Assembly: GCF_000165505.1 (NCBI RefSeq)
Contig: NC_014632.1
Coordinates: 1,116,001 to 1,180,000, forward strand
Reading direction: 5' to 3'
Origin: Ilyobacter polytropus DSM 2926
GTDB taxonomy: Bacteria; Fusobacteriota; Fusobacteriia; Fusobacteriales; Fusobacteriaceae
DNA: 64,000 nucleotides
Position numbers and translations under genes: made by a program. Under the pieces are notes generated by a model. The model saw nothing but the letters and a program-made list of their open reading frames with translations, made no database searches and was not told the DNA's origin. Positions 1 to 64,000 of this stretch are shown piece by piece (the first letter of the stretch is position 1; the number at the start of each line of letters is the position of its first letter).

Positions 1-66
1 CGCAAAAATTGATCCTACAAACATTATCAAAAATATAAAGTTTCCTATTGTCATAAACTCTTTCAT
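1..66 (-). CDS. Partial small hydrophobic protein (possible holin partner)
   Basis: On the minus strand an ATG at 64-66 opens a frame starting MKEFMTIGN and continuing with a strongly hydrophobic stretch to the window edge. The ATG overlaps the TGA of the gene upstream (TCAT at 63-66), the same tight coupling seen across this operon. It lies downstream of the endolysin and another small membrane protein, which suggests a role in lysis. Only about 22 codons are visible, so function is a guess. Confidence 0.5.
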   Translation of the reverse strand, partial: MKEFMTIGNFIFLIMFVGSIFA

Positions 67-320
67 CTTATCCTCTCCTTCAAAAGTTCTATTGCTGTTT
101 TTAAATGTTCCAGAATGCCTTTGTGCACCTCATTATGTGTGCCGCTATACAACTCAAAGTCCTCTTTATCCAATTTTTTCTTATCTAGATATATTTCCAC
201 CTTTTTAAGCTCTCCCTGCAATCTCCCGATTTCTCTCCAAAGATATGATGAAATAAAAAACAGTACTGCTATTAGCCCCAATCTTACATCTTTTAATAAC
301 AGACCTATTAATGTCATCAT
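63..320 (-). CDS. Small phage membrane protein, holin/lysis candidate
   Basis: The 85-residue protein has one clear hydrophobic segment near the N-terminus (about residues 12-28) followed by a charged, helical, probably coiled-coil cytoplasmic part. That architecture is seen in BhlA-type holins and other small lysis accessory proteins. It starts one base after the stop of the endolysin gene, with a modest AGGCGG ribosome site, and its stop overlaps the next start. The membrane segment is visible; the lysis role comes from its position beside the amidase. I do not recognise the exact family. Confidence 0.6.
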   Translation of the reverse strand: MMTLIGLLLKDVRLGLIAVLFFISSYLWREIGRLQGELKKVEIYLDKKKLDKEDFELYSGTHNEVHKGILEHLKTAIELLKERIR

Positions 321-321
321 T

Positions 322-855
322 TTATATCCGCCTATCTACAATTTCTCTTATTCCCTGCTTGAGGGCCGTTACTGTTTCAGTGAGCTTTAGTTCTTCTTTA
401 TATTTCAGAGAATCTATAAAGCATGATTCTACTATTACACAGGGAGCTTTTGTCTTCCACAGGATATTAGCTCCTCTTTCTTCACTGCCTATTGCTTTAA
501 TTCCTCTATCAGGATACTTAAGGTGCTTTACAAGCTTACTCTGTATAATCCCAGCCATCTCCTTTCCAGTCTTGGAGGATTCGCAGTAAAGAACCTCAGT
601 GCCCTGGGCCTTTCCATCTGCAGCATTCAAATGCAACTCAATTACATAATCCGCATTCAACGAGTTAATTTCTTCAGGAAGAGTTCCATACGTGTTTCTT
701 CCTTTCAAAACAATATCTATATCTTTCCAGTCATCGCCTTTAAAAAGCTCTAAGGTCATTTCTAATACGCAGTCATATTCTTTTAGATTCAATCTTCCAT
801 TTACTGCTCCAGGATCAACAAACGAATGTCCAGGAACCAATACAACTCTTTTCAT
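322..855 (-). CDS. N-acetylmuramoyl-L-alanine amidase, phage endolysin (Amidase_3)
   Basis: The 177-residue protein is a single catalytic domain of the Amidase_3 zinc family, which cuts the bond between MurNAc and the stem peptide. The three expected zinc ligands are present: His10 in VPGH, Glu26, and His75 in ELHLNA; the catalytic Glu143 sits in VIVES. There is no signal peptide and no separate cell-wall-binding domain, so it probably needs the neighbouring small membrane protein for release. It is the last large gene of the tail/lysis operon, which fits an endolysin rather than a host amidase. Confidence 0.88.
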   Translation of the reverse strand: MKRVVLVPGHSFVDPGAVNGRLNLKEYDCVLEMTLELFKGDDWKDIDIVLKGRNTYGTLPEEINSLNADYVIELHLNAADGKAQGTEVLYCESSKTGKEMAGIIQSKLVKHLKYPDRGIKAIGSEERGANILWKTKAPCVIVESCFIDSLKYKEELKLTETVTALKQGIREIVDRRI

Positions 856-863
856 ATTCCCCC

Positions 864-1442
864 CTATACAAAATACTTTATAGCTTCAGGCATATCTGGA
901 TACAAAGTTTCAATTTCTATAGAAATATCGTTGTACTTTCCTGGAAGATCCAACCAAACATTCCTAAATGAATCTCTCACAGCTTTCATTTCCAAAGTTT
1001 CTTCAATATCCCCTCTAAGTACTGCCTTATCATAGAGGTCCAATGCGTCAAAATCCTTTTTCCTCTGCAGTCTTGCTTTTGTTTTTTCAGAATCAATTGT
1101 TACAGATTTTTCTGTAATATAGTCACCCCTAGTTTTCTCCATTATTGTTCCATCTATAATTTTTTGAGTTTCTGGGTTGTATAAAGTGATTCTCCCATCG
1201 AGTAATATTTCATTGGAATTAAGCTGCCTCTGCCCTCTTTCTAATTTCTCTTCTTCAGAGGCTTCTCTTATAGAGTCGCTCTCTTGAAGGTATGTTATGA
1301 AATGTGGGAGATCGTCCCCATAAAATTCAATGGCTTTTCCTTCATAATAACTTTTATAATCTTCTCTTGGAGACTCTCTAACTTCATATACTAACGACAT
1401 CCCTGTCTTTGCTTTATTCCTATCCAGATAGATATATCTCAT
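864..1442 (-). CDS. Phage protein downstream of tail fibre (possible fibre assembly factor)
   Basis: The frame is open from 1460, but a GGAGGAGG-type ribosome site lies about seven bases before the ATG at 1440-1442, and this ATG overlaps the TAA of the tail-fibre gene (TAATG). I therefore start it there, giving 192 residues beginning MRYIYL. The protein is rich in charged residues with no motif I recognise. Position directly after a tail fibre is typical of tail-fibre assembly chaperones, and that is the best guess. Confidence 0.7.
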   Translation of the reverse strand: MRYIYLDRNKAKTGMSLVYEVRESPREDYKSYYEGKAIEFYGDDLPHFITYLQESDSIREASEEEKLERGQRQLNSNEILLDGRITLYNPETQKIIDGTIMEKTRGDYITEKSVTIDSEKTKARLQRKKDFDALDLYDKAVLRGDIEETLEMKAVRDSFRNVWLDLPGKYNDISIEIETLYPDMPEAIKYFV

Positions 1443-2548
1443 TACGCTGTCCTCCTCCAAATGTTAACTGCTCTATAACTATTTAAGACACTAAAAGCAG
1501 CTCCACTTCCTTGATAGTCTGTATAAGGTGAAGCTATTCCAGTACTTTCCCCTCCACTTGATGAGGTGTGAGGAAATCTTGCTGATACTGAGTTTTCCTG
1601 ATAGAATCTAGAACCTGCTCCGCTCGCCGAAGTATATCCATAGTCCTCGACATAGGATGAACTTCTCTCTCCCGATAATTTACCTGTTTGATGATAATGA
1701 AGTGGCTGAGTGTGGTTATGAGAGTTAACCTGATGCCTATGTGAAGGTATATTTGTAACTGAAAGTGTTAACTGAGAAACGCCATCTTCCTGTCCCACTC
1801 TATAAACTGATCCATCAGCACCAAACAACATCCTTCCCTCAAGCTTTTCCCAAGTAGTTTCTATCCATTTTACAGCTGGATTTTCTGAGCTTTCTGTTAT
1901 CCAGTAATCACCTATACCGTAATAACAATCGGAAGTTTTAAAAGTTGTGGCAAGACCGTCCTTTAATGCCTTTGAAGTTGCTATGACATTACTATCATCT
2001 AATGAATAACTATCAGATTTATTTTTATTAAACCCACTATTTTTATTGAATTCATCCTCTTTAGTTGCCAGCCCATCAGCAAGATCTTTTATAGTTACAT
2101 AGACATTACTCTGATCTATGATTGCATTTATAGTAGTTGCATTAGAAATATAAGTAACCAAGTCCTCTACCCGCTCAATCACACCACTTCCTTCTCCTGG
2201 GATTAGATCTGGATCATCAGTATTGCAATATGAATAGAGCACTTCTATACCATCTTCTCCACGAGCAAAGACACCTATCTCTTTCAGATAAGTATCAGAA
2301 ACTATCCCTGCATTATCAAATGCAACTCTCACCCTAAATTTCCCGGCCTCTAACACTGTAGTACTTGTTATATTCAGGACCTTAAATGAAACTTTAAGCC
2401 CTGTCAGTTCTTCAGGCAGCTCTTCTGGAAAAATATCTCCACTCCCTATTTCAACCTTGGTAAAAGTTATGAGTTCCTGTGCTATGATAGCTCTGGCAAG
2501 CAGCTCTTTTCCTTTATTGGTTAATATCATTCCTGTATACTTAGCCAT
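1442..2548 (-). CDS. Tail-collar/tail-fibre protein (gpH-like)
   Basis: The 368-residue protein begins with a tail-collar fibre N-terminal domain (P2 gpH-like, about residues 1-155: conserved KYTGMILTNKG start, KEIGVFA block) that attaches the fibre to the baseplate. A short linker follows. The C-terminal third resembles microbial collar/receptor-binding domains: it has an EGRMLFGADG block, several HxH pairs (HRH, HNH, HYH) around residues 270-290 that could bind metal as in T4-type fibre tips, and a terminal RAVNIWRR block. It overlaps the gpI gene by 8 bases. This is the likely host-recognition protein. Confidence 0.85.
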   Translation of the reverse strand: MAKYTGMILTNKGKELLARAIIAQELITFTKVEIGSGDIFPEELPEELTGLKVSFKVLNITSTTVLEAGKFRVRVAFDNAGIVSDTYLKEIGVFARGEDGIEVLYSYCNTDDPDLIPGEGSGVIERVEDLVTYISNATTINAIIDQSNVYVTIKDLADGLATKEDEFNKNSGFNKNKSDSYSLDDSNVIATSKALKDGLATTFKTSDCYYGIGDYWITESSENPAVKWIETTWEKLEGRMLFGADGSVYRVGQEDGVSQLTLSVTNIPSHRHQVNSHNHTQPLHYHQTGKLSGERSSSYVEDYGYTSASGAGSRFYQENSVSARFPHTSSSGGESTGIASPYTDYQGSGAAFSVLNSYRAVNIWRRTA

Positions 2549-3146
2549 TTAGTCCTCCTAAATATTGATCAAAGTCCGACACCACCTGTTCACCTAAGGG
2601 AATTTTTTCAAATATCGAAGAATGTAAAGTCATTCCATAGTAGCTATTTTCTTCCCACTGGTTGCTGACTAGTATCCCCTCAAGGTAGCTTCTTTCATTT
2701 TTTGTCATATTGATTGCTTTATATATCTCTTCCAATTTCTCGCCAGTTGGAGAAATTGTTCCAACTAATTTAAAATGATAAGGAGACCCGTTATATTCCT
2801 GCCATTCCATTAGCTGAAAATCTCCATGAATATCTTTTATGGTCTTCTCTACTGCATATCTGGTTCCCTTGGTTTTTCTGACTATATATGATGTTTCAAC
2901 CAACTTTGATTTTATGTCCTTGGAAAAAGTCTGCTCATAACCCTCTGTCTTCCATTGATAAGCCAATTCATCTAATACTGCTTCATTTAAATTTTTAAAG
3001 TCTCCATAAAGGAATAAATTTTCCTCTCTTTGATTAATAAGATCAATCTCCTCCTGGATAACTTGGGCTATTATCTGGACCTCTTTTTCTTCTTGTAAAA
3101 AATGAGGAAGGAGTCTCAAGAAAGCAATATCACCTATCTTAATCAT
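2541..3146 (-). CDS. Phage tail protein I (baseplate wedge, P2 gpI family)
   Basis: The 201-residue protein matches the P2 gpI/phage tail protein I family: an N-terminal helical part with LRLLPHFLQEEKEVQIIAQ, a central block LDELAYQWKTEGYEQ, and a region around DIHGDFQLMEWQEY. In P2-like tails gpI forms baseplate wedges with gpJ and gpW and carries the fibre. It overlaps gpJ upstream and the fibre gene downstream by 8 bases each, consistent with translational coupling. Order W-J-I-H matches P2. Confidence 0.9.
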   Translation of the reverse strand: MIKIGDIAFLRLLPHFLQEEKEVQIIAQVIQEEIDLINQREENLFLYGDFKNLNEAVLDELAYQWKTEGYEQTFSKDIKSKLVETSYIVRKTKGTRYAVEKTIKDIHGDFQLMEWQEYNGSPYHFKLVGTISPTGEKLEEIYKAINMTKNERSYLEGILVSNQWEENSYYGMTLHSSIFEKIPLGEQVVSDFDQYLGGLNG

Positions 3147-4236
3147 CCTCTGTACCCCCGTAATTTATATTTACAGTGACTTCCTTAGCCACTTCAAAAG
3201 AATCCACAACAGTAAAGCTAGGACTGATTATTTCCACTCTCTTTGCTCCGGCACTCCTCACCAGATAATTGAGTTCCGTAGGATTTATGTCCCTTTTTAA
3301 AGCTGCCTTTTGCCAGGAGATATATTCATCAACTGCATCATTGACTTTATTCTGTATCTCATTTACCAGCCCGATATTCTTACTTGAAATATAATAAGTA
3401 AAATCTATATCGTAATTTACTTGAGCAGGCTTACTAACGACTAAATTATCTGTTAAAGGCCTTCTCTTATCTGCATTGCAAATAGTCATCACTTCATCCA
3501 GGACACTGTCAGTAGGCAGCTCTCCTCCTGTCATGAGAGGAGTTATCCTTACCGTTCCCGGAGTTGTCATTTCTACATTTACATCTATAATTTCCTGATT
3601 CGCTGTCATTGCCCAGTACACATAACCATCTCCAGGACCAGCTGTTGAAAACTTACTTGGTGCCTCTCTTATTCTTTCCTTTAGGCTGTCGTCAGATTCC
3701 AGTTCAGCTCCTCCCTGGGAACTTTCTAAATTTACTACTGATTTAAAAAATGGAAATGGATCTACTATCTTGCTGATTTGTCCAGGAAGATATCCGTTAC
3801 CTATTTCTCCAGCCACAGTGCAATAAGCTTTTATATCTTTGATGGTTTCTCCAGGTTTAAATTCAAAGTATGAAGTCAGAAAGTATATATCATTTCCAGG
3901 AGTTACTCTCACTGGATTGACTGCAATAAGAGAGTCTTTAGCTTCTTCTATTTCAAATCTGAGAAGCACACTTGCCGGCTTTGGATCAAGTATTTCTGTG
4001 TCAGTAAAAGCTCCTATTTCTCTAGCATAGTCTCCTTTAGTGTATCTCAGGAGATTCATTTTAAGGCCCTCATTAGTTGCTTCATTTCTTATTAACAGTG
4101 CATAGGCTACAGCCTGAAAAATCCACCTTCTCTCATCTGAAAGAGTTAAAGTATCACCACTTAATTCTTGGTATCTATTAACCATTCGAGAGAGTATCTC
4201 TTCTTCAGTTTCATTGTGTATATTCAAATCACTCAA
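3139..4236 (-). CDS. Baseplate J-like protein (gpJ)
   Basis: The 365-residue protein is a baseplate_J family member, equivalent to P2 gpJ and T4 gp6, and forms the baseplate wedge ring. Visible family features are the N-terminal helical region with LLRYTKGDYAREIGAF, the central GGAELESDDSLKERIREAP block, and VTPLMTGGE-like strands before the C-terminal domain with NPTELNYLVRSAGAKRVEI. It overlaps both gpW upstream and gpI downstream by 8 bases. Length is close to family norm. Confidence 0.93.
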   Translation of the reverse strand: MSDLNIHNETEEEILSRMVNRYQELSGDTLTLSDERRWIFQAVAYALLIRNEATNEGLKMNLLRYTKGDYAREIGAFTDTEILDPKPASVLLRFEIEEAKDSLIAVNPVRVTPGNDIYFLTSYFEFKPGETIKDIKAYCTVAGEIGNGYLPGQISKIVDPFPFFKSVVNLESSQGGAELESDDSLKERIREAPSKFSTAGPGDGYVYWAMTANQEIIDVNVEMTTPGTVRITPLMTGGELPTDSVLDEVMTICNADKRRPLTDNLVVSKPAQVNYDIDFTYYISSKNIGLVNEIQNKVNDAVDEYISWQKAALKRDINPTELNYLVRSAGAKRVEIISPSFTVVDSFEVAKEVTVNINYGGTEDD

Positions 4237-4528
4237 CGATACTCACCTCCACACAAGGTTTTAAAATTCCCCTTTGATGATCTGCCTCATATGTCACCTT
4301 GTGAACTTTAAGTCTCGGCTCATACTTCTCAAACTGCTTCTTGATATTTATTATCTCACTTGCTTTCGTAATTGGAGAATCCACTACATCTCCATTTATT
4401 CCTATTGCTCTTCCTAGAACGACTTCACCGTTTATTACTGAAAGTATATTGGCTCCATTTTGCAAAATTCTCTCTGTTCCCTTAGCCTTGAGATTGACTC
4501 TATTATCTGCTTCCAATGTATATGTCAT
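4229..4528 (-). CDS. Baseplate wedge protein W (GPW/gp25 family)
   Basis: The 99-residue protein has the gp25/GPW lysozyme-like fold signature: an ILQNGANILS helix, GEVVLGRAIGI, and a KYEPRLKVHKV strand near the C-terminus. In contractile tails gp25/gpW is the baseplate component that primes sheath assembly. It lies between gpU and gpJ and overlaps gpJ by 8 bases. Size is normal for the family. Confidence 0.88.
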   Translation of the reverse strand: MTYTLEADNRVNLKAKGTERILQNGANILSVINGEVVLGRAIGINGDVVDSPITKASEIINIKKQFEKYEPRLKVHKVTYEADHQRGILKPCVEVSIVE

Positions 4529-4530
4529 CT

Positions 4531-5034
4531 CTACCGCCCCTCTACTGCTCCTTGATTAAAATCTTTTTTGACAGTTGTCTGCTCTACCTGATTTTTAGAT
4601 TTAATGATTACACCAATATCTTGTGTGATCTCTTCCAAATATTCTTCCAGACTGAGTGACATATCTATTTTTCTTACTTTCCCATTATTAGATATATACT
4701 CATATCCAGCATCGTATGAGATTATTACATATTCCCCGCTGCCAATAAGATCTCCACCCAAAATAAAATCAAGTACTTCACCGTCATTCATATAATTATC
4801 TATTTTTTTTAAAAGTTCTCTGGGTTCAATTCCAAAGTCACTTCTTAAAGTAATATTCAAATTTATTTTATTGTTTTCCAGATCTAAAAGTTCTAAAGAT
4901 GGTTTATTTCTTCTTCTGCTATGCTTTTCATAATTGGCTGCTCCCCCTTGTTTGAGGTTTAAAAAATTTAAAATTTCTGTTGTGTTCCCATCAAAGGAAA
5001 CATTAAAGGGAATATCTCCAAGTATTCCAATCAT
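4531..5034 (-). CDS. Tail completion protein U (P2 gpU family)
   Basis: The 167-residue protein resembles P2 gpU: an N-terminal LGDIPFNVSF strand, a basic SRRRNKPSLELL segment, the LDFILGGDLIGSGEYVI block, and a final FxxSLSLEEYLEE-like segment (here IDMSLSLEEYLEEI). gpU caps or completes the tail before joining to the head. A good ribosome site (AAGAGG) precedes the ATG. It sits between gpV and gpW, and in P2 gpU is near gpT and gpD, so order is slightly rearranged. Confidence 0.75.
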   Translation of the reverse strand: MIGILGDIPFNVSFDGNTTEILNFLNLKQGGAANYEKHSRRRNKPSLELLDLENNKINLNITLRSDFGIEPRELLKKIDNYMNDGEVLDFILGGDLIGSGEYVIISYDAGYEYISNNGKVRKIDMSLSLEEYLEEITQDIGVIIKSKNQVEQTTVKKDFNQGAVEGR

Positions 5035-5149
5035 TATTACACCTCTTTTTATTACAATTTAATTTGTTTTAAAAAAAATGATTTAATATTAAATAATTAT
5101 AGGACTTTAATTTTTAGTCAATGAATAACCATTTGTTGACCAAATAATA
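5035..5149 (-). other. AT-rich gap inside the tail operon, promoter-like elements
   Basis: This 115-base gap between gpV and gpU is the widest break in the tail cluster. On the minus strand it holds a TTGACT box followed by TATAAT, but the spacing is only 14 bases, which is too short for a standard promoter. An imperfect inverted repeat (GTCAA ... TTGAC at about 5118-5142) surrounds the first box. No reading frame worth calling is present. Confidence 0.35.
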
Positions 5150-5689
5150 TTAGCCTAAAGGTGGTGTAGTATTCTTATTCAAGCTGTCTTTATGTAGATG
5201 GTCATCTATATCTCCCTTATCTGTTTTAATCACTGGAGAATAAATATCTACTCCTGTCACCTTTTGCTTAAAAGTCGTTTCAGCATCTACTTCCAAACTC
5301 ACTGCTTTTATTTTTATTCCCTTAGCTGCGGTTATATTTACATCACCTATACAGCTGACCTCCAGAATCTTACTTTCTAAGTCATATTTGACCTTTGTTC
5401 CATCAGGGAAGATAATATATTTAATCTTGCCTGTTTCTCCTGGGAGGTTTATTCCTGAATAATAACTTCCAACTATAAATCCAACACTTGGAGCATGAGG
5501 CAGAAATATACATACGACGTCTTCCCCTATGCTGGGTATGGAATAATCCTTTTCTTTGTTACTATGCTCTAGGAGAACTTTAAGCTCTTTAGATATAATT
5601 CCAGGGGCATCATCAAATTCAACTCTTGCACTGCACTCTTTATAATTTATAGATGATATCTTTCCGGTCCTTATAAATCTAAACTCCAT
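5150..5689 (-). CDS. Baseplate assembly/spike protein V (gpV family)
   Basis: The frame opens at 5725, but an AAGGAGG site lies upstream of the ATG at 5687-5689, which also overlaps the TAA of the gpD gene; I use that start, giving 179 residues beginning MEFRFIRTG. The N-terminal part (SARVEFDD, then SIPSIGEDVVCIF) is the OB-fold typical of gpV/gp45 spikes. The C-terminal half repeats short beta segments (VSCIGDVNITAAKGIKIKA) as in a trimeric beta-helix spike. It ends with HLHKDS rather than a classical HxH iron-binding tip. Confidence 0.88.
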   Translation of the reverse strand: MEFRFIRTGKISSINYKECSARVEFDDAPGIISKELKVLLEHSNKEKDYSIPSIGEDVVCIFLPHAPSVGFIVGSYYSGINLPGETGKIKYIIFPDGTKVKYDLESKILEVSCIGDVNITAAKGIKIKAVSLEVDAETTFKQKVTGVDIYSPVIKTDKGDIDDHLHKDSLNKNTTPPLG

Positions 5690-6723
5690 TAAAAATCCAG
5701 CCTCCTTCTTGCTGCTATGCTGCACTTATATCCACTGTCTAAACTGTGAGTTACCGAAGTAATTAAGTATATCCCGTCATACCTTCCAAACCCTGTGGCC
5801 TTGGCAGTTATCCCAGCAAGATATCCGGGATCTCCCATTTGATCAATTCTTATCTGGGTTTCATTTTTATTTTTATTTCTCAATAATTTCTTGGCTCTTT
5901 CCCTTAAATACTTCTCTTTCTCCTCTTTTGATACTCCTGTTACTCCGGTGTCTACATTTTTATAATAGACTTTTCCGGTTCTCACTTTATAAAAAGAACT
6001 TGCAGGCGCCTCATACCTTCCTTTGATCTGCACTCCCAGTATGGGGTCATAAAATGTAATCTCACATGCATCATATACATCCAAGTCATCACACTGAATT
6101 TCATAACTTCTAAGGTCCTCTTTTGAGAAAGTAGCAACTGTCTCTCTGTCCTCATATTTTTTATCATCAAAAATTATTAATTGTTCCGCTGTAATTTTGA
6201 TTGTAAACCCATGTTCTTTTACAATCCTTGATAGAAGTTGGGCATCGCTCTCTTTCACCTGATCAATCTTTTCATAAATAAACTCTTCGTCACAGTCATA
6301 AAACAGATTCATGGAGTATCTCTCAGATATTTCCTGAGCTATCTCTTTTAAAGAAATATTTTCCCAGGTATTGTCCCTGTACACTCCCTTTAAATCTTTG
6401 GTTATATCTATTGAGTTTCCAGAAACAGTAATCATATCGGGAGCTCCACTGAAAGAGATATCATCCACGATAAAGGTTCCACATTTTAATACTCTGCTGT
6501 CCCCTTGATGCTTCCAGTTAAGAACGCCTATATCGATTTGAAACCTGTCTCCCTTTAATATGGCCCATTCCTTAATCCATTTGTCACCCAAGAGAGTAAA
6601 CGAGGCAGTATCAGCCTTATCCAAGTTATCTGTATAAGACAATCCTTTAAAATACGGGGTCAGGTCTCCTGTAATATCCTTCCCCTCATAAATAATTTTC
6701 ACATAGCTTCTTCTGGCCTTCAT
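5689..6723 (-). CDS. Late control protein D (tail hub, P2 gpD family)
   Basis: GGAGGT directly before the ATG at 6721-6723 sets the start, one base after the gpX stop; this gives 344 residues beginning MKARRSYVKI, and the extra upstream frame to 6810 is not used. The protein matches the Phage_GPD family: KDITGDLTPYFKGLSYTDNLDKADTASF at its start, RFQIDIGV, and ARRRLDF at the end. gpD is the baseplate hub (like T4 gp27) and in P2 also gave the 'late control' name. It pairs with gpX and gpV on either side. Confidence 0.92.
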   Translation of the reverse strand: MKARRSYVKIIYEGKDITGDLTPYFKGLSYTDNLDKADTASFTLLGDKWIKEWAILKGDRFQIDIGVLNWKHQGDSRVLKCGTFIVDDISFSGAPDMITVSGNSIDITKDLKGVYRDNTWENISLKEIAQEISERYSMNLFYDCDEEFIYEKIDQVKESDAQLLSRIVKEHGFTIKITAEQLIIFDDKKYEDRETVATFSKEDLRSYEIQCDDLDVYDACEITFYDPILGVQIKGRYEAPASSFYKVRTGKVYYKNVDTGVTGVSKEEKEKYLRERAKKLLRNKNKNETQIRIDQMGDPGYLAGITAKATGFGRYDGIYLITSVTHSLDSGYKCSIAARRRLDF

Positions 6724-6724
6724 T

Positions 6725-6934
6725 TTACCTCCAAGGTGGAAGGGTTGCAGTTTCTTCTTCAGATATGTCCGGACAAATAAGTAATGTCCCACCACTGAAA
6801 AATACAACATTCAGATATTTTGGATTGGCCCTCATAAGGTCTTTGGAATATTTATCTTTTCCATAGACCTTATAGCTGATATGGTCCCATGTATCTCCTT
6901 GAATAGTTGTATAAATATCCACCTGTTTATCCAA
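6725..6934 (-). CDS. Tail protein X (LysM-like, P2 gpX family)
   Basis: This 69-residue protein has the short LysM-like pattern of the tail protein X family: TIQGDTWDHISYKVYG, then LMRANPKYL and a C-terminal LLICPDI. It is thought to act at the tail hub, next to gpD. The start overlaps the tape-measure stop by 8 bases and its stop is one base before gpD. Confidence 0.9.
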   Translation of the reverse strand: MDKQVDIYTTIQGDTWDHISYKVYGKDKYSKDLMRANPKYLNVVFFSGGTLLICPDISEEETATLPPWR

Positions 6935-9308
6935 AACTTACCCTCCTCTCTTTCTTTTGGTTTTTGATTATTGCCTTTTCTACAGCTCCCTCTATAAGTT
7001 CCGCCAGAGCCGGCATCTCTTCCCTGAGCCTTTCTACTATACCCTTGGAGGACTCTCCCCTGATAACCGGATTAAAATCTATATTTACCTCTATCTTATT
7101 TCTGATATCCATTCTTTCTGCTCTCTCTTTGACTTTAGAGAACAATTTAGGGACCCCTTCACCTGCAAACATTCCAAGCTTCTCTCCTGCATTAAACCAA
7201 AGGTCCTTAGACTGCTGAGTTCCATCATGTGGAATTATCGATTCAGGAGTCCTTCCATCACCTACCAATGCAAGATGAGGTCTTCCTACAACTCCTCCCT
7301 TGGCATAAGCAGGTATCCCTTTTTCTTTGTATCCCTTGTATTTTTTCTGTACCCAGCTAAACATTTTTCCTGGAACAGTAAATTTTTTCCATAACTCCCA
7401 TAATTTTGAAAGTTTTCCACTTATATATTCGTAACTGTTTTTAAAGCCTTCTTTGATTAGATCCCAGTTTTTATATATTAAATATCCTCCGGCAACAACA
7501 GCCCCTATACCCAGGACCCAAGGATTAAACAGCATTGCTTTTCCTGCTGCTCCGAGGGCTGTCACTCCCGTTTTTACTCCTGACAATACCGGCCCCCATT
7601 GTTTCCAGCCTTTGATTAATAGGGCTGCCTCCTTTAAAAAAACAAGGTCTTTTTTAGTATTTGCCAGCATTTTTATTCCCAGTACCGCTCCGCTAGTTCC
7701 TAGTTTTAACCCCACGAATCCAGCTGCTCCAAAGGCCATTGCCTTAGCCAATTTAGGATAATCTTCTGTAAATTTTGTGATCCCTTCACTGAAATTAACC
7801 ATACCTTTTGTGGCACCTCTTATAGGAGGGAGAAAGAATCTTGTTGTTGCAGCTGCCATGTCTGTAGTCGCTTTTAATGCTAGTTTTATATCAGAAGCTG
7901 TAGTATTCAATTTATTGTTATACTCGTTGTTTACACTCCCAGCATATTTAGTGGCATCTCCTACAAGCTTTAAATTTTCTTTTAAAAATTTTGTATTGTT
8001 AATAAGCATTCCCATGGAGCTCATGGCTTCCTCACCAAATAACTGTTTTGTTACAGAAAGTTTTTCAGAATCATTCAAGTCATTCAGTCCCTGGAATACT
8101 TTCATCAATGCCCCTTGAGAATCTTTTTGCAAATCCTCAGCCAACTGTCCAGGATCAATCCCTATCTTTTGAAATGCTGCGGACATTGTACTGCTTGCAG
8201 AGTCACCTGAAGCCATAGTGGTATAAAGCTTTCTAATTGCAGTAGAAGCTGTCCCGGCATCTTTGACCCCAAGAGCTATCAATGTTCCTCCAAGAGCCGA
8301 TGTTTGAGCCTCTGTAAAGTTGGCCATTCTGCCTAAGCCCCCTACCTGAGTGGCTATTTCCGCCACCTGAGCAGGAGCCACTTTTATACTGTCACCCAGT
8401 AGGTTCATCTGGTCAGCCAGCTTTATTACTTCACTCTGGCTCATCTTAAACGCTTCTCTCCATGTGGCCAGAGTTTCACCAGCTTTACCTGCCTCCATAT
8501 CAAATGCTACAGAAACTTTGGCAGTGTCTGATGTGAATTGTGGGATCTCTTGCAGATTTATCCCAGCCTGTCCTGCTGCTGCAGCTATCTCATAAATCTC
8601 TGAATTAAATTTAGGAATATCTTTTGTAGCCTTTTTCAATTCCCTTTGAAATTTTTTAGCTTCTTCTCCTGCCAATCCTGTTGTTTTTCTTACGTCTGCA
8701 AAGGCTTCTTCATCATCTATGGCAAATTTCACAGCCACTCCTAGAGCCACTGCCTGACCAGCTGATCTGGCAAAAGTTCCCCCGGCATTATTTGAAACAG
8801 ACTTTTTAAGATTTTCATATTCTTTAAGTTTCTTATGCCTCTCTTCTACTTTTTTCATAGATTTGGCCAATTCTTCTTGGCTTTGAGAATATCTTTTAGT
8901 CTCATTTTTAGCCGCTTTCATCTGCCTCATCATATCTGTAAGAGCTTTCTTTTGATTTTCTGTGGTTTCTTTTAAGTGATTCTCTGCTTTCTGAGCTTTT
9001 TTAAACTCATTTATCATGCTTTTAGAAGGCTTCTTGGTTTTTTCAATAGCCCTTCTTAGATCATTAACTTTTTTACTAGTTCCAAAGAGCTCCCTTTGCT
9101 GCCTCTTATATTCTTCACGTCCACTTGCAAACTGTTTTTCAAGCTTTTCTTCACTAGCTTTTAGCTTTGAAATATGCCTGTTGGTGCTTTTTAGTTTTAG
9201 CATCTCATCGCTTAGTTTTTTCATTTCTTTAGAAGAGGTCTGAAAGCTTTTTGAAAGGGAGGGATCTACTGTCCCTCCTATTTTTAACATAAAATTTCTA
9301 CCGCTCAC
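6927..9308 (-). CDS. Tail tape measure protein (TP901-type)
   Basis: The 793-residue protein sets tail length and is injected ahead of the DNA. Residues 1 to about 165 are a heavily charged coiled coil. Then follows the TP901 tape-measure core (AFADVRKTTGLAGEEA, AAAAGQAGINLQEI, GTASTAIRKLYTTMASGD, LFGEEAMSSMGML). Hydrophobic segments lie at about residues 505-600. The C-terminus has the AKGGVVGRPHLALVGDGRTPESIIPHDG motif common in tape measures. The start is GTG at 9306-9308 with GGAGG nine bases upstream, and it overlaps the end of the chaperone E' frame, as in P2. Confidence 0.95.
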   Translation of the reverse strand: MSGRNFMLKIGGTVDPSLSKSFQTSSKEMKKLSDEMLKLKSTNRHISKLKASEEKLEKQFASGREEYKRQQRELFGTSKKVNDLRRAIEKTKKPSKSMINEFKKAQKAENHLKETTENQKKALTDMMRQMKAAKNETKRYSQSQEELAKSMKKVEERHKKLKEYENLKKSVSNNAGGTFARSAGQAVALGVAVKFAIDDEEAFADVRKTTGLAGEEAKKFQRELKKATKDIPKFNSEIYEIAAAAGQAGINLQEIPQFTSDTAKVSVAFDMEAGKAGETLATWREAFKMSQSEVIKLADQMNLLGDSIKVAPAQVAEIATQVGGLGRMANFTEAQTSALGGTLIALGVKDAGTASTAIRKLYTTMASGDSASSTMSAAFQKIGIDPGQLAEDLQKDSQGALMKVFQGLNDLNDSEKLSVTKQLFGEEAMSSMGMLINNTKFLKENLKLVGDATKYAGSVNNEYNNKLNTTASDIKLALKATTDMAAATTRFFLPPIRGATKGMVNFSEGITKFTEDYPKLAKAMAFGAAGFVGLKLGTSGAVLGIKMLANTKKDLVFLKEAALLIKGWKQWGPVLSGVKTGVTALGAAGKAMLFNPWVLGIGAVVAGGYLIYKNWDLIKEGFKNSYEYISGKLSKLWELWKKFTVPGKMFSWVQKKYKGYKEKGIPAYAKGGVVGRPHLALVGDGRTPESIIPHDGTQQSKDLWFNAGEKLGMFAGEGVPKLFSKVKERAERMDIRNKIEVNIDFNPVIRGESSKGIVERLREEMPALAELIEGAVEKAIIKNQKKERRVSFG

Positions 9309-9782
9309 TTGGTATCGCCTCCAACCAGCTGACCAATTCTCTAAGTTTCATTTTATAAAAAAAATCAGCCCCGCTATTGCTTACCTTTCCTGCTAGGAGG
9401 ATAGCCTCCCTCAAGTCTTGCAATTTCTTTTTAGAATTGAGGTCTATCCCAGTAAGAAACCCTTTGTTGCACCGGTTACTGCTGAAAAATCTCTATGATT
9501 TAGTTCAAGTATAAGTTCATATGGCAGTTTTGAAGCTTTGGCAGCTACCGCCGCTTGGTAAGCAAATGAATAATTTGCATCTGGAACCGGCACATAAAAT
9601 CTATCCCTGAAATTACTCTCTGCCTCACAAATATCAACTCCTGTTAAAGAACCGAAATCTAAATTGATTTCCCTGATTTCCACATCATTAAATTTTATTT
9701 TTTTAGAGAGTTTTATTTTCATAATACTTCCTACTATTGCTACTTTTTCTTCAGTTTCCTCAACCGATTTATTCTCTTCCAT
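9298..9782 (-). CDS. Tail assembly chaperone E-E' fusion by -1 ribosomal frameshift
   Basis: The last codons of the 112-residue frame include the heptamer G GGT TTC (9456-9462, minus strand) in the phase required for simultaneous -1 slippage. After a -1 shift the ribosome would pass the TAG at 9444-9446 and read 52 further codons (starting LTGIDLNSKKK, ending LVSWLEAIPSER) to a TAG at 9298-9300, inside the tape-measure start. No stop interrupts the new frame. The product would be about 161 residues. P2 E/E' and lambda G/GT use the same trick at the same place, so this is very likely genuine, although efficiency cannot be seen. Confidence 0.82.
9444..9782 (-). CDS. Tail assembly chaperone E (unshifted form)
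   Basis: The 112-residue protein lies between the tail tube and tape measure genes, exactly where P2 gpE and lambda gpG lie. It is acidic at the N-terminus and has conserved-looking KIKLSKKIKFNDVEIREI and LPYELILELNHRDFSAVTGATKGF segments typical of phage tail assembly chaperones (Mu gp41/P2 gpE type). Close to its end is a slippery heptamer that allows a longer product (separate entry). It is separated from the tube gene by the inserted antirepressor gene. Confidence 0.85.
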   Translation of the reverse strand: MEENKSVEETEEKVAIVGSIMKIKLSKKIKFNDVEIREINLDFGSLTGVDICEAESNFRDRFYVPVPDANYSFAYQAAVAAKASKLPYELILELNHRDFSAVTGATKGFLLG

Positions 9783-9807
9783 CTATATCCCCTTTCTATA
9801 CGATTTA

Positions 9808-10494
9808 TTATGCAGCTATCTGAAACATTTCTAGCAGGAACTTTCTGCCTTCTCCAGTCCATTTTCTGTCATAGACTATCTTCCCTGTATCCAAAACATT
9901 TTGCTTTATAGATACATAACCAAGATCTGAGTATTTAGAATAGAGCACCCAGGTTCCATTTGCCTTAAACTGTATCTTTCTTTCACCAAGTTCTATATTT
10001 AAAGCTATGGCACTTTTAAAACCCATTTCCTTTGCTATTTCAGTAGTTGTATACAGCTTGTTTTCATGTACCAGCATATCAATAGTCTTTTGCTTCTCAA
10101 TTGCCAATAACTTCTGTTTTTCTTTCTCCTCCACTGCATCTGCATAGGCTCTTAGAGCTTCAGGAAGTGACTTAGGAACATATAATTCTTTTAGCTGCTT
10201 TTCCATTTCATTAAATTTATTTATATAAGCCAGCTTAAAATCATTGTGTCCCTGGATATTAAACATATAGAGTATGAAGCCATCTTTTGTGAGAAAATAC
10301 TCCTTTCTCATCTGACCATTTCCACCCTTGTATTCACTATGAATAATTAACCCCCTCAAATCTGAGGTGGTTAAAATTCCTTCTAAATCTCTCATCACGT
10401 TATCGTGTCTCTTTCCCAATTGCTCAGCCACCACTCTGCTGGAAACCACTAAGCCATAGTCCTTATTATTTTCTATTTTAATTAAATCAGTCAT
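9808..10494 (-). CDS. Rha-family antirepressor with C-terminal KilAC/ANT domain
   Basis: The 228-residue protein has an N-terminal Rha (pRha) domain: VVSSRVVAEQLGKRHDNVMRDLE, then MRKEYFLTKDGFILYMF. After a charged helix (about residues 100-140) comes a KilAC-type DNA-binding domain with TTEIAKEMG, ending GRKFLLEMFQIAA. Such proteins act as antirepressors or regulators in phages. Its place is odd: it is inserted, same strand and without its own terminator, between the tail tube and the tail chaperone genes, so it should be made late with the structural proteins. Confidence 0.85.
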   Translation of the reverse strand: MTDLIKIENNKDYGLVVSSRVVAEQLGKRHDNVMRDLEGILTTSDLRGLIIHSEYKGGNGQMRKEYFLTKDGFILYMFNIQGHNDFKLAYINKFNEMEKQLKELYVPKSLPEALRAYADAVEEKEKQKLLAIEKQKTIDMLVHENKLYTTTEIAKEMGFKSAIALNIELGERKIQFKANGTWVLYSKYSDLGYVSIKQNVLDTGKIVYDRKWTGEGRKFLLEMFQIAA

Positions 10495-10506
10495 TCTTCT
10501 CCCTTC

Positions 10507-11025
10507 TTATAAGAAATTATCGTCATCAAGATAATTAACTCCATCCACGACAAATTTATTATTAAATTTATCAATATGTAAATTTGGAACTTCATCTACA
10601 AATACTATGATACTGGCTACTTCAAACTCAGCTTCTGTATCCATGGACTTGGCAACCTCTGCCTTTCCTATATTCATACTTTTAGGAGTGACATTGGCCA
10701 CCACTCTGATCTTTCTATTTTTAGATTTTTTTACAGGATGCTCTGGGTCCGCCATGTTCATGTTTCCCCTGAAAGTTAAAAGATGATTTCTTGGTGCAAG
10801 CAGTGTGGTAAATTGTTGATTTACAGCTCTTTTTTTTATCTTCAGCGTCATTGACTGAGTAAGCCCAGGTACTGGGACTTCTATTTCTCCTGCTATTCCA
10901 GAACCTGAAAGAGTATCTGTCATAAACTGGATATTAGGCAGCTCAAGATCGACTGTTCCCACTTCCTTTAATGCATCTATATACAAACTAAAGCCCTGTA
11001 GAGACGTAGGTATTCCTCCTAGCAT
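10507..11025 (-). CDS. Major tail tube protein (P2 gpFII family)
   Basis: The 172-residue protein has the typical tail tube start GIPTSLQGFSLYIDALKEVGTVDLELPNIQFMTDTLSGSGIAGEIEVPVPG (seen in part as LPNIQFMTDTLSGSGIAG) and continues with short beta strands. It builds the inner tube that the sheath contracts around. Its ATG overlaps the stop of the sheath gene, and sheath-then-tube order is the universal one for contractile tails. Confidence 0.95.
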   Translation of the reverse strand: MLGGIPTSLQGFSLYIDALKEVGTVDLELPNIQFMTDTLSGSGIAGEIEVPVPGLTQSMTLKIKKRAVNQQFTTLLAPRNHLLTFRGNMNMADPEHPVKKSKNRKIRVVANVTPKSMNIGKAEVAKSMDTEAEFEVASIIVFVDEVPNLHIDKFNNKFVVDGVNYLDDDNFL

Positions 11026-12461
11026 TAGTTACCACCTCCAAACAAGTTCTGTAAGTATTCAACATCGTATTCCAGGTCAGACTCTATACACTCAGCTACT
11101 CCCACAGGAGTCATGTATCTTTTGAAGTAATACTTTCCGTCAATCAGACTGGTTGTCGGATTATCTCCACTATTAAATTCAATTCTTCCTCCAAGGATTA
11201 CACTTTTAGTCACAAGTCCGTTATAGTAATCGTTATAGCTATCCACTATCTTATCCATCAACTTATTGTCTGCCGGCTTATCTACATCCAGCCAGAAAGT
11301 AAGTGTAAAATTATTGTTGTCCCAGATAAACATCCTTTTGCAGGAGATCGTATTATCTTTGACATCTGTATTTGATGGATAGCAGCCTGTCCTATTTCCC
11401 CATAACCTCCATCCATTATTGAAGTTTATAGAAGTTGCTACGCCATTATCATTAAGATAATTTGCCTGCCCAAGAATAAGATCTACCTCTGTCCCGTCTT
11501 CAAGACAAATCCCTGTGGTATTAAGTGCTTTATTTGAGGGAGATTCATATGGAATATCATTATTATCTTGATCCACTTTATACATGGAAGCAGCAACTAA
11601 GGTAGATATATGGTAAATCTTGGTCCCAATACAGGCCCTTGGCCAAAAGTTATACTGGGTCTCGTGAATATAGCTGTTGTCATTCTTCCACTCAGCAACT
11701 TTGGTGTAATTATCCACAGTATCGGCATCAATATCTGTTAGAGCAATTCCGTTGAAAACCTCATTGATATTTCTCATAGAAGACACCAGTGACTGTGCCA
11801 CTGCAGGTTTATGAGTCCATCCTGGAGCCAGTCCAATATTGGGAACTCTGTTAAATTTAGTAAATACCTGTGGAATAGTTGCAAATCCTTCATTTTTAAA
11901 GGTTATCGCATCCACTCCCCCTATAATATCGTCCTCATCCACTAGACTAGGTTTCAATTTATCAAAACTCACTTTATAGGCTCCGTCTGTAATAGTGAGT
12001 GCCACCAGTGTTACGGTCCCATCCTCTTTAAAAGCAGCTGTGTAGTCTGTCCCTAGAGTCTTTTGGGTACTGTCTGCCACATAAGTCAGATCCATAGTAT
12101 TTAGAAGAACCCCTATATCATCCACGACAGCCACGCCATCTGTAAAAGTAATTGCTTTATCCACTATCCCTTCTTTGTGTATTTCAGGGTCCAGCACATT
12201 TACCAGCACAACAGGCCCTACTTTAAACAGCCTAAAAAATACACTTATTGCCTCGCATAGAGAGTAGTCTTTCCAGTTATCATGATAACCAAAGGCAGCT
12301 ATAGCTTCCTTCTCTGTGTAACAGAGAACCGGAACATTTACCTTTGGATCAGATGCCATATTGACTGGTGCTGTCCCTACAATTATGGCAGTATTACCAC
12401 TCTGAATAATACTGGCTATGGAAGTTGGTGTCTCTCCTGTATTAACTCCATGATTTACCAT
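11025..12461 (-). CDS. Contractile tail sheath protein (P2 gpFI family)
   Basis: The 478-residue protein starts with VNHGVNTGETPTSIASI and TAIIVGTAPVNMAS, typical of the sheath N-terminus. The centre holds GLAPGWTHKPAVAQ, and the C-terminal third contains NGWRLWGNRT and RMFIWDNNNFTLTFWLDVDKP, the conserved part that packs around the tube. It identifies the virus as a myovirus. Length is normal. Confidence 0.96.
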   Translation of the reverse strand: MVNHGVNTGETPTSIASIIQSGNTAIIVGTAPVNMASDPKVNVPVLCYTEKEAIAAFGYHDNWKDYSLCEAISVFFRLFKVGPVVLVNVLDPEIHKEGIVDKAITFTDGVAVVDDIGVLLNTMDLTYVADSTQKTLGTDYTAAFKEDGTVTLVALTITDGAYKVSFDKLKPSLVDEDDIIGGVDAITFKNEGFATIPQVFTKFNRVPNIGLAPGWTHKPAVAQSLVSSMRNINEVFNGIALTDIDADTVDNYTKVAEWKNDNSYIHETQYNFWPRACIGTKIYHISTLVAASMYKVDQDNNDIPYESPSNKALNTTGICLEDGTEVDLILGQANYLNDNGVATSINFNNGWRLWGNRTGCYPSNTDVKDNTISCKRMFIWDNNNFTLTFWLDVDKPADNKLMDKIVDSYNDYYNGLVTKSVILGGRIEFNSGDNPTTSLIDGKYYFKRYMTPVGVAECIESDLEYDVEYLQNLFGGGN

Positions 12462-12465
12462 CTAT

Positions 12466-12768
12466 CTACCTCCCCTCTATATCTTTCTTGGCATTTTCGT
12501 AGAGAATATTAAATTTTGTCCCTTGAATTCTCACTTTATTGACCGCCTCTATATATTTATCCTTAGGAATAAAAAGTGGCTGAATACCCGGATACTTCTC
12601 CTTGAGTTTCTCCACCTCTTTGGGCAATCCACCTCTAAACACACTTCCATTATCCAATAGTCCTCTTTTGACAGTAGGTCCTATGTAATAAATTGACTCT
12701 CTCTTTTTTTTAGGATATTCTTTTTTAGTTGCTTCAGATTTTTTTTCTTCAGTTTTCTTAATTGCCAT
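12466..12768 (-). CDS. Small basic phage protein upstream of sheath
   Basis: The 100-residue protein has a lysine/glutamate-rich first 25 residues, then a compact part with SIYYIGPTVKRGLLDNGSVFRGGLP. A good site (GGAGGAAAG) precedes the ATG. It sits directly before the sheath gene with 4 bases between. I do not recognise a family; similar small genes precede the sheath in other P2-like prophages. It may be a neck or sheath-initiation component. Confidence 0.65.
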   Translation of the reverse strand: MAIKKTEEKKSEATKKEYPKKKRESIYYIGPTVKRGLLDNGSVFRGGLPKEVEKLKEKYPGIQPLFIPKDKYIEAVNKVRIQGTKFNILYENAKKDIEGR

Positions 12769-12777
12769 CTTTCCTCC

Positions 12778-13257
12778 TTACAAATAATCATCTTGAGGCT
12801 CAGTTGTTGGGATTGTAAATTTACATCTTGTCTCTCCTAGAAAATATGGAAAATTTACTTCTCCAAAGATTTCGTGTTTCATAGCTCTCTCCAAGATCCC
12901 AAAATCAAAATTTACATTTTTTAAAAAATCTACTCTAATTTTATCTATAATTGAGATCACATCCCAATGCCCGGTTGCATGGGTATATCTGACCTTTTCC
13001 TTATTTCTGGAATCCTCCAATCCTAGTCCGACAGTTCCATAAAGAATAGCTACATCTGCACTGCTTATATGATCACTGTCTTCAATATTGGTTGTCTGGA
13101 TTAGCACATAAGGAGTTCCTTTGACCACCTCTTTGGGAAGGGCTCCCGTCTCTACCAAAGGCTCGACAAACTCTCCCTCTGTGTTTGTCAGTTGGGTTCC
13201 TCTCAGTGCTTCCTTTACACGTCTTTTTATCTCTTGTTCCAGGTTCCTGATTGACAT
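12778..13257 (-). CDS. Probable tail terminator/neck protein
   Basis: The 159-residue protein lies between minor tail protein Z and the sheath region, where tail terminator or head-tail completion proteins are found. The sequence has a predicted alpha-beta mix (ASKR-like start IRNLEQEIKRRVKEAL, VLIQTTN, DVISIIDKIRVDFLKN), compatible with a tail terminator fold, but no motif fixes the family. Its ATG overlaps the stop of the Z gene (TAATG). Confidence 0.6.
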   Translation of the reverse strand: MSIRNLEQEIKRRVKEALRGTQLTNTEGEFVEPLVETGALPKEVVKGTPYVLIQTTNIEDSDHISSADVAILYGTVGLGLEDSRNKEKVRYTHATGHWDVISIIDKIRVDFLKNVNFDFGILERAMKHEIFGEVNFPYFLGETRCKFTIPTTEPQDDYL

Positions 13258-13817
13258 TATTCCCCCTTCTTATTAAAGAATTTAGATACTTCTTTATCTA
13301 TTTGGCCATATATCTTCTCTTGGGCCACCTCTTCTACATAGTCTGAGATATTTTCAGCATTAAGCATTCCCCCGGTAGAATATCCTCTCTGCACTTCTAT
13401 AGGATATCTTTTTTTACCTTCTCTTCTAAAAACATGGATGTTCCCAGGTTGACTTTTGGGAGCCATCAAGAATCCTCTTTTCAACTCTTTCAGCCCTCCA
13501 CTCCTGCTCTGAGCTACCTTTATGGGTCCGTTAAGCGGGACCTCCACCTTAAATCTTTTAAGGGTAAAAGTGTCTTTTTTTCTATTGTTACTTATCTCTG
13601 CTACTGGATTTTCTACTGTCGGATTTTTGATATTAATACTGTCACTCACAGGTTTTTTATCTATGAAGAACTCTTCAGCTACACGATTTACTGCAGCTTT
13701 TTTAGCTTCTCGTGCTGCTGTTTTGACAGCACGAGCTACTACAATTTCAAGACCATTGTTTATTCCTTCAAGTTCCTTACGAGCTTTTTCCAGTTCTTTT
13801 ATATCCACTGTAATCAT
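13257..13817 (-). CDS. Prophage minor tail protein Z (gpZ family)
   Basis: The 186-residue protein resembles the minor tail protein Z family: an N-terminal helix with VARAVKTAAREAKKAAVNRVAEEFFI and a beta part with LKRFKVEVPLNGPIKVAQSR and FLMAPKSQPGNIHVFRREGKKRYPIEVQRG. Proteins of this family (HK97 gp10-like) act at the head-tail junction. ATG overlaps the previous stop (ATGA). Confidence 0.82.
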   Translation of the reverse strand: MITVDIKELEKARKELEGINNGLEIVVARAVKTAAREAKKAAVNRVAEEFFIDKKPVSDSINIKNPTVENPVAEISNNRKKDTFTLKRFKVEVPLNGPIKVAQSRSGGLKELKRGFLMAPKSQPGNIHVFRREGKKRYPIEVQRGYSTGGMLNAENISDYVEEVAQEKIYGQIDKEVSKFFNKKGE

Positions 13818-14143
13818 TTAAACACCCTGACCTTTACGTCTACTATTCCGTCACAAGAATCTGTGTCTAGTATTTCAAAGGATTCTCCGTTTAAAATTAA
13901 TCTTTCCCCCTGAGAAGGCCTGCCTATGAGTTCATAATCTGAATATTTGAGTATTATCAGCTTCTCTGCCTCTATATGATTGGTATAACCATACTCATAC
14001 TCCCCTTTAGGTTTCTTTTCCTTGATATTATCCAAGACAACCGTCATCTCTAGATCATTAATAACTACTTTTTCTGCAAACTCTCTCTCATTGAAAAAAG
14101 CTGAATTGAAATCATTAGTCAGATGCTCCTTAAATGTTTTCAT
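13814..14143 (-). CDS. Head-tail connector (lambda gpFII-like)
   Basis: The 109-residue protein lies after the capsid region and before gpZ. It has beta-rich segments (MTVVLDNIKEKK, EAEKLIILKYSDYELIGRPSQGERLILNGESFEILDTDSCDGIVDVKVRV, given here only as landmarks) that resemble lambda gpFII-type head-tail attachment proteins, which close the connector and receive the tail. It overlaps both neighbours. Assignment is from position and general pattern. Confidence 0.62.
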   Translation of the reverse strand: MKTFKEHLTNDFNSAFFNEREFAEKVVINDLEMTVVLDNIKEKKPKGEYEYGYTNHIEAEKLIILKYSDYELIGRPSQGERLILNGESFEILDTDSCDGIVDVKVRVFK

Positions 14144-14462
14144 CTTCTTCCACTTTAGATCCCTGACTTAAGAAGTCCCAGATACCCAGTGTCCTCTCAG
14201 CTATAGTCCCTTTGGTTTCAATTTCCAGAGACTCGTCCAATTCATCCAGTTCCTTATGTGAAAGTTCCAAAAGCTCCATATATGAGATAGGCACTTTTTT
14301 TATTATCTCTTTGCCCTTCTCCTGTTGGGCATCTTCAATTAAACTGGAGGCCTTATCTCCTTTTAAAATTCTTTCTAGATCCTTTTCAGCAGGTTCAAAT
14401 ATATCCCCTTTTAAATATGTCACTCCGTTATATCTGATTGTTTTATTAGCTCTAACTCTCAT
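14130..14462 (-). CDS. Phage head protein of unknown function
   Basis: The 110-residue protein begins with MRVRANKTIRYNGVTYLKGD, a small beta domain found near capsid genes of many phages, followed by acidic helices. It occupies the position of lambda gpFI, which helps packaging, but I see no specific similarity to gpFI. It overlaps the connector gene by 14 bases. Confidence 0.6.
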   Translation of the reverse strand: MRVRANKTIRYNGVTYLKGDIFEPAEKDLERILKGDKASSLIEDAQQEKGKEIIKKVPISYMELLELSHKELDELDESLEIETKGTIAERTLGIWDFLSQGSKVEEDENI

Positions 14463-14468
14463 AATTCA

Positions 14469-15506
14469 TTACACCCCTGATACTACTTTAGAAAATACGA
14501 TAGCATCTGCATCATCCAAAACAGGAAGTGGAGCCGCTGCAAGTCTTATCTTTTCAAGATCTGCATCTTCATCCACCCAATGTTTAGGAATTCTTTTTCC
14601 TATGTATATCTGTCTTGCCTTAGACTCTCCGGCTATTTGACTTATCGCACCATAATGCAATGTCACACTCTTAGCCTTACAAGCTAGTACTCCACCGTCT
14701 TCAAGGATACTTACCTCTTCCCCGGCATCATTTGTGTACCAGTCCACATAAGAATAAATATCCAAATTCAATTCAGGGATAGTCCCAAGATACGAGGCAC
14801 CGTCTCCTAGTCTTCTAGGCTGCACTCTGAGGACATTGCTTTCTGTATATTTAAGTTTTTCTTTGACTTTTTCATGATCCATAAAGTATTTTTTAGCTTT
14901 TGGTGTCAGAATAATGGAGTCTATGAGAAGCCCCGTCTTCTTAAGAACAAGCATCTGCCATCTTTCCATATCAGCCAGAGGATCACTTCCAGCATCGTTC
15001 CATGCATCAGTTCCTAGAAGTTCTTCAAAGTTTTCTGGGTCCGTACCGTAAGATATAGCCTCTCTTGATACTCCTTTTCCTTGAATGGCCATCTTACCAG
15101 TAGAAAGGAGCTCTCCAAGCATAAGGATTTCTTTTCTAGTTATAACATCATCAAGATCTGCAAGCTCAGATGCTATAGTATCCAAAGCCAGATCTTGAGA
15201 GGTTACAGTATCACCATATATTGTCTGTCCAAATTTCTGTTTGAAAAGTTCATTTGCATGAGCCACTCTAAAAGGCTTTACCATAGGCGGCTGATACTCA
15301 TTTATTGAAAATTCTTCTTTCCCTAAAAATACCCCAGGGAGATTAGGTCCTACAAAAGGAGTAATTTTTCTTTTGGATTTTCTTACATGCACTTCAAACT
15401 TTGTATTGCTGTGTTCTTTTGTCCCTTTAACTAAAAGATTCCATAAAAACGGATTTACCTTTTTAGATTGGCTCAATGCTGCTATTAAAACTTTTAAATC
15501 GTACAT
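14469..15506 (-). CDS. Major capsid protein (lambda gpE family)
   Basis: The 345-residue protein matches the lambda gpE capsid family: VRKSKRKITPFVGPNLPG, PPMVKPFRVAHANELF, then a central LPELNLDIYSYVDWYTND stretch (here IPELNLDIYSYVDWY) and a C-terminal AKSVTLHYGAISQIAGE. It forms the HK97-fold shell, stabilised by the decoration protein encoded just upstream. Length is normal. Confidence 0.93.
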   Translation of the reverse strand: MYDLKVLIAALSQSKKVNPFLWNLLVKGTKEHSNTKFEVHVRKSKRKITPFVGPNLPGVFLGKEEFSINEYQPPMVKPFRVAHANELFKQKFGQTIYGDTVTSQDLALDTIASELADLDDVITRKEILMLGELLSTGKMAIQGKGVSREAISYGTDPENFEELLGTDAWNDAGSDPLADMERWQMLVLKKTGLLIDSIILTPKAKKYFMDHEKVKEKLKYTESNVLRVQPRRLGDGASYLGTIPELNLDIYSYVDWYTNDAGEEVSILEDGGVLACKAKSVTLHYGAISQIAGESKARQIYIGKRIPKHWVDEDADLEKIRLAAAPLPVLDDADAIVFSKVVSGV

Positions 15507-15516
15507 AATACCCCCT

Positions 15517-15843
15517 CTATCCTATAAATATTTGTAATTTTCTAGCATGATCTACTACGTCAGATATTTCGATACTTGGATCGACTATCAGTTTTTCAGA
15601 ATTAAATTCTCCACTGAAATATGCCACTGCTTTTCCAGCCTCTGCCAAAGTAATTTCATCTGCCAATATACAATCCACACTTGATGCAGGATAATCAGTA
15701 GCTCCCAATAAATTATATGCCCCATTTACTTTCCCAAGGAGCGTCCCTCTCTTCCATTCACCTGCAGGAAGCTCTATCTCTCCTGCTACGACAACTCCTT
15801 GCAGTCCGTTAAACAATTCATCTGGTTTTATTACTTCTCCCAT
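15517..15843 (-). CDS. Head decoration protein (lambda gpD family)
   Basis: The 108-residue protein resembles lambda gpD/HDPD trimers that clamp the expanded capsid: GEIELPAGEWKRGTLLGKVN, a DCILADEITLA strand and AVAYFSGEFNSEKL. It sits between the protease/scaffold and capsid genes, the same order as lambda C-Nu3-D-E. Its start is one base after the protease stop. Confidence 0.9.
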   Translation of the reverse strand: MGEVIKPDELFNGLQGVVVAGEIELPAGEWKRGTLLGKVNGAYNLLGATDYPASSVDCILADEITLAEAGKAVAYFSGEFNSEKLIVDPSIEISDVVDHARKLQIFIG

Positions 15844-15844
15844 T

Positions 15845-16210
15845 CTACTGCCCCCTCATTTTATTGATTTTTTCTACTATGGAATTGACCATTTTCTCAT
15901 CCTTCTCATTTTTGTTATTTTGAGGAGGAAGAGGTTTTATCTCTCCACTTCTGCTAATTTTCTGCTCGTTTTCCAATTCAATAATTTCTCTATGAGCTTT
16001 AAAAGAGTCAGAGGTAACGATGTTATACGCTACTTTTTCAGCGGATTGTGGTTCTTCATACTTGGCTTTGTTTATCATGTCGATAGCTTCCTGATTATGA
16101 GCCGGCACTGCATCTAGAGCCTTCATTCTGTTTCTTTCTTCCAATACTGCCTCTTCTCTGATCTTCTGATACAAATCTGGGTGGTCATTTCTGATAGTGT
16201 TTATATCCAC
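15845..16210 (-). CDS. Nested scaffolding protein from internal GTG start (Nu3-like)
   Basis: Within the protease gene, codon 240 is GTG (16208-16210) and is preceded eight bases upstream by AGGAG in an AAAGGAGAGG stretch, a stronger site than expected by chance in coding DNA. Starting there gives a 121-residue, mostly helical and charged protein (VDINTIRNDHPDLYQ...). In lambda the scaffold Nu3 is made from just such an in-frame start inside C. The scaffold role is inferred from that precedent. Confidence 0.65.
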   Translation of the reverse strand: MDINTIRNDHPDLYQKIREEAVLEERNRMKALDAVPAHNQEAIDMINKAKYEEPQSAEKVAYNIVTSDSFKAHREIIELENEQKISRSGEIKPLPPQNNKNEKDEKMVNSIVEKINKMRGQ

Positions 16211-16927
16211 GATATCCTCTCCTTTTGGTTTTTGATTTATTACAGGCTTTGCTTGTTTCTTAACGTTTCTTAGTTGACTTATTCTTGGTGGTAAAGCTTT
16301 TATACTGTTTGTAATCTCTCTTGTAAAAAGATTGTCTATATCATCATCACTTATAGTTTCATAAGTCTCTATCTTGTCTATAAAGCCGTATTCCAATGCC
16401 TCTTCCGGAGTCATCCAGGTCTCTTCGTTCATAAGATTGCTTATCACCTCTCTGGAAAGGTTGGATTGAGTCACATAGATATCTATAATATTCTCCTTGA
16501 GCTTATCCATGAGGTCCGCTGTCTTTCTCAGGTCCTTACTCTCGCCCCATGCACCGCCATTCACATTATGGATCATAAGAGAAGCTCCAAGGCCCATACA
16601 GATCTCGTCTCCTGCCATGGCAATATAGCTGGCTGCACTGGCTGCAACCCCATCTATATAAGTTGTTATCTTCACATTATTTGCCTTGGCATACCTTTTC
16701 AGCATGTTATATATGGCATGAGCTTCTGTGACGCTTCCTCCAGGAGAATTTATACATAGATTTATAGATTCTGTATCCTTCAGTTCCTCCAGTTCTCTTG
16801 CAAAATCCGAAGCAGTTACTACAGTTTCATCCCACCATGAAAATTTTGTTATTTCTCCATAGATTCGAAGCTCTGTCCCCCTATTCTCTTTATTTCTAAA
16901 CTCCCAATACTTCTTATTCTTCTTCAC
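15845..16927 (-). CDS. ClpP-like prohead protease with C-terminal scaffold (gpC-like)
   Basis: The 360-residue protein has an N-terminal ClpP-type serine protease domain (about residues 20-200): INSPGG at 60-64, catalytic Ser97 in AASAAS, and His120 in LMIHN. Residues 200-360 are a charged helical scaffold tail. The protease matures the prohead and removes scaffold. The layout matches lambda C with nested Nu3, and an internal start (see next entry) supports this. It overlaps the portal gene by 14 bases. Confidence 0.9.
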   Translation of the reverse strand: MKKNKKYWEFRNKENRGTELRIYGEITKFSWWDETVVTASDFARELEELKDTESINLCINSPGGSVTEAHAIYNMLKRYAKANNVKITTYIDGVAASAASYIAMAGDEICMGLGASLMIHNVNGGAWGESKDLRKTADLMDKLKENIIDIYVTQSNLSREVISNLMNEETWMTPEEALEYGFIDKIETYETISDDDIDNLFTREITNSIKALPPRISQLRNVKKQAKPVINQKPKGEDIVDINTIRNDHPDLYQKIREEAVLEERNRMKALDAVPAHNQEAIDMINKAKYEEPQSAEKVAYNIVTSDSFKAHREIIELENEQKISRSGEIKPLPPQNNKNEKDEKMVNSIVEKINKMRGQ

Positions 16928-18455
16928 CAGTACCTCCTTCCGGGGTGTTCTCCCTGATATATTTGTCCTCTCTTAGCTTTTGAGTTATCACTTCATCAAA
17001 ATCATATCCTTTCTCCTGAGAAATAATTTCCCTGTTGGTTATATTTAAATCAAGAGCTATTTCACTTGCCCTCATCTCTTTAAATGGATCAATACTGATC
17101 TTATTAGGCCCTACCCAAGTTGCTCTGGAATACTCTTTTCTCATGATTTCATCATCGAAATATCCTGGAAGTTTTAGTTTCCCTTTGGCCACTTGCCCCA
17201 GGATAAACTCTTCATATATTGGCTGACAAAAATAATTAACCAGTATCTCCCTTACACTTAGAAATCTCCTCCAGGCTTCTTCCAAAGATGCCCTAGCTGC
17301 GGTGTAGCTGCTTGTAAAATGGTTTAGCATCACTTCTTTTGGCATCTCTATACCTGAACCTATCTCTTCATAGATTGAGTCCACAAAAAGTTTATAATTG
17401 GCATTAGGTCTTCCTGGATTTGCTGAGTTTACTTTTTCTCCAGGTTTTAATATGTTGATAGCTCCGTTTCCAAGTTCAATCTTCTCGCTTTCTTCTCGAA
17501 ATGCACGTTCCTCTTCGTCCATTCCATACTGCCCGGGATCTATTTCTTCATCTTCTACCCCCTGTTCTATAAATACGGTAAACATCCCGCTGACCACAGC
17601 GGCCATCAGTTCTGCCTCACTATATCTTCCAATTTGTTTCAGACTCTCTATTACCGGTGCAAGTAGTGGAACCCCTCTCCTCTGATCCGGTCTTTCCGGT
17701 TCAAATATATGAAGTATGTTCCTCCTTCCAAATTTGTTATATGCCTCCACCCTTACTGTTTCTGTTACCGTTGCATCTCCAGGATGCTTATTTGCTATGT
17801 GATAGGCAGCTATTTCTCCATCTTCATCTATTTCCACCCCTTCTTTTATAGCCTCATCAAGACTGCCTAAAGGGTTTTTGATTCTATCTGCCTCTATAAC
17901 CTGGACACATAATTTATTTTTAACTCCTTTTCTTGCTTTGAGCTTAGGTATGACAAATACATCTCCGTTCATAACCCAGCTCAGCATCACCAGTCCCTGA
18001 AGGACATAAAAGTTATGCATCCTCATTGCATCTGCATTCTGAGACTTGGCCCAGGCGTTAAACTCTCTTTTTAATTGTTTCTCTATCTTTCTTGCCTCTT
18101 CCTCACTTATTCCTAAGTTTTCAGAATTTAGATTTGGTTTAGGAACAAGGCCTTGACCCACCACACTGGTCCTATATTTTTTCAAGATTCCTGCAGCTAT
18201 AGGTACGCCCATGTACAGTGATCTTGATCTCTGCCTTAGAAGTTCCAGGTTTTCAACTATGTCTTTATCAGGCCCTCCCTTTTTAGTGAAGAATGCTTTC
18301 AAGGCATTTTTTACCCTACTGGCTCCTGATCTTCCATATCCTTGATCATTATTATTAAAATTTCTATCCAACATAGATATCTGGGCTCTTGCCTTAGTCC
18401 GCTTCAATGCCTTTTCAGGATTGAAATAAGATATTCCCTTGTCCATTAAGTTCAT
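16914..18455 (-). CDS. Portal protein (lambda gpB family)
   Basis: The 513-residue protein is a lambda-family portal: ARAQISMLDRNFNNNDQGY near the start, RSRSLYMGVPIAAGILKKYRTSVVG, then HIFEPERPDQRRGVPLLAPVI and EIGSGIEMPKEVMLNHFTSSYTAARASLEEAWR (landmarks only). It forms the dodecameric ring for DNA entry. It lies between the gpW-like and protease genes as in lambda. Confidence 0.94.
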   Translation of the reverse strand: MNLMDKGISYFNPEKALKRTKARAQISMLDRNFNNNDQGYGRSGASRVKNALKAFFTKKGGPDKDIVENLELLRQRSRSLYMGVPIAAGILKKYRTSVVGQGLVPKPNLNSENLGISEEEARKIEKQLKREFNAWAKSQNADAMRMHNFYVLQGLVMLSWVMNGDVFVIPKLKARKGVKNKLCVQVIEADRIKNPLGSLDEAIKEGVEIDEDGEIAAYHIANKHPGDATVTETVRVEAYNKFGRRNILHIFEPERPDQRRGVPLLAPVIESLKQIGRYSEAELMAAVVSGMFTVFIEQGVEDEEIDPGQYGMDEEERAFREESEKIELGNGAINILKPGEKVNSANPGRPNANYKLFVDSIYEEIGSGIEMPKEVMLNHFTSSYTAARASLEEAWRRFLSVREILVNYFCQPIYEEFILGQVAKGKLKLPGYFDDEIMRKEYSRATWVGPNKISIDPFKEMRASEIALDLNITNREIISQEKGYDFDEVITQKLREDKYIRENTPEGGTGEEE

Positions 18456-18463
18456 ATGGCCCC

Positions 18464-18685
18464 CTATACATCTCTAGGTATTGCCCGAAAGCTCCGCCTT
18501 GTTTTTCCTTCAAGTATAGCCACTTGTCTTTTCCAGTAGTCTATTCTCTTCCCCACCTCTCTTATGTCAGCCCTTGTCAGCCTACGTCCGTTGTTTATCT
18601 CATATTCCTGACCGGCTACCGCTATGGCCTCCTCTGCATCCAGCCACATTCGAAGTTTTTCTTTTGCTTCCGCTAACGTATACAT
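18464..18685 (-). CDS. Head-tail joining protein, gpW-like (DUF6148 type)
   Basis: The 73-residue protein has the pattern of small gpW-position proteins: TLAEAKEKLRMWLDAEEAIA, GRRLTRADIREVGKRIDYWKRQV. In lambda gpW stabilises packaged DNA and joins head to tail. It starts immediately after the terminase stop, as in lambda A-W-B. Confidence 0.82.
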   Translation of the reverse strand: MYTLAEAKEKLRMWLDAEEAIAVAGQEYEINNGRRLTRADIREVGKRIDYWKRQVAILEGKTRRSFRAIPRDV

Positions 18686-20497
18686 CTACTTGACCCCCTT
18701 GCTTATCGATCTTTTAGGCCTGGCCTTGACTGTTTTATAGCTTCCTACCTCTTGACCTTTATTCAGCTCTCTTTCCTCAGCCAGTCTCTCCAGGTTTATC
18801 CTGAGAAGTGCAAAGGCTGCCGTTGCATAGTTACGAAGGTCTAAAGGTTCATTTCTCTCTCGAATCTTTTTCCATATTATTTTCCCGTCTTTTATATCTT
18901 TTGCTTCTGCTGTCAGCCCCATAAAATACTTAATGTCATAGTTCCTATTCAGATTAGATGGAAAATAACAGGCCCCAGGACCACTTTCTATCTTAAGTCT
19001 TGAGTAAACAAGATCTTTCAGTGCATTTACACCAAGAGGTATCAGGTCTATCATATTCTTCTTGTCTTTTCTGACCTTATTTATAATAGGGATCCCATCT
19101 CCACCACGCCCCTTTATTCCGTAGACTCTCAAAGAGTTCTGTCTGGGAGCTATAAAGTCATAGGTCCTCTTAGTATGATGTCCTCCTGTATCAATACAGG
19201 TGTTTATTATCTTTATTTTTTCTCCGTCTATATATTTGAAATCCCGTTTTAGATACTCTTCCAGTTCATCCCACACTTTGTCTTTGGCGGGATTACCTAT
19301 AAACTTTTCATAAGCTATTCCGTAAGATTTTTCTCCAAGCCCCCATCCCACTACTTCTATTTCAAGTCTGTCATCCTGGACATCTACTCCGGCTGTAAGA
19401 ATTAGTACATCATCTGGAACCTCTGCTGCATAAGGTATTCTTTTATCAAATAAGCTTTGATAATCAATAACATCTCCAGTCTCTTCTTCCCAGGTCTGCC
19501 CCATAGATGTATTAGTCCATGCCTTGAGTTTTTCAGTATCATTCTTGGACTCATAAAAATCTTTCTTTATTTGCTCCCAAGTCTTAAAAGGTGAAGCCAG
19601 CTCATTAATATGAAATCCTTTGTGCCTGTTATCCGGCTCCTTCGCTATCCATTTACCATTAAGCTGCTTCTTACTTTTCCACTCTCTTTCTCCATGGAGA
19701 GCTCCACAGTATTCACACTGCATTACTATCCCGTCTATTCCTTCACCCCATTTGACTCTATCCCACTCAAGAGGCTGATATTCTCCACAGCTTGGACATG
19801 GGAGGCACCATTTTTCTTGAGAAGATTTCAGATAAAGTTTTTCTATCTTAGAAATATTCTTGATAGTAGGAGTAGAAACCCTTATATGCTTTCTGTTCCA
19901 AAAAGTAGTTGTCCTTTTCTCTGCAAGTGTCAGTGGATCCCCTTCATCACCTGCTGACTTTGGGAATCTATCAACCTCATCAGCAAGAATTATTCTTATT
20001 GGCCTTGAAGCCAGGGCACTTGGAGAATTTGCTCCGACAAAAGTTATATGTCCTCCTGGAAACATTTTCTGCATAACCGTGTTTCCAGAATCCCTACTCC
20101 TTGAATCCTTAACCAGTTTCTTTAACGAGGGAGTATCTCTTACCATAGGCGCCACCCTGTCTTTACTAAAAGTCTTGGCCATTTCCACTGTTGGCTGGAC
20201 TACCATCATCGGGCACGGATCTAGGTGCATATATCTCCCTATTGCATTTAGAAGTATCTCCGTTTTACCTACTTGACTTGAGGTCATTACAGTTATCTCA
20301 AATACCAGGGGGTCTGTTATACATTCCATCATCTTTCTTTGATATGGTGCTCTGTCTGTATTCCATTTCCCCATTTCAGCAGATGATTCACTGGATAGAT
20401 ATCTATAGCTGTCAGACCATTGGCTTATACTAAGAGAGAGTGGCGGTGCAAGTCCTTTTAATGAATTCCTAAATAGTTTCTTGGTCTTCTCCTGCAT
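18686..20497 (-). CDS. Terminase large subunit (lambda gpA family)
   Basis: The 603-residue protein powers DNA packaging and cuts at cos. The Walker A variant SSQVGKT is at residues 73-79, the Walker B region ILADEVDRFP near 172, and a zinc-binding pair CPSC ... CEYC near 235-260, as in gpA. The C-terminal half holds the nuclease, with ILTAGVDVQDDRLEIEVVGWG typical of the family. A GGAGG site precedes the ATG, which lies inside the end of the small-subunit gene. The gpA type suggests cohesive ends rather than headful packaging. Confidence 0.95.
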   Translation of the reverse strand: MQEKTKKLFRNSLKGLAPPLSLSISQWSDSYRYLSSESSAEMGKWNTDRAPYQRKMMECITDPLVFEITVMTSSQVGKTEILLNAIGRYMHLDPCPMMVVQPTVEMAKTFSKDRVAPMVRDTPSLKKLVKDSRSRDSGNTVMQKMFPGGHITFVGANSPSALASRPIRIILADEVDRFPKSAGDEGDPLTLAEKRTTTFWNRKHIRVSTPTIKNISKIEKLYLKSSQEKWCLPCPSCGEYQPLEWDRVKWGEGIDGIVMQCEYCGALHGEREWKSKKQLNGKWIAKEPDNRHKGFHINELASPFKTWEQIKKDFYESKNDTEKLKAWTNTSMGQTWEEETGDVIDYQSLFDKRIPYAAEVPDDVLILTAGVDVQDDRLEIEVVGWGLGEKSYGIAYEKFIGNPAKDKVWDELEEYLKRDFKYIDGEKIKIINTCIDTGGHHTKRTYDFIAPRQNSLRVYGIKGRGGDGIPIINKVRKDKKNMIDLIPLGVNALKDLVYSRLKIESGPGACYFPSNLNRNYDIKYFMGLTAEAKDIKDGKIIWKKIRERNEPLDLRNYATAAFALLRINLERLAEERELNKGQEVGSYKTVKARPKRSISKGVK

Positions 20498-20948
20498 CTA
20501 CTTCCTCCAATATCTCAAAGTTTTCATAGTCACTGAGGTCTCTCAAAATATCGTCTGTAAAATCTTTTAGTACAGCCTCCACCTTTGTAATTTCTGTTTC
20601 TCCAGTTACTAGCCTGGCTCCCTTATTTGGAATAGAAAGAACCTTTGATTTTATCCGGGAGGTCAGCTCACCAAGGAAGAGTTCGATATCCTCAGTTCGA
20701 TGATAATCTTTTTTCAAGATCTCCAATTTAAATTGGGCTATCTCTGCCCTCACTTCAGTTAACTTATCTCTTTTGGCATTAAACTCCTCTACCTGTTTAT
20801 CTCTGTATATCACATATAGATCAATGCACTTTAAGAAGTCGTACACACCATTTTTCATTCTGGCTTCCAAAAATATATCCCTGGCATACCTCTCTGAAAC
20901 ATTAAATTTTTTACTAAGAAATTTTATATCTGACTGTATCTCCTGCAT
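20469..20948 (-). CDS. Terminase small subunit (Nu1-like)
   Basis: GGGAGG lies five bases before the ATG at 20946-20948; I start here rather than at 21068, giving 159 residues beginning MQEIQSDIKF. The N-terminus is a winged-helix-type DNA-recognition segment (LSKKFNVSERYARDIFLEARMKNG), the centre a coiled coil, and the end (ITKVEAVLKDFTDDILRDLSDYENF) resembles the Nu1 C-terminus that contacts the large subunit. It recognises the cos site. The extra upstream frame lacks a ribosome site. Confidence 0.8.
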   Translation of the reverse strand: MQEIQSDIKFLSKKFNVSERYARDIFLEARMKNGVYDFLKCIDLYVIYRDKQVEEFNAKRDKLTEVRAEIAQFKLEILKKDYHRTEDIELFLGELTSRIKSKVLSIPNKGARLVTGETEITKVEAVLKDFTDDILRDLSDYENFEILEEVDAGEDQETI

Positions 20949-21070
20949 CTTATCCTCCCAATATTTATTGGAATTTCTAATCGGAACTGCCCTGAAAAAA
21001 TTCTGCCACAAGGAAAAGCCCGCGCCTCGCCACCGCACAAGAAGCTGAAACTCCACAGAAGGACCCAAAA

Positions 21071-21577
21071 CTAATCGTCCTCTGCATCACTTAAAAACAT
21101 TACTCCTACACCGTCTTTTATAGCTCTCTTCCCTACTTCGTACTTGATCTGCCTGAGTTCATAGTCCACCTTCTCCATGGGAGTCTGGATGCTAAAGAGT
21201 TCCTTTGCCAGTTTATACAGCTCTGATGTTGCCAGGATTCTATTCTTGAGTGCTTCTTCATGAGCTTTGACCCTAGGCCTCTCTCCTGTCCTTTCCAGTT
21301 CCATCAAATATGATAGGTTGGATTGATGCAGGTTTTGATAGTGGCCTATTACCTGATCTCTCAGTTCTACTCTCTTGCTAATATCATCTTCGATGATTGC
21401 CTGCTGCAGTATTGATTTGCTTTTTCCTTTTTGCCATTGTTCCTTACTTGATATATTCCTTAGGGTTCCGTAGTTGACCATGTATTTGAGAGATAGATCT
21501 ATGAGATCTACTCCTGCTTCATAAGCCTTTTTTATATCTCTTTTTACTTCTGCAGATACCCTGTTGTATTTAGCCAT
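21071..21577 (-). CDS. HTH DNA-binding protein at start of the packaging operon
   Basis: The 168-residue protein has an N-terminal helix-turn-helix (VSAEVKRDIKKAYEAGVDLIDLSLKYMVNYGTLRNISSKEQW, landmarks) like those of small terminase subunits and transposase-type regulators, followed by helices. AAAGGAGG precedes the ATG. It is the first gene of the late operon. It may be a second terminase-like subunit or an auxiliary packaging factor; the Nu1-like protein downstream makes a simple small-subunit role uncertain. Confidence 0.7.
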   Translation of the reverse strand: MAKYNRVSAEVKRDIKKAYEAGVDLIDLSLKYMVNYGTLRNISSKEQWQKGKSKSILQQAIIEDDISKRVELRDQVIGHYQNLHQSNLSYLMELERTGERPRVKAHEEALKNRILATSELYKLAKELFSIQTPMEKVDYELRQIKYEVGKRAIKDGVGVMFLSDAEDD

Positions 21578-21592
21578 AACTTACCTCCTTTT

Positions 21593-21612
21593 ATGTCACA
21601 AATATGTAACAT
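21593..21612. promoter_or_regulatory. Distal operator-like palindrome at the late operon
   Basis: ATGTCACAAATATGTAACAT is an imperfect palindrome just upstream of the ribosome site of the first packaging gene. It shares the CACAAAT/ATGT core with the operators in the immunity region (34956-35229). It could let CI or Cro act directly on late transcription. The similarity is by eye only. Confidence 0.45.
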
Positions 21613-21727
21613 AAGGGGTTAAACTTTCCACCTTGTTATTAAGGACTTTTAGATTTAATTTATTCATGCCATTCCCCCATTCAGACTTTTATATTTAAGG
21701 GTTTTAGAGAGATTCAATCACTTTTTA

Positions 21728-21759
21728 TTTGCACCACTATTTGGGATTAGTGGTGCAAA
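21728..21759 (-). terminator. Rho-independent terminator after the replication gene
   Basis: Read on the minus strand, TTTGCACCACTA and TAGTGGTGCAAA form a 12-bp perfect stem with an 8-base loop followed by TAAAAAG. It overlaps the stop codon of the replication gene and separates it from the late operon. Confidence 0.7.
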
Positions 21760-22769
21760 ATTATATCCATCAAATAACTAAGTTTATCTTTGTTATTTAG
21801 ATGGATATATCTCTTCCTTATTCTCTCTATTTCTCTTCCTCGGTGTCTCTTATCGTGCTTACTTACCAGATCTATTAAGTACGAATAATCAAATATCCAG
21901 TAGCTTTCATCTAAATGCTTAAATACATTTCTCTCTATTGGCCTTCCCTTTTTTACCGCCAGTTTATTCCTCTCTCTAAAGGCTATATAACCTCTCTCTA
22001 GATTTGGAACCAGCTCTTCTTCCAAGTATTTACATCCATCTTTAAACAGTTTTTTCAAGCAGAGCTCTTTGAATATCTTATCCAATATCTCACTGTCTTC
22101 CATTAAGAGTTCCAGTGTGTTATCCCTGCCAAACTTGCTGGCATAATACTTATATGATGAACTGGAAAGCCACCACTCTATCCGAAGCAGATCAAAGCCC
22201 AAGAGCCACTCTCTGTTGATCTCTTTCCTTTTGTCGTAGGCTATCACCTTATGATTCTCCCATCCTCCATAGAGAGTCGAATCTACGAATAGTTTTTGAT
22301 ATGATTCATTTAAGTTGAAATTCCCTATCTTTCTTAAATTAGGAATCCTAGTAAATAAAAGAGTTAATACTTCTTTGTATTCTTTAAAGGCTTTTTCAAT
22401 GTTTATATTTATCTCTATTTCACTGACCCTGGCATTTGCAAGTTCTATAGTTATCCCACGGGAATTTAGTTCCTCCACTAATTTCTTGACCGCTTCTCTA
22501 AGCTCTGGCGCTCTGGCATTTGATATATTGTGGCCAAAGATAATCTTATTTGGGTTAAATCTCAAGTATGAACCTTCTACCACTACTCCGGTTTCATATA
22601 GTTTGATTGATTTAACTATGCTGAACAGTTCTTCCCTCAGCTCAAACTTTTCTTCAATCCATCCCTGGCCTTCTGTAATAGTTGATTTTTTATTGGTTTC
22701 TACCTTGATTCCTGAAAGGACAAGTTTGTCTATTCCTATCCTTGAGACTCGGCTCATATCCAGCTGCAT
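21747..22769 (-). CDS. Replication initiation protein, Phage_CRI/filamentous-phage-like
   Basis: The 340-residue protein resembles the replication proteins of filamentous phages and small plasmids (RstA/gpII-like, Phage_CRI). Visible features are LRFNPNKIIFGHNIS near residue 70 (the GHN motif), VSEIEININIEKAF, a VIAYDKRKEI block and LLRIEWWLSSSSYKYYASKFG. Such proteins nick one strand to start rolling-circle replication. A catalytic tyrosine cannot be assigned with certainty. It starts directly after the methyltransferase stop. The family is unexpected next to a lambda-type terminase and in a phage with a second initiator at 35749. Confidence 0.68.
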   Translation of the reverse strand: MQLDMSRVSRIGIDKLVLSGIKVETNKKSTITEGQGWIEEKFELREELFSIVKSIKLYETGVVVEGSYLRFNPNKIIFGHNISNARAPELREAVKKLVEELNSRGITIELANARVSEIEININIEKAFKEYKEVLTLLFTRIPNLRKIGNFNLNESYQKLFVDSTLYGGWENHKVIAYDKRKEINREWLLGFDLLRIEWWLSSSSYKYYASKFGRDNTLELLMEDSEILDKIFKELCLKKLFKDGCKYLEEELVPNLERGYIAFRERNKLAVKKGRPIERNVFKHLDESYWIFDYSYLIDLVSKHDKRHRGREIERIRKRYIHLNNKDKLSYLMDIILHH

Positions 22770-24026
22770 TTATATGTCCTCCCTCAGAAGGTCATCTCTT
22801 ATCTCATCCAAAGAATAGGTCTTTCCATCCCTCATCAAGGTTATATCTTCCCTTCCACTGGCAAGGTATCTTTTAACTATTGCATCCACATACCTTGGGT
22901 CTATCTCCATGGTCCTACACTTTCTTTCTAGTTCCTGACATGCCATAAGAGTAGACCCACTTCCACCAAAGAGATCTATGACTATATCCCCGGGCTTGGA
23001 GCTATTTTCAATTGGATAGGCTATTAAGTTGAGGGGTTTCATAGTAGGATGAATATCGTTTCTTGATGGCCTGTCAAACTTCCAAACTGTAGTCTGTTTT
23101 CTATCTGAATACCAATTATGTGCTTTCCCTGGCTTCCATCCCACCAATATAGGTTCATGCTGCCAATGATAATCTTGTCTTCCCATGACTAAGCTGTTCT
23201 TCACCCAGACACAGCATTGAGCAAAATAGAATCCTGCATCCACCATGGCCTTCCTGAAGTTTATTCCTTCAGTGTCAGCATGAAATACATAGATTCCTCC
23301 TCCATCTTCCAGGCTTTCATATACCCTGGAATAAGACCCAAGTAAGAAATAATAGAATTCGTTCCCTGATAAATTGTCGTTTGCTATTTTAAGTTTCTCT
23401 TTTGTGCTTCCCTCATAATTGACATTGTATGGAGGATCAGTTACTACAAGCTGACCTTTCTCTTCTCCCATAAGTAGTTGAACTTGGTCTTTATTTGTAG
23501 CATCACCACAAAGAAGTTTATGATCTCCCAATTTCCAGAAGTCACCCAATCTTGAAAAGGGCTCTCTTTCCAGGTCTATCTCTGGAACTTCGTCCTCTTC
23601 TATTTCTCCTACACGAGCACGATCAACCAAATTGAGATTGATATCATCTATTTCATCCAGGTTAAATCCTGTAAGGGTAAGATCTCCTTCAGATACCTTT
23701 ATTGCTTCAAGTTCTAGCTCTAGTTTTTCAAGATTAAATCCTGTTTCCATCGTTAGCTTATTATGAGCCAGGATATACTGCTTTTTCTCTACTTCACTCA
23801 GATGATCAAGCCTTATTACTTCTACCTCTTGGAATCCCAATTGTTCAAGAGCAATAAGTCTTCCATGACCCTCTATAATCACATTGTTTTCATCTATGGC
23901 AATGGGGTCATTAAACCCAAAGGCCTGGATACTCGCCTTTATCTTGTTTATCTGTTCCTGGGGATGCTCCTTGGCATTGTTGACATAAGGAACTATCTCT
24001 GTAATCTTCAACTTTTTGATTTCCAT
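22770..24026 (-). CDS. ParB-like domain fused to DNA methyltransferase (class beta)
   Basis: The 418-residue protein has an N-terminal ParB/sulfiredoxin-type domain (about residues 1-95: KITEIVPYVNNAKEHP, GHGRLIALEQLG) and a C-terminal DNA amino-methyltransferase. The catalytic motif DPPY is near residue 196 and the SAM-binding FGGSGS near 345; this order is the class-beta arrangement of N6-adenine or N4-cytosine enzymes. AGGAGGTG precedes the start. Fusions of this kind are common in phages and are thought to protect phage DNA from restriction. It begins downstream of a strong terminator, so it is transcribed separately from the defence island. Confidence 0.92.
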   Translation of the reverse strand: MEIKKLKITEIVPYVNNAKEHPQEQINKIKASIQAFGFNDPIAIDENNVIIEGHGRLIALEQLGFQEVEVIRLDHLSEVEKKQYILAHNKLTMETGFNLEKLELELEAIKVSEGDLTLTGFNLDEIDDINLNLVDRARVGEIEEDEVPEIDLEREPFSRLGDFWKLGDHKLLCGDATNKDQVQLLMGEEKGQLVVTDPPYNVNYEGSTKEKLKIANDNLSGNEFYYFLLGSYSRVYESLEDGGGIYVFHADTEGINFRKAMVDAGFYFAQCCVWVKNSLVMGRQDYHWQHEPILVGWKPGKAHNWYSDRKQTTVWKFDRPSRNDIHPTMKPLNLIAYPIENSSKPGDIVIDLFGGSGSTLMACQELERKCRTMEIDPRYVDAIVKRYLASGREDITLMRDGKTYSLDEIRDDLLREDI

Positions 24027-24154
24027 AAATCACCTCCTGACTCTACTTTTTTTAAAATCTCATATAAGATGATAAAGACTGATAAAAGGCCAACACACAT
24101 AGATGGTTATTTCATTCCTTATGCTGCTTTATCACCTGGTATAAAAATTCAAAA

Positions 24155-24216
24155 TAAAAAAGCCCAACCATATCAAAGATGACTTTTAATCATCTAAGAT
24201 AGGTCGGGCTCTGCTC
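24155..24216 (-). terminator. Strong composite terminator between defence-side transcripts and phage genes
   Basis: On the minus strand AGCCCGACCTATC and GATATGGTTGGGCT pair around an inner GATGA/TCATC hairpin and are followed by TTTTTTATTTT. It ends the transcript carrying the 53-codon ORF (and any readthrough from the island) before the methyltransferase gene. Confidence 0.78.
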
Positions 24217-24222
24217 ACGTAC

Positions 24223-24384
24223 CTAAAGATATTTTTTATTTTCTGTAAAACCAGCTTTTTCTACGGCTCCTCCTTTAAAGGAAATTATTACTTCACCGTA
24301 CCAGCCTTTATCTCTTTTATCTTCAAGATCCTTTATAAGTTCCCGCATGACTTCTTCTCTCTTTTGGTTTTTAATTCCTGTCAT
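24223..24384 (-). CDS. 53-residue ORF, DUF2292-like small protein
   Basis: An ATG at 24382-24384, with AGGGGG upstream, opens a 53-codon frame: MTGIKNQKREEVMRELIKDL, a KGWYGEVIISFKGG strand pair, ending ENKKYL. The WYGEVxI pattern resembles tiny DUF2292-type proteins, function unknown. A promoter-like pair lies upstream and a strong terminator immediately downstream, so it may be its own transcription unit. Confidence 0.6.
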   Translation of the reverse strand: MTGIKNQKREEVMRELIKDLEDKRDKGWYGEVIISFKGGAVEKAGFTENKKYL

Positions 24385-24423
24385 ATCTTAGTTTCCCCCT
24401 GAGATTATTTTCTTCTCATTCTG

Positions 24424-24452
24424 ATTATAATTAATTTGTATTTAAAAATCTA
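24424..24452 (-). promoter_or_regulatory. Promoter for the 53-codon ORF
   Basis: On the minus strand a perfect TATAAT (24424-24429) lies 17 bases from a weak -35, TAGATT (24447-24452). It is placed after the terminator of the defence island and before the 53-codon ORF. Confidence 0.5.
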
Positions 24453-24463
24453 GGGGGTAAAAT

Positions 24464-24494
24464 AAAAAGTTTACTGATATCAGTAAACTTTTTT
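24464..24494 (-). terminator. Terminator at end of the defence island
   Basis: AAAAAGTTTACTGATATCAG and its complement form a long perfect palindrome right behind the stop codon of the small membrane protein, with T runs on the minus strand. It probably ends the CI-defence transcript. Confidence 0.65.
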
Positions 24495-24699
24495 ACAAAA
24501 AATTTTCTATTTTATTTATAATTCTTTCCCAAAAAGAAAAGAGAAGAATAAATCCAACTAAAAAAGATATTACTATAGAAAAAATAATTGGATGTTTTTC
24601 GAATAAATTTTTATTTTCTACTTTTTTATTATCATAAATTCCAAAATTTGAGTTATTTATTTTATTATTATTTCCAACATTTATTTTAATTTTCTTCAT
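24493..24699 (-). CDS. Small membrane protein paired with AbiTii
   Basis: This 68-residue protein starts MKKIKINVGNNNKINNSNFG and then has one hydrophobic helix (about residues 36-57, HPIIFSIVISFLVGFILLFSF). The first block repeats almost exactly the C-terminus of the AbiTii protein upstream (INITMGNNNRITGSNFG). The genes overlap by 14 bases, so they are translated together. A soluble AbiTii protein plus a one-helix membrane partner is compatible with a sensor plus membrane-damaging effector of an abortive infection system, but this is inference. I know of no named family. Confidence 0.72.
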   Translation of the reverse strand: MKKIKINVGNNNKINNSNFGIYDNKKVENKNLFEKHPIIFSIVISFLVGFILLFSFWERIINKIENFL

Positions 24700-25330
24700 T
24701 TTTAGTTACTCCAAAATTTGAGCCCGTTATCCTATTGTTATTTCCCATCGTTATATTAATAATGGTTTTACCTATTTCTGTTTTTTCTGTATCACTTATG
24801 TCTAAAAAAATATCATAATCATTTAGTGCTCCATATTTTTTTTCAAGCTCCAAAATTATACTTAAAAGTCTATTTTTTACACAACTTTTAATTTTTGAGC
24901 ATGTTCCTAAAGGCATTGCCCCATATGCTTGAGTAACCAGTAATTTACGACTATACCCTTCTCCTAAACGATGTGTTAAAAAACTATTATAGGATATACA
25001 TGTATCTTTTTCATCATAAGATAAACTATTTATACTATCTGTTATGTTATGATATAACACAGCATTCAGTTCTTTTTTATCTAAATGCCCTATAGAAGCT
25101 ATAGCTTTATTAAGACTCCAAACTCCATCAGTAGCACTTATATGGGGAGTTAACATTACTTTTCTATATTCTGGAACCCCATCACCTTCTTTGTATCCTT
25201 CTATTTCTGAATCTATCCATTTTATAATTTCATCATTTTCCAATGAAAAAAGAATCGTTTTTAACCTAAATAAAATATTCTCTAGTTCACATTCATTTTC
25301 TAATAAATCTAAAAGCAGTTTACTTTTCAT
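24686..25330 (-). CDS. AbiTii-domain abortive infection protein
   Basis: The 214-residue protein has the AbiTii domain at its N-terminus (about residues 1-165): LLDLLENECELENILFRLKTI, then DEIIKWIDSEIEGYKEGDGVPEYRKVML, the signature WI..E..GY...VPEYR. The domain is named after AbiT-ii of lactococcal phage resistance. The C-terminus, INITMGNNNRITGSNFGVTK, is shared with the small membrane protein that follows, suggesting the two interact or assemble through this motif. It comes four bases after the nuclease-like gene, in the same transcript as the restriction genes. Confidence 0.82.
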   Translation of the reverse strand: MKSKLLLDLLENECELENILFRLKTILFSLENDEIIKWIDSEIEGYKEGDGVPEYRKVMLTPHISATDGVWSLNKAIASIGHLDKKELNAVLYHNITDSINSLSYDEKDTCISYNSFLTHRLGEGYSRKLLVTQAYGAMPLGTCSKIKSCVKNRLLSIILELEKKYGALNDYDIFLDISDTEKTEIGKTIINITMGNNNRITGSNFGVTKNEEN

Positions 25331-25334
25331 TATT

Positions 25335-26225
25335 CTATTCTCCTATACCCTCAAAAGAAACCCTAATAACCTCCTTGGCCAGCTCCATATCCTCTCTACC
25401 ATTAATTGAAAACTCAAAGTTCCCCGTCCCAAAGTGGCCGATATTTGTCACATCTCTTCCAACATCCTTATACTTATCTATATCTTCTGATGTAAACTTC
25501 AGATACAGCAGCATTCTCTTTTTAAAAGTTTCTATACACATAAAATTCTTTGCCACCTTATAAGCTATATAAAGCTTCTTTGGTGCCTCTTCCACTGACT
25601 CGTCAAGTCCAAAAGTGTACTCTCTTAGCTCTTCCAAAAGTTCTTTTAAAATCGGTGTTCCCAATTTATTAAAATGCCTTTCATAAGTCCAAACAGGGGA
25701 ATTATCATCTTTAGTTATTGACCCAGGAGTAGGAGTTACAATCTTGCTAGATATCTCTTCCAGGCTAAACATCCCGTTTTCATAGTTCTTATACTTCCAT
25801 AGCTCTATCGGTGCATTCATCATCTCTGCTGCATGGAGGTCATACTTCTTGTAGTCTGGAGCAATACAGATAACACGTATTGCACTCCAGTCTACCTTAG
25901 TTTCTCCAAGACTTTTATTTACAGCTATTTGAAAATCTCCATGATGATCCTTAAGCCACGAAAGATAGTAAAGAGACTGAGTGAGTAAGCTTGAAGATTC
26001 CATCTTCTTATACTCTATAATTACAGGGTTATTGTCCTCGGAAATAGCTATTGTATCAATACGTCCGTTATGGACACTCCCTGTGGAAAATTCACTGGCC
26101 ACAAACTTACAGCTGAATATCTCTTCCAGGTTATTCTCAATTAAATTTTGAAGTTCTTTTTCAAGGTTAAAATTCCTCTGTTTTACAAGGTCTAATACCT
26201 CTCCATTTCTATTAAATAAAGGCAT
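25335..26225 (-). CDS. PD-(D/E)XK-like protein with DUF5655-type C-terminus
   Basis: The 296-residue protein has an N-terminal nuclease-like domain: NLIENNLEEIF, GRIDTIAISEDNNPVIIEYKK (GRID...EYKK matches the D...ExK core) around residues 50-75, then QSLYYLSWLKDH. The C-terminal half (about 180-296) with LREYTFGLDESVEEAPKKLYIAYK and GHFGTGNFEF resembles DUF5655. Such proteins are often encoded beside type I restriction systems; the role is unclear, perhaps DNA cleavage or recognition. It is 18 bases from hsdR, same strand. Confidence 0.78.
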   Translation of the reverse strand: MPLFNRNGEVLDLVKQRNFNLEKELQNLIENNLEEIFSCKFVASEFSTGSVHNGRIDTIAISEDNNPVIIEYKKMESSSLLTQSLYYLSWLKDHHGDFQIAVNKSLGETKVDWSAIRVICIAPDYKKYDLHAAEMMNAPIELWKYKNYENGMFSLEEISSKIVTPTPGSITKDDNSPVWTYERHFNKLGTPILKELLEELREYTFGLDESVEEAPKKLYIAYKVAKNFMCIETFKKRMLLYLKFTSEDIDKYKDVGRDVTNIGHFGTGNFEFSINGREDMELAKEVIRVSFEGIGE

Positions 26226-26243
26226 AATTTTTCTCCTTAAAAT

Positions 26244-29200
26244 TTATATTATTTCCTTAATAGATGAATTTTTTATATCCCATAAAATGTCAAATACAAA
26301 TTCTAAATATCTATTTTTGAAATCGGGGTCACTTACAAACTTTTTATAAATCCCTGTATTAGTACTCATTAAATCAAACATTAAATCCTGTACTTTTTCA
26401 TCAGATGTAATTTTTGCATTATCTTTATCAGAATTTATAATCGATTTCAAAATTTTAATATTAGCTTTCATTTTATCAGGAATTTTTTCAATAAGGATCT
26501 TTTCCGCTTCTTCCTTATCTACATCATCTCCCCAATTAATATCGCCAAACCTTCGATTAAATTCAGATATTATATGTGATAAGGTATCATAATGTTTTTC
26601 AGCTATACCGCTACTAGTACTTACTGGGATAGGTTCAATTATTCCCTCTTCTTCTTCTAAAGATATTTTAGTTGTTCCGATTCTATTTATTCTATAACTA
26701 TCCATATCGACTTCATTTAATATATTTTCATTTATCTCTTCATCTTGAATTTTTATTTTTGTAATTAAATGTTTTAAAAATAGCCATAATTTTTCCCAAT
26801 AGGGTACGTCATATTCTATAATTTTTGATAAATAGCTGTATGTTCTCACAAATGATTTTGCATTTGATTTAAACTTTATCTGTTCTTCTTTTTCTAAATG
26901 TGTATCAAAAATTTCTTTACAGTTATTTATTATCGGTTCTAAAATATTTCTTTCAGCATTTGTGTAATAAAGTTTAAAAAATTCTTCAACTTCTTCTTCA
27001 CTATAAACTTGCATGTTGTCTAATGAGTCTTGCAAATCATTTAATTTATTAACATCTGTCTCTTCCGACAAAATAGTTGTTGTGTAGTATGGCTCAAAAG
27101 CTTTTTTTACTGATTCTATGTCATTATAAAAGTCGAGGACCATGGTATCTGTTTTATGAGGTTTGAATGCCCTATTTAGCCTTGATAAAGTTTGTACAGC
27201 TTGAACGCCAGATAATTCTTTATCAACATACATAGTATGTAATAATGGCTGATCAAAACCTGTTTGAAATTTATCAGCAACAATTAAAAATTTATACTCA
27301 TTTTTTCTAAATTGTTTTACGATATCATTATCACCATCAGAAAAATTATTCATATCAGATTCTGTCATTTCTAAGCCTGTTTTATAATGTGCTTTTTTTC
27401 CTGAAAATGCAACGATTGCTTTATATGGTAGGCCTGTCTCTTTCAGATATTTATCAAATGCATCTTTATACTTCATTGCACTCTCTATAGATTTTGTAAC
27501 TACCATTGACTTTGCTTGATAATTTATTAAATGCTTTACGTTTTTATTAAAATGATCTACCATAATTTTTGCTTTTTCTGCTATTGCGAGCTCATTGCCT
27601 TCAACAAAATTCTTTATTTTTTTGTTTGCCTGTTTTATTTCATATTCTTTTTCCTCAGGTACATTATTATCTGCTTTTATCTTATAATATGATTTATAAG
27701 TTGTATAGTTCTGTAAAACATCTAAAATGTATTCCTCTTCTATAGCTTGTTTCATTGAGTAATTATGAAATGGCTTAAAGGTTCCATCTTCTTGTTTCGT
27801 TCCAAAAGTTTCAAGAGTTTTATTTTTGGGTGTTGCTGTAAACGCAAAATAACTTGCGTTATCTAACATTTTTTTTGTTTTAATTAAATAATTTACTAAA
27901 TCTTCTGTATCTATATTTCCTTCTTCATCCATTTTAAGTTTAGTAAAATCAGTATTTGAAAAAATTGCATTCATACTAGCAGAAGATATTCCATTTTGAC
28001 CACTATGTGCTTCATCAATGATAAATGCTATATTTTTTGTTTCCATTTCTTGTACTGTTTTCAATACATAAGGGAAAGTTTGAACAGTACAAATAATAAT
28101 TTTTTTATTATTTTCAAGAGCCAATCTCATATGAGATGTTTTACTCATTGATGTCTCTGTTGGGTCTAGTTTCTTTATGTCAGTTGAATTTCCTGTTATG
28201 GCTTCGACTATATTTTTTACTTGTGCAAAGTTTTTAATGTTTTCCCTTATTTGTTTATCAAGTATAGTTTTATCAGTTACTACAACTACGCTATCAAAAA
28301 TTGGGCTTATATTATTTTTATCATACAATCCTATCAATTGATGAGCAAGCCAAGTTATAGAGTTCGATTTTCCTGATCCGGCAGAATGTTGCACTAGATA
28401 TTTTATCCCAATCCCTTTTTCTTTAGAGTCTTCTAATAATTTCCTTACAACTTTTAGTTGATGATATCTTGGGAAAATTAACTTAGATTTATCTGATTTT
28501 ACCTTTGGTTTTTCTAAATGTACAAATTTTTCAATTATATTTGAAAGACTACTCCTTGTTAAAATATCTCTCCAAATATAAGATGTCTTTAAACCTAAAG
28601 GGTTTATAGGGTTCCCTGCTCCATATGGAGGAAATGGCTCACCATTATTAAGACCTTTATTAAATGGCATAAAAAATGTTTTAGATTTATCTAACTTTGT
28701 TGTCATATATGCAAGATCTGTATCTATCGCAAAATGAACTAGGCAACGAGCAAAATTAAAAATTTTATCATTAGGGTCCCTATCTTTTTTATATTGTTTT
28801 ATTGCATTTTTTACTGCTTGATGCGTGAAAGCATTTTTAAGTTCCATTGTAATAATTGGAAACCCGTTTATAAAGATAACTAAATCAATTCTATTTTTAT
28901 TATTACCTGTATAAACCAATTCTTGTGTGACAGAAAAAATGTTTGTCTCATACCTTAAGTGATCTTTTTTATTATGATTAGAATTTGGTTGTGGATAAAA
29001 GAGATATATTGTCTTGTCGAAATGTTTTACTCCCTTTCTAAGAACTTCGATAATTCCTTCTTTTTTTATTTTTAAGTCTAATCTATTTAAAAAAGCGTCT
29101 TCACCTTTCTTTATAATAAAATCATAAGAATCAGGTTGACTAATTTCTATAAATTCAAAAAGATCTTTTTTATTTAGACAGAAATCTCTATCAAAATCAT

Positions 29201-29294
29201 TTGAATGTGTTTCGATATACCCCTCTTTTCCAACAAGCTCTTTTACTATGAGTTTTTGAAATCCTTTTTCTGAGGTATCAGTAAATTCAAGCAT
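26244..29294 (-). CDS. hsdR: Type I restriction enzyme, R subunit
   Basis: AAAGGAGG seven bases before the ATG at 29292-29294 sets the start, giving 1016 residues beginning MLEFTDTSEKGFQ; the frame to 29327 is not needed. The N-terminal nuclease domain contains DLVIFINGFPIITMELKNA (D...ELK). The translocase follows, with Walker A GSGKS at 306-310, DEAH at 427-430, SAT-like FAFTATP, and QTLSRLNRAF helicase motif VI. The C-terminus is the helical HsdM-binding part. It cuts DNA far from unmethylated recognition sites after translocation. All motifs look intact. Confidence 0.94.
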   Translation of the reverse strand: MLEFTDTSEKGFQKLIVKELVGKEGYIETHSNDFDRDFCLNKKDLFEFIEISQPDSYDFIIKKGEDAFLNRLDLKIKKEGIIEVLRKGVKHFDKTIYLFYPQPNSNHNKKDHLRYETNIFSVTQELVYTGNNKNRIDLVIFINGFPIITMELKNAFTHQAVKNAIKQYKKDRDPNDKIFNFARCLVHFAIDTDLAYMTTKLDKSKTFFMPFNKGLNNGEPFPPYGAGNPINPLGLKTSYIWRDILTRSSLSNIIEKFVHLEKPKVKSDKSKLIFPRYHQLKVVRKLLEDSKEKGIGIKYLVQHSAGSGKSNSITWLAHQLIGLYDKNNISPIFDSVVVVTDKTILDKQIRENIKNFAQVKNIVEAITGNSTDIKKLDPTETSMSKTSHMRLALENNKKIIICTVQTFPYVLKTVQEMETKNIAFIIDEAHSGQNGISSASMNAIFSNTDFTKLKMDEEGNIDTEDLVNYLIKTKKMLDNASYFAFTATPKNKTLETFGTKQEDGTFKPFHNYSMKQAIEEEYILDVLQNYTTYKSYYKIKADNNVPEEKEYEIKQANKKIKNFVEGNELAIAEKAKIMVDHFNKNVKHLINYQAKSMVVTKSIESAMKYKDAFDKYLKETGLPYKAIVAFSGKKAHYKTGLEMTESDMNNFSDGDNDIVKQFRKNEYKFLIVADKFQTGFDQPLLHTMYVDKELSGVQAVQTLSRLNRAFKPHKTDTMVLDFYNDIESVKKAFEPYYTTTILSEETDVNKLNDLQDSLDNMQVYSEEEVEEFFKLYYTNAERNILEPIINNCKEIFDTHLEKEEQIKFKSNAKSFVRTYSYLSKIIEYDVPYWEKLWLFLKHLITKIKIQDEEINENILNEVDMDSYRINRIGTTKISLEEEEGIIEPIPVSTSSGIAEKHYDTLSHIISEFNRRFGDINWGDDVDKEEAEKILIEKIPDKMKANIKILKSIINSDKDNAKITSDEKVQDLMFDLMSTNTGIYKKFVSDPDFKNRYLEFVFDILWDIKNSSIKEII

Positions 29295-29319
29295 TTTTCT
29301 CCCTCCTTTAAAATGCTTT

Positions 29320-30621
29320 TTATTCAACGCATATTTGACCTGTAACTACATTATAAATCAAGCTTTCCATATAGTCTTTTGCAAGTTCTATTTCTTTTTC
29401 TGTTTTCAATATTGTTGTATCAATTTTTGTATTTTGTTTTTCAATATAATTTACAATTTGTTTTTGTTCTTTAAGGTCTGGATAGGGTAAATACATTTGC
29501 CTTAACCATTCTCTTTGTAATTCTGTCTGATTAGTTGAACCTTGACCAAAATATCCATCTATTAAATTATAATTAACATAATAAAAATAATATAAGTATT
29601 CAGGAATAAATCTTTTTTTACTATCTCTTATAATTGTAACGTGACTATCAGCTAAATAAACCCCTTCTTTTTCAGTAAATATGGCCACTTTACCAAGAAC
29701 TCCACCACCTGTAGAGGCTAATAAAATATCTTTATATTTTAATTTTCCTTTTTCTTTTTCAATTTTATAAGTTTTATGAAATCTAATACTCGACTCGTCA
29801 AAATATCCTTTACTAAATGTTGCTTGATTAACAACTTTATAGTCACTTTTTTCAGTATAATTAGGAGTTGTTCCTCTATTTACAAAATCAGACATTTCTT
29901 TTAATTTTTTTATTTCCCAATGTTTAGGTACTTTTCCGAGCCACTCAACACCACTATCTTGCATCTTAACAAGGGTGTTTAAACCTTTTGTCACAACTTC
30001 ATTTATAATCGTTTTTTTCTGCTCTTTCAAAAGTTCTATCATTTTTTGCTGTTTTTCAATAAATTTATTTGACTGTTTTTCTTTTGTTTCTAAATATTCT
30101 ACAATTTTATCTTGTATTTCAATATGTGGAACAATTGAGTACATTCTTTTAAAATCTACATATCTCAAATTTAGTTGGTCATCACAAAGACCGTATGAGT
30201 ATCTTCTTGCATAATTACTATAGTACTCTGTCCTATAAAGATAGTGAAAGTATTTTGAATTTATTTTCAACTTTGATTTTAAGACAATATATGCCGGACT
30301 TACAATTCCCCTATATTGACTATAGCCAACTGAGCCTTGCCACATTCTCATCTTGTTATAAGCGATATCACCAATTTTAACTAGCTTATAATTTGATTTA
30401 TCTTCATTCGAAATATCTTTTTTATTTTCAATATCGCTTTGTTTTATAATCCCTTTGCTTATTGTTACCGATAAAAGTTCCTCATTATTATTTTTCTTTT
30501 TTATTCTTTCATCAAACAATGCGATATTCGGTAAAATATTCCAATCTTGAGGGATCTCTTTTACATATTCATACCAAGGTATATTTTTATAATTAAGATA
30601 ACTTTTTTTCTCTTTAATCAT
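29320..30621 (-). CDS. hsdS: Type I restriction enzyme, specificity subunit
   Basis: The 433-residue protein has two target-recognition domains, each followed by a helical spacer. TRD1 (about 1-170) includes KMRMWQGSVGYSQYRGIVSPAY; the central helix is FIEKQQKMIELLKEQKKTIINEVVTKGL; TRD2 (about 222-385) begins HWEIKKLKEMSDFVNRGTTP; the second helix closes the protein. It defines the DNA sequence for both methylation and cleavage. It overlaps the methylase gene by 8 bases. No inverted duplicate hsdS fragments are seen, so no phase variation. Confidence 0.93.
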   Translation of the reverse strand: MIKEKKSYLNYKNIPWYEYVKEIPQDWNILPNIALFDERIKKKNNNEELLSVTISKGIIKQSDIENKKDISNEDKSNYKLVKIGDIAYNKMRMWQGSVGYSQYRGIVSPAYIVLKSKLKINSKYFHYLYRTEYYSNYARRYSYGLCDDQLNLRYVDFKRMYSIVPHIEIQDKIVEYLETKEKQSNKFIEKQQKMIELLKEQKKTIINEVVTKGLNTLVKMQDSGVEWLGKVPKHWEIKKLKEMSDFVNRGTTPNYTEKSDYKVVNQATFSKGYFDESSIRFHKTYKIEKEKGKLKYKDILLASTGGGVLGKVAIFTEKEGVYLADSHVTIIRDSKKRFIPEYLYYFYYVNYNLIDGYFGQGSTNQTELQREWLRQMYLPYPDLKEQKQIVNYIEKQNTKIDTTILKTEKEIELAKDYMESLIYNVVTGQICVE

Positions 30622-32836
30622 TTAAAAATTCCTCCATAATTCCTTCGGTTTCTTCTTGAAGTTTTTCTATTTCACTCGCAATCGCCTCAAGACTTCTAGG
30701 AGGAGTAAAATTATAAAAATATCTTGTGAATGAAATGCTGTATCCTTTTTGTGTTTTACTTTCATCTATCCAAGCATCGGGAATATAATTTAAAACTTCT
30801 CTTTCAAAATATTCATGGATATCTTCATTTAATGGAACACTTTCACTGTCTCTTAGATCGCTGTCAGCTTCGTAAATAATAGTCCCATCTTTCTCTACTT
30901 TTTTTATGACAGGCTCTCCCTCTTCATCTTTCCAGGTTATCGCATTAAAAATTAAATCGAGGTCTTTTTTACCAATTTTTATATCCAATTTGTTTAATGT
31001 ATCACCAATCAAATCTTTAAAAGTATTAAAATTATCAAACTCTATTTCACCAATTTCTTCTAAAAGTTGCTCTGTTATTTTCATAAGCTCCTCTTGAGAT
31101 TTCCAAACATTTACATCAAAAATTTTCTTTTTGTTTGCAGGGGATATTTTTATTTCATTTTTTTCAATCCAATTTTCTATATCTTTTTTAACATCTTTTA
31201 AACCATCATAGACTTTATCACCATATTTTCTATAAATCCATTTTGCTTCATCAATGATTGTTTTTTCATATCGAAGACTTTCTATCGCTTCATTGGTTAT
31301 TTTGGCTTTTAATCTCAAAGGTCTTTCAACAATTATTTTATTGTATCCAAAGTCTTCATTGTCAAATATTTTTGAAGTCTCTGTTTTTTTAAAATCCAGA
31401 TATATTTTAGTAATACTATCTATCTGAGTTTTAGTAAGTTCACAATTTTTTTGACCAAGATTTTTTCTCAATGGTGTGTAAATATCAATTGCATTTATAA
31501 GCTGAACCTTTCCCTTTCTTCTCTCCTCTTTTCTGTTAGAAAGTATCCAAATATATGTTGGAATACCCGTGTTATAGAATATATTTGTAGACAGTGCTAT
31601 TATGCATTCAAGCAGGTCATTTTCTAATATCATTTTCCTTATTTCACTTTCACCTTGACCGGCATCTCCTGTAAATAAAGAAGAACCATTATGAACAGAA
31701 GCTATCCTACTTCCAAGCTCTGTATCATTTTTCATTTTCGAAATCATATTTACTAAAAATAATAATTGACCATCAGATATAGTTGGAAGACCAACTTTAA
31801 AACGTGGATCTTTAATAATTTCTTTTCCTTTTTTTCCTCTATTCTCAACAATAGCATCTACATCATTTTTCCAACTTTTACCGTATGGTGGGTTAGATAG
31901 AATAAAGTCAAATTTATGCCCTTTAAACTCATCATTTGATAAGGTTGAGCCATAACCTATATTTGATGCTTTTTCTCCTTTTATTAGCATATCTCCTGTA
32001 CATATTGCCCAGGTCTCTGGATTAACTTCTTGTCCAAATAGTGAAAAAATACATTTATTATCTGTAATTTTTAATGCAAAATCTTCTGCTTCCGTGAGCA
32101 TACCACCACTACCACATGCAGGATCATATATTGAAAATCTTGCTCCTTCACGCTCTTTTAATATGTCTTTGATTGGTTCAAAAATTATGTGTGTCATTAA
32201 TTTTATTATTTCTCTAGGGGTAAAATGCTCTCCAGCTTCTTCATTATTCTCTTCATTAAATTTTCTGATTAATTCTTCAAATACATACCCCATTCCTAAG
32301 TTAGTAAGTGCAGGTAAAATTTCACCTTTAGAATTTTTTACTTCATAAGGACTTAAATTTATACTTCCTGAAGTAAGTTTATCAATTAAACCAAAAGTAA
32401 TCCCAGCATCTTGCATTGTTTCGAGCTGATTACGAACTTTAAACTTACTTATAATTTCTTGGATATTAGGACTAAATCCATCCAAGTATTCTTCTAGATT
32501 ACTGTCTATTTTGTCTGGATCAGATAGTAAAGAAACAAAAGGATATTCTGAATCCTTTAAACTATTTTTACCCATTGTAAATGGCGAAGTATTATAAAAA
32601 GGGTATCCTGTAATTTTTTCGAGTCCTGATTTATCATTTATATTATTTTCTTCAAAAAATTTATTCATTTCCAATACTTTTTCTTTTGATTCTTCTAATA
32701 ATATATCTATTCTTCTTAAAACAGTGAATGGCAAAATAACATCTCTATATTTACCTCTTACAAAAATATCTCTTAAAACATCATCTGCTATTGACCAAAT
32801 ATAACTTACTATTTTATTATGAACTTTATGATCCAT
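30614..32836 (-). CDS. hsdM: Internal start giving stand-alone HsdM
   Basis: Codon 257 of the fusion gene is ATG (32834-32836), and a perfect AAGGAG (32846-32851) lies nine bases upstream. Starting here yields a 740-residue protein beginning MDHKVHNKIVSYIWSIADDV, exactly where ordinary HsdM proteins begin. The cell may therefore make both the fusion and a free methylase, or the site is a relic from before two genes fused. The site is seen; its use is not proven. Confidence 0.6.
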   Translation of the reverse strand: MDHKVHNKIVSYIWSIADDVLRDIFVRGKYRDVILPFTVLRRIDILLEESKEKVLEMNKFFEENNINDKSGLEKITGYPFYNTSPFTMGKNSLKDSEYPFVSLLSDPDKIDSNLEEYLDGFSPNIQEIISKFKVRNQLETMQDAGITFGLIDKLTSGSINLSPYEVKNSKGEILPALTNLGMGYVFEELIRKFNEENNEEAGEHFTPREIIKLMTHIIFEPIKDILKEREGARFSIYDPACGSGGMLTEAEDFALKITDNKCIFSLFGQEVNPETWAICTGDMLIKGEKASNIGYGSTLSNDEFKGHKFDFILSNPPYGKSWKNDVDAIVENRGKKGKEIIKDPRFKVGLPTISDGQLLFLVNMISKMKNDTELGSRIASVHNGSSLFTGDAGQGESEIRKMILENDLLECIIALSTNIFYNTGIPTYIWILSNRKEERRKGKVQLINAIDIYTPLRKNLGQKNCELTKTQIDSITKIYLDFKKTETSKIFDNEDFGYNKIIVERPLRLKAKITNEAIESLRYEKTIIDEAKWIYRKYGDKVYDGLKDVKKDIENWIEKNEIKISPANKKKIFDVNVWKSQEELMKITEQLLEEIGEIEFDNFNTFKDLIGDTLNKLDIKIGKKDLDLIFNAITWKDEEGEPVIKKVEKDGTIIYEADSDLRDSESVPLNEDIHEYFEREVLNYIPDAWIDESKTQKGYSISFTRYFYNFTPPRSLEAIASEIEKLQEETEGIMEEFLND

Positions 32837-33604
32837 TCTTATTATCTCCTTATTGTTTATCTTTGGTTCACTTTTTAAACTTACTTGAGACAAAGATAAC
32901 TGTTTATTTTTATTTTCTTTTTCAAAGTTTTTGCTGAAATTATCTCTATTTAATTCATAAAAAGGCGCTACACTTTTTTTATATTCATTAATACTCTTCA
33001 TAGCATTATCTATAATGTTTAATTTTTTTAAAAGAACGAATAATGCTGCCGCTCTAGCTTGACAATTTATTGACTTTTCAGGATTAAATTCGATATCTGT
33101 AAATGAATCATATTTTATAATTTCTTGAGCTAATTCTTTATTTCTATATAGTGAATTTATATAAAGCCAGTCATAAAAAAAAGTTTTAGGTTCTAAACTC
33201 CATTCATTTTTATTGTATTCAAATTTAACAAGTGGGCCACTATTCTTTATCCTAGGATCTTTTTTAGCTTCTCTAGAAGTTTTATGAAATAAATCAATGT
33301 ATGGTCCACCTTTTTTAAAAACTTTGCTTCCTTGGAATGCACATTCTACAGAAAATGCTTTACCTTTTTTTGTTTGAATCATTAAATTAAAAGCACTTAA
33401 TTTAATCCCTAAGTTCTCTAATGATTTTGAAGAGATTTCTAAAATGTTAGCGTTAGGAAATTCTAATAAAAAATTTTCATGTAAACTAATAATACTTTTT
33501 TGTTTTTGCCCTATGCTATATCCAGGATACCATTTGAATTCAACCATTTTTTCCTTTATCCGATTATTTACAAAATCTATATAGTAAGCTGGTCTTTTAG
33601 CCAT
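30614..33604 (-). CDS. hsdM: NADAR (DarT1-antitoxin type) domain fused to HsdM methylase
   Basis: This 996-residue protein is about twice the usual HsdM length. Residues 1 to about 215 match the DarT1-associated NADAR antitoxin family (formerly DUF6977): FKWYPGYSIGQKQKSI (23-38), LGIKLSAFNL, VECAFQGSKVF (86-96), REAKKDPR (111-118), FYDWLYINSL, NPEKSINCQARAAALF. NADAR proteins remove ADP-ribose added by DarT. After a polar linker (about 216-256) a complete HsdM begins at Met257, with DPACGSGG at 494-501 and NPPYG at 571-575. Directly upstream is a DarT-like toxin gene, so toxin and antitoxin remain neighbours while the antitoxin is joined to the methylase. AAGGAG precedes the start. The fusion is visible in one uninterrupted frame; its function is inferred. 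Confidence 0.88.
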   Translation of the reverse strand: MAKRPAYYIDFVNNRIKEKMVEFKWYPGYSIGQKQKSIISLHENFLLEFPNANILEISSKSLENLGIKLSAFNLMIQTKKGKAFSVECAFQGSKVFKKGGPYIDLFHKTSREAKKDPRIKNSGPLVKFEYNKNEWSLEPKTFFYDWLYINSLYRNKELAQEIIKYDSFTDIEFNPEKSINCQARAAALFVLLKKLNIIDNAMKSINEYKKSVAPFYELNRDNFSKNFEKENKNKQLSLSQVSLKSEPKINNKEIIRMDHKVHNKIVSYIWSIADDVLRDIFVRGKYRDVILPFTVLRRIDILLEESKEKVLEMNKFFEENNINDKSGLEKITGYPFYNTSPFTMGKNSLKDSEYPFVSLLSDPDKIDSNLEEYLDGFSPNIQEIISKFKVRNQLETMQDAGITFGLIDKLTSGSINLSPYEVKNSKGEILPALTNLGMGYVFEELIRKFNEENNEEAGEHFTPREIIKLMTHIIFEPIKDILKEREGARFSIYDPACGSGGMLTEAEDFALKITDNKCIFSLFGQEVNPETWAICTGDMLIKGEKASNIGYGSTLSNDEFKGHKFDFILSNPPYGKSWKNDVDAIVENRGKKGKEIIKDPRFKVGLPTISDGQLLFLVNMISKMKNDTELGSRIASVHNGSSLFTGDAGQGESEIRKMILENDLLECIIALSTNIFYNTGIPTYIWILSNRKEERRKGKVQLINAIDIYTPLRKNLGQKNCELTKTQIDSITKIYLDFKKTETSKIFDNEDFGYNKIIVERPLRLKAKITNEAIESLRYEKTIIDEAKWIYRKYGDKVYDGLKDVKKDIENWIEKNEIKISPANKKKIFDVNVWKSQEELMKITEQLLEEIGEIEFDNFNTFKDLIGDTLNKLDIKIGKKDLDLIFNAITWKDEEGEPVIKKVEKDGTIIYEADSDLRDSESVPLNEDIHEYFEREVLNYIPDAWIDESKTQKGYSISFTRYFYNFTPPRSLEAIASEIEKLQEETEGIMEEFLND

Positions 33605-33615
33605 ATTTTCACTCC

Positions 33616-34221
33616 TTAACCAAATCTATTTATAATACTCTTAATATTATCTTCTTTTATTTCCACTCCATACCCATTTAAATCTTTTAAATCACTACCT
33701 GTCTCCACAAATATACAGACAAAGTAGTCCTTTTCAACTATATCTTGAACCATTACTTCACTTTGCCTAGCATCTTTATATTCTTGAGATTGTGTGTCGT
33801 AATTTCTTTCAGAAAAAACCTTTTCCCAATTAATATGATCTCCTATTTCATTTTGTTTATAGTAGATTGCATCATTTGCAACAGCATTCTTTGTAGTAAA
33901 TAATATATCTCTTTTTTTGTTCAACAATTCACAGTTTACTATAATTACTGCTGGATTTTTTAAATTATTATAAAAAACAGCAGTTGGTATCATATCATAC
34001 CAAGTAGTATATGCAAGTCTGACATAAGCATCTAAACCTTTACAACGATCCAAACTCCTTGAAGCTTCACTTGTCATAAATTTAGGACATACATTTTCTA
34101 CTTCTAACTTCCTTAAAGATATAAGTCCCCCAGTCTCCAAAATAGATTTTATATTATCAAATTCTGTGATATGTAATAAATTAAAATTATTTTCTCTTAA
34201 AAAATTATACACTCTATTCAT
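33616..34221 (-). CDS. darT: DarT-like DNA ADP-ribosyltransferase toxin
   Basis: GAGGAG lies four to six bases before the ATG at 34219-34221, preferred over the GTG at 34233; this gives 201 residues. The sequence follows the DarT (DUF4433) pattern: LLHIT with His17 for NAD binding, NIKSILETGGLIS, LDAYVRLAYTTWYDMIP, FTTKNAVAND, and ARQSEVMV with Glu155 where DarT has its catalytic glutamate. DarT attaches ADP-ribose to single-stranded DNA; DarT1-type enzymes pair with NADAR antitoxins, and the next gene encodes such a domain. It starts 15 bases after the repressor gene and is probably cotranscribed with it. Family assignment is firm by motif; the modified base is unknown. Confidence 0.84.
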   Translation of the reverse strand: MNRVYNFLRENNFNLLHITEFDNIKSILETGGLISLRKLEVENVCPKFMTSEASRSLDRCKGLDAYVRLAYTTWYDMIPTAVFYNNLKNPAVIIVNCELLNKKRDILFTTKNAVANDAIYYKQNEIGDHINWEKVFSERNYDTQSQEYKDARQSEVMVQDIVEKDYFVCIFVETGSDLKDLNGYGVEIKEDNIKSIINRFG

Positions 34222-34236
34222 CTCTCTCCTCACTTT

Positions 34237-34917
34237 CTAAAATCTCTTTTCAGAAATAACCTTGAGTACTCGCCCCTCTATTTTCAGACCCTCTATTTGC
34301 TCATCCATGATATATTTATCAGGATATTTAGCATTATAACTTTTAAGTACCACTATGTTTTCTGCTGGACATTCTATTTTTTTTATTAAAGTTTCATCTC
34401 CATAGGTTACTACATATACTTTCCCGGAAATATAGTCATTTTCCATTGGATCTACAAGTGCAAAATCCCCTTCATTAATTTCCGGTGTCATAGAATCCCC
34501 TGCTACTTCTACTAAAAAAGAGTTTTTGCTAAATCCGTTTGCGATGACCCTTTTGGTATAAATGATGTTGTCTAAATTTATATACCCGTCACCAGCAGCA
34601 GCTTTACCATATACAGGTAATTCACAGATTGATAAATCTACGATTCTTCCATTGCTCTTTATTTCCCCTTCTTTTTCCAAATACCCTACTATTCTATATA
34701 ACTCCTTATAATCTTTACCTAGAGCCTTTGCCAGCTGTTTTAGAAAAAATGGGTTTATCTTTAAAATTTTTCCACTTTCCAGTCTGGAAAGAATTGTCTT
34801 TTGTAATCCGGCTTTTAAGGCCAATTGATTTAAACCTATTCCTCTAGCTTCTCTATTTTGTTTTATGTATAATGCCAGTTTATTTCTATTTTCTTCTTCT
34901 ACAATAAATTCAGACAT
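34237..34917 (-). CDS. CI-type phage repressor, HTH plus S24 peptidase
   Basis: The start is the ATG at 34915-34917 with AGGGAG upstream, giving 226 residues beginning MSEFIVEEENRN; the long upstream extension would run through the promoter region. Residues 15-70 are a Cro/CI helix-turn-helix (GLNQLALKAGLQKTILSRLESGK). Residues 100-226 are an S24/LexA-like domain with the cleavage-type site around GKAAAGDG, Ser in VAGDSMTPEI, and Lys in ETLIKKIE. It should maintain lysogeny and be inactivated by RecA during DNA damage. It heads the transcript that continues into darT and the restriction genes. Confidence 0.92.
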   Translation of the reverse strand: MSEFIVEEENRNKLALYIKQNREARGIGLNQLALKAGLQKTILSRLESGKILKINPFFLKQLAKALGKDYKELYRIVGYLEKEGEIKSNGRIVDLSICELPVYGKAAAGDGYINLDNIIYTKRVIANGFSKNSFLVEVAGDSMTPEINEGDFALVDPMENDYISGKVYVVTYGDETLIKKIECPAENIVVLKSYNAKYPDKYIMDEQIEGLKIEGRVLKVISEKRF

Positions 34918-34939
34918 AAACACTCTCCCTTCATATGAA

Positions 34940-34968
34940 ATTTTACTAGATAAAGTCACATATGTGAA
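34940..34968 (-). promoter_or_regulatory. Repressor-maintenance promoter (leftward)
   Basis: On the minus strand TTCACA (34963-34968) and TAAAAT (34940-34945) are exactly 17 bases apart, upstream of the repressor ATG. The -35 box lies within the operator TCACATATGTGA, so the repressor can regulate its own synthesis and that of the downstream defence genes. Confidence 0.75.
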
Positions 34969-35038
34969 CGCCACAAAATAAAAACTGTTGACATTTGTGA
35001 CTACAAAAGGTAAAATTCTAGTGTTAACAAATGTAAAC
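34956..35038. promoter_or_regulatory. Operator array of the immunity region
   Basis: Three related dyads lie between the divergent genes: TCACATATGTGA (34956-34967, perfect palindrome), GACATTTGTGAC (34990-35001) and GTTAACAAATGTAAAC (35023-35038). A fourth, GCACAAATGTGTAC (35216-35229), lies after the cro-like gene. The shared core is roughly CACAAATGTG. They overlap both promoters, as expected for CI/Cro operators. Confidence 0.7.
34988..35016 (+). promoter_or_regulatory. Early rightward promoter
   Basis: TTGACA (34988-34993) and TAAAAT (35011-35016) are exactly 17 bases apart on the plus strand. The -35 is inside the second operator, and transcription would start near the third, ahead of the cro-like gene. 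Confidence 0.85.
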
Positions 35039-35058
35039 AAAACTTGGAGGTGAAGAAT

Positions 35059-35211
35059 TTGTTAAATGAAATTAAAATTAAAACTATAAAAAACGGAATA
35101 ACTATGGCAGAATTGTCTAAAAAACTTGGTATTTCCAGAGAGTATATGTACCGTAAAATCAAATCAGGGGACACTAAAATTTTAGAAGACATTAAAAAAA
35201 TTTTGGGCTGA
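35059..35211 (+). CDS. Cro-like HTH protein, 50 residues, TTG start
   Basis: GGAGG (35046-35050) lies eight bases before a TTG at 35059-35061; the frame encodes LLNEIKIKTIKNGITMAELS followed by KKLGISREYMYRKIKSGDTK, a clear helix-turn-helix, and ends with TGA at 35209-35211. It is the first gene of the rightward early transcript, opposite the CI gene, and lies between operators. This is the position and size of a Cro repressor. It is too short for usual ORF finders. Confidence 0.78.
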   Translation: MLNEIKIKTIKNGITMAELSKKLGISREYMYRKIKSGDTKILEDIKKILG

Positions 35212-35287
35212 CTAGGCACAAATGTGTACAAAATTAATTATATCTTTAATTTAAAGAAAACATTTAATTTAAGAGGGGAGGCTTAAA

Positions 35288-35773
35288 ATGGCAAGATTAG
35301 AATCGGCCAGCTCATTGGAACTGGAAAGGAGTATGAATATGCAGTCTCGAATCATGACCCTGAGAGAGCATCTTAGACATGAAAGGGTAATCGATTCCTT
35401 AGATGATGAGAGAAGAGAAAGGAGGTTCAATCTCGATAAATGGAACGAAGATATGCAAAAAAACTTTTCTAGAATTAGAAAACATATCTTGGAAAATGTC
35501 CCTCTAGAAGATCTGAGATCTGAGCTCGAAAAACTGGATAAAAAAGAAGATGAGTTTAATTCCATTTATCAAAAGGATGTCAAAGAAGTCAAGGAGCAAG
35601 AGCTCCACTATGAGGAACTCAATGACAAACTGATACTTTGGATTTTAAACCTGATTGACCAATACGAAATTAACCTCAGAGATGAAAACTCCAATACAGA
35701 AAGAAAGTCAATCGAAGAGAACCGTTTGAGAAAAAAGGAGGTATCTGAATGTCAAAACAAAAATACACCATAG
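35288..35773 (+). CDS. Early phage coiled-coil protein
   Basis: The 161-residue protein is extremely charged and almost entirely helical (heptad-like runs such as RRFNLDKWNEDMQKNFSRI). GGGGAGG precedes the ATG. Its end overlaps the replication initiator gene by 25 bases. I do not recognise a family; early coiled-coil phage proteins include nuclease inhibitors and replication helpers, but nothing here decides. Confidence 0.75.
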   Translation: MARLESASSLELERSMNMQSRIMTLREHLRHERVIDSLDDERRERRFNLDKWNEDMQKNFSRIRKHILENVPLEDLRSELEKLDKKEDEFNSIYQKDVKEVKEQELHYEELNDKLILWILNLIDQYEINLRDENSNTERKSIEENRLRKKEVSECQNKNTP

Positions 35774-36705
35774 CAGACGTCCAGCAGGAAAAACTAATTG
35801 AATATGACCTGGATATCAAAGATGCTTTCATACTTACTTATCTCAAAGAAATTTCCCAAGTAAAGAAAATCATAGAAAAAGTAATAGAAGGCCAAAGATA
35901 CATCTGGGTAGATTATCAGAAACTTATCTCATACCTGCCAGTATTAAAGATATCCAGTGAAGAAGTTATAGGTAGAAGAATGTCCAAATATGAAAAACTT
36001 GGCCTTATAAAGCGGCATCTTCATAGAAGCCTTTCTTATGGGACCTACACCTTTTTCTCCTTAGACGACAAGTTCAATTCTCTATTTGAAATAGAAAAAA
36101 CAGAGTATGAAGATATTGATTTAGAAAAAATAAAAAAACAAATGGGTCTTATTTCTCCGCAGTCGACTTTTCAGTCGGGTGGTTTTGACTCAAAAGTCGA
36201 GTCTCAATCGACTCAAAAGTCGGCACATAATACTCCTACTAATAATACTCCCATAAAAGATAAAAGCAGTAGCATGCCTGCCGCTCTTTCTGATGAATTT
36301 GAAAAAGAACTAAAGAATCTCCTTCCAAACTTTAGTATTCAGCACCTAAATAAGAATTCTATAAAAAACATAAAAAAATATTCCAAAGGAGATATAAGCC
36401 AAGTTGAAAAAGTCCTGAAATTCATGCACCTAAAAAACAAAAGTATGACCCCTGATATCCTGGTGGCCATCCTGAGAGACGGAGACCATACTAAGCCCGA
36501 AAGCATTAAACCAAAGGAAATCAAGAGGAACGATAAAATCAAATTCATGTCCGAAAAACTCGGAGAAAAAGAAATAAAGAGGCTTAGAAGCCTTGTGATT
36601 AACGACATCGGTTTTGAAGGCGAATACGTAGAAAGAGAGCTTGGAAATGTCCTCTGTAAAAAATATAACGAGCTTATGAAGGAGGGAAATCTCAATGTTT
36701 CATAG
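35749..36705 (+). CDS. Phage replication initiator (winged-helix, DnaD/O-like)
   Basis: The 318-residue protein begins with a winged-helix domain (about residues 15-110: DIKDAFILTYLKEI, ISSEEVIGRRMSKYEKLGLIKRHLH). A Ser/Thr/Asn/Gln-rich linker (about 138-175) is encoded by the iteron block, and the C-terminal part is a basic helical domain. This modular pattern with an origin inside the gene resembles lambda O and replisome organisers of low-GC phages. AAGGAGG precedes the ATG. Confidence 0.75.
   Translation: MSKQKYTIADVQQEKLIEYDLDIKDAFILTYLKEISQVKKIIEKVIEGQRYIWVDYQKLISYLPVLKISSEEVIGRRMSKYEKLGLIKRHLHRSLSYGTYTFFSLDDKFNSLFEIEKTEYEDIDLEKIKKQMGLISPQSTFQSGGFDSKVESQSTQKSAHNTPTNNTPIKDKSSSMPAALSDEFEKELKNLLPNFSIQHLNKNSIKNIKKYSKGDISQVEKVLKFMHLKNKSMTPDILVAILRDGDHTKPESIKPKEIKRNDKIKFMSEKLGEKEIKRLRSLVINDIGFEGEYVERELGNVLCKKYNELMKEGNLNVS
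36164..36222. repeat. Iterons, probable phage replication origin inside the initiator gene
   Basis: Three copies of a dyad CGACTCAAAAGTCG occur: 36164-36177 (inverted, one mismatch), 36186-36199 (lacking the first C) and 36209-36222 (perfect). They are spaced about 22-23 bases, two helical turns, and lie in the linker-coding part of the initiator gene, as lambda's origin lies in gene O. The runs of Asn/Lys/AT-rich codons after it could be the unwinding element. Confidence 0.7.
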
Positions 36706-36925
36706 AGAACTGTCTAGAGCTCTAAAAAATATTCATGTATCCAGGGCCATAAGCAGCCTGCCATATAAATCATCCGAGTATATTGAGTTTCTTGAGATTT
36801 TTACACACAAATATGGGATAGATACAGTAAAGGCAGCACTCAACGAGCTCTATTACTACAAATACAATATTGCAGATATAAAGCGGTTAACTGCTGCCAA
36901 AATCATAAAGAATTACAGTATCTAG
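36695..36925 (+). CDS. Small early phage protein
   Basis: The 76-residue basic, helical protein overlaps the initiator gene by 11 bases and has a good site (AGGAGGG) within it. No recognisable motif. Position next to the initiator suggests a replication role such as helicase loading, but size and sequence give no support. Confidence 0.65.
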   Translation: MFHRELSRALKNIHVSRAISSLPYKSSEYIEFLEIFTHKYGIDTVKAALNELYYYKYNIADIKRLTAAKIIKNYSI

Positions 36926-37040
36926 CTACCGTCCAAAGCATGTTAGATAGTAATTCAACTAAGAGTATATCATGCAATTCAGGTTTGTATTTAAAAAATG
37001 GGGAGTTCCAAAAATATTATCAAAAGCGAGTTGTTGCTTT

Positions 37041-37211
37041 ATGAAAAAATGCCCTCAGTGCTCTCACAAGAATGGACACTACTCTTCGAAACCGACCTAT
37101 GATGGCAAGTTTAAGAGGTATTACAAATGTCCAAGGTGTGGAGCCAGATATATCACTCATTATGAAGTCAAAGAAATCATTCTAAAAATAGATGGGAAAG
37201 AGGTCTTATGA
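37041..37211 (+). CDS. Ogr/Delta-like zinc-ribbon transcription factor
   Basis: The conserved part starts at the ATG at 37041 (MKKCPQCSHKNGHYSSKP); the frame is open from 36972 and that upstream ATG cannot be excluded because neither has a strong ribosome site. The 56 residues hold C-X2-C-X22-C-X2-C followed by ARYITHYEVKEI, close to the P2 Ogr/Delta pattern and also to the zinc ribbon of NrdR. Ogr proteins activate late promoters of P2-like phages; the P2-like tail makes that role attractive. Its end overlaps the next start (ATGA). Confidence 0.62.
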   Translation: MKKCPQCSHKNGHYSSKPTYDGKFKRYYKCPRCGARYITHYEVKEIILKIDGKEVL

Positions 37212-37348
37212 AAATATTCATAGTCTTAGAAAAAGATATTAGAATCTACGAAGATAAAATTTTAAAAATCAGCAGAGAAAATCAAGTTATCAACACTGAA
37301 TTTTGGAAAATAGACGACGCATATTTCATGAGAATGGAATGCCATTAA
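37208..37348 (+). CDS. 46-residue early phage ORF
   Basis: ATG at 37208-37210 overlaps the stop of the zinc-ribbon gene (ATGA) and opens a frame beginning MKIFIVLEKDIRIYEDKILK and ending MRMECH. The coupling supports translation. No known family. Confidence 0.5.
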   Translation: MKIFIVLEKDIRIYEDKILKISRENQVINTEFWKIDDAYFMRMECH

Positions 37349-37366
37349 TTGGCCAAGGAGGTTATT

Positions 37367-37504
37367 ATGAAAAAATATTATCTGCCAAATGGAAAAATAC
37401 AGGTAACTTTAAATATTTTTAATAAGATTCATACTTTTGAAGCATTCAATGAGCAAGAGATTACTACCAAACTTATAGCTATAGAAAATGGGAGAGCTTC
37501 TTAA
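37367..37504 (+). CDS. 45-residue early phage ORF
   Basis: AAGGAGG lies five bases before the ATG at 37367. The product starts MKKYYLPNGKIQVTLNIFNK and ends NGRAS. The strong ribosome site makes it likely to be real. Its TAA overlaps a following 21-codon ATG frame. Function unknown. Confidence 0.55.
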   Translation: MKKYYLPNGKIQVTLNIFNKIHTFEAFNEQEITTKLIAIENGRAS

Positions 37505-37569
37505 TGAAAAATTTAGCGGCATGGTTAAAAAGACTTTTAAAAATAAAATTCAAGATAAAGCAGCTATAA
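37504..37569 (+). CDS. 21-residue basic amphipathic peptide ORF
   Basis: The ATG overlaps the previous stop (TAATG) and encodes MKNLAAWLKRLLKIKFKIKQ plus Leu. It could be a short amphipathic peptide or just a chance frame. Coupling is the only support. Confidence 0.3.
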   Translation: MKNLAAWLKRLLKIKFKIKQL

Positions 37570-37583
37570 AACAGGAGGTAGCT

Positions 37584-37945
37584 ATGGAAGCAAGATTAAA
37601 AAGATATTTAACCATTACGGTTTTCACGACCAAAAAGAAAAGTTCAAAGAAGAGGTTTTAGAATTTGGAGCTGCTTCCCAGGCATACATAAATAACCCTT
37701 CAGAAGAACATCTAAAGGAACTCAAAGAAGAGATCTGTGATCTCATGATCATGGACAAGCAATTCTTACTGACAGGCAATCAAATAAAATTATTTGATAA
37801 AGTAGAGGGATTCTATCTGACTACGGTTACACATTACGAAGATGTTTTAAAAAATATCTTCCGGAAGAATAGAAAAGAAATAGAGTCAATGATGGACAGA
37901 AAAATAGACAGGACACTCCTTAGAATAGCATCTGAATCTCAATAA
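37584..37945 (+). pseudogene. MazG-like nucleotide pyrophosphohydrolase, frameshifted near the start
   Basis: AGGAGG sits before the ATG at 37584, but that frame stops after 25 codons. One base extra in the five-A run at 37598-37602 would join it to the long frame reading IFNHYGFHDQKEKFKEEVLEF and KEEICDLMIMDKQF to the stop at 37943-37945, a MazG-like helical pattern (EE...E...EE.D). Joined, it would be about 120 residues. A mutation, a sequencing error, or -1 slippage on the A run are all possible. The frame from 37745 alone is only its C-terminal half. Confidence 0.6.
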
Positions 37946-37994
37946 TTAATCAGCTAAAATATGTTATTGATTCATAAAAGTGGAGGTGAATAAA

Positions 37995-38096
37995 ATGAAA
38001 TCAGAATTAAATAAAAAGGACAGTGTGAAACTGGCAATTTTGAAAATAAAAGAGCTAAGAAAAAAATTAGAAATAAAAGGAATTATGTATGAATAA
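37995..38096 (+). CDS. 33-residue ORF coupled to the integrase
   Basis: GGAGGTGA precedes the ATG at 37995. The basic helical peptide MKSELNKKDSVKLAILKIKE continues to a TAA that overlaps the integrase start by 8 bases. It may control integrase translation. Function unknown. Confidence 0.5.
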   Translation: MKSELNKKDSVKLAILKIKELRKKLEIKGIMYE

Positions 38097-39498
38097 AATT
38101 GCTGTAAAATATACAAGGGTTTCTACCAATCAACAAGATGCTAGAGGTTCAAAAGTTGAACAAGACAAACATATAGAAAAATTTGCAGAAAAGGAAAACT
38201 ATCTGGTCATAGAAACTTTTACAGATACAGATCATGGAGATAAAGATAACAGAATCGGTCTTGAAGATCTTAAAAGTTATCTTAGACTCAATCAATCCAT
38301 AAAATATGTTCTTGTTTATCATTCCGATAGATTTACAAGAGAATTCAGGAACGGTATGAGAGATCTATTTTATCTGGAGGAGCTGGGTGTGACTCTTATC
38401 TCAGCCTTAGAAGGTGTGGTAAAGGTAGACGGTACTTATGACAGTCTGCCTTCCCTGGTAAGACTCATTGGGGCTCAGGAGGACAAAGCAAAAATAGTAA
38501 AAAAGGTCACTGACAATATGTACAATTATGCTAAAACCAACAGGTACTTAGGTGGCAGTGTCCTTCCCTGGCTAAAAGTCATTAAGGGAGATATTAGCGG
38601 AGTTCGATGCAAGATTATGGTGAAGAATGAAGATACATGGAGATTCTACAGAAAAGTATTATTAGATGTTATAAGATACAGAAATATTGCCAAAAGTGCC
38701 AGTGTAAATAATATAAATGCAGTCACTCTGGCAAGTTGGCTTAGTATGCCGGAATTAATAGGACTTAGGACTTTTGGTAAAAAAGGAAAGCTTAATAAAA
38801 ACCACAACAAAGGAAGAAGAAAAGAATATTTTACCACTGACTCACCAGTTCTCCCGGCACTCCTAAGCAAAGAAGAATACTCTAAAATACAAGAAATCAG
38901 AAGAACAAATAGAGTTAAATCCAGAGAAGATACAGAACAATATATTTTTACAAATATGACTTTTTGCGGTTGCGGAGGAAAATTAGCTGGAAATGCATTT
39001 AGAAAAGGAAAAAGACTTCATAAATATTATAGATGTGAAAAATGTAAGATTCGTTATAATGCTAAAGTTCTAGAGAATATACTTTCTGAAGAAATATTAA
39101 ATCACCCTCATCTCCATATGATAAACGACTATGAATTCAGATTAGCTGATATTATAGATGAAATAACAGAATACAAAATAACTTTAAAGAAAAAACAAAA
39201 TATCGAAATGGATATTCTATCTTTAATAATAGAAGGATTGGCTTCAAAAGACACGGCTTCAAAAAAATTAAAAGAATTAAAAAAAGAAATAACAGACTTA
39301 GAATTAATTATCAGTAAGAAAGAAGAATTATTAACGGAAGAGCAGCAAAAAGAAATAACGGAAGATCATATTGAAATGCTAAGATTTTTTCTTACAAATA
39401 TCACTGAAGATCTCATTCAGGATTTAAAAGAGATATTGAACCTTCTTATCAGAAAAATTGTAATAGAGGACCTCGAAAATATAACAATTAAATTTTAA
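38089..39498 (+). CDS. Large serine recombinase (phage integrase)
   Basis: The 469-residue protein has the resolvase domain (about 1-145) with catalytic Ser12 in YTRVSTNQQ and DRFTREFRNGM, a recombinase domain (about 160-290), a zinc ribbon (CGCGGKLAGNAF ... CEKC, about 299-330) and a C-terminal coiled coil. Such enzymes integrate phages between short attP/attB sites without a tRNA target. It is the last rightward gene and is followed by a terminator. attP/attR would be expected within a few hundred bases but no core repeat can be identified from this window alone. Confidence 0.94.
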   Translation: MNKIAVKYTRVSTNQQDARGSKVEQDKHIEKFAEKENYLVIETFTDTDHGDKDNRIGLEDLKSYLRLNQSIKYVLVYHSDRFTREFRNGMRDLFYLEELGVTLISALEGVVKVDGTYDSLPSLVRLIGAQEDKAKIVKKVTDNMYNYAKTNRYLGGSVLPWLKVIKGDISGVRCKIMVKNEDTWRFYRKVLLDVIRYRNIAKSASVNNINAVTLASWLSMPELIGLRTFGKKGKLNKNHNKGRRKEYFTTDSPVLPALLSKEEYSKIQEIRRTNRVKSREDTEQYIFTNMTFCGCGGKLAGNAFRKGKRLHKYYRCEKCKIRYNAKVLENILSEEILNHPHLHMINDYEFRLADIIDEITEYKITLKKKQNIEMDILSLIIEGLASKDTASKKLKELKKEITDLELIISKKEELLTEEQQKEITEDHIEMLRFFLTNITEDLIQDLKEILNLLIRKIVIEDLENITIKF

Positions 39499-39530
39499 AA
39501 AGACTCAAGATTTAAAATCTTGAGTCTTTT
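39498..39530. terminator. Bidirectional terminator between integrase and peptidase pair
   Basis: AAAAGACTCAAGAT (39498-39511) pairs perfectly with ATCTTGAGTCTTTT (39517-39530) around TTAAA, with T runs on both sides. It serves the integrase from the left and the 64-codon gene from the right. Confidence 0.85.
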
Positions 39531-39572
39531 ATTAAATAATCCTTAGTATGTTTCAAAAGTACATGTTGAGTT

Positions 39573-39746
39573 TCACCTAAAGTATACTTGTTTTAATTCT
39601 TTGATAACTTCCATTTCCTTGTCATTCATTTCCTTTAATTTTTCAACTGTTTCATTAAAATAGACATCCGCATACTCTTCACTTAGAACTTCCCCAATTG
39701 TAAAAACATCACAATCTTTTTTTTCATAAAACAAATCATATTCCAT
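39573..39746 (-). CDS. Small acidic protein coupled to the cysteine peptidase
   Basis: The start is taken at the ATG at 39744-39746, one base after the peptidase stop (TAGTATG) with GGGGAGGG upstream, giving 57 residues beginning MEYDLFYEKK. It is strongly acidic and helical. Tight coupling to the peptidase suggests an inhibitor, substrate or partner. No recognised family. Confidence 0.65.
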   Translation of the reverse strand: MEYDLFYEKKDCDVFTIGEVLSEEYADVYFNETVEKLKEMNDKEMEVIKELKQVYFR

Positions 39747-39747
39747 A

Positions 39748-41133
39748 CTATCCCTCCCCAAATCCATCCAAATTACTGATATACATTTTATAGATATTAA
39801 AATTTTTTATTGGTTTTCCTTTAAAAGTACCGTCAACTATATCAAAATATATAACTTTTTCACTGTCATGAAGTAAAATCCAAGGTTCAAAATCATATTG
39901 TCCCGCAGTTGAGTCTATTATTAAACTCGCTGAAACTTTTCCAAGAGCGTAATTTTCAGGAATGAATAACTCGGTGACCCAAATAAATTTAGGCATCTCA
40001 ACTTTTAAGATTTGGTCTTTTAAATCACTAGTTATTTCTGAATTACTTCTTATAAACTTTTTGTAAGATGAGCTAGATGTTAAAAATATTCTTACTACCA
40101 CTTTTTCAGGTAAGTTTAAAACTTTTTGCTCAAGCTTTAAAAAAGTTTTAACTTTTTCTCTAACAATTTTAGACGTTAAGAACATCTTTTCCGATAATGG
40201 AACAATAAAAGAGTCTATATTATCAAAATTATGATATTTCGTTGACCCATCCAATGTTCTAGTGATTTGCTTGTAAGGCAAATAATTATCATCTATTGCA
40301 ATAAAACTATTTATGAAATCTGAAATAAAAATTATATCTTCAGAACTTTGACGGAGTAAAGTTAAATCAACTTCTCCATGACCTATTAAGGTTAAGGCAT
40401 GATTTTGATTAACTGATGCAATAACAGGCAAACCAGATTCCATATAAGAATAAAGTTCATTAATAAATAAGTTCTGTTGATCTTTTATTTTAGCCACCAA
40501 TATTGGAGTAAATTCATTTTTTTCTAAAACTCTTGCTATATCATAAATAGTTAGACCGCTAAAAGGAGTTCTACGTATGCCAATTTCTTCTACCTGAGAA
40601 GCTATGTCTGCAATCAGTCTTTCTCTATATTTATATTTACTAGAAAAGTATCTTAATACTGTCCACAAGGCTGCATGGGCACAGACAGAAATTTCAGTAT
40701 CCTGACCAATAGCAGGAAAAGCATTTACAGATAACTCTTCACCTAAAATGTTTACTTTGAAGTTATTAGACATAATAAAAATATTTTTAGTGTCATTAAA
40801 TAAACGCGGATCCAACTTTGTACGGGTTTTAGAATGAAATCCTAAAGGTCTTAATACTATAAAACCTGCATATTCCTCATTATGTAAAAAAAAATGAAGT
40901 TTTATACAATTTTTTTTAATTTCTCTATGCTTTAATGAATAATAATTACTATAAGTGCTTATGAAGTCTTCATCAAAAAATGGAAATTCAATTTTTATAT
41001 TTTTACAATTTAATCCGATTCTATTAATAATTTCGTGATACAATGAATCATTTTTAAAATAAGGTGGTATTTTTTTAAAAAAATTGTCATAGTCTTCTAT
41101 TTTTTCTATATTTATTGTAGCAACATTTAACAT
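39748..41133 (-). CDS. Papain-like (C39-type) cysteine peptidase
   Basis: The 461-residue protein has a candidate catalytic Cys151 in SVCAHAALW, His245 in NQNHALTLIGHG and an acidic residue in the following SFIAIDD, in papain/C39 order; Gln144 could form the oxyanion hole. The N-terminal 140 residues and C-terminal 170 residues are not recognised. No signal peptide or membrane segment is present, so it acts in the cytoplasm. It has its own promoter with a palindrome, and a coupled small gene downstream. It may be prophage-edge cargo, possibly for defence. Confidence 0.7.
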   Translation of the reverse strand: MLNVATINIEKIEDYDNFFKKIPPYFKNDSLYHEIINRIGLNCKNIKIEFPFFDEDFISTYSNYYSLKHREIKKNCIKLHFFLHNEEYAGFIVLRPLGFHSKTRTKLDPRLFNDTKNIFIMSNNFKVNILGEELSVNAFPAIGQDTEISVCAHAALWTVLRYFSSKYKYRERLIADIASQVEEIGIRRTPFSGLTIYDIARVLEKNEFTPILVAKIKDQQNLFINELYSYMESGLPVIASVNQNHALTLIGHGEVDLTLLRQSSEDIIFISDFINSFIAIDDNYLPYKQITRTLDGSTKYHNFDNIDSFIVPLSEKMFLTSKIVREKVKTFLKLEQKVLNLPEKVVVRIFLTSSSSYKKFIRSNSEITSDLKDQILKVEMPKFIWVTELFIPENYALGKVSASLIIDSTAGQYDFEPWILLHDSEKVIYFDIVDGTFKGKPIKNFNIYKMYISNLDGFGEG

Positions 41134-41153
41134 TTAAATCCTCTTTTCTGCAT

Positions 41154-41195
41154 GTATAGTCAATTAATTTTACTATACTTAAAACGTAAAATCAA
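41154..41195 (-). promoter_or_regulatory. Promoter with palindromic operator for the peptidase gene
   Basis: On the minus strand TTGATT (41190-41195) and TAAAAT (41167-41172) are 17 bases apart. A palindrome GTATAGT...ACTATAC (41154-41178) covers the -10 and start site, suggesting a bound repressor. No regulator gene with an obvious link is adjacent. Confidence 0.65.
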
Positions 41196-41321
41196 CAGTT
41201 TATTATTAATAAGATACTTTATATATCAAAACTTTCCTTTTAATTTTAAGTTTTTAACGGATAATGAGCAACACTTTTAATTAAAAAATTATATATCAAA
41301 GATTTTTTAATGTAGTTATTA

Positions 41322-41356
41322 AAAAAGAGTCAAAATTTTAAAATCTTGACTCTTTA
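41322..41356 (-). terminator. Terminator downstream of tRNA-Arg
   Basis: AAAGAGTCAA and TTGACTCTTT form a stem at 41324-41355, with a T-rich tail on the minus strand, just downstream of the tRNA. The 41196-41321 stretch beyond it is AT-rich with no feature seen. Confidence 0.65.
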
Positions 41357-41403
41357 CTCTTTATTATTTGAACATATTTTAAAAAAAAGTTGAGGTTTAC
41401 ACA

Positions 41404-41480
41404 TGGCGCCCCCAGCAGGAATCGAACCCACAACCCTCTGATCCGAAGTCAGATGCTCTATCCAATTGAGCTATAGAGGC
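41404..41480 (-). tRNA. tRNA-Arg (anticodon UCG)
   Basis: The minus strand folds into a full cloverleaf: acceptor GCCTCTA with TGGGGGC, D arm GCTC/GAGC, anticodon stem TCTGA/TCAGA with loop CTTCGGA (anticodon UCG), T arm GTGGG-TTCGATT-CCTGC, discriminator G and encoded CCA. It reads CGA-type arginine codons. It marks the first clearly chromosomal gene to the right of the prophage. Confidence 0.95.
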
Positions 41481-41562
41481 ACGTCATTATATTATCATAT
41501 TTACATAACTATTTCAACTGTAATTCTCCTCTATACCCCATTCTTTTTTACTTCCTGACCTT

Positions 41563-41772
41563 CTAGAGTCCTGATTTCTTCAAAAACTCCTCCATAGTAT
41601 AGAGTCCTCCGTCATATTCCACTATCGGAGCCATCATGATCTTGGCTTTTATAGCCACCCTTCTTAGTTCATTCGTATCCTCTATATACTGAAATTCAGT
41701 TTTCTTTCCCTCTAGAAGTCCTTTTAGTTCTTCACATCTAGAGCATCCAGCTTTTCCATATACCTTTATCAT
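41563..41772 (-). CDS. Glutaredoxin/thioredoxin-like protein
   Basis: AAGGAGG five bases before the ATG at 41770-41772 sets the start, giving 69 residues (MIKVYGKAGCSRCEELKG). The CSRC redox pair is at residues 10-13, and the rest follows the small glutaredoxin fold with APIVEYDGG (cis-proline loop). It probably reduces disulfides in the cytoplasm. Slightly shorter than classic glutaredoxins. Confidence 0.85.
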   Translation of the reverse strand: MIKVYGKAGCSRCEELKGLLEGKKTEFQYIEDTNELRRVAIKAKIMMAPIVEYDGGLYTMEEFLKKSGL

Positions 41773-41824
41773 AGTTGCCTCCTTTTTTTCACTGTTATTC
41801 ATTTATTATTAGATATAATTTTCT

Positions 41825-42736
41825 TTATCCTTCTGAATTTCCAAAAATATCTTTCATATAATTCTTGAAACCCTCTGAGTCAAATCCCACTGCTACCTTT
41901 ATTTTCTGTCCTTTTTCATGGACTCTTGTCTCTCCCCTTGTTTTACTGTCAGTCGAGATCATTATAGGATGATTTTCAAATGTAAAAAGTTCATTCTTCA
42001 AGGAAGCTATAAGTGCTATGGAATCGTGAAAAACCACAAAATCCTTTCCCTGAGAGTCTCTTATCCTAAACATAGAATCAAATATTTTTACAGTCATAGA
42101 AGACCGGCTGTTTTTTTCCTCTCTGAGAAAATCCAAATCTTTTTTTTGAAACTTGGCCTTCATTGTAGCATCTAGTCCCACCATAGTAAGGGGTACTTCC
42201 GAAGAGAATACTATCTCTGCTGCCTCAGGGTCTGCATAGATATTAAATTCTGCAAACTGAGTGGCGTTTCCACCACAGAGGGATCCTCCCATTACATTTA
42301 TTTCCTTTATATCTTTTTTTATCTCTGGATATTTAGTAAGAAGAAGAGCCACATTTGTAAGAGGTCCTACTGCAGCTATTATTATATCTCCTGGATTATC
42401 TGATATAGTTTTTGCCATATACTCTGCTGCATGGATACTTTTAATGTCAGCAGGTGATCTTTTTAAAACCAGATCCCCTATACCACTTTTTCCGTGAAAA
42501 TCTTCAGCAGTATGCAGCTCTCTTGCAAGAGGTTTTTTTTCACCTTTATAGACCCCTATACCTTCCTCACCTATGCTGTATAATATATCTAGAGTATTTC
42601 TCGTTGTATATTCAAGATTCACATTCCCAGCCACAGTAGTTATTCCCATAAGTTTTATTTCCTTATCTGCCACTGCATTTATTATTGCCACTGCATCATC
42701 TAGACCTGTATCACAGTCTAGTATTATTTTTTTCAT
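41825..42736 (-). CDS. Inosine-uridine/pyrimidine nucleoside hydrolase (IunH family)
   Basis: The 303-residue protein hydrolyses ribonucleosides to base and ribose for salvage. The calcium-binding signature DCDTGLDDAVAI occupies residues 7-18, and NVMGGSLCGGNATQFAEFNIYADPEAA contains the substrate-binding Asn/Glu/Asn residues of the family. Substrate (purine or pyrimidine) is not decided by sequence alone. It precedes the glutaredoxin-like gene on the same strand. Confidence 0.92.
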   Translation of the reverse strand: MKKIILDCDTGLDDAVAIINAVADKEIKLMGITTVAGNVNLEYTTRNTLDILYSIGEEGIGVYKGEKKPLARELHTAEDFHGKSGIGDLVLKRSPADIKSIHAAEYMAKTISDNPGDIIIAAVGPLTNVALLLTKYPEIKKDIKEINVMGGSLCGGNATQFAEFNIYADPEAAEIVFSSEVPLTMVGLDATMKAKFQKKDLDFLREEKNSRSSMTVKIFDSMFRIRDSQGKDFVVFHDSIALIASLKNELFTFENHPIMISTDSKTRGETRVHEKGQKIKVAVGFDSEGFKNYMKDIFGNSEG

Positions 42737-42776
42737 TCCATCCTCCCAAATATCATTTTCATAAAATTTAAAATAT

Positions 42777-42802
42777 GAAAAAACCGGATCTGATCCGGTT
42801 TA
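42777..42802 (-). terminator. Terminator after the histidine phosphatase gene
   Basis: AAACCGGAT and ATCCGGTTT form a 9-bp stem with a CTG loop, followed by TTTTTTCAT on the minus strand. It overlaps the stop codon of the phosphatase gene. Confidence 0.78.
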
Positions 42803-43417
42803 ATCAAGGTGTGACGTATCTGAAAATTTTTCTATATTAAACTCATTATTTTTGTAACTCACTGTAGTTACACTGGTATTTTCAGGTACAGGATCATTCC
42901 AGAATTTATCTAGATCATGTTTCCATATATGGCTGAATATCATTTTCAGAGTCATTCCGTGGCTTACCACGAGAAATTTACCGCCTTCAGGATGATTAAC
43001 CACCAGTTTTTTCATAAAATCCATTATTCTTTTATCCACATCCTGAAATCTCTCTCCTTTGAAAGCTTCCGGGTTATAACTCAATGGATCATTCCAAAGA
43101 TTATTATAGGCTTCTGGTTGCAGTGACCTAAACTCAGTCTTTGGTATTCCTTCCATTTCTCCAAAAGACATCTCCCTAAGGTCATCAACTACATAAAAAG
43201 CCTCATCTTTGTGACCTCTCAGTATCTCTGCCGTTTCATATGCTCTCTGTAAGGGACTTGTATATATTCCTTCAAAGTGAATTCCCTCAAGTTTATCTCT
43301 TAGTTTATAGGCCTGTGCTTTCCCTTTTTCAGTAAGATGTGAGTTTTTGCTTCCCTGTAGGATTCCCTTTATGTTCCATTCAGTCTCCCCGTGCCTCACA
43401 AAATATATTTCAAACAT
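42800..43417 (-). CDS. Histidine phosphatase family protein (phosphoglycerate-mutase-like)
   Basis: The 205-residue protein has RHGETEWN at 8-15, with His9 as the phospho-acceptor, EMSFGEMEG, and a second SHGMTLKM block with the other catalytic His. It belongs to the GpmB/CobC/PhoE branch; substrates vary from phosphosugars to alpha-ribazole phosphate. No cobalamin genes are nearby, so the substrate is open. Confidence 0.88.
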   Translation of the reverse strand: MFEIYFVRHGETEWNIKGILQGSKNSHLTEKGKAQAYKLRDKLEGIHFEGIYTSPLQRAYETAEILRGHKDEAFYVVDDLREMSFGEMEGIPKTEFRSLQPEAYNNLWNDPLSYNPEAFKGERFQDVDKRIMDFMKKLVVNHPEGGKFLVVSHGMTLKMIFSHIWKHDLDKFWNDPVPENTSVTTVSYKNNEFNIEKFSDTSHLD

Positions 43418-43431
43418 TTGTTATTACCTTC

Positions 43432-44220
43432 CTATCTTATGTATTTTGAAAATTCCGGACTAACTATATATTCTTTAATCAGCTGTATCCTTGTTGCGCT
43501 GTTTGGGTGAGTGCTGAAAAATTCAAGGGGCTCTGTCTCTTTGTCTGCAGCCATTTTCTCCCAAAAATCCACAGCGGTATTTGGATTATACCCTGCCATA
43601 GCCATAAATATTACACCTAATTTATCTGCTTCTTTTTCATGATCTCTGCTGTATTTCAGAGTTACGAGTTCACTGCTGATACCATAGGCCTGAGAAAACA
43701 AATTTGTAGCTGCAGTTGGATTCTGACTAAACACTGATGATAGAGTGACTGCACCATAATTTTTTATGAGCTCCTGACTCATTCTTTCACGCCCGTGTTC
43801 TGCCACAGCATGAGCTATCTCATGTCCCATTATTACAGCAAGACTGTCTTCATCCTTGGCGTATTTCAGTATCCCAGTATACACTGCTACTTTCCCACCT
43901 GGCATACACCATGCATTTACATCTTCAGATTCTATGAGATTGAATTCCCAGCTATAATCATCTGCCATTCCTGCATATGCAGGGTCACTATTCAAAAATG
44001 ACTCCACCGCTGCTGCTATCTTATTCCCAACTTTTTTTACCCTTATAGAATCTTGGTTATTCAAAATCTTACTTTCTTTTTTTACCTCTTCATACTGCAG
44101 ACTACTTTGCTCTAACACCTCATATTTAGGAACAATTAAAATCTGAGTTCGACCTGTTATAGGTGCACTGCTGCATGCTAGCATAGAGAAGAGTACTAAT
44201 AGCAAAGCTAATTTTTTCAT
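43432..44220 (-). CDS. M48-family metalloprotease lipoprotein
   Basis: The 262-residue protein starts with a lipoprotein signal (KKLALLLVLFSMLACSS, lipobox LLAC-type with Cys16), so it is anchored facing the periplasm. The zinc site HEIAHAVAEH lies near residue 132 and EKEADKLG provides the third ligand. It resembles YcaL/LoiP/BepA-type outer-membrane quality-control proteases but lacks TPR repeats. Confidence 0.92.
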   Translation of the reverse strand: MKKLALLLVLFSMLACSSAPITGRTQILIVPKYEVLEQSSLQYEEVKKESKILNNQDSIRVKKVGNKIAAAVESFLNSDPAYAGMADDYSWEFNLIESEDVNAWCMPGGKVAVYTGILKYAKDEDSLAVIMGHEIAHAVAEHGRERMSQELIKNYGAVTLSSVFSQNPTAATNLFSQAYGISSELVTLKYSRDHEKEADKLGVIFMAMAGYNPNTAVDFWEKMAADKETEPLEFFSTHPNSATRIQLIKEYIVSPEFSKYIR

Positions 44221-44249
44221 AAAATCATCTCCTTGATTTGGTATAATTG

Positions 44250-45191
44250 CTATTCCCCTATACCTTTTAGTATTCCTAGCTTAAAATCCTTTATATTCTT
44301 TTTTACCCCCTCTAGAAGCCTGGTCCTACTTTCTATAGTTGACCATGCTATATGCGGAGTTATCAAGACGTTATCCAAAGAAAATAACGGACTTCCTTCT
44401 TTTGGAGGCTCTGTTTCTAGTACGTCTAGTGCAGCTCCTGCTATTTTTTCATTTTCCAGGGCATGAGCTAGGGCTTTTTCATCTATTATGCCCCCTCTGG
44501 CAGGATTTATTATAAAGGATTTCCTTTTCATCATATCAAGTTCTTTATGAGAAATCAAGTTTCTGGTTTCTTCTGAAAGTGGGCAGTGTAAGCATAAAAC
44601 ATCGGCAGTTTTTAGCACCTCATGAAAATCTAATCTGTCTGAGTCTTTATATACTGCTCCAGGTCTCTTTGCAACGACGACTTTCATCCCTAAAGCCGTT
44701 GCCATCTCACCTACACGTCTTCCTATAGCACCATAACCTACTATTCCTAGGGTTTTCCCATTCATCTCCATCACAGGGTATTTTAGCAAGGTGAAAATAT
44801 CAGAAGTCCCCCACTCCCCGGCTTTTACAGACTTATCATATCTGTTTAGATTCATCATAAGGCTCATCATGCAGGATATTGTATACTGGGCCACTGACTC
44901 TGTGGAATAATCCTTTACATTGGCTACTTTTATTCCTCTTTTATTTGCCTCTTCTATATCTACATTATTGTAACCTGTTGCAGTTACTGCTATTAACTTT
45001 AGCTTGTCTGCTGAGTCCATCTCTTCTTTTCCAAAATATACCTTGTTTGCTATTACTACTTCTGCGTCTTTTATTCTATCTGCCACCTGATGAGGATCAG
45101 TAATTTCATATGTGACGAATTCACCTTCATTACCGATTATAGAAAGATCAGCATCTCCCAATGTTATTGAATCCAAAAGAACTATTTTCAT
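44250..45191 (-). CDS. D-2-hydroxyacid dehydrogenase (NAD-dependent)
   Basis: GGAGG lies seven bases before the second ATG (45189-45191), which I use; the first is too close to the site. The 313-residue protein has the Rossmann motif GIVGYGAIGRRVG and the catalytic trio Arg (NPARGGIID), Glu (LETEPP) and His (ITPHIAWST). It reduces 2-oxoacids such as hydroxypyruvate, glyoxylate or pyruvate; the exact substrate cannot be read from the sequence. Confidence 0.9.
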   Translation of the reverse strand: MKIVLLDSITLGDADLSIIGNEGEFVTYEITDPHQVADRIKDAEVVIANKVYFGKEEMDSADKLKLIAVTATGYNNVDIEEANKRGIKVANVKDYSTESVAQYTISCMMSLMMNLNRYDKSVKAGEWGTSDIFTLLKYPVMEMNGKTLGIVGYGAIGRRVGEMATALGMKVVVAKRPGAVYKDSDRLDFHEVLKTADVLCLHCPLSEETRNLISHKELDMMKRKSFIINPARGGIIDEKALAHALENEKIAGAALDVLETEPPKEGSPLFSLDNVLITPHIAWSTIESRTRLLEGVKKNIKDFKLGILKGIGE

Positions 45192-45220
45192 TTTCATACC
45201 TCCGTATAAATTTAATATAA

Positions 45221-45243
45221 AAAAGAGGGGTATCTCCCCTCTT
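45221..45243 (-). terminator. Terminator after the winged-helix gene
   Basis: AAGAGGGG and CCCCTCTT pair around TATCT, with TTTTTTATATT following on the minus strand. It separates the regulator gene from the dehydrogenase gene. Confidence 0.78.
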
Positions 45244-45886
45244 AACTTCTTTTCAAAAATTCTATCTCAAAACACAGTTTTGTCAGGAATAAAGTTATGT
45301 AAAATGGATTTTCCACAACAGGTAGGTTGAGGGAGCAGTAAATTATACTTTCTAGAATATTTAGGTCTTTTTCCTCTGCATTCTCACATATTGCAAAAAG
45401 AATTTCATTTATCCTTACCATGACCTCTTCCTTGTTAAACACATCATTGACGCCTTTTTCAATTATGTCGGTCATGTCAAAGTTTTCCCCGTATTTTTCC
45501 ATACCCTTTAGTGCTTCTTCAGCATATTTTTTTGTGTATTCTTCAGAAGTTGTAAAATTGAAAAATTTCAGATTTCTTCCTATAAACTCTTTTATATCTA
45601 TGATAGTGGATTCTACTTCATCTAAAGATATGAATTCCAAAAGTTTTTCATGGGTCCTTTCAAAGTGCACATTTATCCTTGTATCAGTTTGTTCTAATAT
45701 ATCCACAAGACCATCTTCTTGAAGCTTTTTTATAAATGATGATATAATCTGACGATCCATATGCATCTTCTGCTGAAGATCATCTATAGATACAACGTAG
45801 TCTATTGACTCATTTTTTATATTTGGAGAAATCAGGCTTTTCAGTAAATTGAAAAACGCCAGTTCCCTAGATTTTACTCTGTCCAT
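45242..45886 (-). CDS. Winged-helix transcriptional regulator, unknown target
   Basis: The start is the ATG at 45884-45886 after GTGGGGGA; the frame from 45904 would need a TTG. The 214-residue protein has an N-terminal winged helix (about residues 1-70: SIDDLQQKMHMDRQIISSFIKKLQEDGLVDI) and a longer helical C-terminal domain, which may sense a ligand or dimerise. I do not recognise a family. It is divergent from kdsB across a 470-base spacer. Confidence 0.7.
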   Translation of the reverse strand: MDRVKSRELAFFNLLKSLISPNIKNESIDYVVSIDDLQQKMHMDRQIISSFIKKLQEDGLVDILEQTDTRINVHFERTHEKLLEFISLDEVESTIIDIKEFIGRNLKFFNFTTSEEYTKKYAEEALKGMEKYGENFDMTDIIEKGVNDVFNKEEVMVRINEILFAICENAEEKDLNILESIIYCSLNLPVVENPFYITLFLTKLCFEIEFLKRS

Positions 45887-46355
45887 GCCATCCCCCACTT
45901 CCAATAATTAATTTTTCTTAATAAAACACTTCTGTAACTTAATAATAATAACATTCTAGCAAAATAATTGCAATGTTTTTAACCTGAAAAATAAAGTTTT
46001 AATAAAAAAACGACTGTTTTTGTTGGGCTTTAAATGTATGATCTTATCAAGGTATGACTTTTTAAAAAAATAAACAGTTTTTAAAATTAAAAAAATTAAT
46101 TTTATTGACTTACCTCTGAAAATTTTATCACTCATTCATGAAAAAAATCATTAAATGAATTCATAAAGCCCTTATACAAATTGGAGTTTTATATCCTTTA
46201 TTTTCATTAAAATTTTTTAAAAAAATAACACAAATATAAATTTTTGACTCATAAAATTACACTTTGGTCTAAAGATTATATATTTTTTAAAAAAAATTGC
46301 TTATATTTATTTATTCATTTATAATTAATTGATCAAAATAAAAGGGAGGTTAAAT
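45887..46355. other. Long AT-rich spacer between divergent regulator and kdsB
   Basis: This 469-base region holds no convincing gene. On the plus strand TTGACT appears twice (near 46105 and 46245), but neither has a well-spaced -10 box. It probably holds the divergent promoters for the regulator and kdsB. Confidence 0.4.
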
Positions 46356-47093
46356 ATGAAATTTTTGGGAGTTATCCCTGCGAGATATGCGTCTACTAGG
46401 CTAGAAGGAAAACCTCTTATAAGTATAGAGGGTCAACCAATGATAGAATGGGTATATAAGAGGACATTAGCATCCTCTTTAGATAAAGTCGTAGTGGCCA
46501 CAGACGACAAAAGGATTTTTGATGCAGTTATATCTTTTGGAGGAGAAGCTGTGATGACTAGTCCAGATCATACAAACGGTACTAGCAGAATAGCCGAGGT
46601 GGCTGCAGAATATGAGGACTACGATGTCATTATCAATGTGCAGGGTGATGAGCCTCTTATAGAGGGTGCTATGATAGATGCACTTATAGAACCATTCAGA
46701 GAAAATCATGATCTTGTTATGGCTACTTTAAAGCATAAGATTGATAATTATGAAGAGGTTGAAAATCCAAATAACGTCAAAGTTATAACTGACAACAAGG
46801 ACTTTGCCATCTATTTCTCTAGGAGTCCTATTCCTTACCCTAGAACTTTGGATATGAAAAACTACTATAAGCACGTTGGAATATACGGGTATAAAAGAGA
46901 CTTTGTTATTGAATACTCCAAAATGATCCCTACAGATCTTGAAATATCAGAGTCTTTAGAACAATTACGGGTTATAGAAAATGGCTATAAAATAAAAGTG
47001 TTAGATACTCCCTATAAAGTAATCGGAGTGGATACCTCAGAAGACCTTGCAAAAGTTGAAAAAATAATAAGAGACAACAATATAAAGATATAA
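46356..47093 (+). CDS. kdsB: 3-deoxy-manno-octulosonate cytidylyltransferase
   Basis: GGGAGG precedes the ATG at 46356-46358, giving 245 residues; the frame upstream is not needed. The signature IPARYASTRLEGKPL is at the N-terminus and VVATDD, NVQGDEPLI and HVGIYGYKRDF follow. It makes CMP-KDO, the activated sugar for the lipopolysaccharide core, showing that the host has an outer membrane. It is a single gene ended by a strong terminator. Confidence 0.95.
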   Translation: MKFLGVIPARYASTRLEGKPLISIEGQPMIEWVYKRTLASSLDKVVVATDDKRIFDAVISFGGEAVMTSPDHTNGTSRIAEVAAEYEDYDVIINVQGDEPLIEGAMIDALIEPFRENHDLVMATLKHKIDNYEEVENPNNVKVITDNKDFAIYFSRSPIPYPRTLDMKNYYKHVGIYGYKRDFVIEYSKMIPTDLEISESLEQLRVIENGYKIKVLDTPYKVIGVDTSEDLAKVEKIIRDNNIKI

Positions 47094-47140
47094 AGATATA
47101 AAGATATAAAGAATCCGACTTTTAGTCGGATTCTTTATAT
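47085..47140. terminator. Bidirectional terminator with ATATAAAG tandem repeats
   Basis: A 17-bp perfect stem (47104-47120 with 47124-47140, loop TTT) lies between kdsB and the convergent HAD gene, with T-rich ends both ways. The left side is preceded by about four tandem copies of ATATAAAG that run from the kdsB stop codon. Confidence 0.85.
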
Positions 47141-47526
47141 CAGCTTCTAGAAGGTTTTGGAAACTTCAGCCTAAACACCCCTGTATTCTCAAATATTTCC
47201 TCTATATGATACCAGTCCACGCCCTTCTCCATGCAATGTACATCCATATCATCTATATAAACATCTGCACAGACCTTATTAGATGTAGTCATTCCGATAC
47301 CATCAATATTTTCATTAATTTTATGATAGGGAATGTCATTTTCCTTGAGCCATTTTTTCATCTCATCCAGTCCTTTGTTATTTATAGGCCGACATGTCCA
47401 TATTATTATTTTGTGTCCTTCGCCAAAAAGTCTTTTTATTACCCTCTCAGCATTTGCCTTGATCTTACCTATTTTCGGGAAGGCACTCTCTACTATCGTT
47501 CCGTCGAAATCTATCGCTATAATCAT
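47140..47526 (-). CDS. Small HAD-type hydrolase
   Basis: Start at the ATG at 47524-47526 with AAAGGG nine bases upstream; a TTG further out is less likely. The 128-residue protein opens with IIAIDFDGTIVES (nucleophile and acid Asp pair), then KIIIWTCR and DVYIDDMDVH, the three HAD motifs without a cap domain. It resembles small polynucleotide- or sugar-phosphatase-like HAD proteins; substrate unknown. Converges with kdsB. Confidence 0.82.
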   Translation of the reverse strand: MIIAIDFDGTIVESAFPKIGKIKANAERVIKRLFGEGHKIIIWTCRPINNKGLDEMKKWLKENDIPYHKINENIDGIGMTTSNKVCADVYIDDMDVHCMEKGVDWYHIEEIFENTGVFRLKFPKPSRS

Positions 47527-47883
47527 ACAAATCAACCCTTTCTTCTTAGTCTATATTTTTTGACTATAAATATTCTTAAATTATTGAATTTATAAGAATT
47601 CTCTAAAAATATCAATTTTACTTAATTTACCTCTAATATTAAATTATACATTATAAACTTTTTAAAATAAACATCACATCAAAATTAGTATCTAGCAGAA
47701 CAATTATTTGATAATTTAATCACTTCACTTACAGTTTTTCAATAAGTACAAATATAGAATAAACTGACTCTTTTGTGACACTCTTATATGTTATAAGTTA
47801 TTTGGAGAAAATTATAAGTTTTAATGTAAAATTTAAGTGTTTATATCAAAAAAAATGTTAAAAAAATCACTAGGAGGTAAGAA
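47527..47883. other. AT-rich intergenic region upstream of gldA
   Basis: This 357-base region has no gene. Near gldA TTATAAGTT occurs twice (about 47796 and 47814) and a CTGACT/TATGTT pair with 17-base spacing lies near 47764-47792, a weak promoter candidate. AGGAGGT precedes gldA. Confidence 0.4.
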
Positions 47884-48966
47884 ATGGAAAATATTATTTT
47901 GTCCCCAGGTAAGTATATTCAAGGAAGTATGGCTATCGAAAATATAGCTTCCCATGCAGGAAAAAAAGCACTTGTTATTGCTGATGATTTTGTAATGAAC
48001 CTAACAAAAGAAAAGATCAGTAAGAGTTTTTCAGATAAGGAAATAGACGTTGACTTTGAACTTTTTAACGGAGAATGCTCAAAAAAAGAAGTGTCTAGAA
48101 TAAAAGAAAAAATTGAAACCTTTAACAGTAAGATTATAATAGGTGTCGGAGGAGGTAAGACACTAGATACAGCAAAAGCTGTGGCTTATTATACTGAGCT
48201 TCCTGTTATTATAGCACCTACAATAGCATCTACAGATGCTCCCTGCAGTGCCCTTTCTGTGCTTTATACAGAGGATGGAGTTTTTGATGAATATCTACTT
48301 CTACCAAATAATCCAAACATAGTTCTCATGGACACAGATATTATTTCAAAGGCCCCTGCAAGATTGATTGTTTCAGGTATGGGTGATGCTTTAGCAACTT
48401 ATTTTGAAGCTAGATCCTGTGCACAATCCAATGCAAAAAACATGGGGGGAGGTCTTCCGACTGGTGCAGCACTTACCCTTGCTAGACTATGTTATGATAC
48501 AATTCTCTCTGAGGGATATATGGCATATAATTCTGCCAAGTCCAAAGTTTCAACTAAATCCTTAGAAAATGTTGTTGAAGCAAATACCTACCTAAGTGGT
48601 GTGGGATTTGAAAGCGGAGGTTTAGCAGCTGCTCACGCAATTCACAACGGACTAACATTGTTAGAAGACTGTCATCATCTTTATCACGGTGAAAAAGTTG
48701 CCTTTGGTACCTTGGTACAGCTTATTCTTGAAAACGCTCCCCAAGAAGAATTCTTTGACGTTTTAAACTTCTGTATAAGTGTCGGACTTCCTACAAATCT
48801 TGAAGATATGGGTGTCAAAGAGATAGATGAAAAACTTATTATGGAAGTAGCAAAAGCTTCTTGTGCTCCTGGTGAAACAATACATAATATGCCTTTTCTT
48901 GTAACTCCTGAAAAAGTTTTTGCAGCTATTTTAACTGCCGACAGAATTGGAAAAGAAAACAGATAA
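47884..48966 (+). CDS. gldA: Glycerol dehydrogenase
   Basis: The 360-residue protein belongs to the iron/zinc-containing alcohol dehydrogenase family and oxidises glycerol to dihydroxyacetone with NAD. Metal ligands fit the GldA pattern, Asp168, His251 and His268 (GMGDAL, AAHAIHNG, LYHGEKVAFG); the NAD-binding GVGGGKTLDTAK and the STDAPCSALSVLYTEDG block are intact. It stands alone between a spacer and a terminator shared with hcp. It suggests glycerol fermentation. Confidence 0.95.
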   Translation: MENIILSPGKYIQGSMAIENIASHAGKKALVIADDFVMNLTKEKISKSFSDKEIDVDFELFNGECSKKEVSRIKEKIETFNSKIIIGVGGGKTLDTAKAVAYYTELPVIIAPTIASTDAPCSALSVLYTEDGVFDEYLLLPNNPNIVLMDTDIISKAPARLIVSGMGDALATYFEARSCAQSNAKNMGGGLPTGAALTLARLCYDTILSEGYMAYNSAKSKVSTKSLENVVEANTYLSGVGFESGGLAAAHAIHNGLTLLEDCHHLYHGEKVAFGTLVQLILENAPQEEFFDVLNFCISVGLPTNLEDMGVKEIDEKLIMEVAKASCAPGETIHNMPFLVTPEKVFAAILTADRIGKENR

Positions 48967-49001
48967 AAAAAACAGCCGGCTAAAAGCCGGCTGTTTTTTT
49001 T
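48965..49001. terminator. Bidirectional terminator between gldA and hcp
   Basis: AACAGCCGGCT and AGCCGGCTGTT form an 11-bp GC-rich stem around AAA, flanked by A8 and T8 runs. It ends gldA on the plus strand and hcp on the minus strand. Confidence 0.95.
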
Positions 49002-50709
49002 ATTGCTCTATTCCAAATATTTTCATATCCTCTCCTACTGATGATATCCCCGCAATACCAAATTTCTCAACCAATACATTGGTCACATTTGGAGACAGGA
49101 ATGCCGGAAGAGTTGGTCCAAGATGGATATTTTTAACGCCTAAGTGAAGTAGAGCAAGCAACACTATAACTGCTTTTTGCTCATACCACGCTATGTTATA
49201 TACTATAGGAAGATCATTTATATCATCTAGACCAAAAGCCTTCTGAAGTTCCATTGCAATAACAGCAAGAGAGTACGAATCGTTACACTGTCCTGCATCT
49301 AACACTCTAGGAATTCCACCAATATCTCCTAAAGGCAGCTTATTATATCTGTATTTAGCACATCCGGCAGTTAATATAACTGTATCTTTGGGAAGTTTTT
49401 CTGCAAATTCAGTATAGTACTTTCTGTCCTGCATTCTAGCATCGCAGCCTGCCATAACAACAAATTTCTTTATAGCTCCTGATTTTACAGCATCAATTAC
49501 TTTATCAGCTAGAGCAAGTACTTGGTTGTGTGCAAATCCACCTATAACCTCACCAGTTTCTATCTCTACAGGAGGCTGACATTTCTTGGCTAATTCAATT
49601 ATTGGAGTAAAGTCTTTCTTGCCGTCAGCTCCTTTTTCAATATGAGTACATCCACCCATTCCACATGCATTAGTAGTAAAAACTTTGTCCTTATATTTAA
49701 GAGACCCGCTTCTTGGTGGTACTATGCAGTTACTTGTAAATATTATTGGACCATTAAAAGTCTCAAACTCTTTTGTCTGATGCCACCATGAACCACCATA
49801 GTTACCTACAAAGTGATCATATTTTTTAAATGCAGGATATGAGTTAGCAGGAAGCATCTCAGAGTGAGTATAAACATCTACTCCAGTGCCCTTTGTCTGC
49901 TCTAGAAGCTGTTCCATATCTTTAAGATCATGACCTGAAATTAATATCCCAGGGTTTTTACCAACCCCTATATTTACCTTTGTGATTTCAGGATTTCCAT
50001 AAGTTTCTGTGTTTGCTTTGTCAAGAAGTGCCATGGCCTCAACACCATATTTTCCAGTTTCAAGAGTCATAGCTATCAACTCATCCACTGTTATCTCTGG
50101 ATCATCTGCTGCAAGAAGAGCTTTTTCCATAAACTTAACTATCTCTCTGTTTTTATACCCTAAGTGAAACGCATGCTCAGTATATGCTGCCATTCCCTTC
50201 AGTCCGTACGTTATCATCTCTTTTAACGATCTTTCATCTTCATTTTCTGTTCTCATTACACCAGATTTGTCAGCAATTTCTCCAAAAAGTTTTTTATCAT
50301 CTGCATAATCAGAAGCAGAATCTAAAAGTCTACTGAACTTGTCATCTTCGCATGAACACTCTCTTTTTCTTTTAAAAATTTTCATAAGTCCTTTAGGATT
50401 CTTATCTTCACAGATTTCTTTTAATTTATCTCTTAGTTTTACACCTTCCATAATTTGTTTGTGTAAAATATCATCATCGAAATTGGAGTTGGTTATCATC
50501 ATAAAGAGTGAATTGAGAATGAAATAATCTACATCTTCCCCTATGTCATCACTTTCCCTTAAGACAGAGCTATAAAGTGCTACACCTTTCACTGCATGAA
50601 GCAGAACATCCTGTAACTTTGCTTCTTCTGGAGTCTTACCACATACCCCCTTTATAGTACATCCTTTATTCATAGCTGTTTCCTGACACTGATAACAGAA
50701 CATCGACAT
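49000..50709 (-). CDS. hcp: Hydroxylamine reductase / hybrid cluster protein
   Basis: The 569-residue protein has the N-terminal cysteine set C5, C8, C17 and C23 ([20 protein letters not shown]) for the 4Fe cluster, and later motifs [16 protein letters not shown] and TAGCAKYRY plus QCNDSY for the hybrid Fe-S-O cluster. It reduces hydroxylamine to ammonia and protects from nitric oxide and nitrosative stress in anaerobes. It is a single gene, divergent from the small ORF at 50926. Confidence 0.95.
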
Positions 50710-50925
50710 ATCTTATCCTCCTTCTATTTTTATTAAAACACGTCAATATTTTTCAACGGAATACTGACTTTTCCTTTAAATTTTAATTGAAATTTTATTT
50801 CAATATTAATTTTTTATCTTTAATTCTCTGAAAAAAAATAACTTTATATTTGAATCTAATCTTTGCATTTGATTCTTCAACCACTTTGAGTTAGAATTAT
50901 ATATCACTAATTTGGAGGTGTTGAA

Positions 50926-51123
50926 ATGCATTACTTAATTTCTGGATGTGACGAAAAAGGTGTAGAAAAAATCAAAAAATTAGAACAGGAAAACGGTCTT
51001 CTTCTTTTAGCTTATAAGGAATCACAATATGAGTATGACAATCTTTCTGAGGATGACTTATCAAAAATTAATCAACTGGAAAAAGAACTTGGCATAAAAA
51101 TTATCGCTTTAAAGAAAAAATAA
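50926..51123 (+). CDS. Conserved-looking 65-residue protein
   Basis: GGAGGTG precedes the ATG. The product, MHYLISGCDEKGVEKIKKLE and onwards, is an alpha-beta pattern with two similar halves (KKLEQENGLLLLAY and NQLEKELGIKIIALK), hinting at an internal duplication. It is flanked by its own terminator. Function unknown; divergent from hcp. Confidence 0.7.
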   Translation: MHYLISGCDEKGVEKIKKLEQENGLLLLAYKESQYEYDNLSEDDLSKINQLEKELGIKIIALKKK

Positions 51124-51126
51124 TAG

Positions 51127-51170
51127 AAAAAAAGCTAAAAGGCACTCTGATGAGTACCTTTTAGCTTTTT
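51127..51170. terminator. Bidirectional terminator between the 65-residue gene and the hydrolase gene
   Basis: AAAAAGCTAAAAGG and CCTTTTAGCTTTTT form a long stem extended by CACTC/GAGT with one mismatch, loop TGAT. T runs occur on both strands. Confidence 0.85.
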
Positions 51171-51799
51171 AAATACCTTTTTATATATAAAAATACTTTT
51201 TCTTTTTCCTCATATATGAGGTTATGACCTCCATTTACATGGTAGACAACAGCATTTGGAAAATATTCTGTAACATCTTTGGAATTTTCCTCCGGTATAA
51301 CTTTATCTTTTGATCCCAATATAATAATGGGATTCAGATAACTATTCTCTCTGGGGATCTTGTCCTCTATAAGTTTATTGAGACCCTTTATCAGATCTTC
51401 GTCAGATATCTTTAGAATATCCTCAAAATATTCTTCTAGGTAAGCCTCAAATTTTGAACTGCTGCTGAAATTAAGCTCGATAAAATCTCTCAGACAACCA
51501 GCTTTTTCCACTTTTAACCTTTTTATCATTTTTTTGATTATAAGTGCTCTTGTGGTTTTAGTAAAATCTAAAGTAGGAGCGATAAGTATAGACTTTTCTA
51601 TTTTATTATCTCTAATAAACCTTATACAATCTAAGGTTCCCATAGACCAACCAAAAGCTATTATTTCTTGAAAATTATCAAGATCTCTCTTATAAAGATC
51701 TTCTGAAAAAATTATCTCAGCATCTAATTTGTCTAGAAAATCCCTGTAAAAACTATCTGTACTACCCCAGCCTTTGAATACAACAATTGCTTTTTTCAT
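51161..51799 (-). CDS. Alpha/beta hydrolase (BioG/DUF452-like)
   Basis: The 212-residue protein has an early oxyanion-type FKGWGST, the nucleophile elbow FGWSMGT (Ser52), an Asp in IIILGSKDKVIP and His in VNGGHNLI. The small size and GWG start resemble BioG/DUF452 proteins, which remove the methyl ester of pimeloyl-ACP in biotin synthesis, but no biotin genes are nearby. It follows nadD with 10 bases between. Confidence 0.75.
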   Translation of the reverse strand: MKKAIVVFKGWGSTDSFYRDFLDKLDAEIIFSEDLYKRDLDNFQEIIAFGWSMGTLDCIRFIRDNKIEKSILIAPTLDFTKTTRALIIKKMIKRLKVEKAGCLRDFIELNFSSSSKFEAYLEEYFEDILKISDEDLIKGLNKLIEDKIPRENSYLNPIIILGSKDKVIPEENSKDVTEYFPNAVVYHVNGGHNLIYEEKEKVFLYIKRYLKS

Positions 51800-51809
51800 A
51801 GCTTCACCC

Positions 51810-52376
51810 TTATCTGTATAATTTTTCTTTGATTATTATCTCGTGCACTTTTCTAGGGACCATACCCGTTATATCCAAACCTTTTTTTAACCGTTCTCTT
51901 ATCTCAGTAGAACTATATCTGTATAGGGGGCTTTCCAAAACTATTATATTCTCATGCTCTGCTCTATAAGCATACCCATTTCTTTTGAGTACCACAAACT
52001 TGCATTCCTTAACCATTTTTTCATAGTCTTTCCACTCATGAAGATAGTCTGCAGAATCTTCTCCTATAATTTCATAAAAAATAGCGTCTTTGTATTTCTT
52101 TTTTAAGTTCAAAAGGGTATCGTAAGTGTGAGATACACCCTTATTTTTTATCTCTATATCTGATATTGTGACCTTATCTATATCTTTGCAGGCAACCTCT
52201 AATAGTTTTATTCTTTTATTTCCATTTAGAAGTAGATTATCTTTGTGAGATGGACAACCTACAGGAATGACAATTAATCTATCAAGCTTCATATTTTCCA
52301 GGACATATTTTATTATATTTACATGTCCTGTATGAACAGGGTTGAAGCTACCTCCGTAAACACCTATTCTTTCCAT
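51810..52376 (-). CDS. nadD: Nicotinate-nucleotide adenylyltransferase
   Basis: The 188-residue protein has GVYGGSFNPVHTGHVN (HxGH at 15-18) and the C-terminal SSTEIRERL (ISSTxxR), both nucleotidyltransferase motifs. It makes deamido-NAD from nicotinate mononucleotide. Its ATG overlaps the stop of the EIIA gene (TGATG), so they are coupled. No HD phosphohydrolase fusion. Confidence 0.92.
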   Translation of the reverse strand: MERIGVYGGSFNPVHTGHVNIIKYVLENMKLDRLIVIPVGCPSHKDNLLLNGNKRIKLLEVACKDIDKVTISDIEIKNKGVSHTYDTLLNLKKKYKDAIFYEIIGEDSADYLHEWKDYEKMVKECKFVVLKRNGYAYRAEHENIIVLESPLYRYSSTEIRERLKKGLDITGMVPRKVHEIIIKEKLYR

Positions 52377-52822
52377 CAGATTCCCGACAATGCCTCTATA
52401 AGTTCTTCTTTATTAGACGCCTCTAAGATATTTTCTCTATATTCCTTATATCTAAACTTTCTTGCTATTTTAGCCAAAAGATCAAGGTATTCTTTATTGT
52501 TGTTTTTAGGCGCTCCCACAAGAATTACAAGCTTAGCGTCGACTCCGTCTGGAGTATTAAACTCAATAGGATTTTTAAGAAGTGCTACGGCTATTACTAT
52601 TTTGTTAAGAGATTCACATCTTGCGTGAGGAACCACTATTCCCATACCTATCCCCGTTGTCCCAACCTCTTCTCTCTGAAAAAGTCTTTCTAAAAAAAGT
52701 TCTTTATTTTCAACAGCATCACTGTTTTCAGATGCCATATCTGCCAGAAGACCTATTACCTCTTCTTTGTTTTTTTCCCCGTCTACCACTGTCAGCAGTT
52801 TACTGGTGAGATAATTAATCAT
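52376..52822 (-). CDS. PTS EIIA domain protein (fructose/PtsN type)
   Basis: The 148-residue protein is a single EIIA type 2 domain, with GTTGIGMGIVVPHARCE and phospho-acceptor His66, and LVILVGAPKNNNKEYLDLLAKIARKF. Stand-alone proteins of this type are PtsN-like regulators or EIIA partners of a transporter encoded elsewhere; no EIIB/EIIC is adjacent, so regulation is more likely. Confidence 0.88.
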   Translation of the reverse strand: MINYLTSKLLTVVDGEKNKEEVIGLLADMASENSDAVENKELFLERLFQREEVGTTGIGMGIVVPHARCESLNKIVIAVALLKNPIEFNTPDGVDAKLVILVGAPKNNNKEYLDLLAKIARKFRYKEYRENILEASNKEELIEALSGI

Positions 52823-52840
52823 TGTATACCCTCCTAATTT

Positions 52841-53644
52841 TTACAATCCATTGTGTATAATATTTTCTGCACAGGTCAGATTTTTTTGAGTATTTTTAAT
52901 TTCTTCTAGTCTTTTCATTGCTATATTTATAAAAATTTCTTCATTTTCATACTCATATTCCTTGAGAACATTTATATAAGCCAAAAGGTTAATTCCTTTT
53001 TTAGACTTCAACATATCCTTTGACTCTTTAGATTTTCTTATTAATTCTGATTTTGATACCTCAGTTGCCACAGTATTTTCATACTCATTAAAATTCCCCT
53101 TTACCTTGCTTATATAAGACATAGCAAGATAGATCAAGTTATCATCAACTTGGGTATTCATTAATTTTTTAAGAGACAAAGCCATCAGGCTTTTTTGACT
53201 ATCTATCTCTTCTAAAAGTGTATAGTGAAAAAGTGTCTTATAAAAAAGCTCTCTATCCCTCAAAAATATCTCTTTTGCATATCTTACAGCAAAATTAACA
53301 TTGTTATTTACAATTATTTTCATAAAATTTTTCATCAAGCTATCAATGGTTTCCTTAGAAAGTCTTTCTATTTTTTTTGATTTAACCCTTTCTGGAGCCC
53401 TTGCAGAAACATAGATTTCCTGAGCTACTTCTGTATCATCATTTGAAAAGGCTGCAACTGGCAGAGCATAATTCATATTTTTTCTCTGAATTTTACCATT
53501 TCTGTCTATAGTGAAGTAAGATCTTCTGTCAAGAAATTCTCCAAAATAATTCAGGGCTTTTTTCCTGCCTTTTTCATTTATAATATTTTCTATAACATGA
53601 ATTTTTTTTTCGTTCAGTATTTCCAAAACATTTATTGTATCCAT
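52841..53644 (-). CDS. Helical protein of unknown function
   Basis: The 267-residue protein is charged and mainly helical, without signal peptide or membrane segment. A central segment MNYALPVAAFSNDDTEVAQEIY stands out as less charged. I do not recognise it. It is embedded between lpxK and the EIIA gene in one apparent operon. Confidence 0.7.
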   Translation of the reverse strand: MDTINVLEILNEKKIHVIENIINEKGRKKALNYFGEFLDRRSYFTIDRNGKIQRKNMNYALPVAAFSNDDTEVAQEIYVSARAPERVKSKKIERLSKETIDSLMKNFMKIIVNNNVNFAVRYAKEIFLRDRELFYKTLFHYTLLEEIDSQKSLMALSLKKLMNTQVDDNLIYLAMSYISKVKGNFNEYENTVATEVSKSELIRKSKESKDMLKSKKGINLLAYINVLKEYEYENEEIFINIAMKRLEEIKNTQKNLTCAENIIHNGL

Positions 53645-53658
53645 TAAAATCCTCCAGA

Positions 53659-54648
53659 CTATTTAAGTATATTATCTTCTATCATTGTAAACTCTATTTT
53701 TAAAACATATGTGTCACTCAGATTAAAATCCCGTGGGAGTTTTACCAGGTCTTTCTCTGTGGTTATTATATAGTCTGCGTTCATTATTTCAGCTCTTTTT
53801 TCTATATTCTGAAAATCCTTTTTTTTAAAATGATGGTGATCCATAAAATCCACACGTTCGATATATTCAGGTTCCAGGGAGATTACAGTTTTTTCAAAAT
53901 TAAGTGGGTTAGCAAGACCGGAAAAAAGCAATACTCTTTTACCTTTTATCCAAAAGAGCGGCTTCATATTCCCTTTTAAATCACATAGTGCAGATACTCC
54001 GTGTTTTGCCACCGATATATTTTTCTGATATCTTCTCAGATATTTCTTTATAGTTTCTACCTCTTTTTCACTTGCCAAATCAGATTTAGTTATAATAAAT
54101 TCACTGGCTCTTTTTAGGCCCCGTTTCAAATCTTCCCTGAGAGTTCCTTTTGGAAGCAATGCCTTTCCTCCAAAAGGATTAGTGGCATCTATCAAAACCA
54201 CATCTCTGTTTCTCTTTAGTTTTCTGTGCTGAAAACCGTCATCGAGAATTATTGTGTCTATATCAAAATGTTTTTTTGCATAAAAACATGCCTTATATCT
54301 ATTTTTTCCTACTATAACAGGAACCCTAGCATTTATTGCATGTAGATAAGGTTCGTCTCCACTCTCTTCAGGAGAAGCAAATATCTCTCGGCCGTCACTG
54401 ACAAGAAGAGGGTCTCTTTTTCTCTTTCCTCTATACCCCCTTGAGACTATAGCAACCTTTTTTCCCTTTTCCTTGAGTTTTTTCGTAAAGTGCTGTACTG
54501 CAGGGGTCTTTCCTGTTCCACCTACGGTTATATTTCCTACACATATAACCTCTACATCATCTACTTTTTTGATTTTGAAAATTCCCTTATCATACAGAGA
54601 GTTTCTAACTGTTGTAACAATATAGTATATGTATGCTAAAATTTCCAT
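53659..54648 (-). CDS. lpxK: Tetraacyldisaccharide 4'-kinase
   Basis: The 329-residue protein has VGNITVGGTGKTPAV (Walker A variant of LpxK), IVSRGYRG, DDGFQHRKLKRNRDVVLID and TTEKDLVKLP. It phosphorylates the lipid A precursor at the inner membrane. The N-terminal YIYYIVTTVRNSLYDKG is the membrane-associating helix. Confirms a lipid A-bearing outer membrane. Confidence 0.95.
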   Translation of the reverse strand: MEILAYIYYIVTTVRNSLYDKGIFKIKKVDDVEVICVGNITVGGTGKTPAVQHFTKKLKEKGKKVAIVSRGYRGKRKRDPLLVSDGREIFASPEESGDEPYLHAINARVPVIVGKNRYKACFYAKKHFDIDTIILDDGFQHRKLKRNRDVVLIDATNPFGGKALLPKGTLREDLKRGLKRASEFIITKSDLASEKEVETIKKYLRRYQKNISVAKHGVSALCDLKGNMKPLFWIKGKRVLLFSGLANPLNFEKTVISLEPEYIERVDFMDHHHFKKKDFQNIEKRAEIMNADYIITTEKDLVKLPRDFNLSDTYVLKIEFTMIEDNILK

Positions 54649-54665
54649 TATTACCTCTCATTCTG

Positions 54666-56357
54666 CTATAAAAATATCTCTTTTCTCAACCTGTTAATGG
54701 CAGCTCCAACCTCGTATTTTCTTGAAAATACCAGATTGCCTTTGTCACATCTTAGATATTCGCAGATATTGTCTTTTTTCAGATGAATTTCCATCTCATC
54801 TAAGGTTTCTTTTAGACTAGTTCTCTTACAATTGGTAAAAATCTTCTTCATCACTTCTCCTATGAAAAGGACCTGACCATTTTCTACCAGTTGTTCAAGA
54901 GATCTTATATCTACAGATTCCCTGTTGATTGACAGCTCATCCAATTCCCTTCCCCTTATTTTACATTTTTTATCCCTGAAAAGTAAAGGAGTTTTTTTAG
55001 AATCAAGAACTCTTTGATTTAGTTTAAATTCGTCACTACTCACCAAAATCTTGCTATCACTATATCTCATATCTATCTCTTTGGCTTTTTCAGTTACATC
55101 TACTACTTTATATTCGTCAAGCATAAGAACTTTGTCAGATACGGAGAAGTAATCCCCAAGCCCACCTACAACGATTATTGTAGATATATCCTTTTGTTTT
55201 TTTATAGACACCACTTTTTCTATAAATGGAGTTATAGGCTCCTTGTCGTGGGATATCAATTCTTGGATTTTTCTGTCTCTAACCATAAAATTTGTGGCCG
55301 AAGTATCTTCATCTATGAGAAGGGTATCTGCACCGAGCTCAAGTGCCTCTATAATGTTACATGCCTGAGATGTGGACCCACTGGCATTTTCCGTAGAGAA
55401 TTTTTTTGTATCTTTTTTGTGGGGAAGATTGTCTATAAAATTGCTGATATTTACTTTCTCTATTGTTCTCCCGTCTTCTGCCCTTATTTTTACAGCATCA
55501 TAACTTGTTATAACATACTCTCTGCCGTCTCCAGGTATGTGATTATACACACCTTTTTCTATTGCATTTAACAAGGTTGTTTTTCCGTGGAACCCCCCAC
55601 CTGTAATGGTTGTTATCCCTTTTTTTATACCCATCCCAGTTACCTGCTCTTTATTTTCCAGTGTCAGAGTAATTTTCATGGTTTCAGGTGCACTAAATTT
55701 TACTGCATTATTCATGGGTCTGTCATCTACAGAACTCTTTCTGGCCAAAATAGATCCTTCGGCTATAAAGGCAATTATATCTCTTTTTTTTATCTCATCT
55801 CTTATCATAGAAGCTTTTTCATTTACCTCTATATGCTTTTTCAAAGATTCAGTGTTTATATTCTCTTTTTTAAGTGTCCTTGGCATTTTTATAACTTCGT
55901 TAAAGATAAGATTTTGCGCTTCTTTACTTAGTATTGTTCTTCCCCTTGCAGGAAGGTTCACATAAAATCTAAAAGTTAAAATATCATCTTTTATATCCAC
56001 GGAACTTCTTTTTATTATCTCCTGTCCTGGTGAAAGTATAGAAATATCGGCTCCTTTTATGCTTCTAGAGCTCTTTATTTTCCTTTTTCTGAGAGTATCT
56101 CCTATTTTCCTCAAAACATAGTCTTCAAAGGCAGTTTTTCTGGATTCTCTGTCATATAATTCTTTTTCATATCGATATTTTTTCAAATCTATTTCTATTG
56201 AAAAAAGAGAGGGAGATGCATATGGATCTCCCTGAACTCTTAAAATATTTAAAGTATAATCCGAAAATTTATAATTACCCTTTATATCGTTATAAGTCTT
56301 ATAACTTTTCCCGTCTATTCTTTTTAATATAGTTTCTAAGTTTTTCAAAACAATCAC
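54666..56357 (-). CDS. Predicted ATPase of the ABC class (PF09818 type)
   Basis: The 563-residue protein has an unusual P-loop ITGGGFHGKTTLLNAI, YNHIPGDGREYVIT, a LIDEDTSATNFMVRD Walker B region and IVVGGLGDYF. These are features of the conserved but uncharacterised ABC-class ATPase family. It has no membrane segments. It starts directly after the smc stop and is probably cotranscribed. Confidence 0.88.
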   Translation of the reverse strand: MIVLKNLETILKRIDGKSYKTYNDIKGNYKFSDYTLNILRVQGDPYASPSLFSIEIDLKKYRYEKELYDRESRKTAFEDYVLRKIGDTLRKRKIKSSRSIKGADISILSPGQEIIKRSSVDIKDDILTFRFYVNLPARGRTILSKEAQNLIFNEVIKMPRTLKKENINTESLKKHIEVNEKASMIRDEIKKRDIIAFIAEGSILARKSSVDDRPMNNAVKFSAPETMKITLTLENKEQVTGMGIKKGITTITGGGFHGKTTLLNAIEKGVYNHIPGDGREYVITSYDAVKIRAEDGRTIEKVNISNFIDNLPHKKDTKKFSTENASGSTSQACNIIEALELGADTLLIDEDTSATNFMVRDRKIQELISHDKEPITPFIEKVVSIKKQKDISTIIVVGGLGDYFSVSDKVLMLDEYKVVDVTEKAKEIDMRYSDSKILVSSDEFKLNQRVLDSKKTPLLFRDKKCKIRGRELDELSINRESVDIRSLEQLVENGQVLFIGEVMKKIFTNCKRTSLKETLDEMEIHLKKDNICEYLRCDKGNLVFSRKYEVGAAINRLRKEIFL

Positions 56358-59300
56358 CTACATTGTTACTGATATTATTCTAGACTCACCTATCTCCTTG
56401 TTCATAGTAACACCATAAAGAGTGTCAGATTCCTTCATAGTTTCTTTATTATGAGTGATCAGGATAAATTGTGATTTATCAGTAAACTCCTTTAATTTTC
56501 TTATTAATTTTTTTGTATTGGTTTCATCTAAGGCAGCCTCGATCTCATCGAAAAAAGTAAAAGGACTTGGTTTATACATAAATATAGCCATTATAAAGGC
56601 CACTGCCACCATTGATTTTTCCCCACCAGACAAAAGTGTTATTGACTGACGTTTCTTATTTCTGTATTTTACCAGAAGCTCTACTCCTGTTTCCTTGATG
56701 TTTTCGACATTTGTTAGCTCTAATTTCCCTTCTGAGTTGCTTAGTATCTCCCTGCACATATATCCGAAATTTTCATTTATAGATTTATAAGCTTCAAAGA
56801 ATCTCATCTCTATAATATCCTCGATTTCTTTTATTAGTTCCCTTAAGGATTTTTCACTGCTTAGAAGGTCATTTCTCTGTCCCAAAACAAACTCATACTT
56901 GTTTTTTATCTCCTGAAATTCCTCTATAGCAAGAAGATTAACAGTCCCTAGGGATTTTATCCTAACTTCGAGCTTCAAAAGTTTTTCGGTTGCCTCTTTC
57001 AAATCTCCATCTACTACTTTACTTTCAGCTTCTACAAGTTCATTAAGTTTAACTTTTAGATTTTCTATTCCTATCTCTAGGTTCTCTCTCTTAGCAAATT
57101 CCTGTGACAATTTATTATTTTCTATTACTATTTTATTCTCGATATTTTTTACCTGTTTTATAAGCTCCCTTTCTTCTTTTTCTAGCTCACTATACCGGTT
57201 CTTCTTGCTTTTTATATCTAAAAACTCTTTTTCGTACCTCAGATTTTCATTTTCAAAGGATTTTTCCAGATAGTCGAGTTTTTCTGACAGTTCCTCTTTC
57301 CCCTTATAAAGTTTTTCAACTCTTTCAGAAAGACTGTTTCTCTGAATCTCCATCTCCTTATAAAGGTCCTTCTCTTTATAGAGCTCTCTTTGAATCTGTT
57401 TCAATTTTTCCTTGTTGTTCATATAGTTTATTTTTTTGTCTGAAAAATCATTTTTTATACTTTCTATCTCATCTTTCAGCTTTATAACTTTTTTATTGTC
57501 TTCTTCTATAGTAGTTCTAAGGTTGTTCATAACCTCTTCTACTTCAAGTTTTTTTCCGTGGGCATTTTTTTCCTGTTTCTTATATTCTGATATATAGAGC
57601 TCTTCTTCTTTGATCTCCATATCAACTATTTTCATACCCTTTACAAGTTTTTCATCTTTTGATTTCAAATCTTCCAAAAGTTCGGCCAGCTTTTTTACAT
57701 CTATACGGAGTTTCTCTTTTAAGTCGTCCATTGTCATGAGTTCTTCTTCTGTTTTCTCCATGAGAGATGTAAGCTTGTTATATTCTTTTTCCTGTTTTTT
57801 ATATTCTAAATTTAGCTTTTTCACAACCTCTGCCAGTTTTTTTATCTCTTTTTTTCTTTCAAAAATCTGAGAACTTGCAGACCTGAGATTTTCTCCACCG
57901 GTTATTCTTCCTCGTCCAGACAAAAGTTCACCGGAAATAGTTACAATATTTCCCCTGTGGACATTTGATTTTGAAATCCTAAGGGCTGTATCCATATCTT
58001 CAACAACCAAAAGATTTCCCAAAAGAAACTTCACAACTGATGCATATTTTTCAGGAAATTCCAAAAGGTCTGCAGCTATTCCTATGATGCCTTTTTCGTT
58101 AGGAGACTTTACCTCTCTCCCTGTTTTTATTGTATCAAATGCAAGGAAAGAGGCCCTTCCGGCTCTTTTTTCTTTTAAAAAATTTATACATTTCTTGGCT
58201 GTTTTGCTGTCCTTGACTATTATATCCTGCAGATTCCCAGGTATAGCAGCCTCTATCGCTCTTTCATACCTTTCAGGTATATTCACGAGAGAGATAAAGG
58301 CCCCTTCCACTCCCTCTATACCTGCATTTAGTATCTCCTTTACTCCCTTATAAAATCCCTCATTGTTTTCATCGAGTTTTACAAGGTTATCAAGTTTTGT
58401 TTTATTCATCTTGAGGTTATAATCTGTCTCCCTCATTTGGCTATGCACCTTATTCATATCCAGACTAACCTGAGTTATTTTTTCCTCCATAGCCTGGGTC
58501 TTGCCATCTATTCCTTTATATTCTTTTTCTTTTTCGCCGTGCTCTTTTCCTGATTTCTCAATTTCCAGATTATTTTTAGAGATCTTAGTCTTGTACTCTT
58601 CTATCTCTTCTTTCAGGGTTTCTATCTTTGAAAAACTGCTTTTCATTCTTCTAGAAGTATTTTCCGTCTCATTTATGAATTTTAACCTGTCTACCTCTAA
58701 AGTCATGAGTTTATCTTTTTTCATATTCAGTGAAAGTTCATTTTCTCTTTTTATCTCCTCTTTTTCAGAAATGAAAAGTTCAAATTTACTGTTTTCAGAC
58801 TCCTGAGAAGTAAGTTCTTCTGATGTCACACTTTCTTTTATCTCTAGAGAACCTATTTCCCTTTCCTTTTCCAAAAATTTTTCTTCTAATTTTGATAGGG
58901 AATCTTTCTTTTCAACAAGCTCCCTTTCATAGGATTTTATTCTCTCAGTAAATATGGTTTTGTCGTTTATTATCTTATCTATATCTTTTTTAAGGTCGAT
59001 ATTCTTTTGAGTCATCGCCTCTATATCTTCGTTTAGATTTTCTCTTTCTCTGTTTGCCTTTTCCAGTTTTTCTTCTGAATATTCAAAGTTCTTTTGTTGC
59101 TCTTCTATTCCAGACTGGAGATTTTCAACAGTCTCGTTGATTCTGTCCAATCTCAGACTTTTTATCTCCAATTCTCTTTCGTATATGCCTTTTGCCAGCG
59201 AGTCTCTTTCACTTTGAAGTTCTCTGTATTTCAAAGCCTTTTCTGCCTGTTTTTCCACCCTGTTCTTATTTTCTTCCATCTCCCCTATAATAAGGTCGAT

Positions 59301-59870
59301 TTTTTCTATCTCTCCTTGGACTTTTTCAAGTTTTTTTTCTGATTCTGTTTTTCTTATTTTTACTTTTTTAATACCTGCTGCTTCCTCTATAATCTCCTTT
59401 ATCTCTTTGCTAGAAGACGAGATTATTCTTTCGACCTTACCCTGTCCTATGACAGAATAGGCACTCTTACCTACCCCGGTATCTAGGAAGAGTTCACTTA
59501 TATCTTTAAGTCTAGCCTTAGTATCATTTATGAGGTACTGATTTTCTCCTGTTTTGTGAAGCCTTCGTGTAACCTTTATATCGTCTATCTCTAAGGGCAG
59601 TACCCTGTCAGAGTTGTCTATATACAGTGACACTTCAGCCAAACTTTTAGGTTTTTTATTTTTCCCTCCTGAGAAGATAACGTCCCTACTCTCTTTAGCC
59701 CTTATATTTTTATAGGACTGTTCTCCCAAAACCCAGAGGATGGCATCTAGTATATTGGACTTCCCACTGCCGTTAGGTCCTACTATAGAGGTTATCCCTG
59801 TGTTAAAGTCAAGGTTTATCTTCTCTGCAAATGACTTAAATCCATTTATTTCAACTGCTTTTAAGTGCAT
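56358..59870 (-). CDS. smc: Chromosome segregation protein SMC
   Basis: The 1170-residue protein has Walker A GPNGSGKSN at 31-39, two very long coiled coils, a hinge at about 500-640 (GVKEILNAGIEGVEGAF to TISGELLSGRGRITGGE), and the C-terminal signature LLSGGEKSMVAVAF with Walker B FTFFDEIEAALDETN. It condenses and organises the chromosome, usually with ScpA and ScpB. Length is typical. Confidence 0.97.
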   Translation of the reverse strand: MHLKAVEINGFKSFAEKINLDFNTGITSIVGPNGSGKSNILDAILWVLGEQSYKNIRAKESRDVIFSGGKNKKPKSLAEVSLYIDNSDRVLPLEIDDIKVTRRLHKTGENQYLINDTKARLKDISELFLDTGVGKSAYSVIGQGKVERIISSSSKEIKEIIEEAAGIKKVKIRKTESEKKLEKVQGEIEKIDLIIGEMEENKNRVEKQAEKALKYRELQSERDSLAKGIYERELEIKSLRLDRINETVENLQSGIEEQQKNFEYSEEKLEKANRERENLNEDIEAMTQKNIDLKKDIDKIINDKTIFTERIKSYERELVEKKDSLSKLEEKFLEKEREIGSLEIKESVTSEELTSQESENSKFELFISEKEEIKRENELSLNMKKDKLMTLEVDRLKFINETENTSRRMKSSFSKIETLKEEIEEYKTKISKNNLEIEKSGKEHGEKEKEYKGIDGKTQAMEEKITQVSLDMNKVHSQMRETDYNLKMNKTKLDNLVKLDENNEGFYKGVKEILNAGIEGVEGAFISLVNIPERYERAIEAAIPGNLQDIIVKDSKTAKKCINFLKEKRAGRASFLAFDTIKTGREVKSPNEKGIIGIAADLLEFPEKYASVVKFLLGNLLVVEDMDTALRISKSNVHRGNIVTISGELLSGRGRITGGENLRSASSQIFERKKEIKKLAEVVKKLNLEYKKQEKEYNKLTSLMEKTEEELMTMDDLKEKLRIDVKKLAELLEDLKSKDEKLVKGMKIVDMEIKEEELYISEYKKQEKNAHGKKLEVEEVMNNLRTTIEEDNKKVIKLKDEIESIKNDFSDKKINYMNNKEKLKQIQRELYKEKDLYKEMEIQRNSLSERVEKLYKGKEELSEKLDYLEKSFENENLRYEKEFLDIKSKKNRYSELEKEERELIKQVKNIENKIVIENNKLSQEFAKRENLEIGIENLKVKLNELVEAESKVVDGDLKEATEKLLKLEVRIKSLGTVNLLAIEEFQEIKNKYEFVLGQRNDLLSSEKSLRELIKEIEDIIEMRFFEAYKSINENFGYMCREILSNSEGKLELTNVENIKETGVELLVKYRNKKRQSITLLSGGEKSMVAVAFIMAIFMYKPSPFTFFDEIEAALDETNTKKLIRKLKEFTDKSQFILITHNKETMKESDTLYGVTMNKEIGESRIISVTM

Positions 59871-59885
59871 TTCCCACTCCCAATA

Positions 59886-61208
59886 TTAAAGTATGTAATT
59901 GTCTAAATTTTCCTCTTCTGCATCACTTTTAAAAATCTTATCTATGTCTCGTTTACCTATTTTTATCTTCTTTTTATCTTCATAGGGAGCCTCAAACATG
60001 ATATCTTTAAGTACTGTTTCAACTACAGCAGCAAGTCTTCTAGCCCCTATATTTTCCACACTTTCATTTAGTTCTATTGCTACCTCTGAGATTCTATCTA
60101 TTGCCCCTGGTGTAAAATCAATCTCTACATCATCACTTCCCAATAGAAGTTTGTACTGTTGAATCAGATTGTACTCCACTGCTGTAAGTATTTTTATAAA
60201 GTCCTCTTTCTCTAGACTCTTAAGCTTTACCTTTACAGGAAATCTACCCTGAAGCTCAGGCATAAGATCAGACGGACTTGAAAGGGTAAACGCTCCTGCA
60301 GCTACGAATAAAATATGGTCTGTTTTTACAGCTCCGTATTTTGTCATCACAGTAGTACCTTCTACAATCGGAAGTATGTCTCTCTGAACTCCCTGCCTTG
60401 AGACCTCTCCTCTAGATGCTCCCTCTCTTTCTGCTATTTTGTCTATCTCATCTATAAATATTATCCCGTCCTCTTCTGTCATTTTTACAGCTTCAGGAAT
60501 AAGACTTTCCATATCTATGCTCTTTTCTATTTCATCCTTCAGTATGTATTCCAATGCATCTTTTACTTTCAACTTTATTTTTTTAGCTTTTCCACCTGAT
60601 GGAAAGCTTGACATAATATTTTCTATTATTCCCTGCATACCTTCATCTTGTGAATTACCAGCTGAAAAAACTTCAACAACAGGTGAGTCTGATTTTTTGG
60701 ATTTTTCAAGCTCTACTTCTACTTCGGCATGCTTTCCATCTTTTATCTCTTGAATTATTTTTCCTTTTTCATCTGGATTAAGAGTGTCGTATGGTTTTAT
60801 TAATTTTGCCACTTTTTCTAAAACCTGGGACATAAATTTTTCTCTCAAGTTTTCAATTTTTTCAGTTTTTATTTTCCTTATTGTTATCCCCACTAGGTCT
60901 TTTATCATACTCTCGACGTCTTTACCTACATATCCCACCTCTGTATACTTGGTGGCCTCTACTTTTAGAAATGGCGAGTCTGCTATTTTTGCAAGCCTTC
61001 TGGCAATCTCAGTTTTACCGACTCCTGTAGGTCCCATGAGAATGATATTTTTCGGAGTTATCTCCTTTCTCATTTCACTATCCTCTATAGCCTTCCTTCT
61101 GTATCTGTTTCTCAGGGATATTGCCACATTTTTCTTGGCTTCGTCCTGAGACACTATATATTTATCTAGTTGTTCTACTATCTCTCTAGGGGTTAATTTC
61201 TTCTCCAT
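59886..61208 (-). CDS. hslU: ATP-dependent protease ATPase subunit HslU
   Basis: The 440-residue protein has TPREIVEQLDKYIVSQDEAKK, Walker A GPTGVGKTE, the I-domain (about 110-230), DGIIFIDEIDKIA Walker B and ASRGEVSRQGVQRDILPIVEGT. It unfolds substrates for the HslV peptidase. hslV is not next to it: upstream is a terminator and a sanA-like gene, downstream is smc. HslV must be elsewhere or absent. Confidence 0.95.
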   Translation of the reverse strand: MEKKLTPREIVEQLDKYIVSQDEAKKNVAISLRNRYRRKAIEDSEMRKEITPKNIILMGPTGVGKTEIARRLAKIADSPFLKVEATKYTEVGYVGKDVESMIKDLVGITIRKIKTEKIENLREKFMSQVLEKVAKLIKPYDTLNPDEKGKIIQEIKDGKHAEVEVELEKSKKSDSPVVEVFSAGNSQDEGMQGIIENIMSSFPSGGKAKKIKLKVKDALEYILKDEIEKSIDMESLIPEAVKMTEEDGIIFIDEIDKIAEREGASRGEVSRQGVQRDILPIVEGTTVMTKYGAVKTDHILFVAAGAFTLSSPSDLMPELQGRFPVKVKLKSLEKEDFIKILTAVEYNLIQQYKLLLGSDDVEIDFTPGAIDRISEVAIELNESVENIGARRLAAVVETVLKDIMFEAPYEDKKKIKIGKRDIDKIFKSDAEEENLDNYIL

Positions 61209-61305
61209 TATTTCCTCTCCTATTTTCCCAATTTATCTCATCAATTATATAATATTTAATTCTTTATTACAAGGATGATAGAGTATACAAAGCTTATTTT
61301 TTGTC

Positions 61306-61335
61306 AAAAAAGACAGGACCCTTCAGTCCTGCCTA
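61306..61335 (-). terminator. Terminator after the sanA-like gene
   Basis: On the minus strand AGGCAGGAC and GTCCTGTCT form a stem (one G-U pair) followed by TTTTTTGAC. It separates the sanA-like gene from hslU. Confidence 0.78.
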
Positions 61336-61970
61336 GATTCTTTTATTCCAATATCTACTTTTTCCCCTAAAAACTTTGGTTGTGTATTTAAAATGTTCAC
61401 ATCTAAAAAAGCTTTTGCTTTTGCAAAAAACTCTCTCAGATAAACAGATTTCTTTTTAGGATCTTTTGCATTCAGAGCTATTACGTCTACTCCACGTTTT
61501 CTGCCGATATAGACGGCCCTTTCATTTTGAAATTTTTGAGATATTACAAGGTAACTCTTTTGTCCAAATACCTTGTGAGCTCTTATAACAGAGTCTAAAG
61601 TACGAAAACCAGCATAATCCAAAATCAATTTTTCTGATGGTATTCCCATTTTTAATAGGGTTTTTCTCATTCTCACAGGTTCATTATATTCCTTTTGGCT
61701 ATTGTCTCCACTCAGTATGAGATATTCTACCTTTCCTTTCATAAGTGCATTATAAGCAGCTTCCATTCTGTACTTATAGAAATGATTTATCCCGCCGCCT
61801 ATGATGTATTTACTGGTTCCTAAGACAAGTCCAACTTTTCTCTTGGGAATTTCTTCCACGTTTTCATAGACATAATTCTTTGAAAAAAACTTTATCGAGA
61901 GATTGCTTATACAAAGAAACATAACCGGTATTAAAAATATATAAAATATCCCTTTTAAAAGTTTTTTCAT
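61323..61970 (-). CDS. SanA-like DUF218 membrane protein
   Basis: The 215-residue protein has an N-terminal membrane anchor (about residues 7-27) and a DUF218 domain with VGLVLGTSKYIIGGGINHFYKYRM, YLILSGDNS and RTLDSVIRAHKVFGQKSYLVIS. SanA/YdcF-type proteins act at the inner membrane and influence envelope permeability (SanA restores vancomycin resistance in E. coli mutants). Biochemical role is unknown. Confidence 0.88.
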   Translation of the reverse strand: MKKLLKGIFYIFLIPVMFLCISNLSIKFFSKNYVYENVEEIPKRKVGLVLGTSKYIIGGGINHFYKYRMEAAYNALMKGKVEYLILSGDNSQKEYNEPVRMRKTLLKMGIPSEKLILDYAGFRTLDSVIRAHKVFGQKSYLVISQKFQNERAVYIGRKRGVDVIALNAKDPKKKSVYLREFFAKAKAFLDVNILNTQPKFLGEKVDIGIKESRQD

Positions 61971-62118
61971 ACTTATCCCCTGTGTTTTTTTATTATTCTT
62001 TGCCTGATAATTAGCTACAAATTTACCTGCCTGCGACTTATAAATTTATTAGAAATTATTCTTTATAAAATATCCACATCTATATTTTAACCTTTATCTT
62101 AAATTTAGACAATTTATT

Positions 62119-62928
62119 TTAACTATTTTTCCAAACAGAAAACTCGGCCATTATAGCTTCAACAACTGCCCCACCTATACACCTGGCCTTGTCCGATATA
62201 GTATAGCAGTTTTTCACTTGATTATTTCTTGGGTCCACATCAGCCATTTTAAGTCCTTTTTTTATAATTATCCCCTCAGGAAGTATCCCTCTCAGCACTC
62301 CTGATATCTGGCTCTTTACATTGGTTTCTCCAACTATAGCGATAGTTTCCCCTTTTGAAACTATATCACCGATATTTTTTAGTGTCTTTAACAATCCATC
62401 TGCCGGAGAATGGATAACCCTCTCAACAGAATAACCACCTATACTCCCTGGATTTCCAGTATTTGCAAGGGCTTCTCCGCCATATATAAGTCTTCCAAGA
62501 TCATGTCCTCTCATGGTTTCAACCACTACATGACAGTCTTTTCCCGCAGTGAATCCTGGTCCTAGAGCTATCACCAGAGGAGCCATATTTATATTTGTAC
62601 CTAGATTTTTTTTGGCAATTATTGCATCTACAACTACGTGAGGCTTCAGCTCTTTTATCGATCTTCCATCAGGATCTATCAGTACAGGTATCTTATTGTC
62701 TTTTGATTCTTCTATGGCCTCCTTAGAGGATGACACGAGAACTCCTTTTATTCCTTCTACAAGGGATTCTTTCTTATAGACAGCCTCTGAAAACGACACT
62801 TTTCTTCTTATGGATGTGGGTTTTTCACTCTCTAAAACCACAACTTCCATCCCACATCTCTTTAATTTGTGGGCCACCCCTGTTGCTATATCTCCGCCAC
62901 CTCTAACTATCACCCTGCATCTTTTCAT
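62119..62928 (-). CDS. yqeB: YqeB-family selenium-dependent molybdenum hydroxylase accessory protein
   Basis: GGAGGA before the ATG at 62926-62928 sets the start, giving 269 residues (MKRCRVIVRGGGDIATGVAH). The VVDAIIAKKNLGTNINMAP and ALGPGFTAGKDCHVVVETMRGHDLGRLIYGGEA blocks match the EF2563/YqeB family, linked to assembly of selenium-dependent molybdenum hydroxylases. It overlaps the mocA-like gene by 26 bases, supporting a joint function. Confidence 0.88.
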   Translation of the reverse strand: MKRCRVIVRGGGDIATGVAHKLKRCGMEVVVLESEKPTSIRRKVSFSEAVYKKESLVEGIKGVLVSSSKEAIEESKDNKIPVLIDPDGRSIKELKPHVVVDAIIAKKNLGTNINMAPLVIALGPGFTAGKDCHVVVETMRGHDLGRLIYGGEALANTGNPGSIGGYSVERVIHSPADGLLKTLKNIGDIVSKGETIAIVGETNVKSQISGVLRGILPEGIIIKKGLKMADVDPRNNQVKNCYTISDKARCIGGAVVEAIMAEFSVWKNS

Positions 62929-63808
62929 ATATCTCCTCCAAGTCCTCAAAACTGTCTATATCCTTAAATAAAAGGCTGTCATCAAAGTAAACCTTATTTA
63001 TTTGTGATGATCTTTTTATTATTTCTCTTCCGCCTGTATCTCCTTCTATTTTCAGGAGTTCTGTTTTTTTCTCCTGAGGAAAAAATACAGGGGTACTTTT
63101 TTGCCCGTCAGTTACAGGTAAGGTTATTATGTTTTTTTTATAAAACTCCCACATAAGTCCTAAAACTACCTCTTTAGAAAGCAGAGGCTGGTCAACAGTA
63201 AAGAAAACAATGCTTTCTCCTGTACTATGAGATACTCCGAGTTTTACACTTTCACTCTGACCTAAATTAGAATTATCATTTTGTATATATTTTACCTTGT
63301 ATTTTTCAGCTGATTTTTCAGTTGCTTTATCTTTTCCTACCAATATAATTTCGTGGAATTCAATGCCTGAAATAATTTTCAAAATTCTTTCTAGCATTGT
63401 TTCTCCCTGAAACTTTATAAAAAGTTTATTTTCACCCATACGTTTGGAAAAACCAGAGGCCATAATAACAGCACTGACCTTATTATATCGATAAATTTCC
63501 CCATATTGCAAGTTTCCCATATAGATTTTTTCATCATATCTAGTTTTACAATGCTTTAGCGCCGTTTCAAAGGAATCCAGTTCTTTTATCTTGTCTAGAA
63601 AAATAATTTTTTCATATATCGGACCCTTTTTTTCGATTATATAACTGTTATTTTCATCTCCGACTTTTCCAAAAGCCATTAAAAGAATTTCCCTTATGCT
63701 TATTCTTTCACCTGTAGATTCTTTATTAATTTCAAAAACAAGGCCGGTTTTATCACCAGTGACAGTGATTATATCTTCTTTTTTCATTTCAAAAAATTCC
63801 ACTGCCAT
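62903..63808 (-). CDS. MocA-like molybdenum cofactor nucleotidyltransferase with extra N-terminal domain
   Basis: The 301-residue protein has a MobA/MocA-type nucleotidyltransferase (about 112-300) with AVIMASGFSKRMGENKL, VFFTVDQPLLS and GDTGGREII. The first 110 residues are an additional domain that resembles the N-terminal part found on similar proteins of the YgfJ/selenium-molybdenum system. It probably attaches CMP or a similar nucleotide to molybdopterin. The start is ambiguous: the ATG lies only two bases after GGGAGGGG, and a GTG two codons later is better spaced. Confidence 0.85.
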   Translation of the reverse strand: MAVEFFEMKKEDIITVTGDKTGLVFEINKESTGERISIREILLMAFGKVGDENNSYIIEKKGPIYEKIIFLDKIKELDSFETALKHCKTRYDEKIYMGNLQYGEIYRYNKVSAVIMASGFSKRMGENKLFIKFQGETMLERILKIISGIEFHEIILVGKDKATEKSAEKYKVKYIQNDNSNLGQSESVKLGVSHSTGESIVFFTVDQPLLSKEVVLGLMWEFYKKNIITLPVTDGQKSTPVFFPQEKKTELLKIEGDTGGREIIKRSSQINKVYFDDSLLFKDIDSFEDLEEIYEKMQGDS

Positions 63809-64000
63809 CCCCTCCCTGTCAAATTATTTATATGAATCAAATTACTACTGAATATCTGAAAGAATTTTTCCTAAATTACTGACTTTATTTAAAGTTCCGT
63901 TACTTTTCCTTGATGAAAAGTAACCAAAAATCAAGGCCTGTGAAAAATCAGCTAAATAACCTTGAAAATCCAAGAAAAACTCGAAACTCGCTACGCTCAG
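63809..64000. other. Right-edge non-coding stretch with dispersed-repeat look
   Basis: No gene is visible. The stretch includes ACTTTTCCTTGATGAAAAGT and TTGAAAATCC/AACTCGCTACGCTC-like words of a kind that recur as intergenic repeats in related genomes. I cannot confirm copies inside this window. Confidence 0.25.

Follow-up and report, generated by a model that had tools for sequence, protein, structure and literature searches.

A NADAR::HsdM fusion gene in a prophage-like region of Ilyobacter polytropus with a predicted internal start at the apparent original start of hsdM

A type I restriction operon with a fused antitoxin and methylase gene

The window analysed here is a stretch of 64,000 nucleotides (positions 1,116,001-1,180,000) of the larger chromosome of the 3,132,314-bp genome of Ilyobacter polytropus DSM 2926, a finished genome with 91x 454 coverage and 124.8x Illumina polishing and a stated error rate of <1 in 100,000 (PMC3035301). 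From about position 300 to 39,500, the window resembles a contractile-tail prophage with genes for terminase, portal, sheath, tape measure, a CI-like repressor and an integrase. On the minus strand, the repressor gene is followed by darT, a NADAR::hsdM fusion gene, hsdS, hsdR, a PDC-S18 candidate identified by PADLOC and an AbiTii-like gene (Table 1), and all three components of a type I restriction-modification system, HsdM, HsdS and HsdR, are encoded within this one operon. For hsdR, the ATG at 29294, which is preceded by AGGAGG, was a far better start than the TTG at 29327 of the longest ORF (29294-29327, minus strand). The defence block from darT to the AbiTii-like gene (window 24686-34917, minus strand) lies directly downstream of the repressor gene in the same orientation and may be expressed during lysogeny. 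An Rfam search of the region gave no match. Further along (39748-41133, minus strand), a 461-aa protein without a Pfam match contains a stretch judged by eye to resemble a C39/papain-like peptidase.

Table 1. Features of the defence operon (window positions).
Feature	Position	Strand	Evidence or remark
CI-like S24 prophage repressor	34237..34917	-	directly upstream of darT, same strand
DarT1-type ADP-ribosyltransferase toxin	33616..34221	-	PF14487 DarT, 5.4e-32 (match 33616-34218); start picked by RBS
Codon 1 leader with its own AAGGAG	33605..33626	-	7 nt ahead of ATG at 33604
NADAR::HsdM fusion ORF, 996 aa, 115 kDa	30614..33604	-	Pfam NADAR-DarT1, HsdM_N, N6_Mtase; PADLOC MTase_I
NADAR-DarT1 antitoxin domain, codons 1-211	32972..33604	-	Pfam; E87, K94, K114, D170 kept
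Linker, codons 212-256	32837..32971	-	QLSL at 235-238; codon 240 CAA; low AF2 pLDDT
Shine-Dalgarno AAGGAG of internal start	32846..32851	-	16S 3' end GGATCACCTCCTTTC
Internal ATG, codon 257, beginning of HsdM proper	32834..32836	-	in frame in ORF 33604-30614
HsdM from internal start, 740 aa, 85.2 kDa (predicted product)	30614..32836	-	free-HsdM start alignment
HsdS	29320..30621	-	Pfam, PADLOC
HsdR	26244..29294	-	Pfam, PADLOC; start ATG 29294

The N-terminal domain of the fusion belongs to the DarT1-associated NADAR family, as Pfam NADAR-DarT1 (PF22397) matched residues 2-211 with 8.8e-90 and 300 bits against a cut-off of 27; the closest solved structure is 8bat. NADAR frees DNA guanine of ADP-ribose and rescues cells intoxicated by DarT1 (PMC11543638). 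In agreement with the described DarT1-NADAR (DarTG1) pairs, a DarT-family gene lies directly upstream of the fusion ORF on the same strand, and the catalytic and essential residues E88, K95, K115 and D171 of the E. coli C7 NADAR (PMC11543638) have their counterparts in E87, K94, K114 and D170, which were matched by a one-residue offset with C7 itself outside the alignment and are invariant across 15 aligned sequences. Whereas the DarT1-associated NADARs are mostly single free-standing domains (Schuller et al. 2023, PMC11543638), that of I. polytropus is joined to HsdM. We found no second NADAR in the same genome, and the fusion therefore carries the only evident antitoxin to DarT1. The HsdM part (residues 257-996) is complete and was recognised by PADLOC as MTase_I at residues 258-993. 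It shares the HsdM_N and N6_Mtase domains and the downstream hsdS and hsdR genes with the type I methylases EcoR124I M and EcoKI M (PDB 7bst, 2y7c), but differs from them by a 256-residue N-terminal extension containing the antitoxin enzyme. In an AF2 model of the fusion, the NADAR domain (pLDDT >90 over most of residues 1-210) and the catalytic core were confident, while pLDDT fell below 50 from residue 226 and residues 226-441 were modelled poorly, probably because of a mixed alignment; the model informs little on the placement of NADAR relative to HsdM.

The predicted ribosome-binding site at codon 257

At the junction of both parts, the minus strand reads AACAATAAGGAGATAATAAGAATGGATCAT, i.e. 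an AAGGAG, a 9-nt spacer and an ATG. The preliminary description had reported this motif nine bases ahead of an in-frame ATG at codon 257, and its coordinates (32851-32846 and 32836-32834) proved exact; the expected 114- and 85-kDa forms closely match the computed masses of 115.1 kDa (from codon 1) and 85.2 kDa (from codon 257). For calibration, we sampled 20 stretches of the I. polytropus genome plus the window, about 460 kb in total, with 253 putative start ATGs and 1,878 internal in-frame ATGs. An AAGGAG was present 4-12 nt ahead of 38 of these putative starts (15%) and of seven internal ATGs (0.37%, with the codon-257 site counted). All ATGs were then scored with our own simplified version of the E. 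coli-trained RBS calculator, which considers the anti-Shine-Dalgarno hybrid, spacing, start codon and mRNA folding and leaves out ribosomes already translating from codon 1 across the codon-257 site. The anti-Shine-Dalgarno sequence was taken from the genome's own 16S 3' end (ACCUCCUUU), which is identical in all eight copies. With this setting, the codon-257 site ranked first among the 1,878 internal ATGs and outscored about 80% of the putative starts, and its top rank held when we switched to the genome's own 16S 3' end. Judged by Shine-Dalgarno sequence and spacing alone it ranked ninth, since low mRNA structure adds to the Shine-Dalgarno effect in the full score. It was also the best site in the operon (-5.7, compared to -4.8 for HsdS, -2.8 for HsdR, -1.3 for codon 1 and -0.9 for DarT), and the remaining 15 in-frame ATGs of the fusion scored +1.3 or worse with the anti-Shine-Dalgarno sequence used earlier, which was not the genome's own. 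The AAGGAG of codon 1 is similar to that of codon 257, yet it sits in more structured RNA. With an in-frame Shine-Dalgarno sequence and start codon at a domain boundary, stronger than background, the codon-257 site shows the sequence features expected of a gene within a gene.

The position of the internal ATG was compared with the starts of free-standing HsdM proteins. Among the viral-contig relatives alignable to the N terminus (65 loci, one being a second copy of the locus L132), 46 have their start codon exactly at the codon-257 column, and all but one of the others start within 15 codons of it. This bears out the earlier statement that the ATG lies exactly where normal HsdM proteins start. 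The free HsdM of L132, which is 66% identical to the HsdM of the fusion and carries MNQKVHNQIVSF, likewise starts at this column, and the HsdM of a Fusobacteriales relative (L154/L005) begins with MDHTVHNRIV and has a GGAGG in its leader. These alignments strongly support the codon-257 site as the original translation start of hsdM.

The linker between both domains also points to two formerly separate genes. Free NADAR-DarT1 proteins, of which we collected about 110 non-redundant ones, are 214-247 aa long with the exception of two fusions (L123 and L197, see below), and many of them end in tails resembling Q-L-[SD]-[LI]-F. The linker holds QLSL at residues 235-238, within the range of positions 218-240 spanned by the tail motifs of the free proteins, and the QLSL is followed by the codons TCT CAA, the latter of which (codon 240) is one transition away from TAA. 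Because this tail is kept and free HsdM proteins start at codon 257, we infer that the linker consists of the former C-terminal tail of NADAR and the former leader of hsdM, joined through stop loss. A frameshift was ruled out, as many stops interrupt the two other frames of the linker and the tail motif of NADAR is read in the same frame as HsdM. The genes darT1, NADAR, hsdM, hsdS and hsdR would once have been ordinary neighbours in the prophage operon until the stop codon of NADAR was lost, most simply by a change from TAA to CAA at codon 240, and ribosomes coming from codon 1 would since have read through the former 51-nt leader into hsdM to produce NADAR::HsdM.

One or two proteins from the fused gene

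We consider it probable, at roughly 0.7, that the gene yields two proteins, a 115-kDa NADAR::HsdM and an 85-kDa HsdM, and that the old start still works. Shine-Dalgarno sequence, spacing, ATG and accessibility of the codon-257 site are all undamaged, and ribosomes would still initiate at such an intact and unstructured site. Codon 1 is presumably in use as well, because no NADAR was found in the genome outside the fusion, which retains its catalytic residues, and because the DarT encoded upstream appears complete; ribosomes arriving from codon 1 pass over the internal site and may reduce its use. Type I methylases have the composition M2S1, so that the two products would assemble into complexes in which neither, one or both HsdM subunits bear a NADAR domain on a flexible linker. 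The fused NADAR would carry its activity to the methylase complex, and free HsdM would provide a methylase without NADAR. The preliminary description had offered two products or a fossil start as alternatives. The fossil origin stood up, given the starts of free HsdM proteins and the NADAR tail in the linker; the either/or did not, because an origin as the old start and the present use for two products are compatible. Its further proposal, that guarded and unguarded methylase are made in a fixed ratio, did not fit what is known of NADAR, which is described as an ADP-ribosyl-guanine DNA hydrolase (PMC11543638) and not as a methylase guard, and any role of such a ratio is speculation.

The strongest competing explanation is that the codon-257 site is a fossil only. 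The fusion would then be recent or near-neutral, the old start would be kept by inertia and give little product, and the fusion itself would serve as the working HsdM, which the long flexible linker would allow. That a single fusion was found in the collections searched fits a recent event, and in a recent fusion a perfect site would be displayed irrespective of its usefulness, with only one fused locus at hand. We nevertheless regard this explanation as unlikely, although worth serious consideration, because the site outscores most genuine starts in the genome and every other start in the operon, and neither its sequence nor the mRNA structure has weakened it.

More doubtful is the proposal that the antitoxin enzyme occurs only within the restriction methylase, with the internal start supplying untagged methylase and the assembly or loss of M2S setting the activity of DarT1. 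Even less probable, and an addition to the two-product reading rather than an alternative to it, is a functional sensor, in which the ratio of NADAR::HsdM to HsdM ties the control of DarT1 to the restriction complex. By analogy with PrrC, which guards EcoprrI (PMC12707154), a phage anti-restriction protein that blocks or degrades the methylase would also disable NADAR and let DarT1 act; a PrrC-like guard role of NADAR::HsdM is speculation. A sensor would be in line with the recurrence of DarT modules in type I restriction-modification operons (PMC5179494, PMC12255303; loci L058 and L027 here) and with the fusion being the only NADAR in the genome. Against it, the lack of a second fusion in the collections searched gives no sign of selection for the joined form, the published rescue by NADAR is enzymatic, and the antitoxin would be made from the lower-scoring codon 1.

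It is highly improbable that a sequencing error or a lesion of one strain feigns the fusion, with the NADAR stop intact in the real genome or species and two separate genes present. The genes would be split by one base at codon 240, where CAA stands for TAA, and a second sequence of the locus was sought and not found; however, the genome is finished at the coverage and error rate given above, and stops occur throughout the linker in the two other frames. Finally, a chance occurrence of AAGGAG ahead of a Met codon in an AT-rich and purine-rich gene, conceivable insofar as AAGGAG encodes the common pair Lys-Glu and precedes six other internal ATGs in the 460 kb, is ruled out by the 0.37% background per internal ATG and the alignment of codon 257 with the exact start of free HsdM proteins.

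If both starts work, one gene provides an antitoxin-methylase fusion as well as plain methylase, and a toxin-antitoxin pair acting by DNA ADP-ribosylation is physically coupled to a restriction system, a link suggested until now only by shared operons (PMC5179494). The gene would then represent a fusion caught before the loss of its downstream start, and a possible route to genes within genes.

Known systems, other fusions and free-standing NADARs

Precedents exist both for DarT modules within type I restriction operons and for internal starts of defence genes; what is new is the fusion with a retained start. The I. polytropus operon resembles the known cases (PMC5179494; the EPEC RptR island, PMC12255303) in encoding an ADP-ribosylation toxin-antitoxin module alongside hsdM, hsdS and hsdR. 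In RptR, however, DarTG2 lies between hsdS and hsdR as separate genes, whereas here DarT1-NADAR comes first and antitoxin and methylase share one ORF. Internal starts are established for McrB-S (PMC12707154) as well as for Rpn-S and Cas11d (PMC10327210). The pairs McrB-L/McrB-S, Rpn-L/Rpn-S and Cas10d/Cas11d resemble our case in that a C-terminal product arises from an in-frame start within a defence gene; they were shown by experiment, whereas the I. polytropus product is predicted and its internal start would have been inherited through gene fusion.

We did not find a second NADAR-HsdM fusion when we compared approximately 110 other NADAR-DarT1 proteins (non-redundant) and searched about 1,650 additional genomes, nor in plasmids, phage records, viral contigs and the top 80 out of at least 550 genome-contig relatives, beyond which further fusions may exist. 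A search for sister loci with HsdS as bait also yielded none. Scanning the viral contigs with a single NADAR sequence gave no match, while an alignment-based scan did yield NADARs. The published NADAR descriptions that we compared mention neither a DarT1-type NADAR joined to HsdM nor the C-terminal motif treated below.

Two other fusions came up. In a viral contig (L123:6001-7566), a NADAR-DarT1 downstream of a DarT-like gene is joined to a DUF5677 domain, and in L197 (727-2109, minus strand) a NADAR is joined to an apparent macrodomain, assigned by eye, combining two kinds of ADP-ribose-removing domains. Neither junction contains an internal start site of the AAGGAG/ATG type, that of L197 having an in-frame ATG without a Shine-Dalgarno sequence, so that NADAR fusions do not in general carry such a site.

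Separate genes were observed in L058 (hsdM-hsdS-darT-NADAR) and L027 (hsdS-hsdR-YgjP-darT-NADAR-SIR2). On a Deinococcus plasmid (L020), DarT, NADAR, a protein with an HsdR N-domain and BREX PglZ adjoin each other, and an IS3 element separates DarT from NADAR. A decayed NADAR with several stops is present in another genome of the family to which I. polytropus belongs (L006:1501-1785).

A motif of the Q-x-x-[LIMF]-[FLWIDS] type was present in the last 14 residues of 63 of the 110 non-redundant NADAR-DarT1 proteins (L011-L131), compared to about 10 expected by shuffling. Its QL[SD]LF form resembles the bacterial sliding-clamp binding motif, and the tail may keep the antitoxin at the replication fork.
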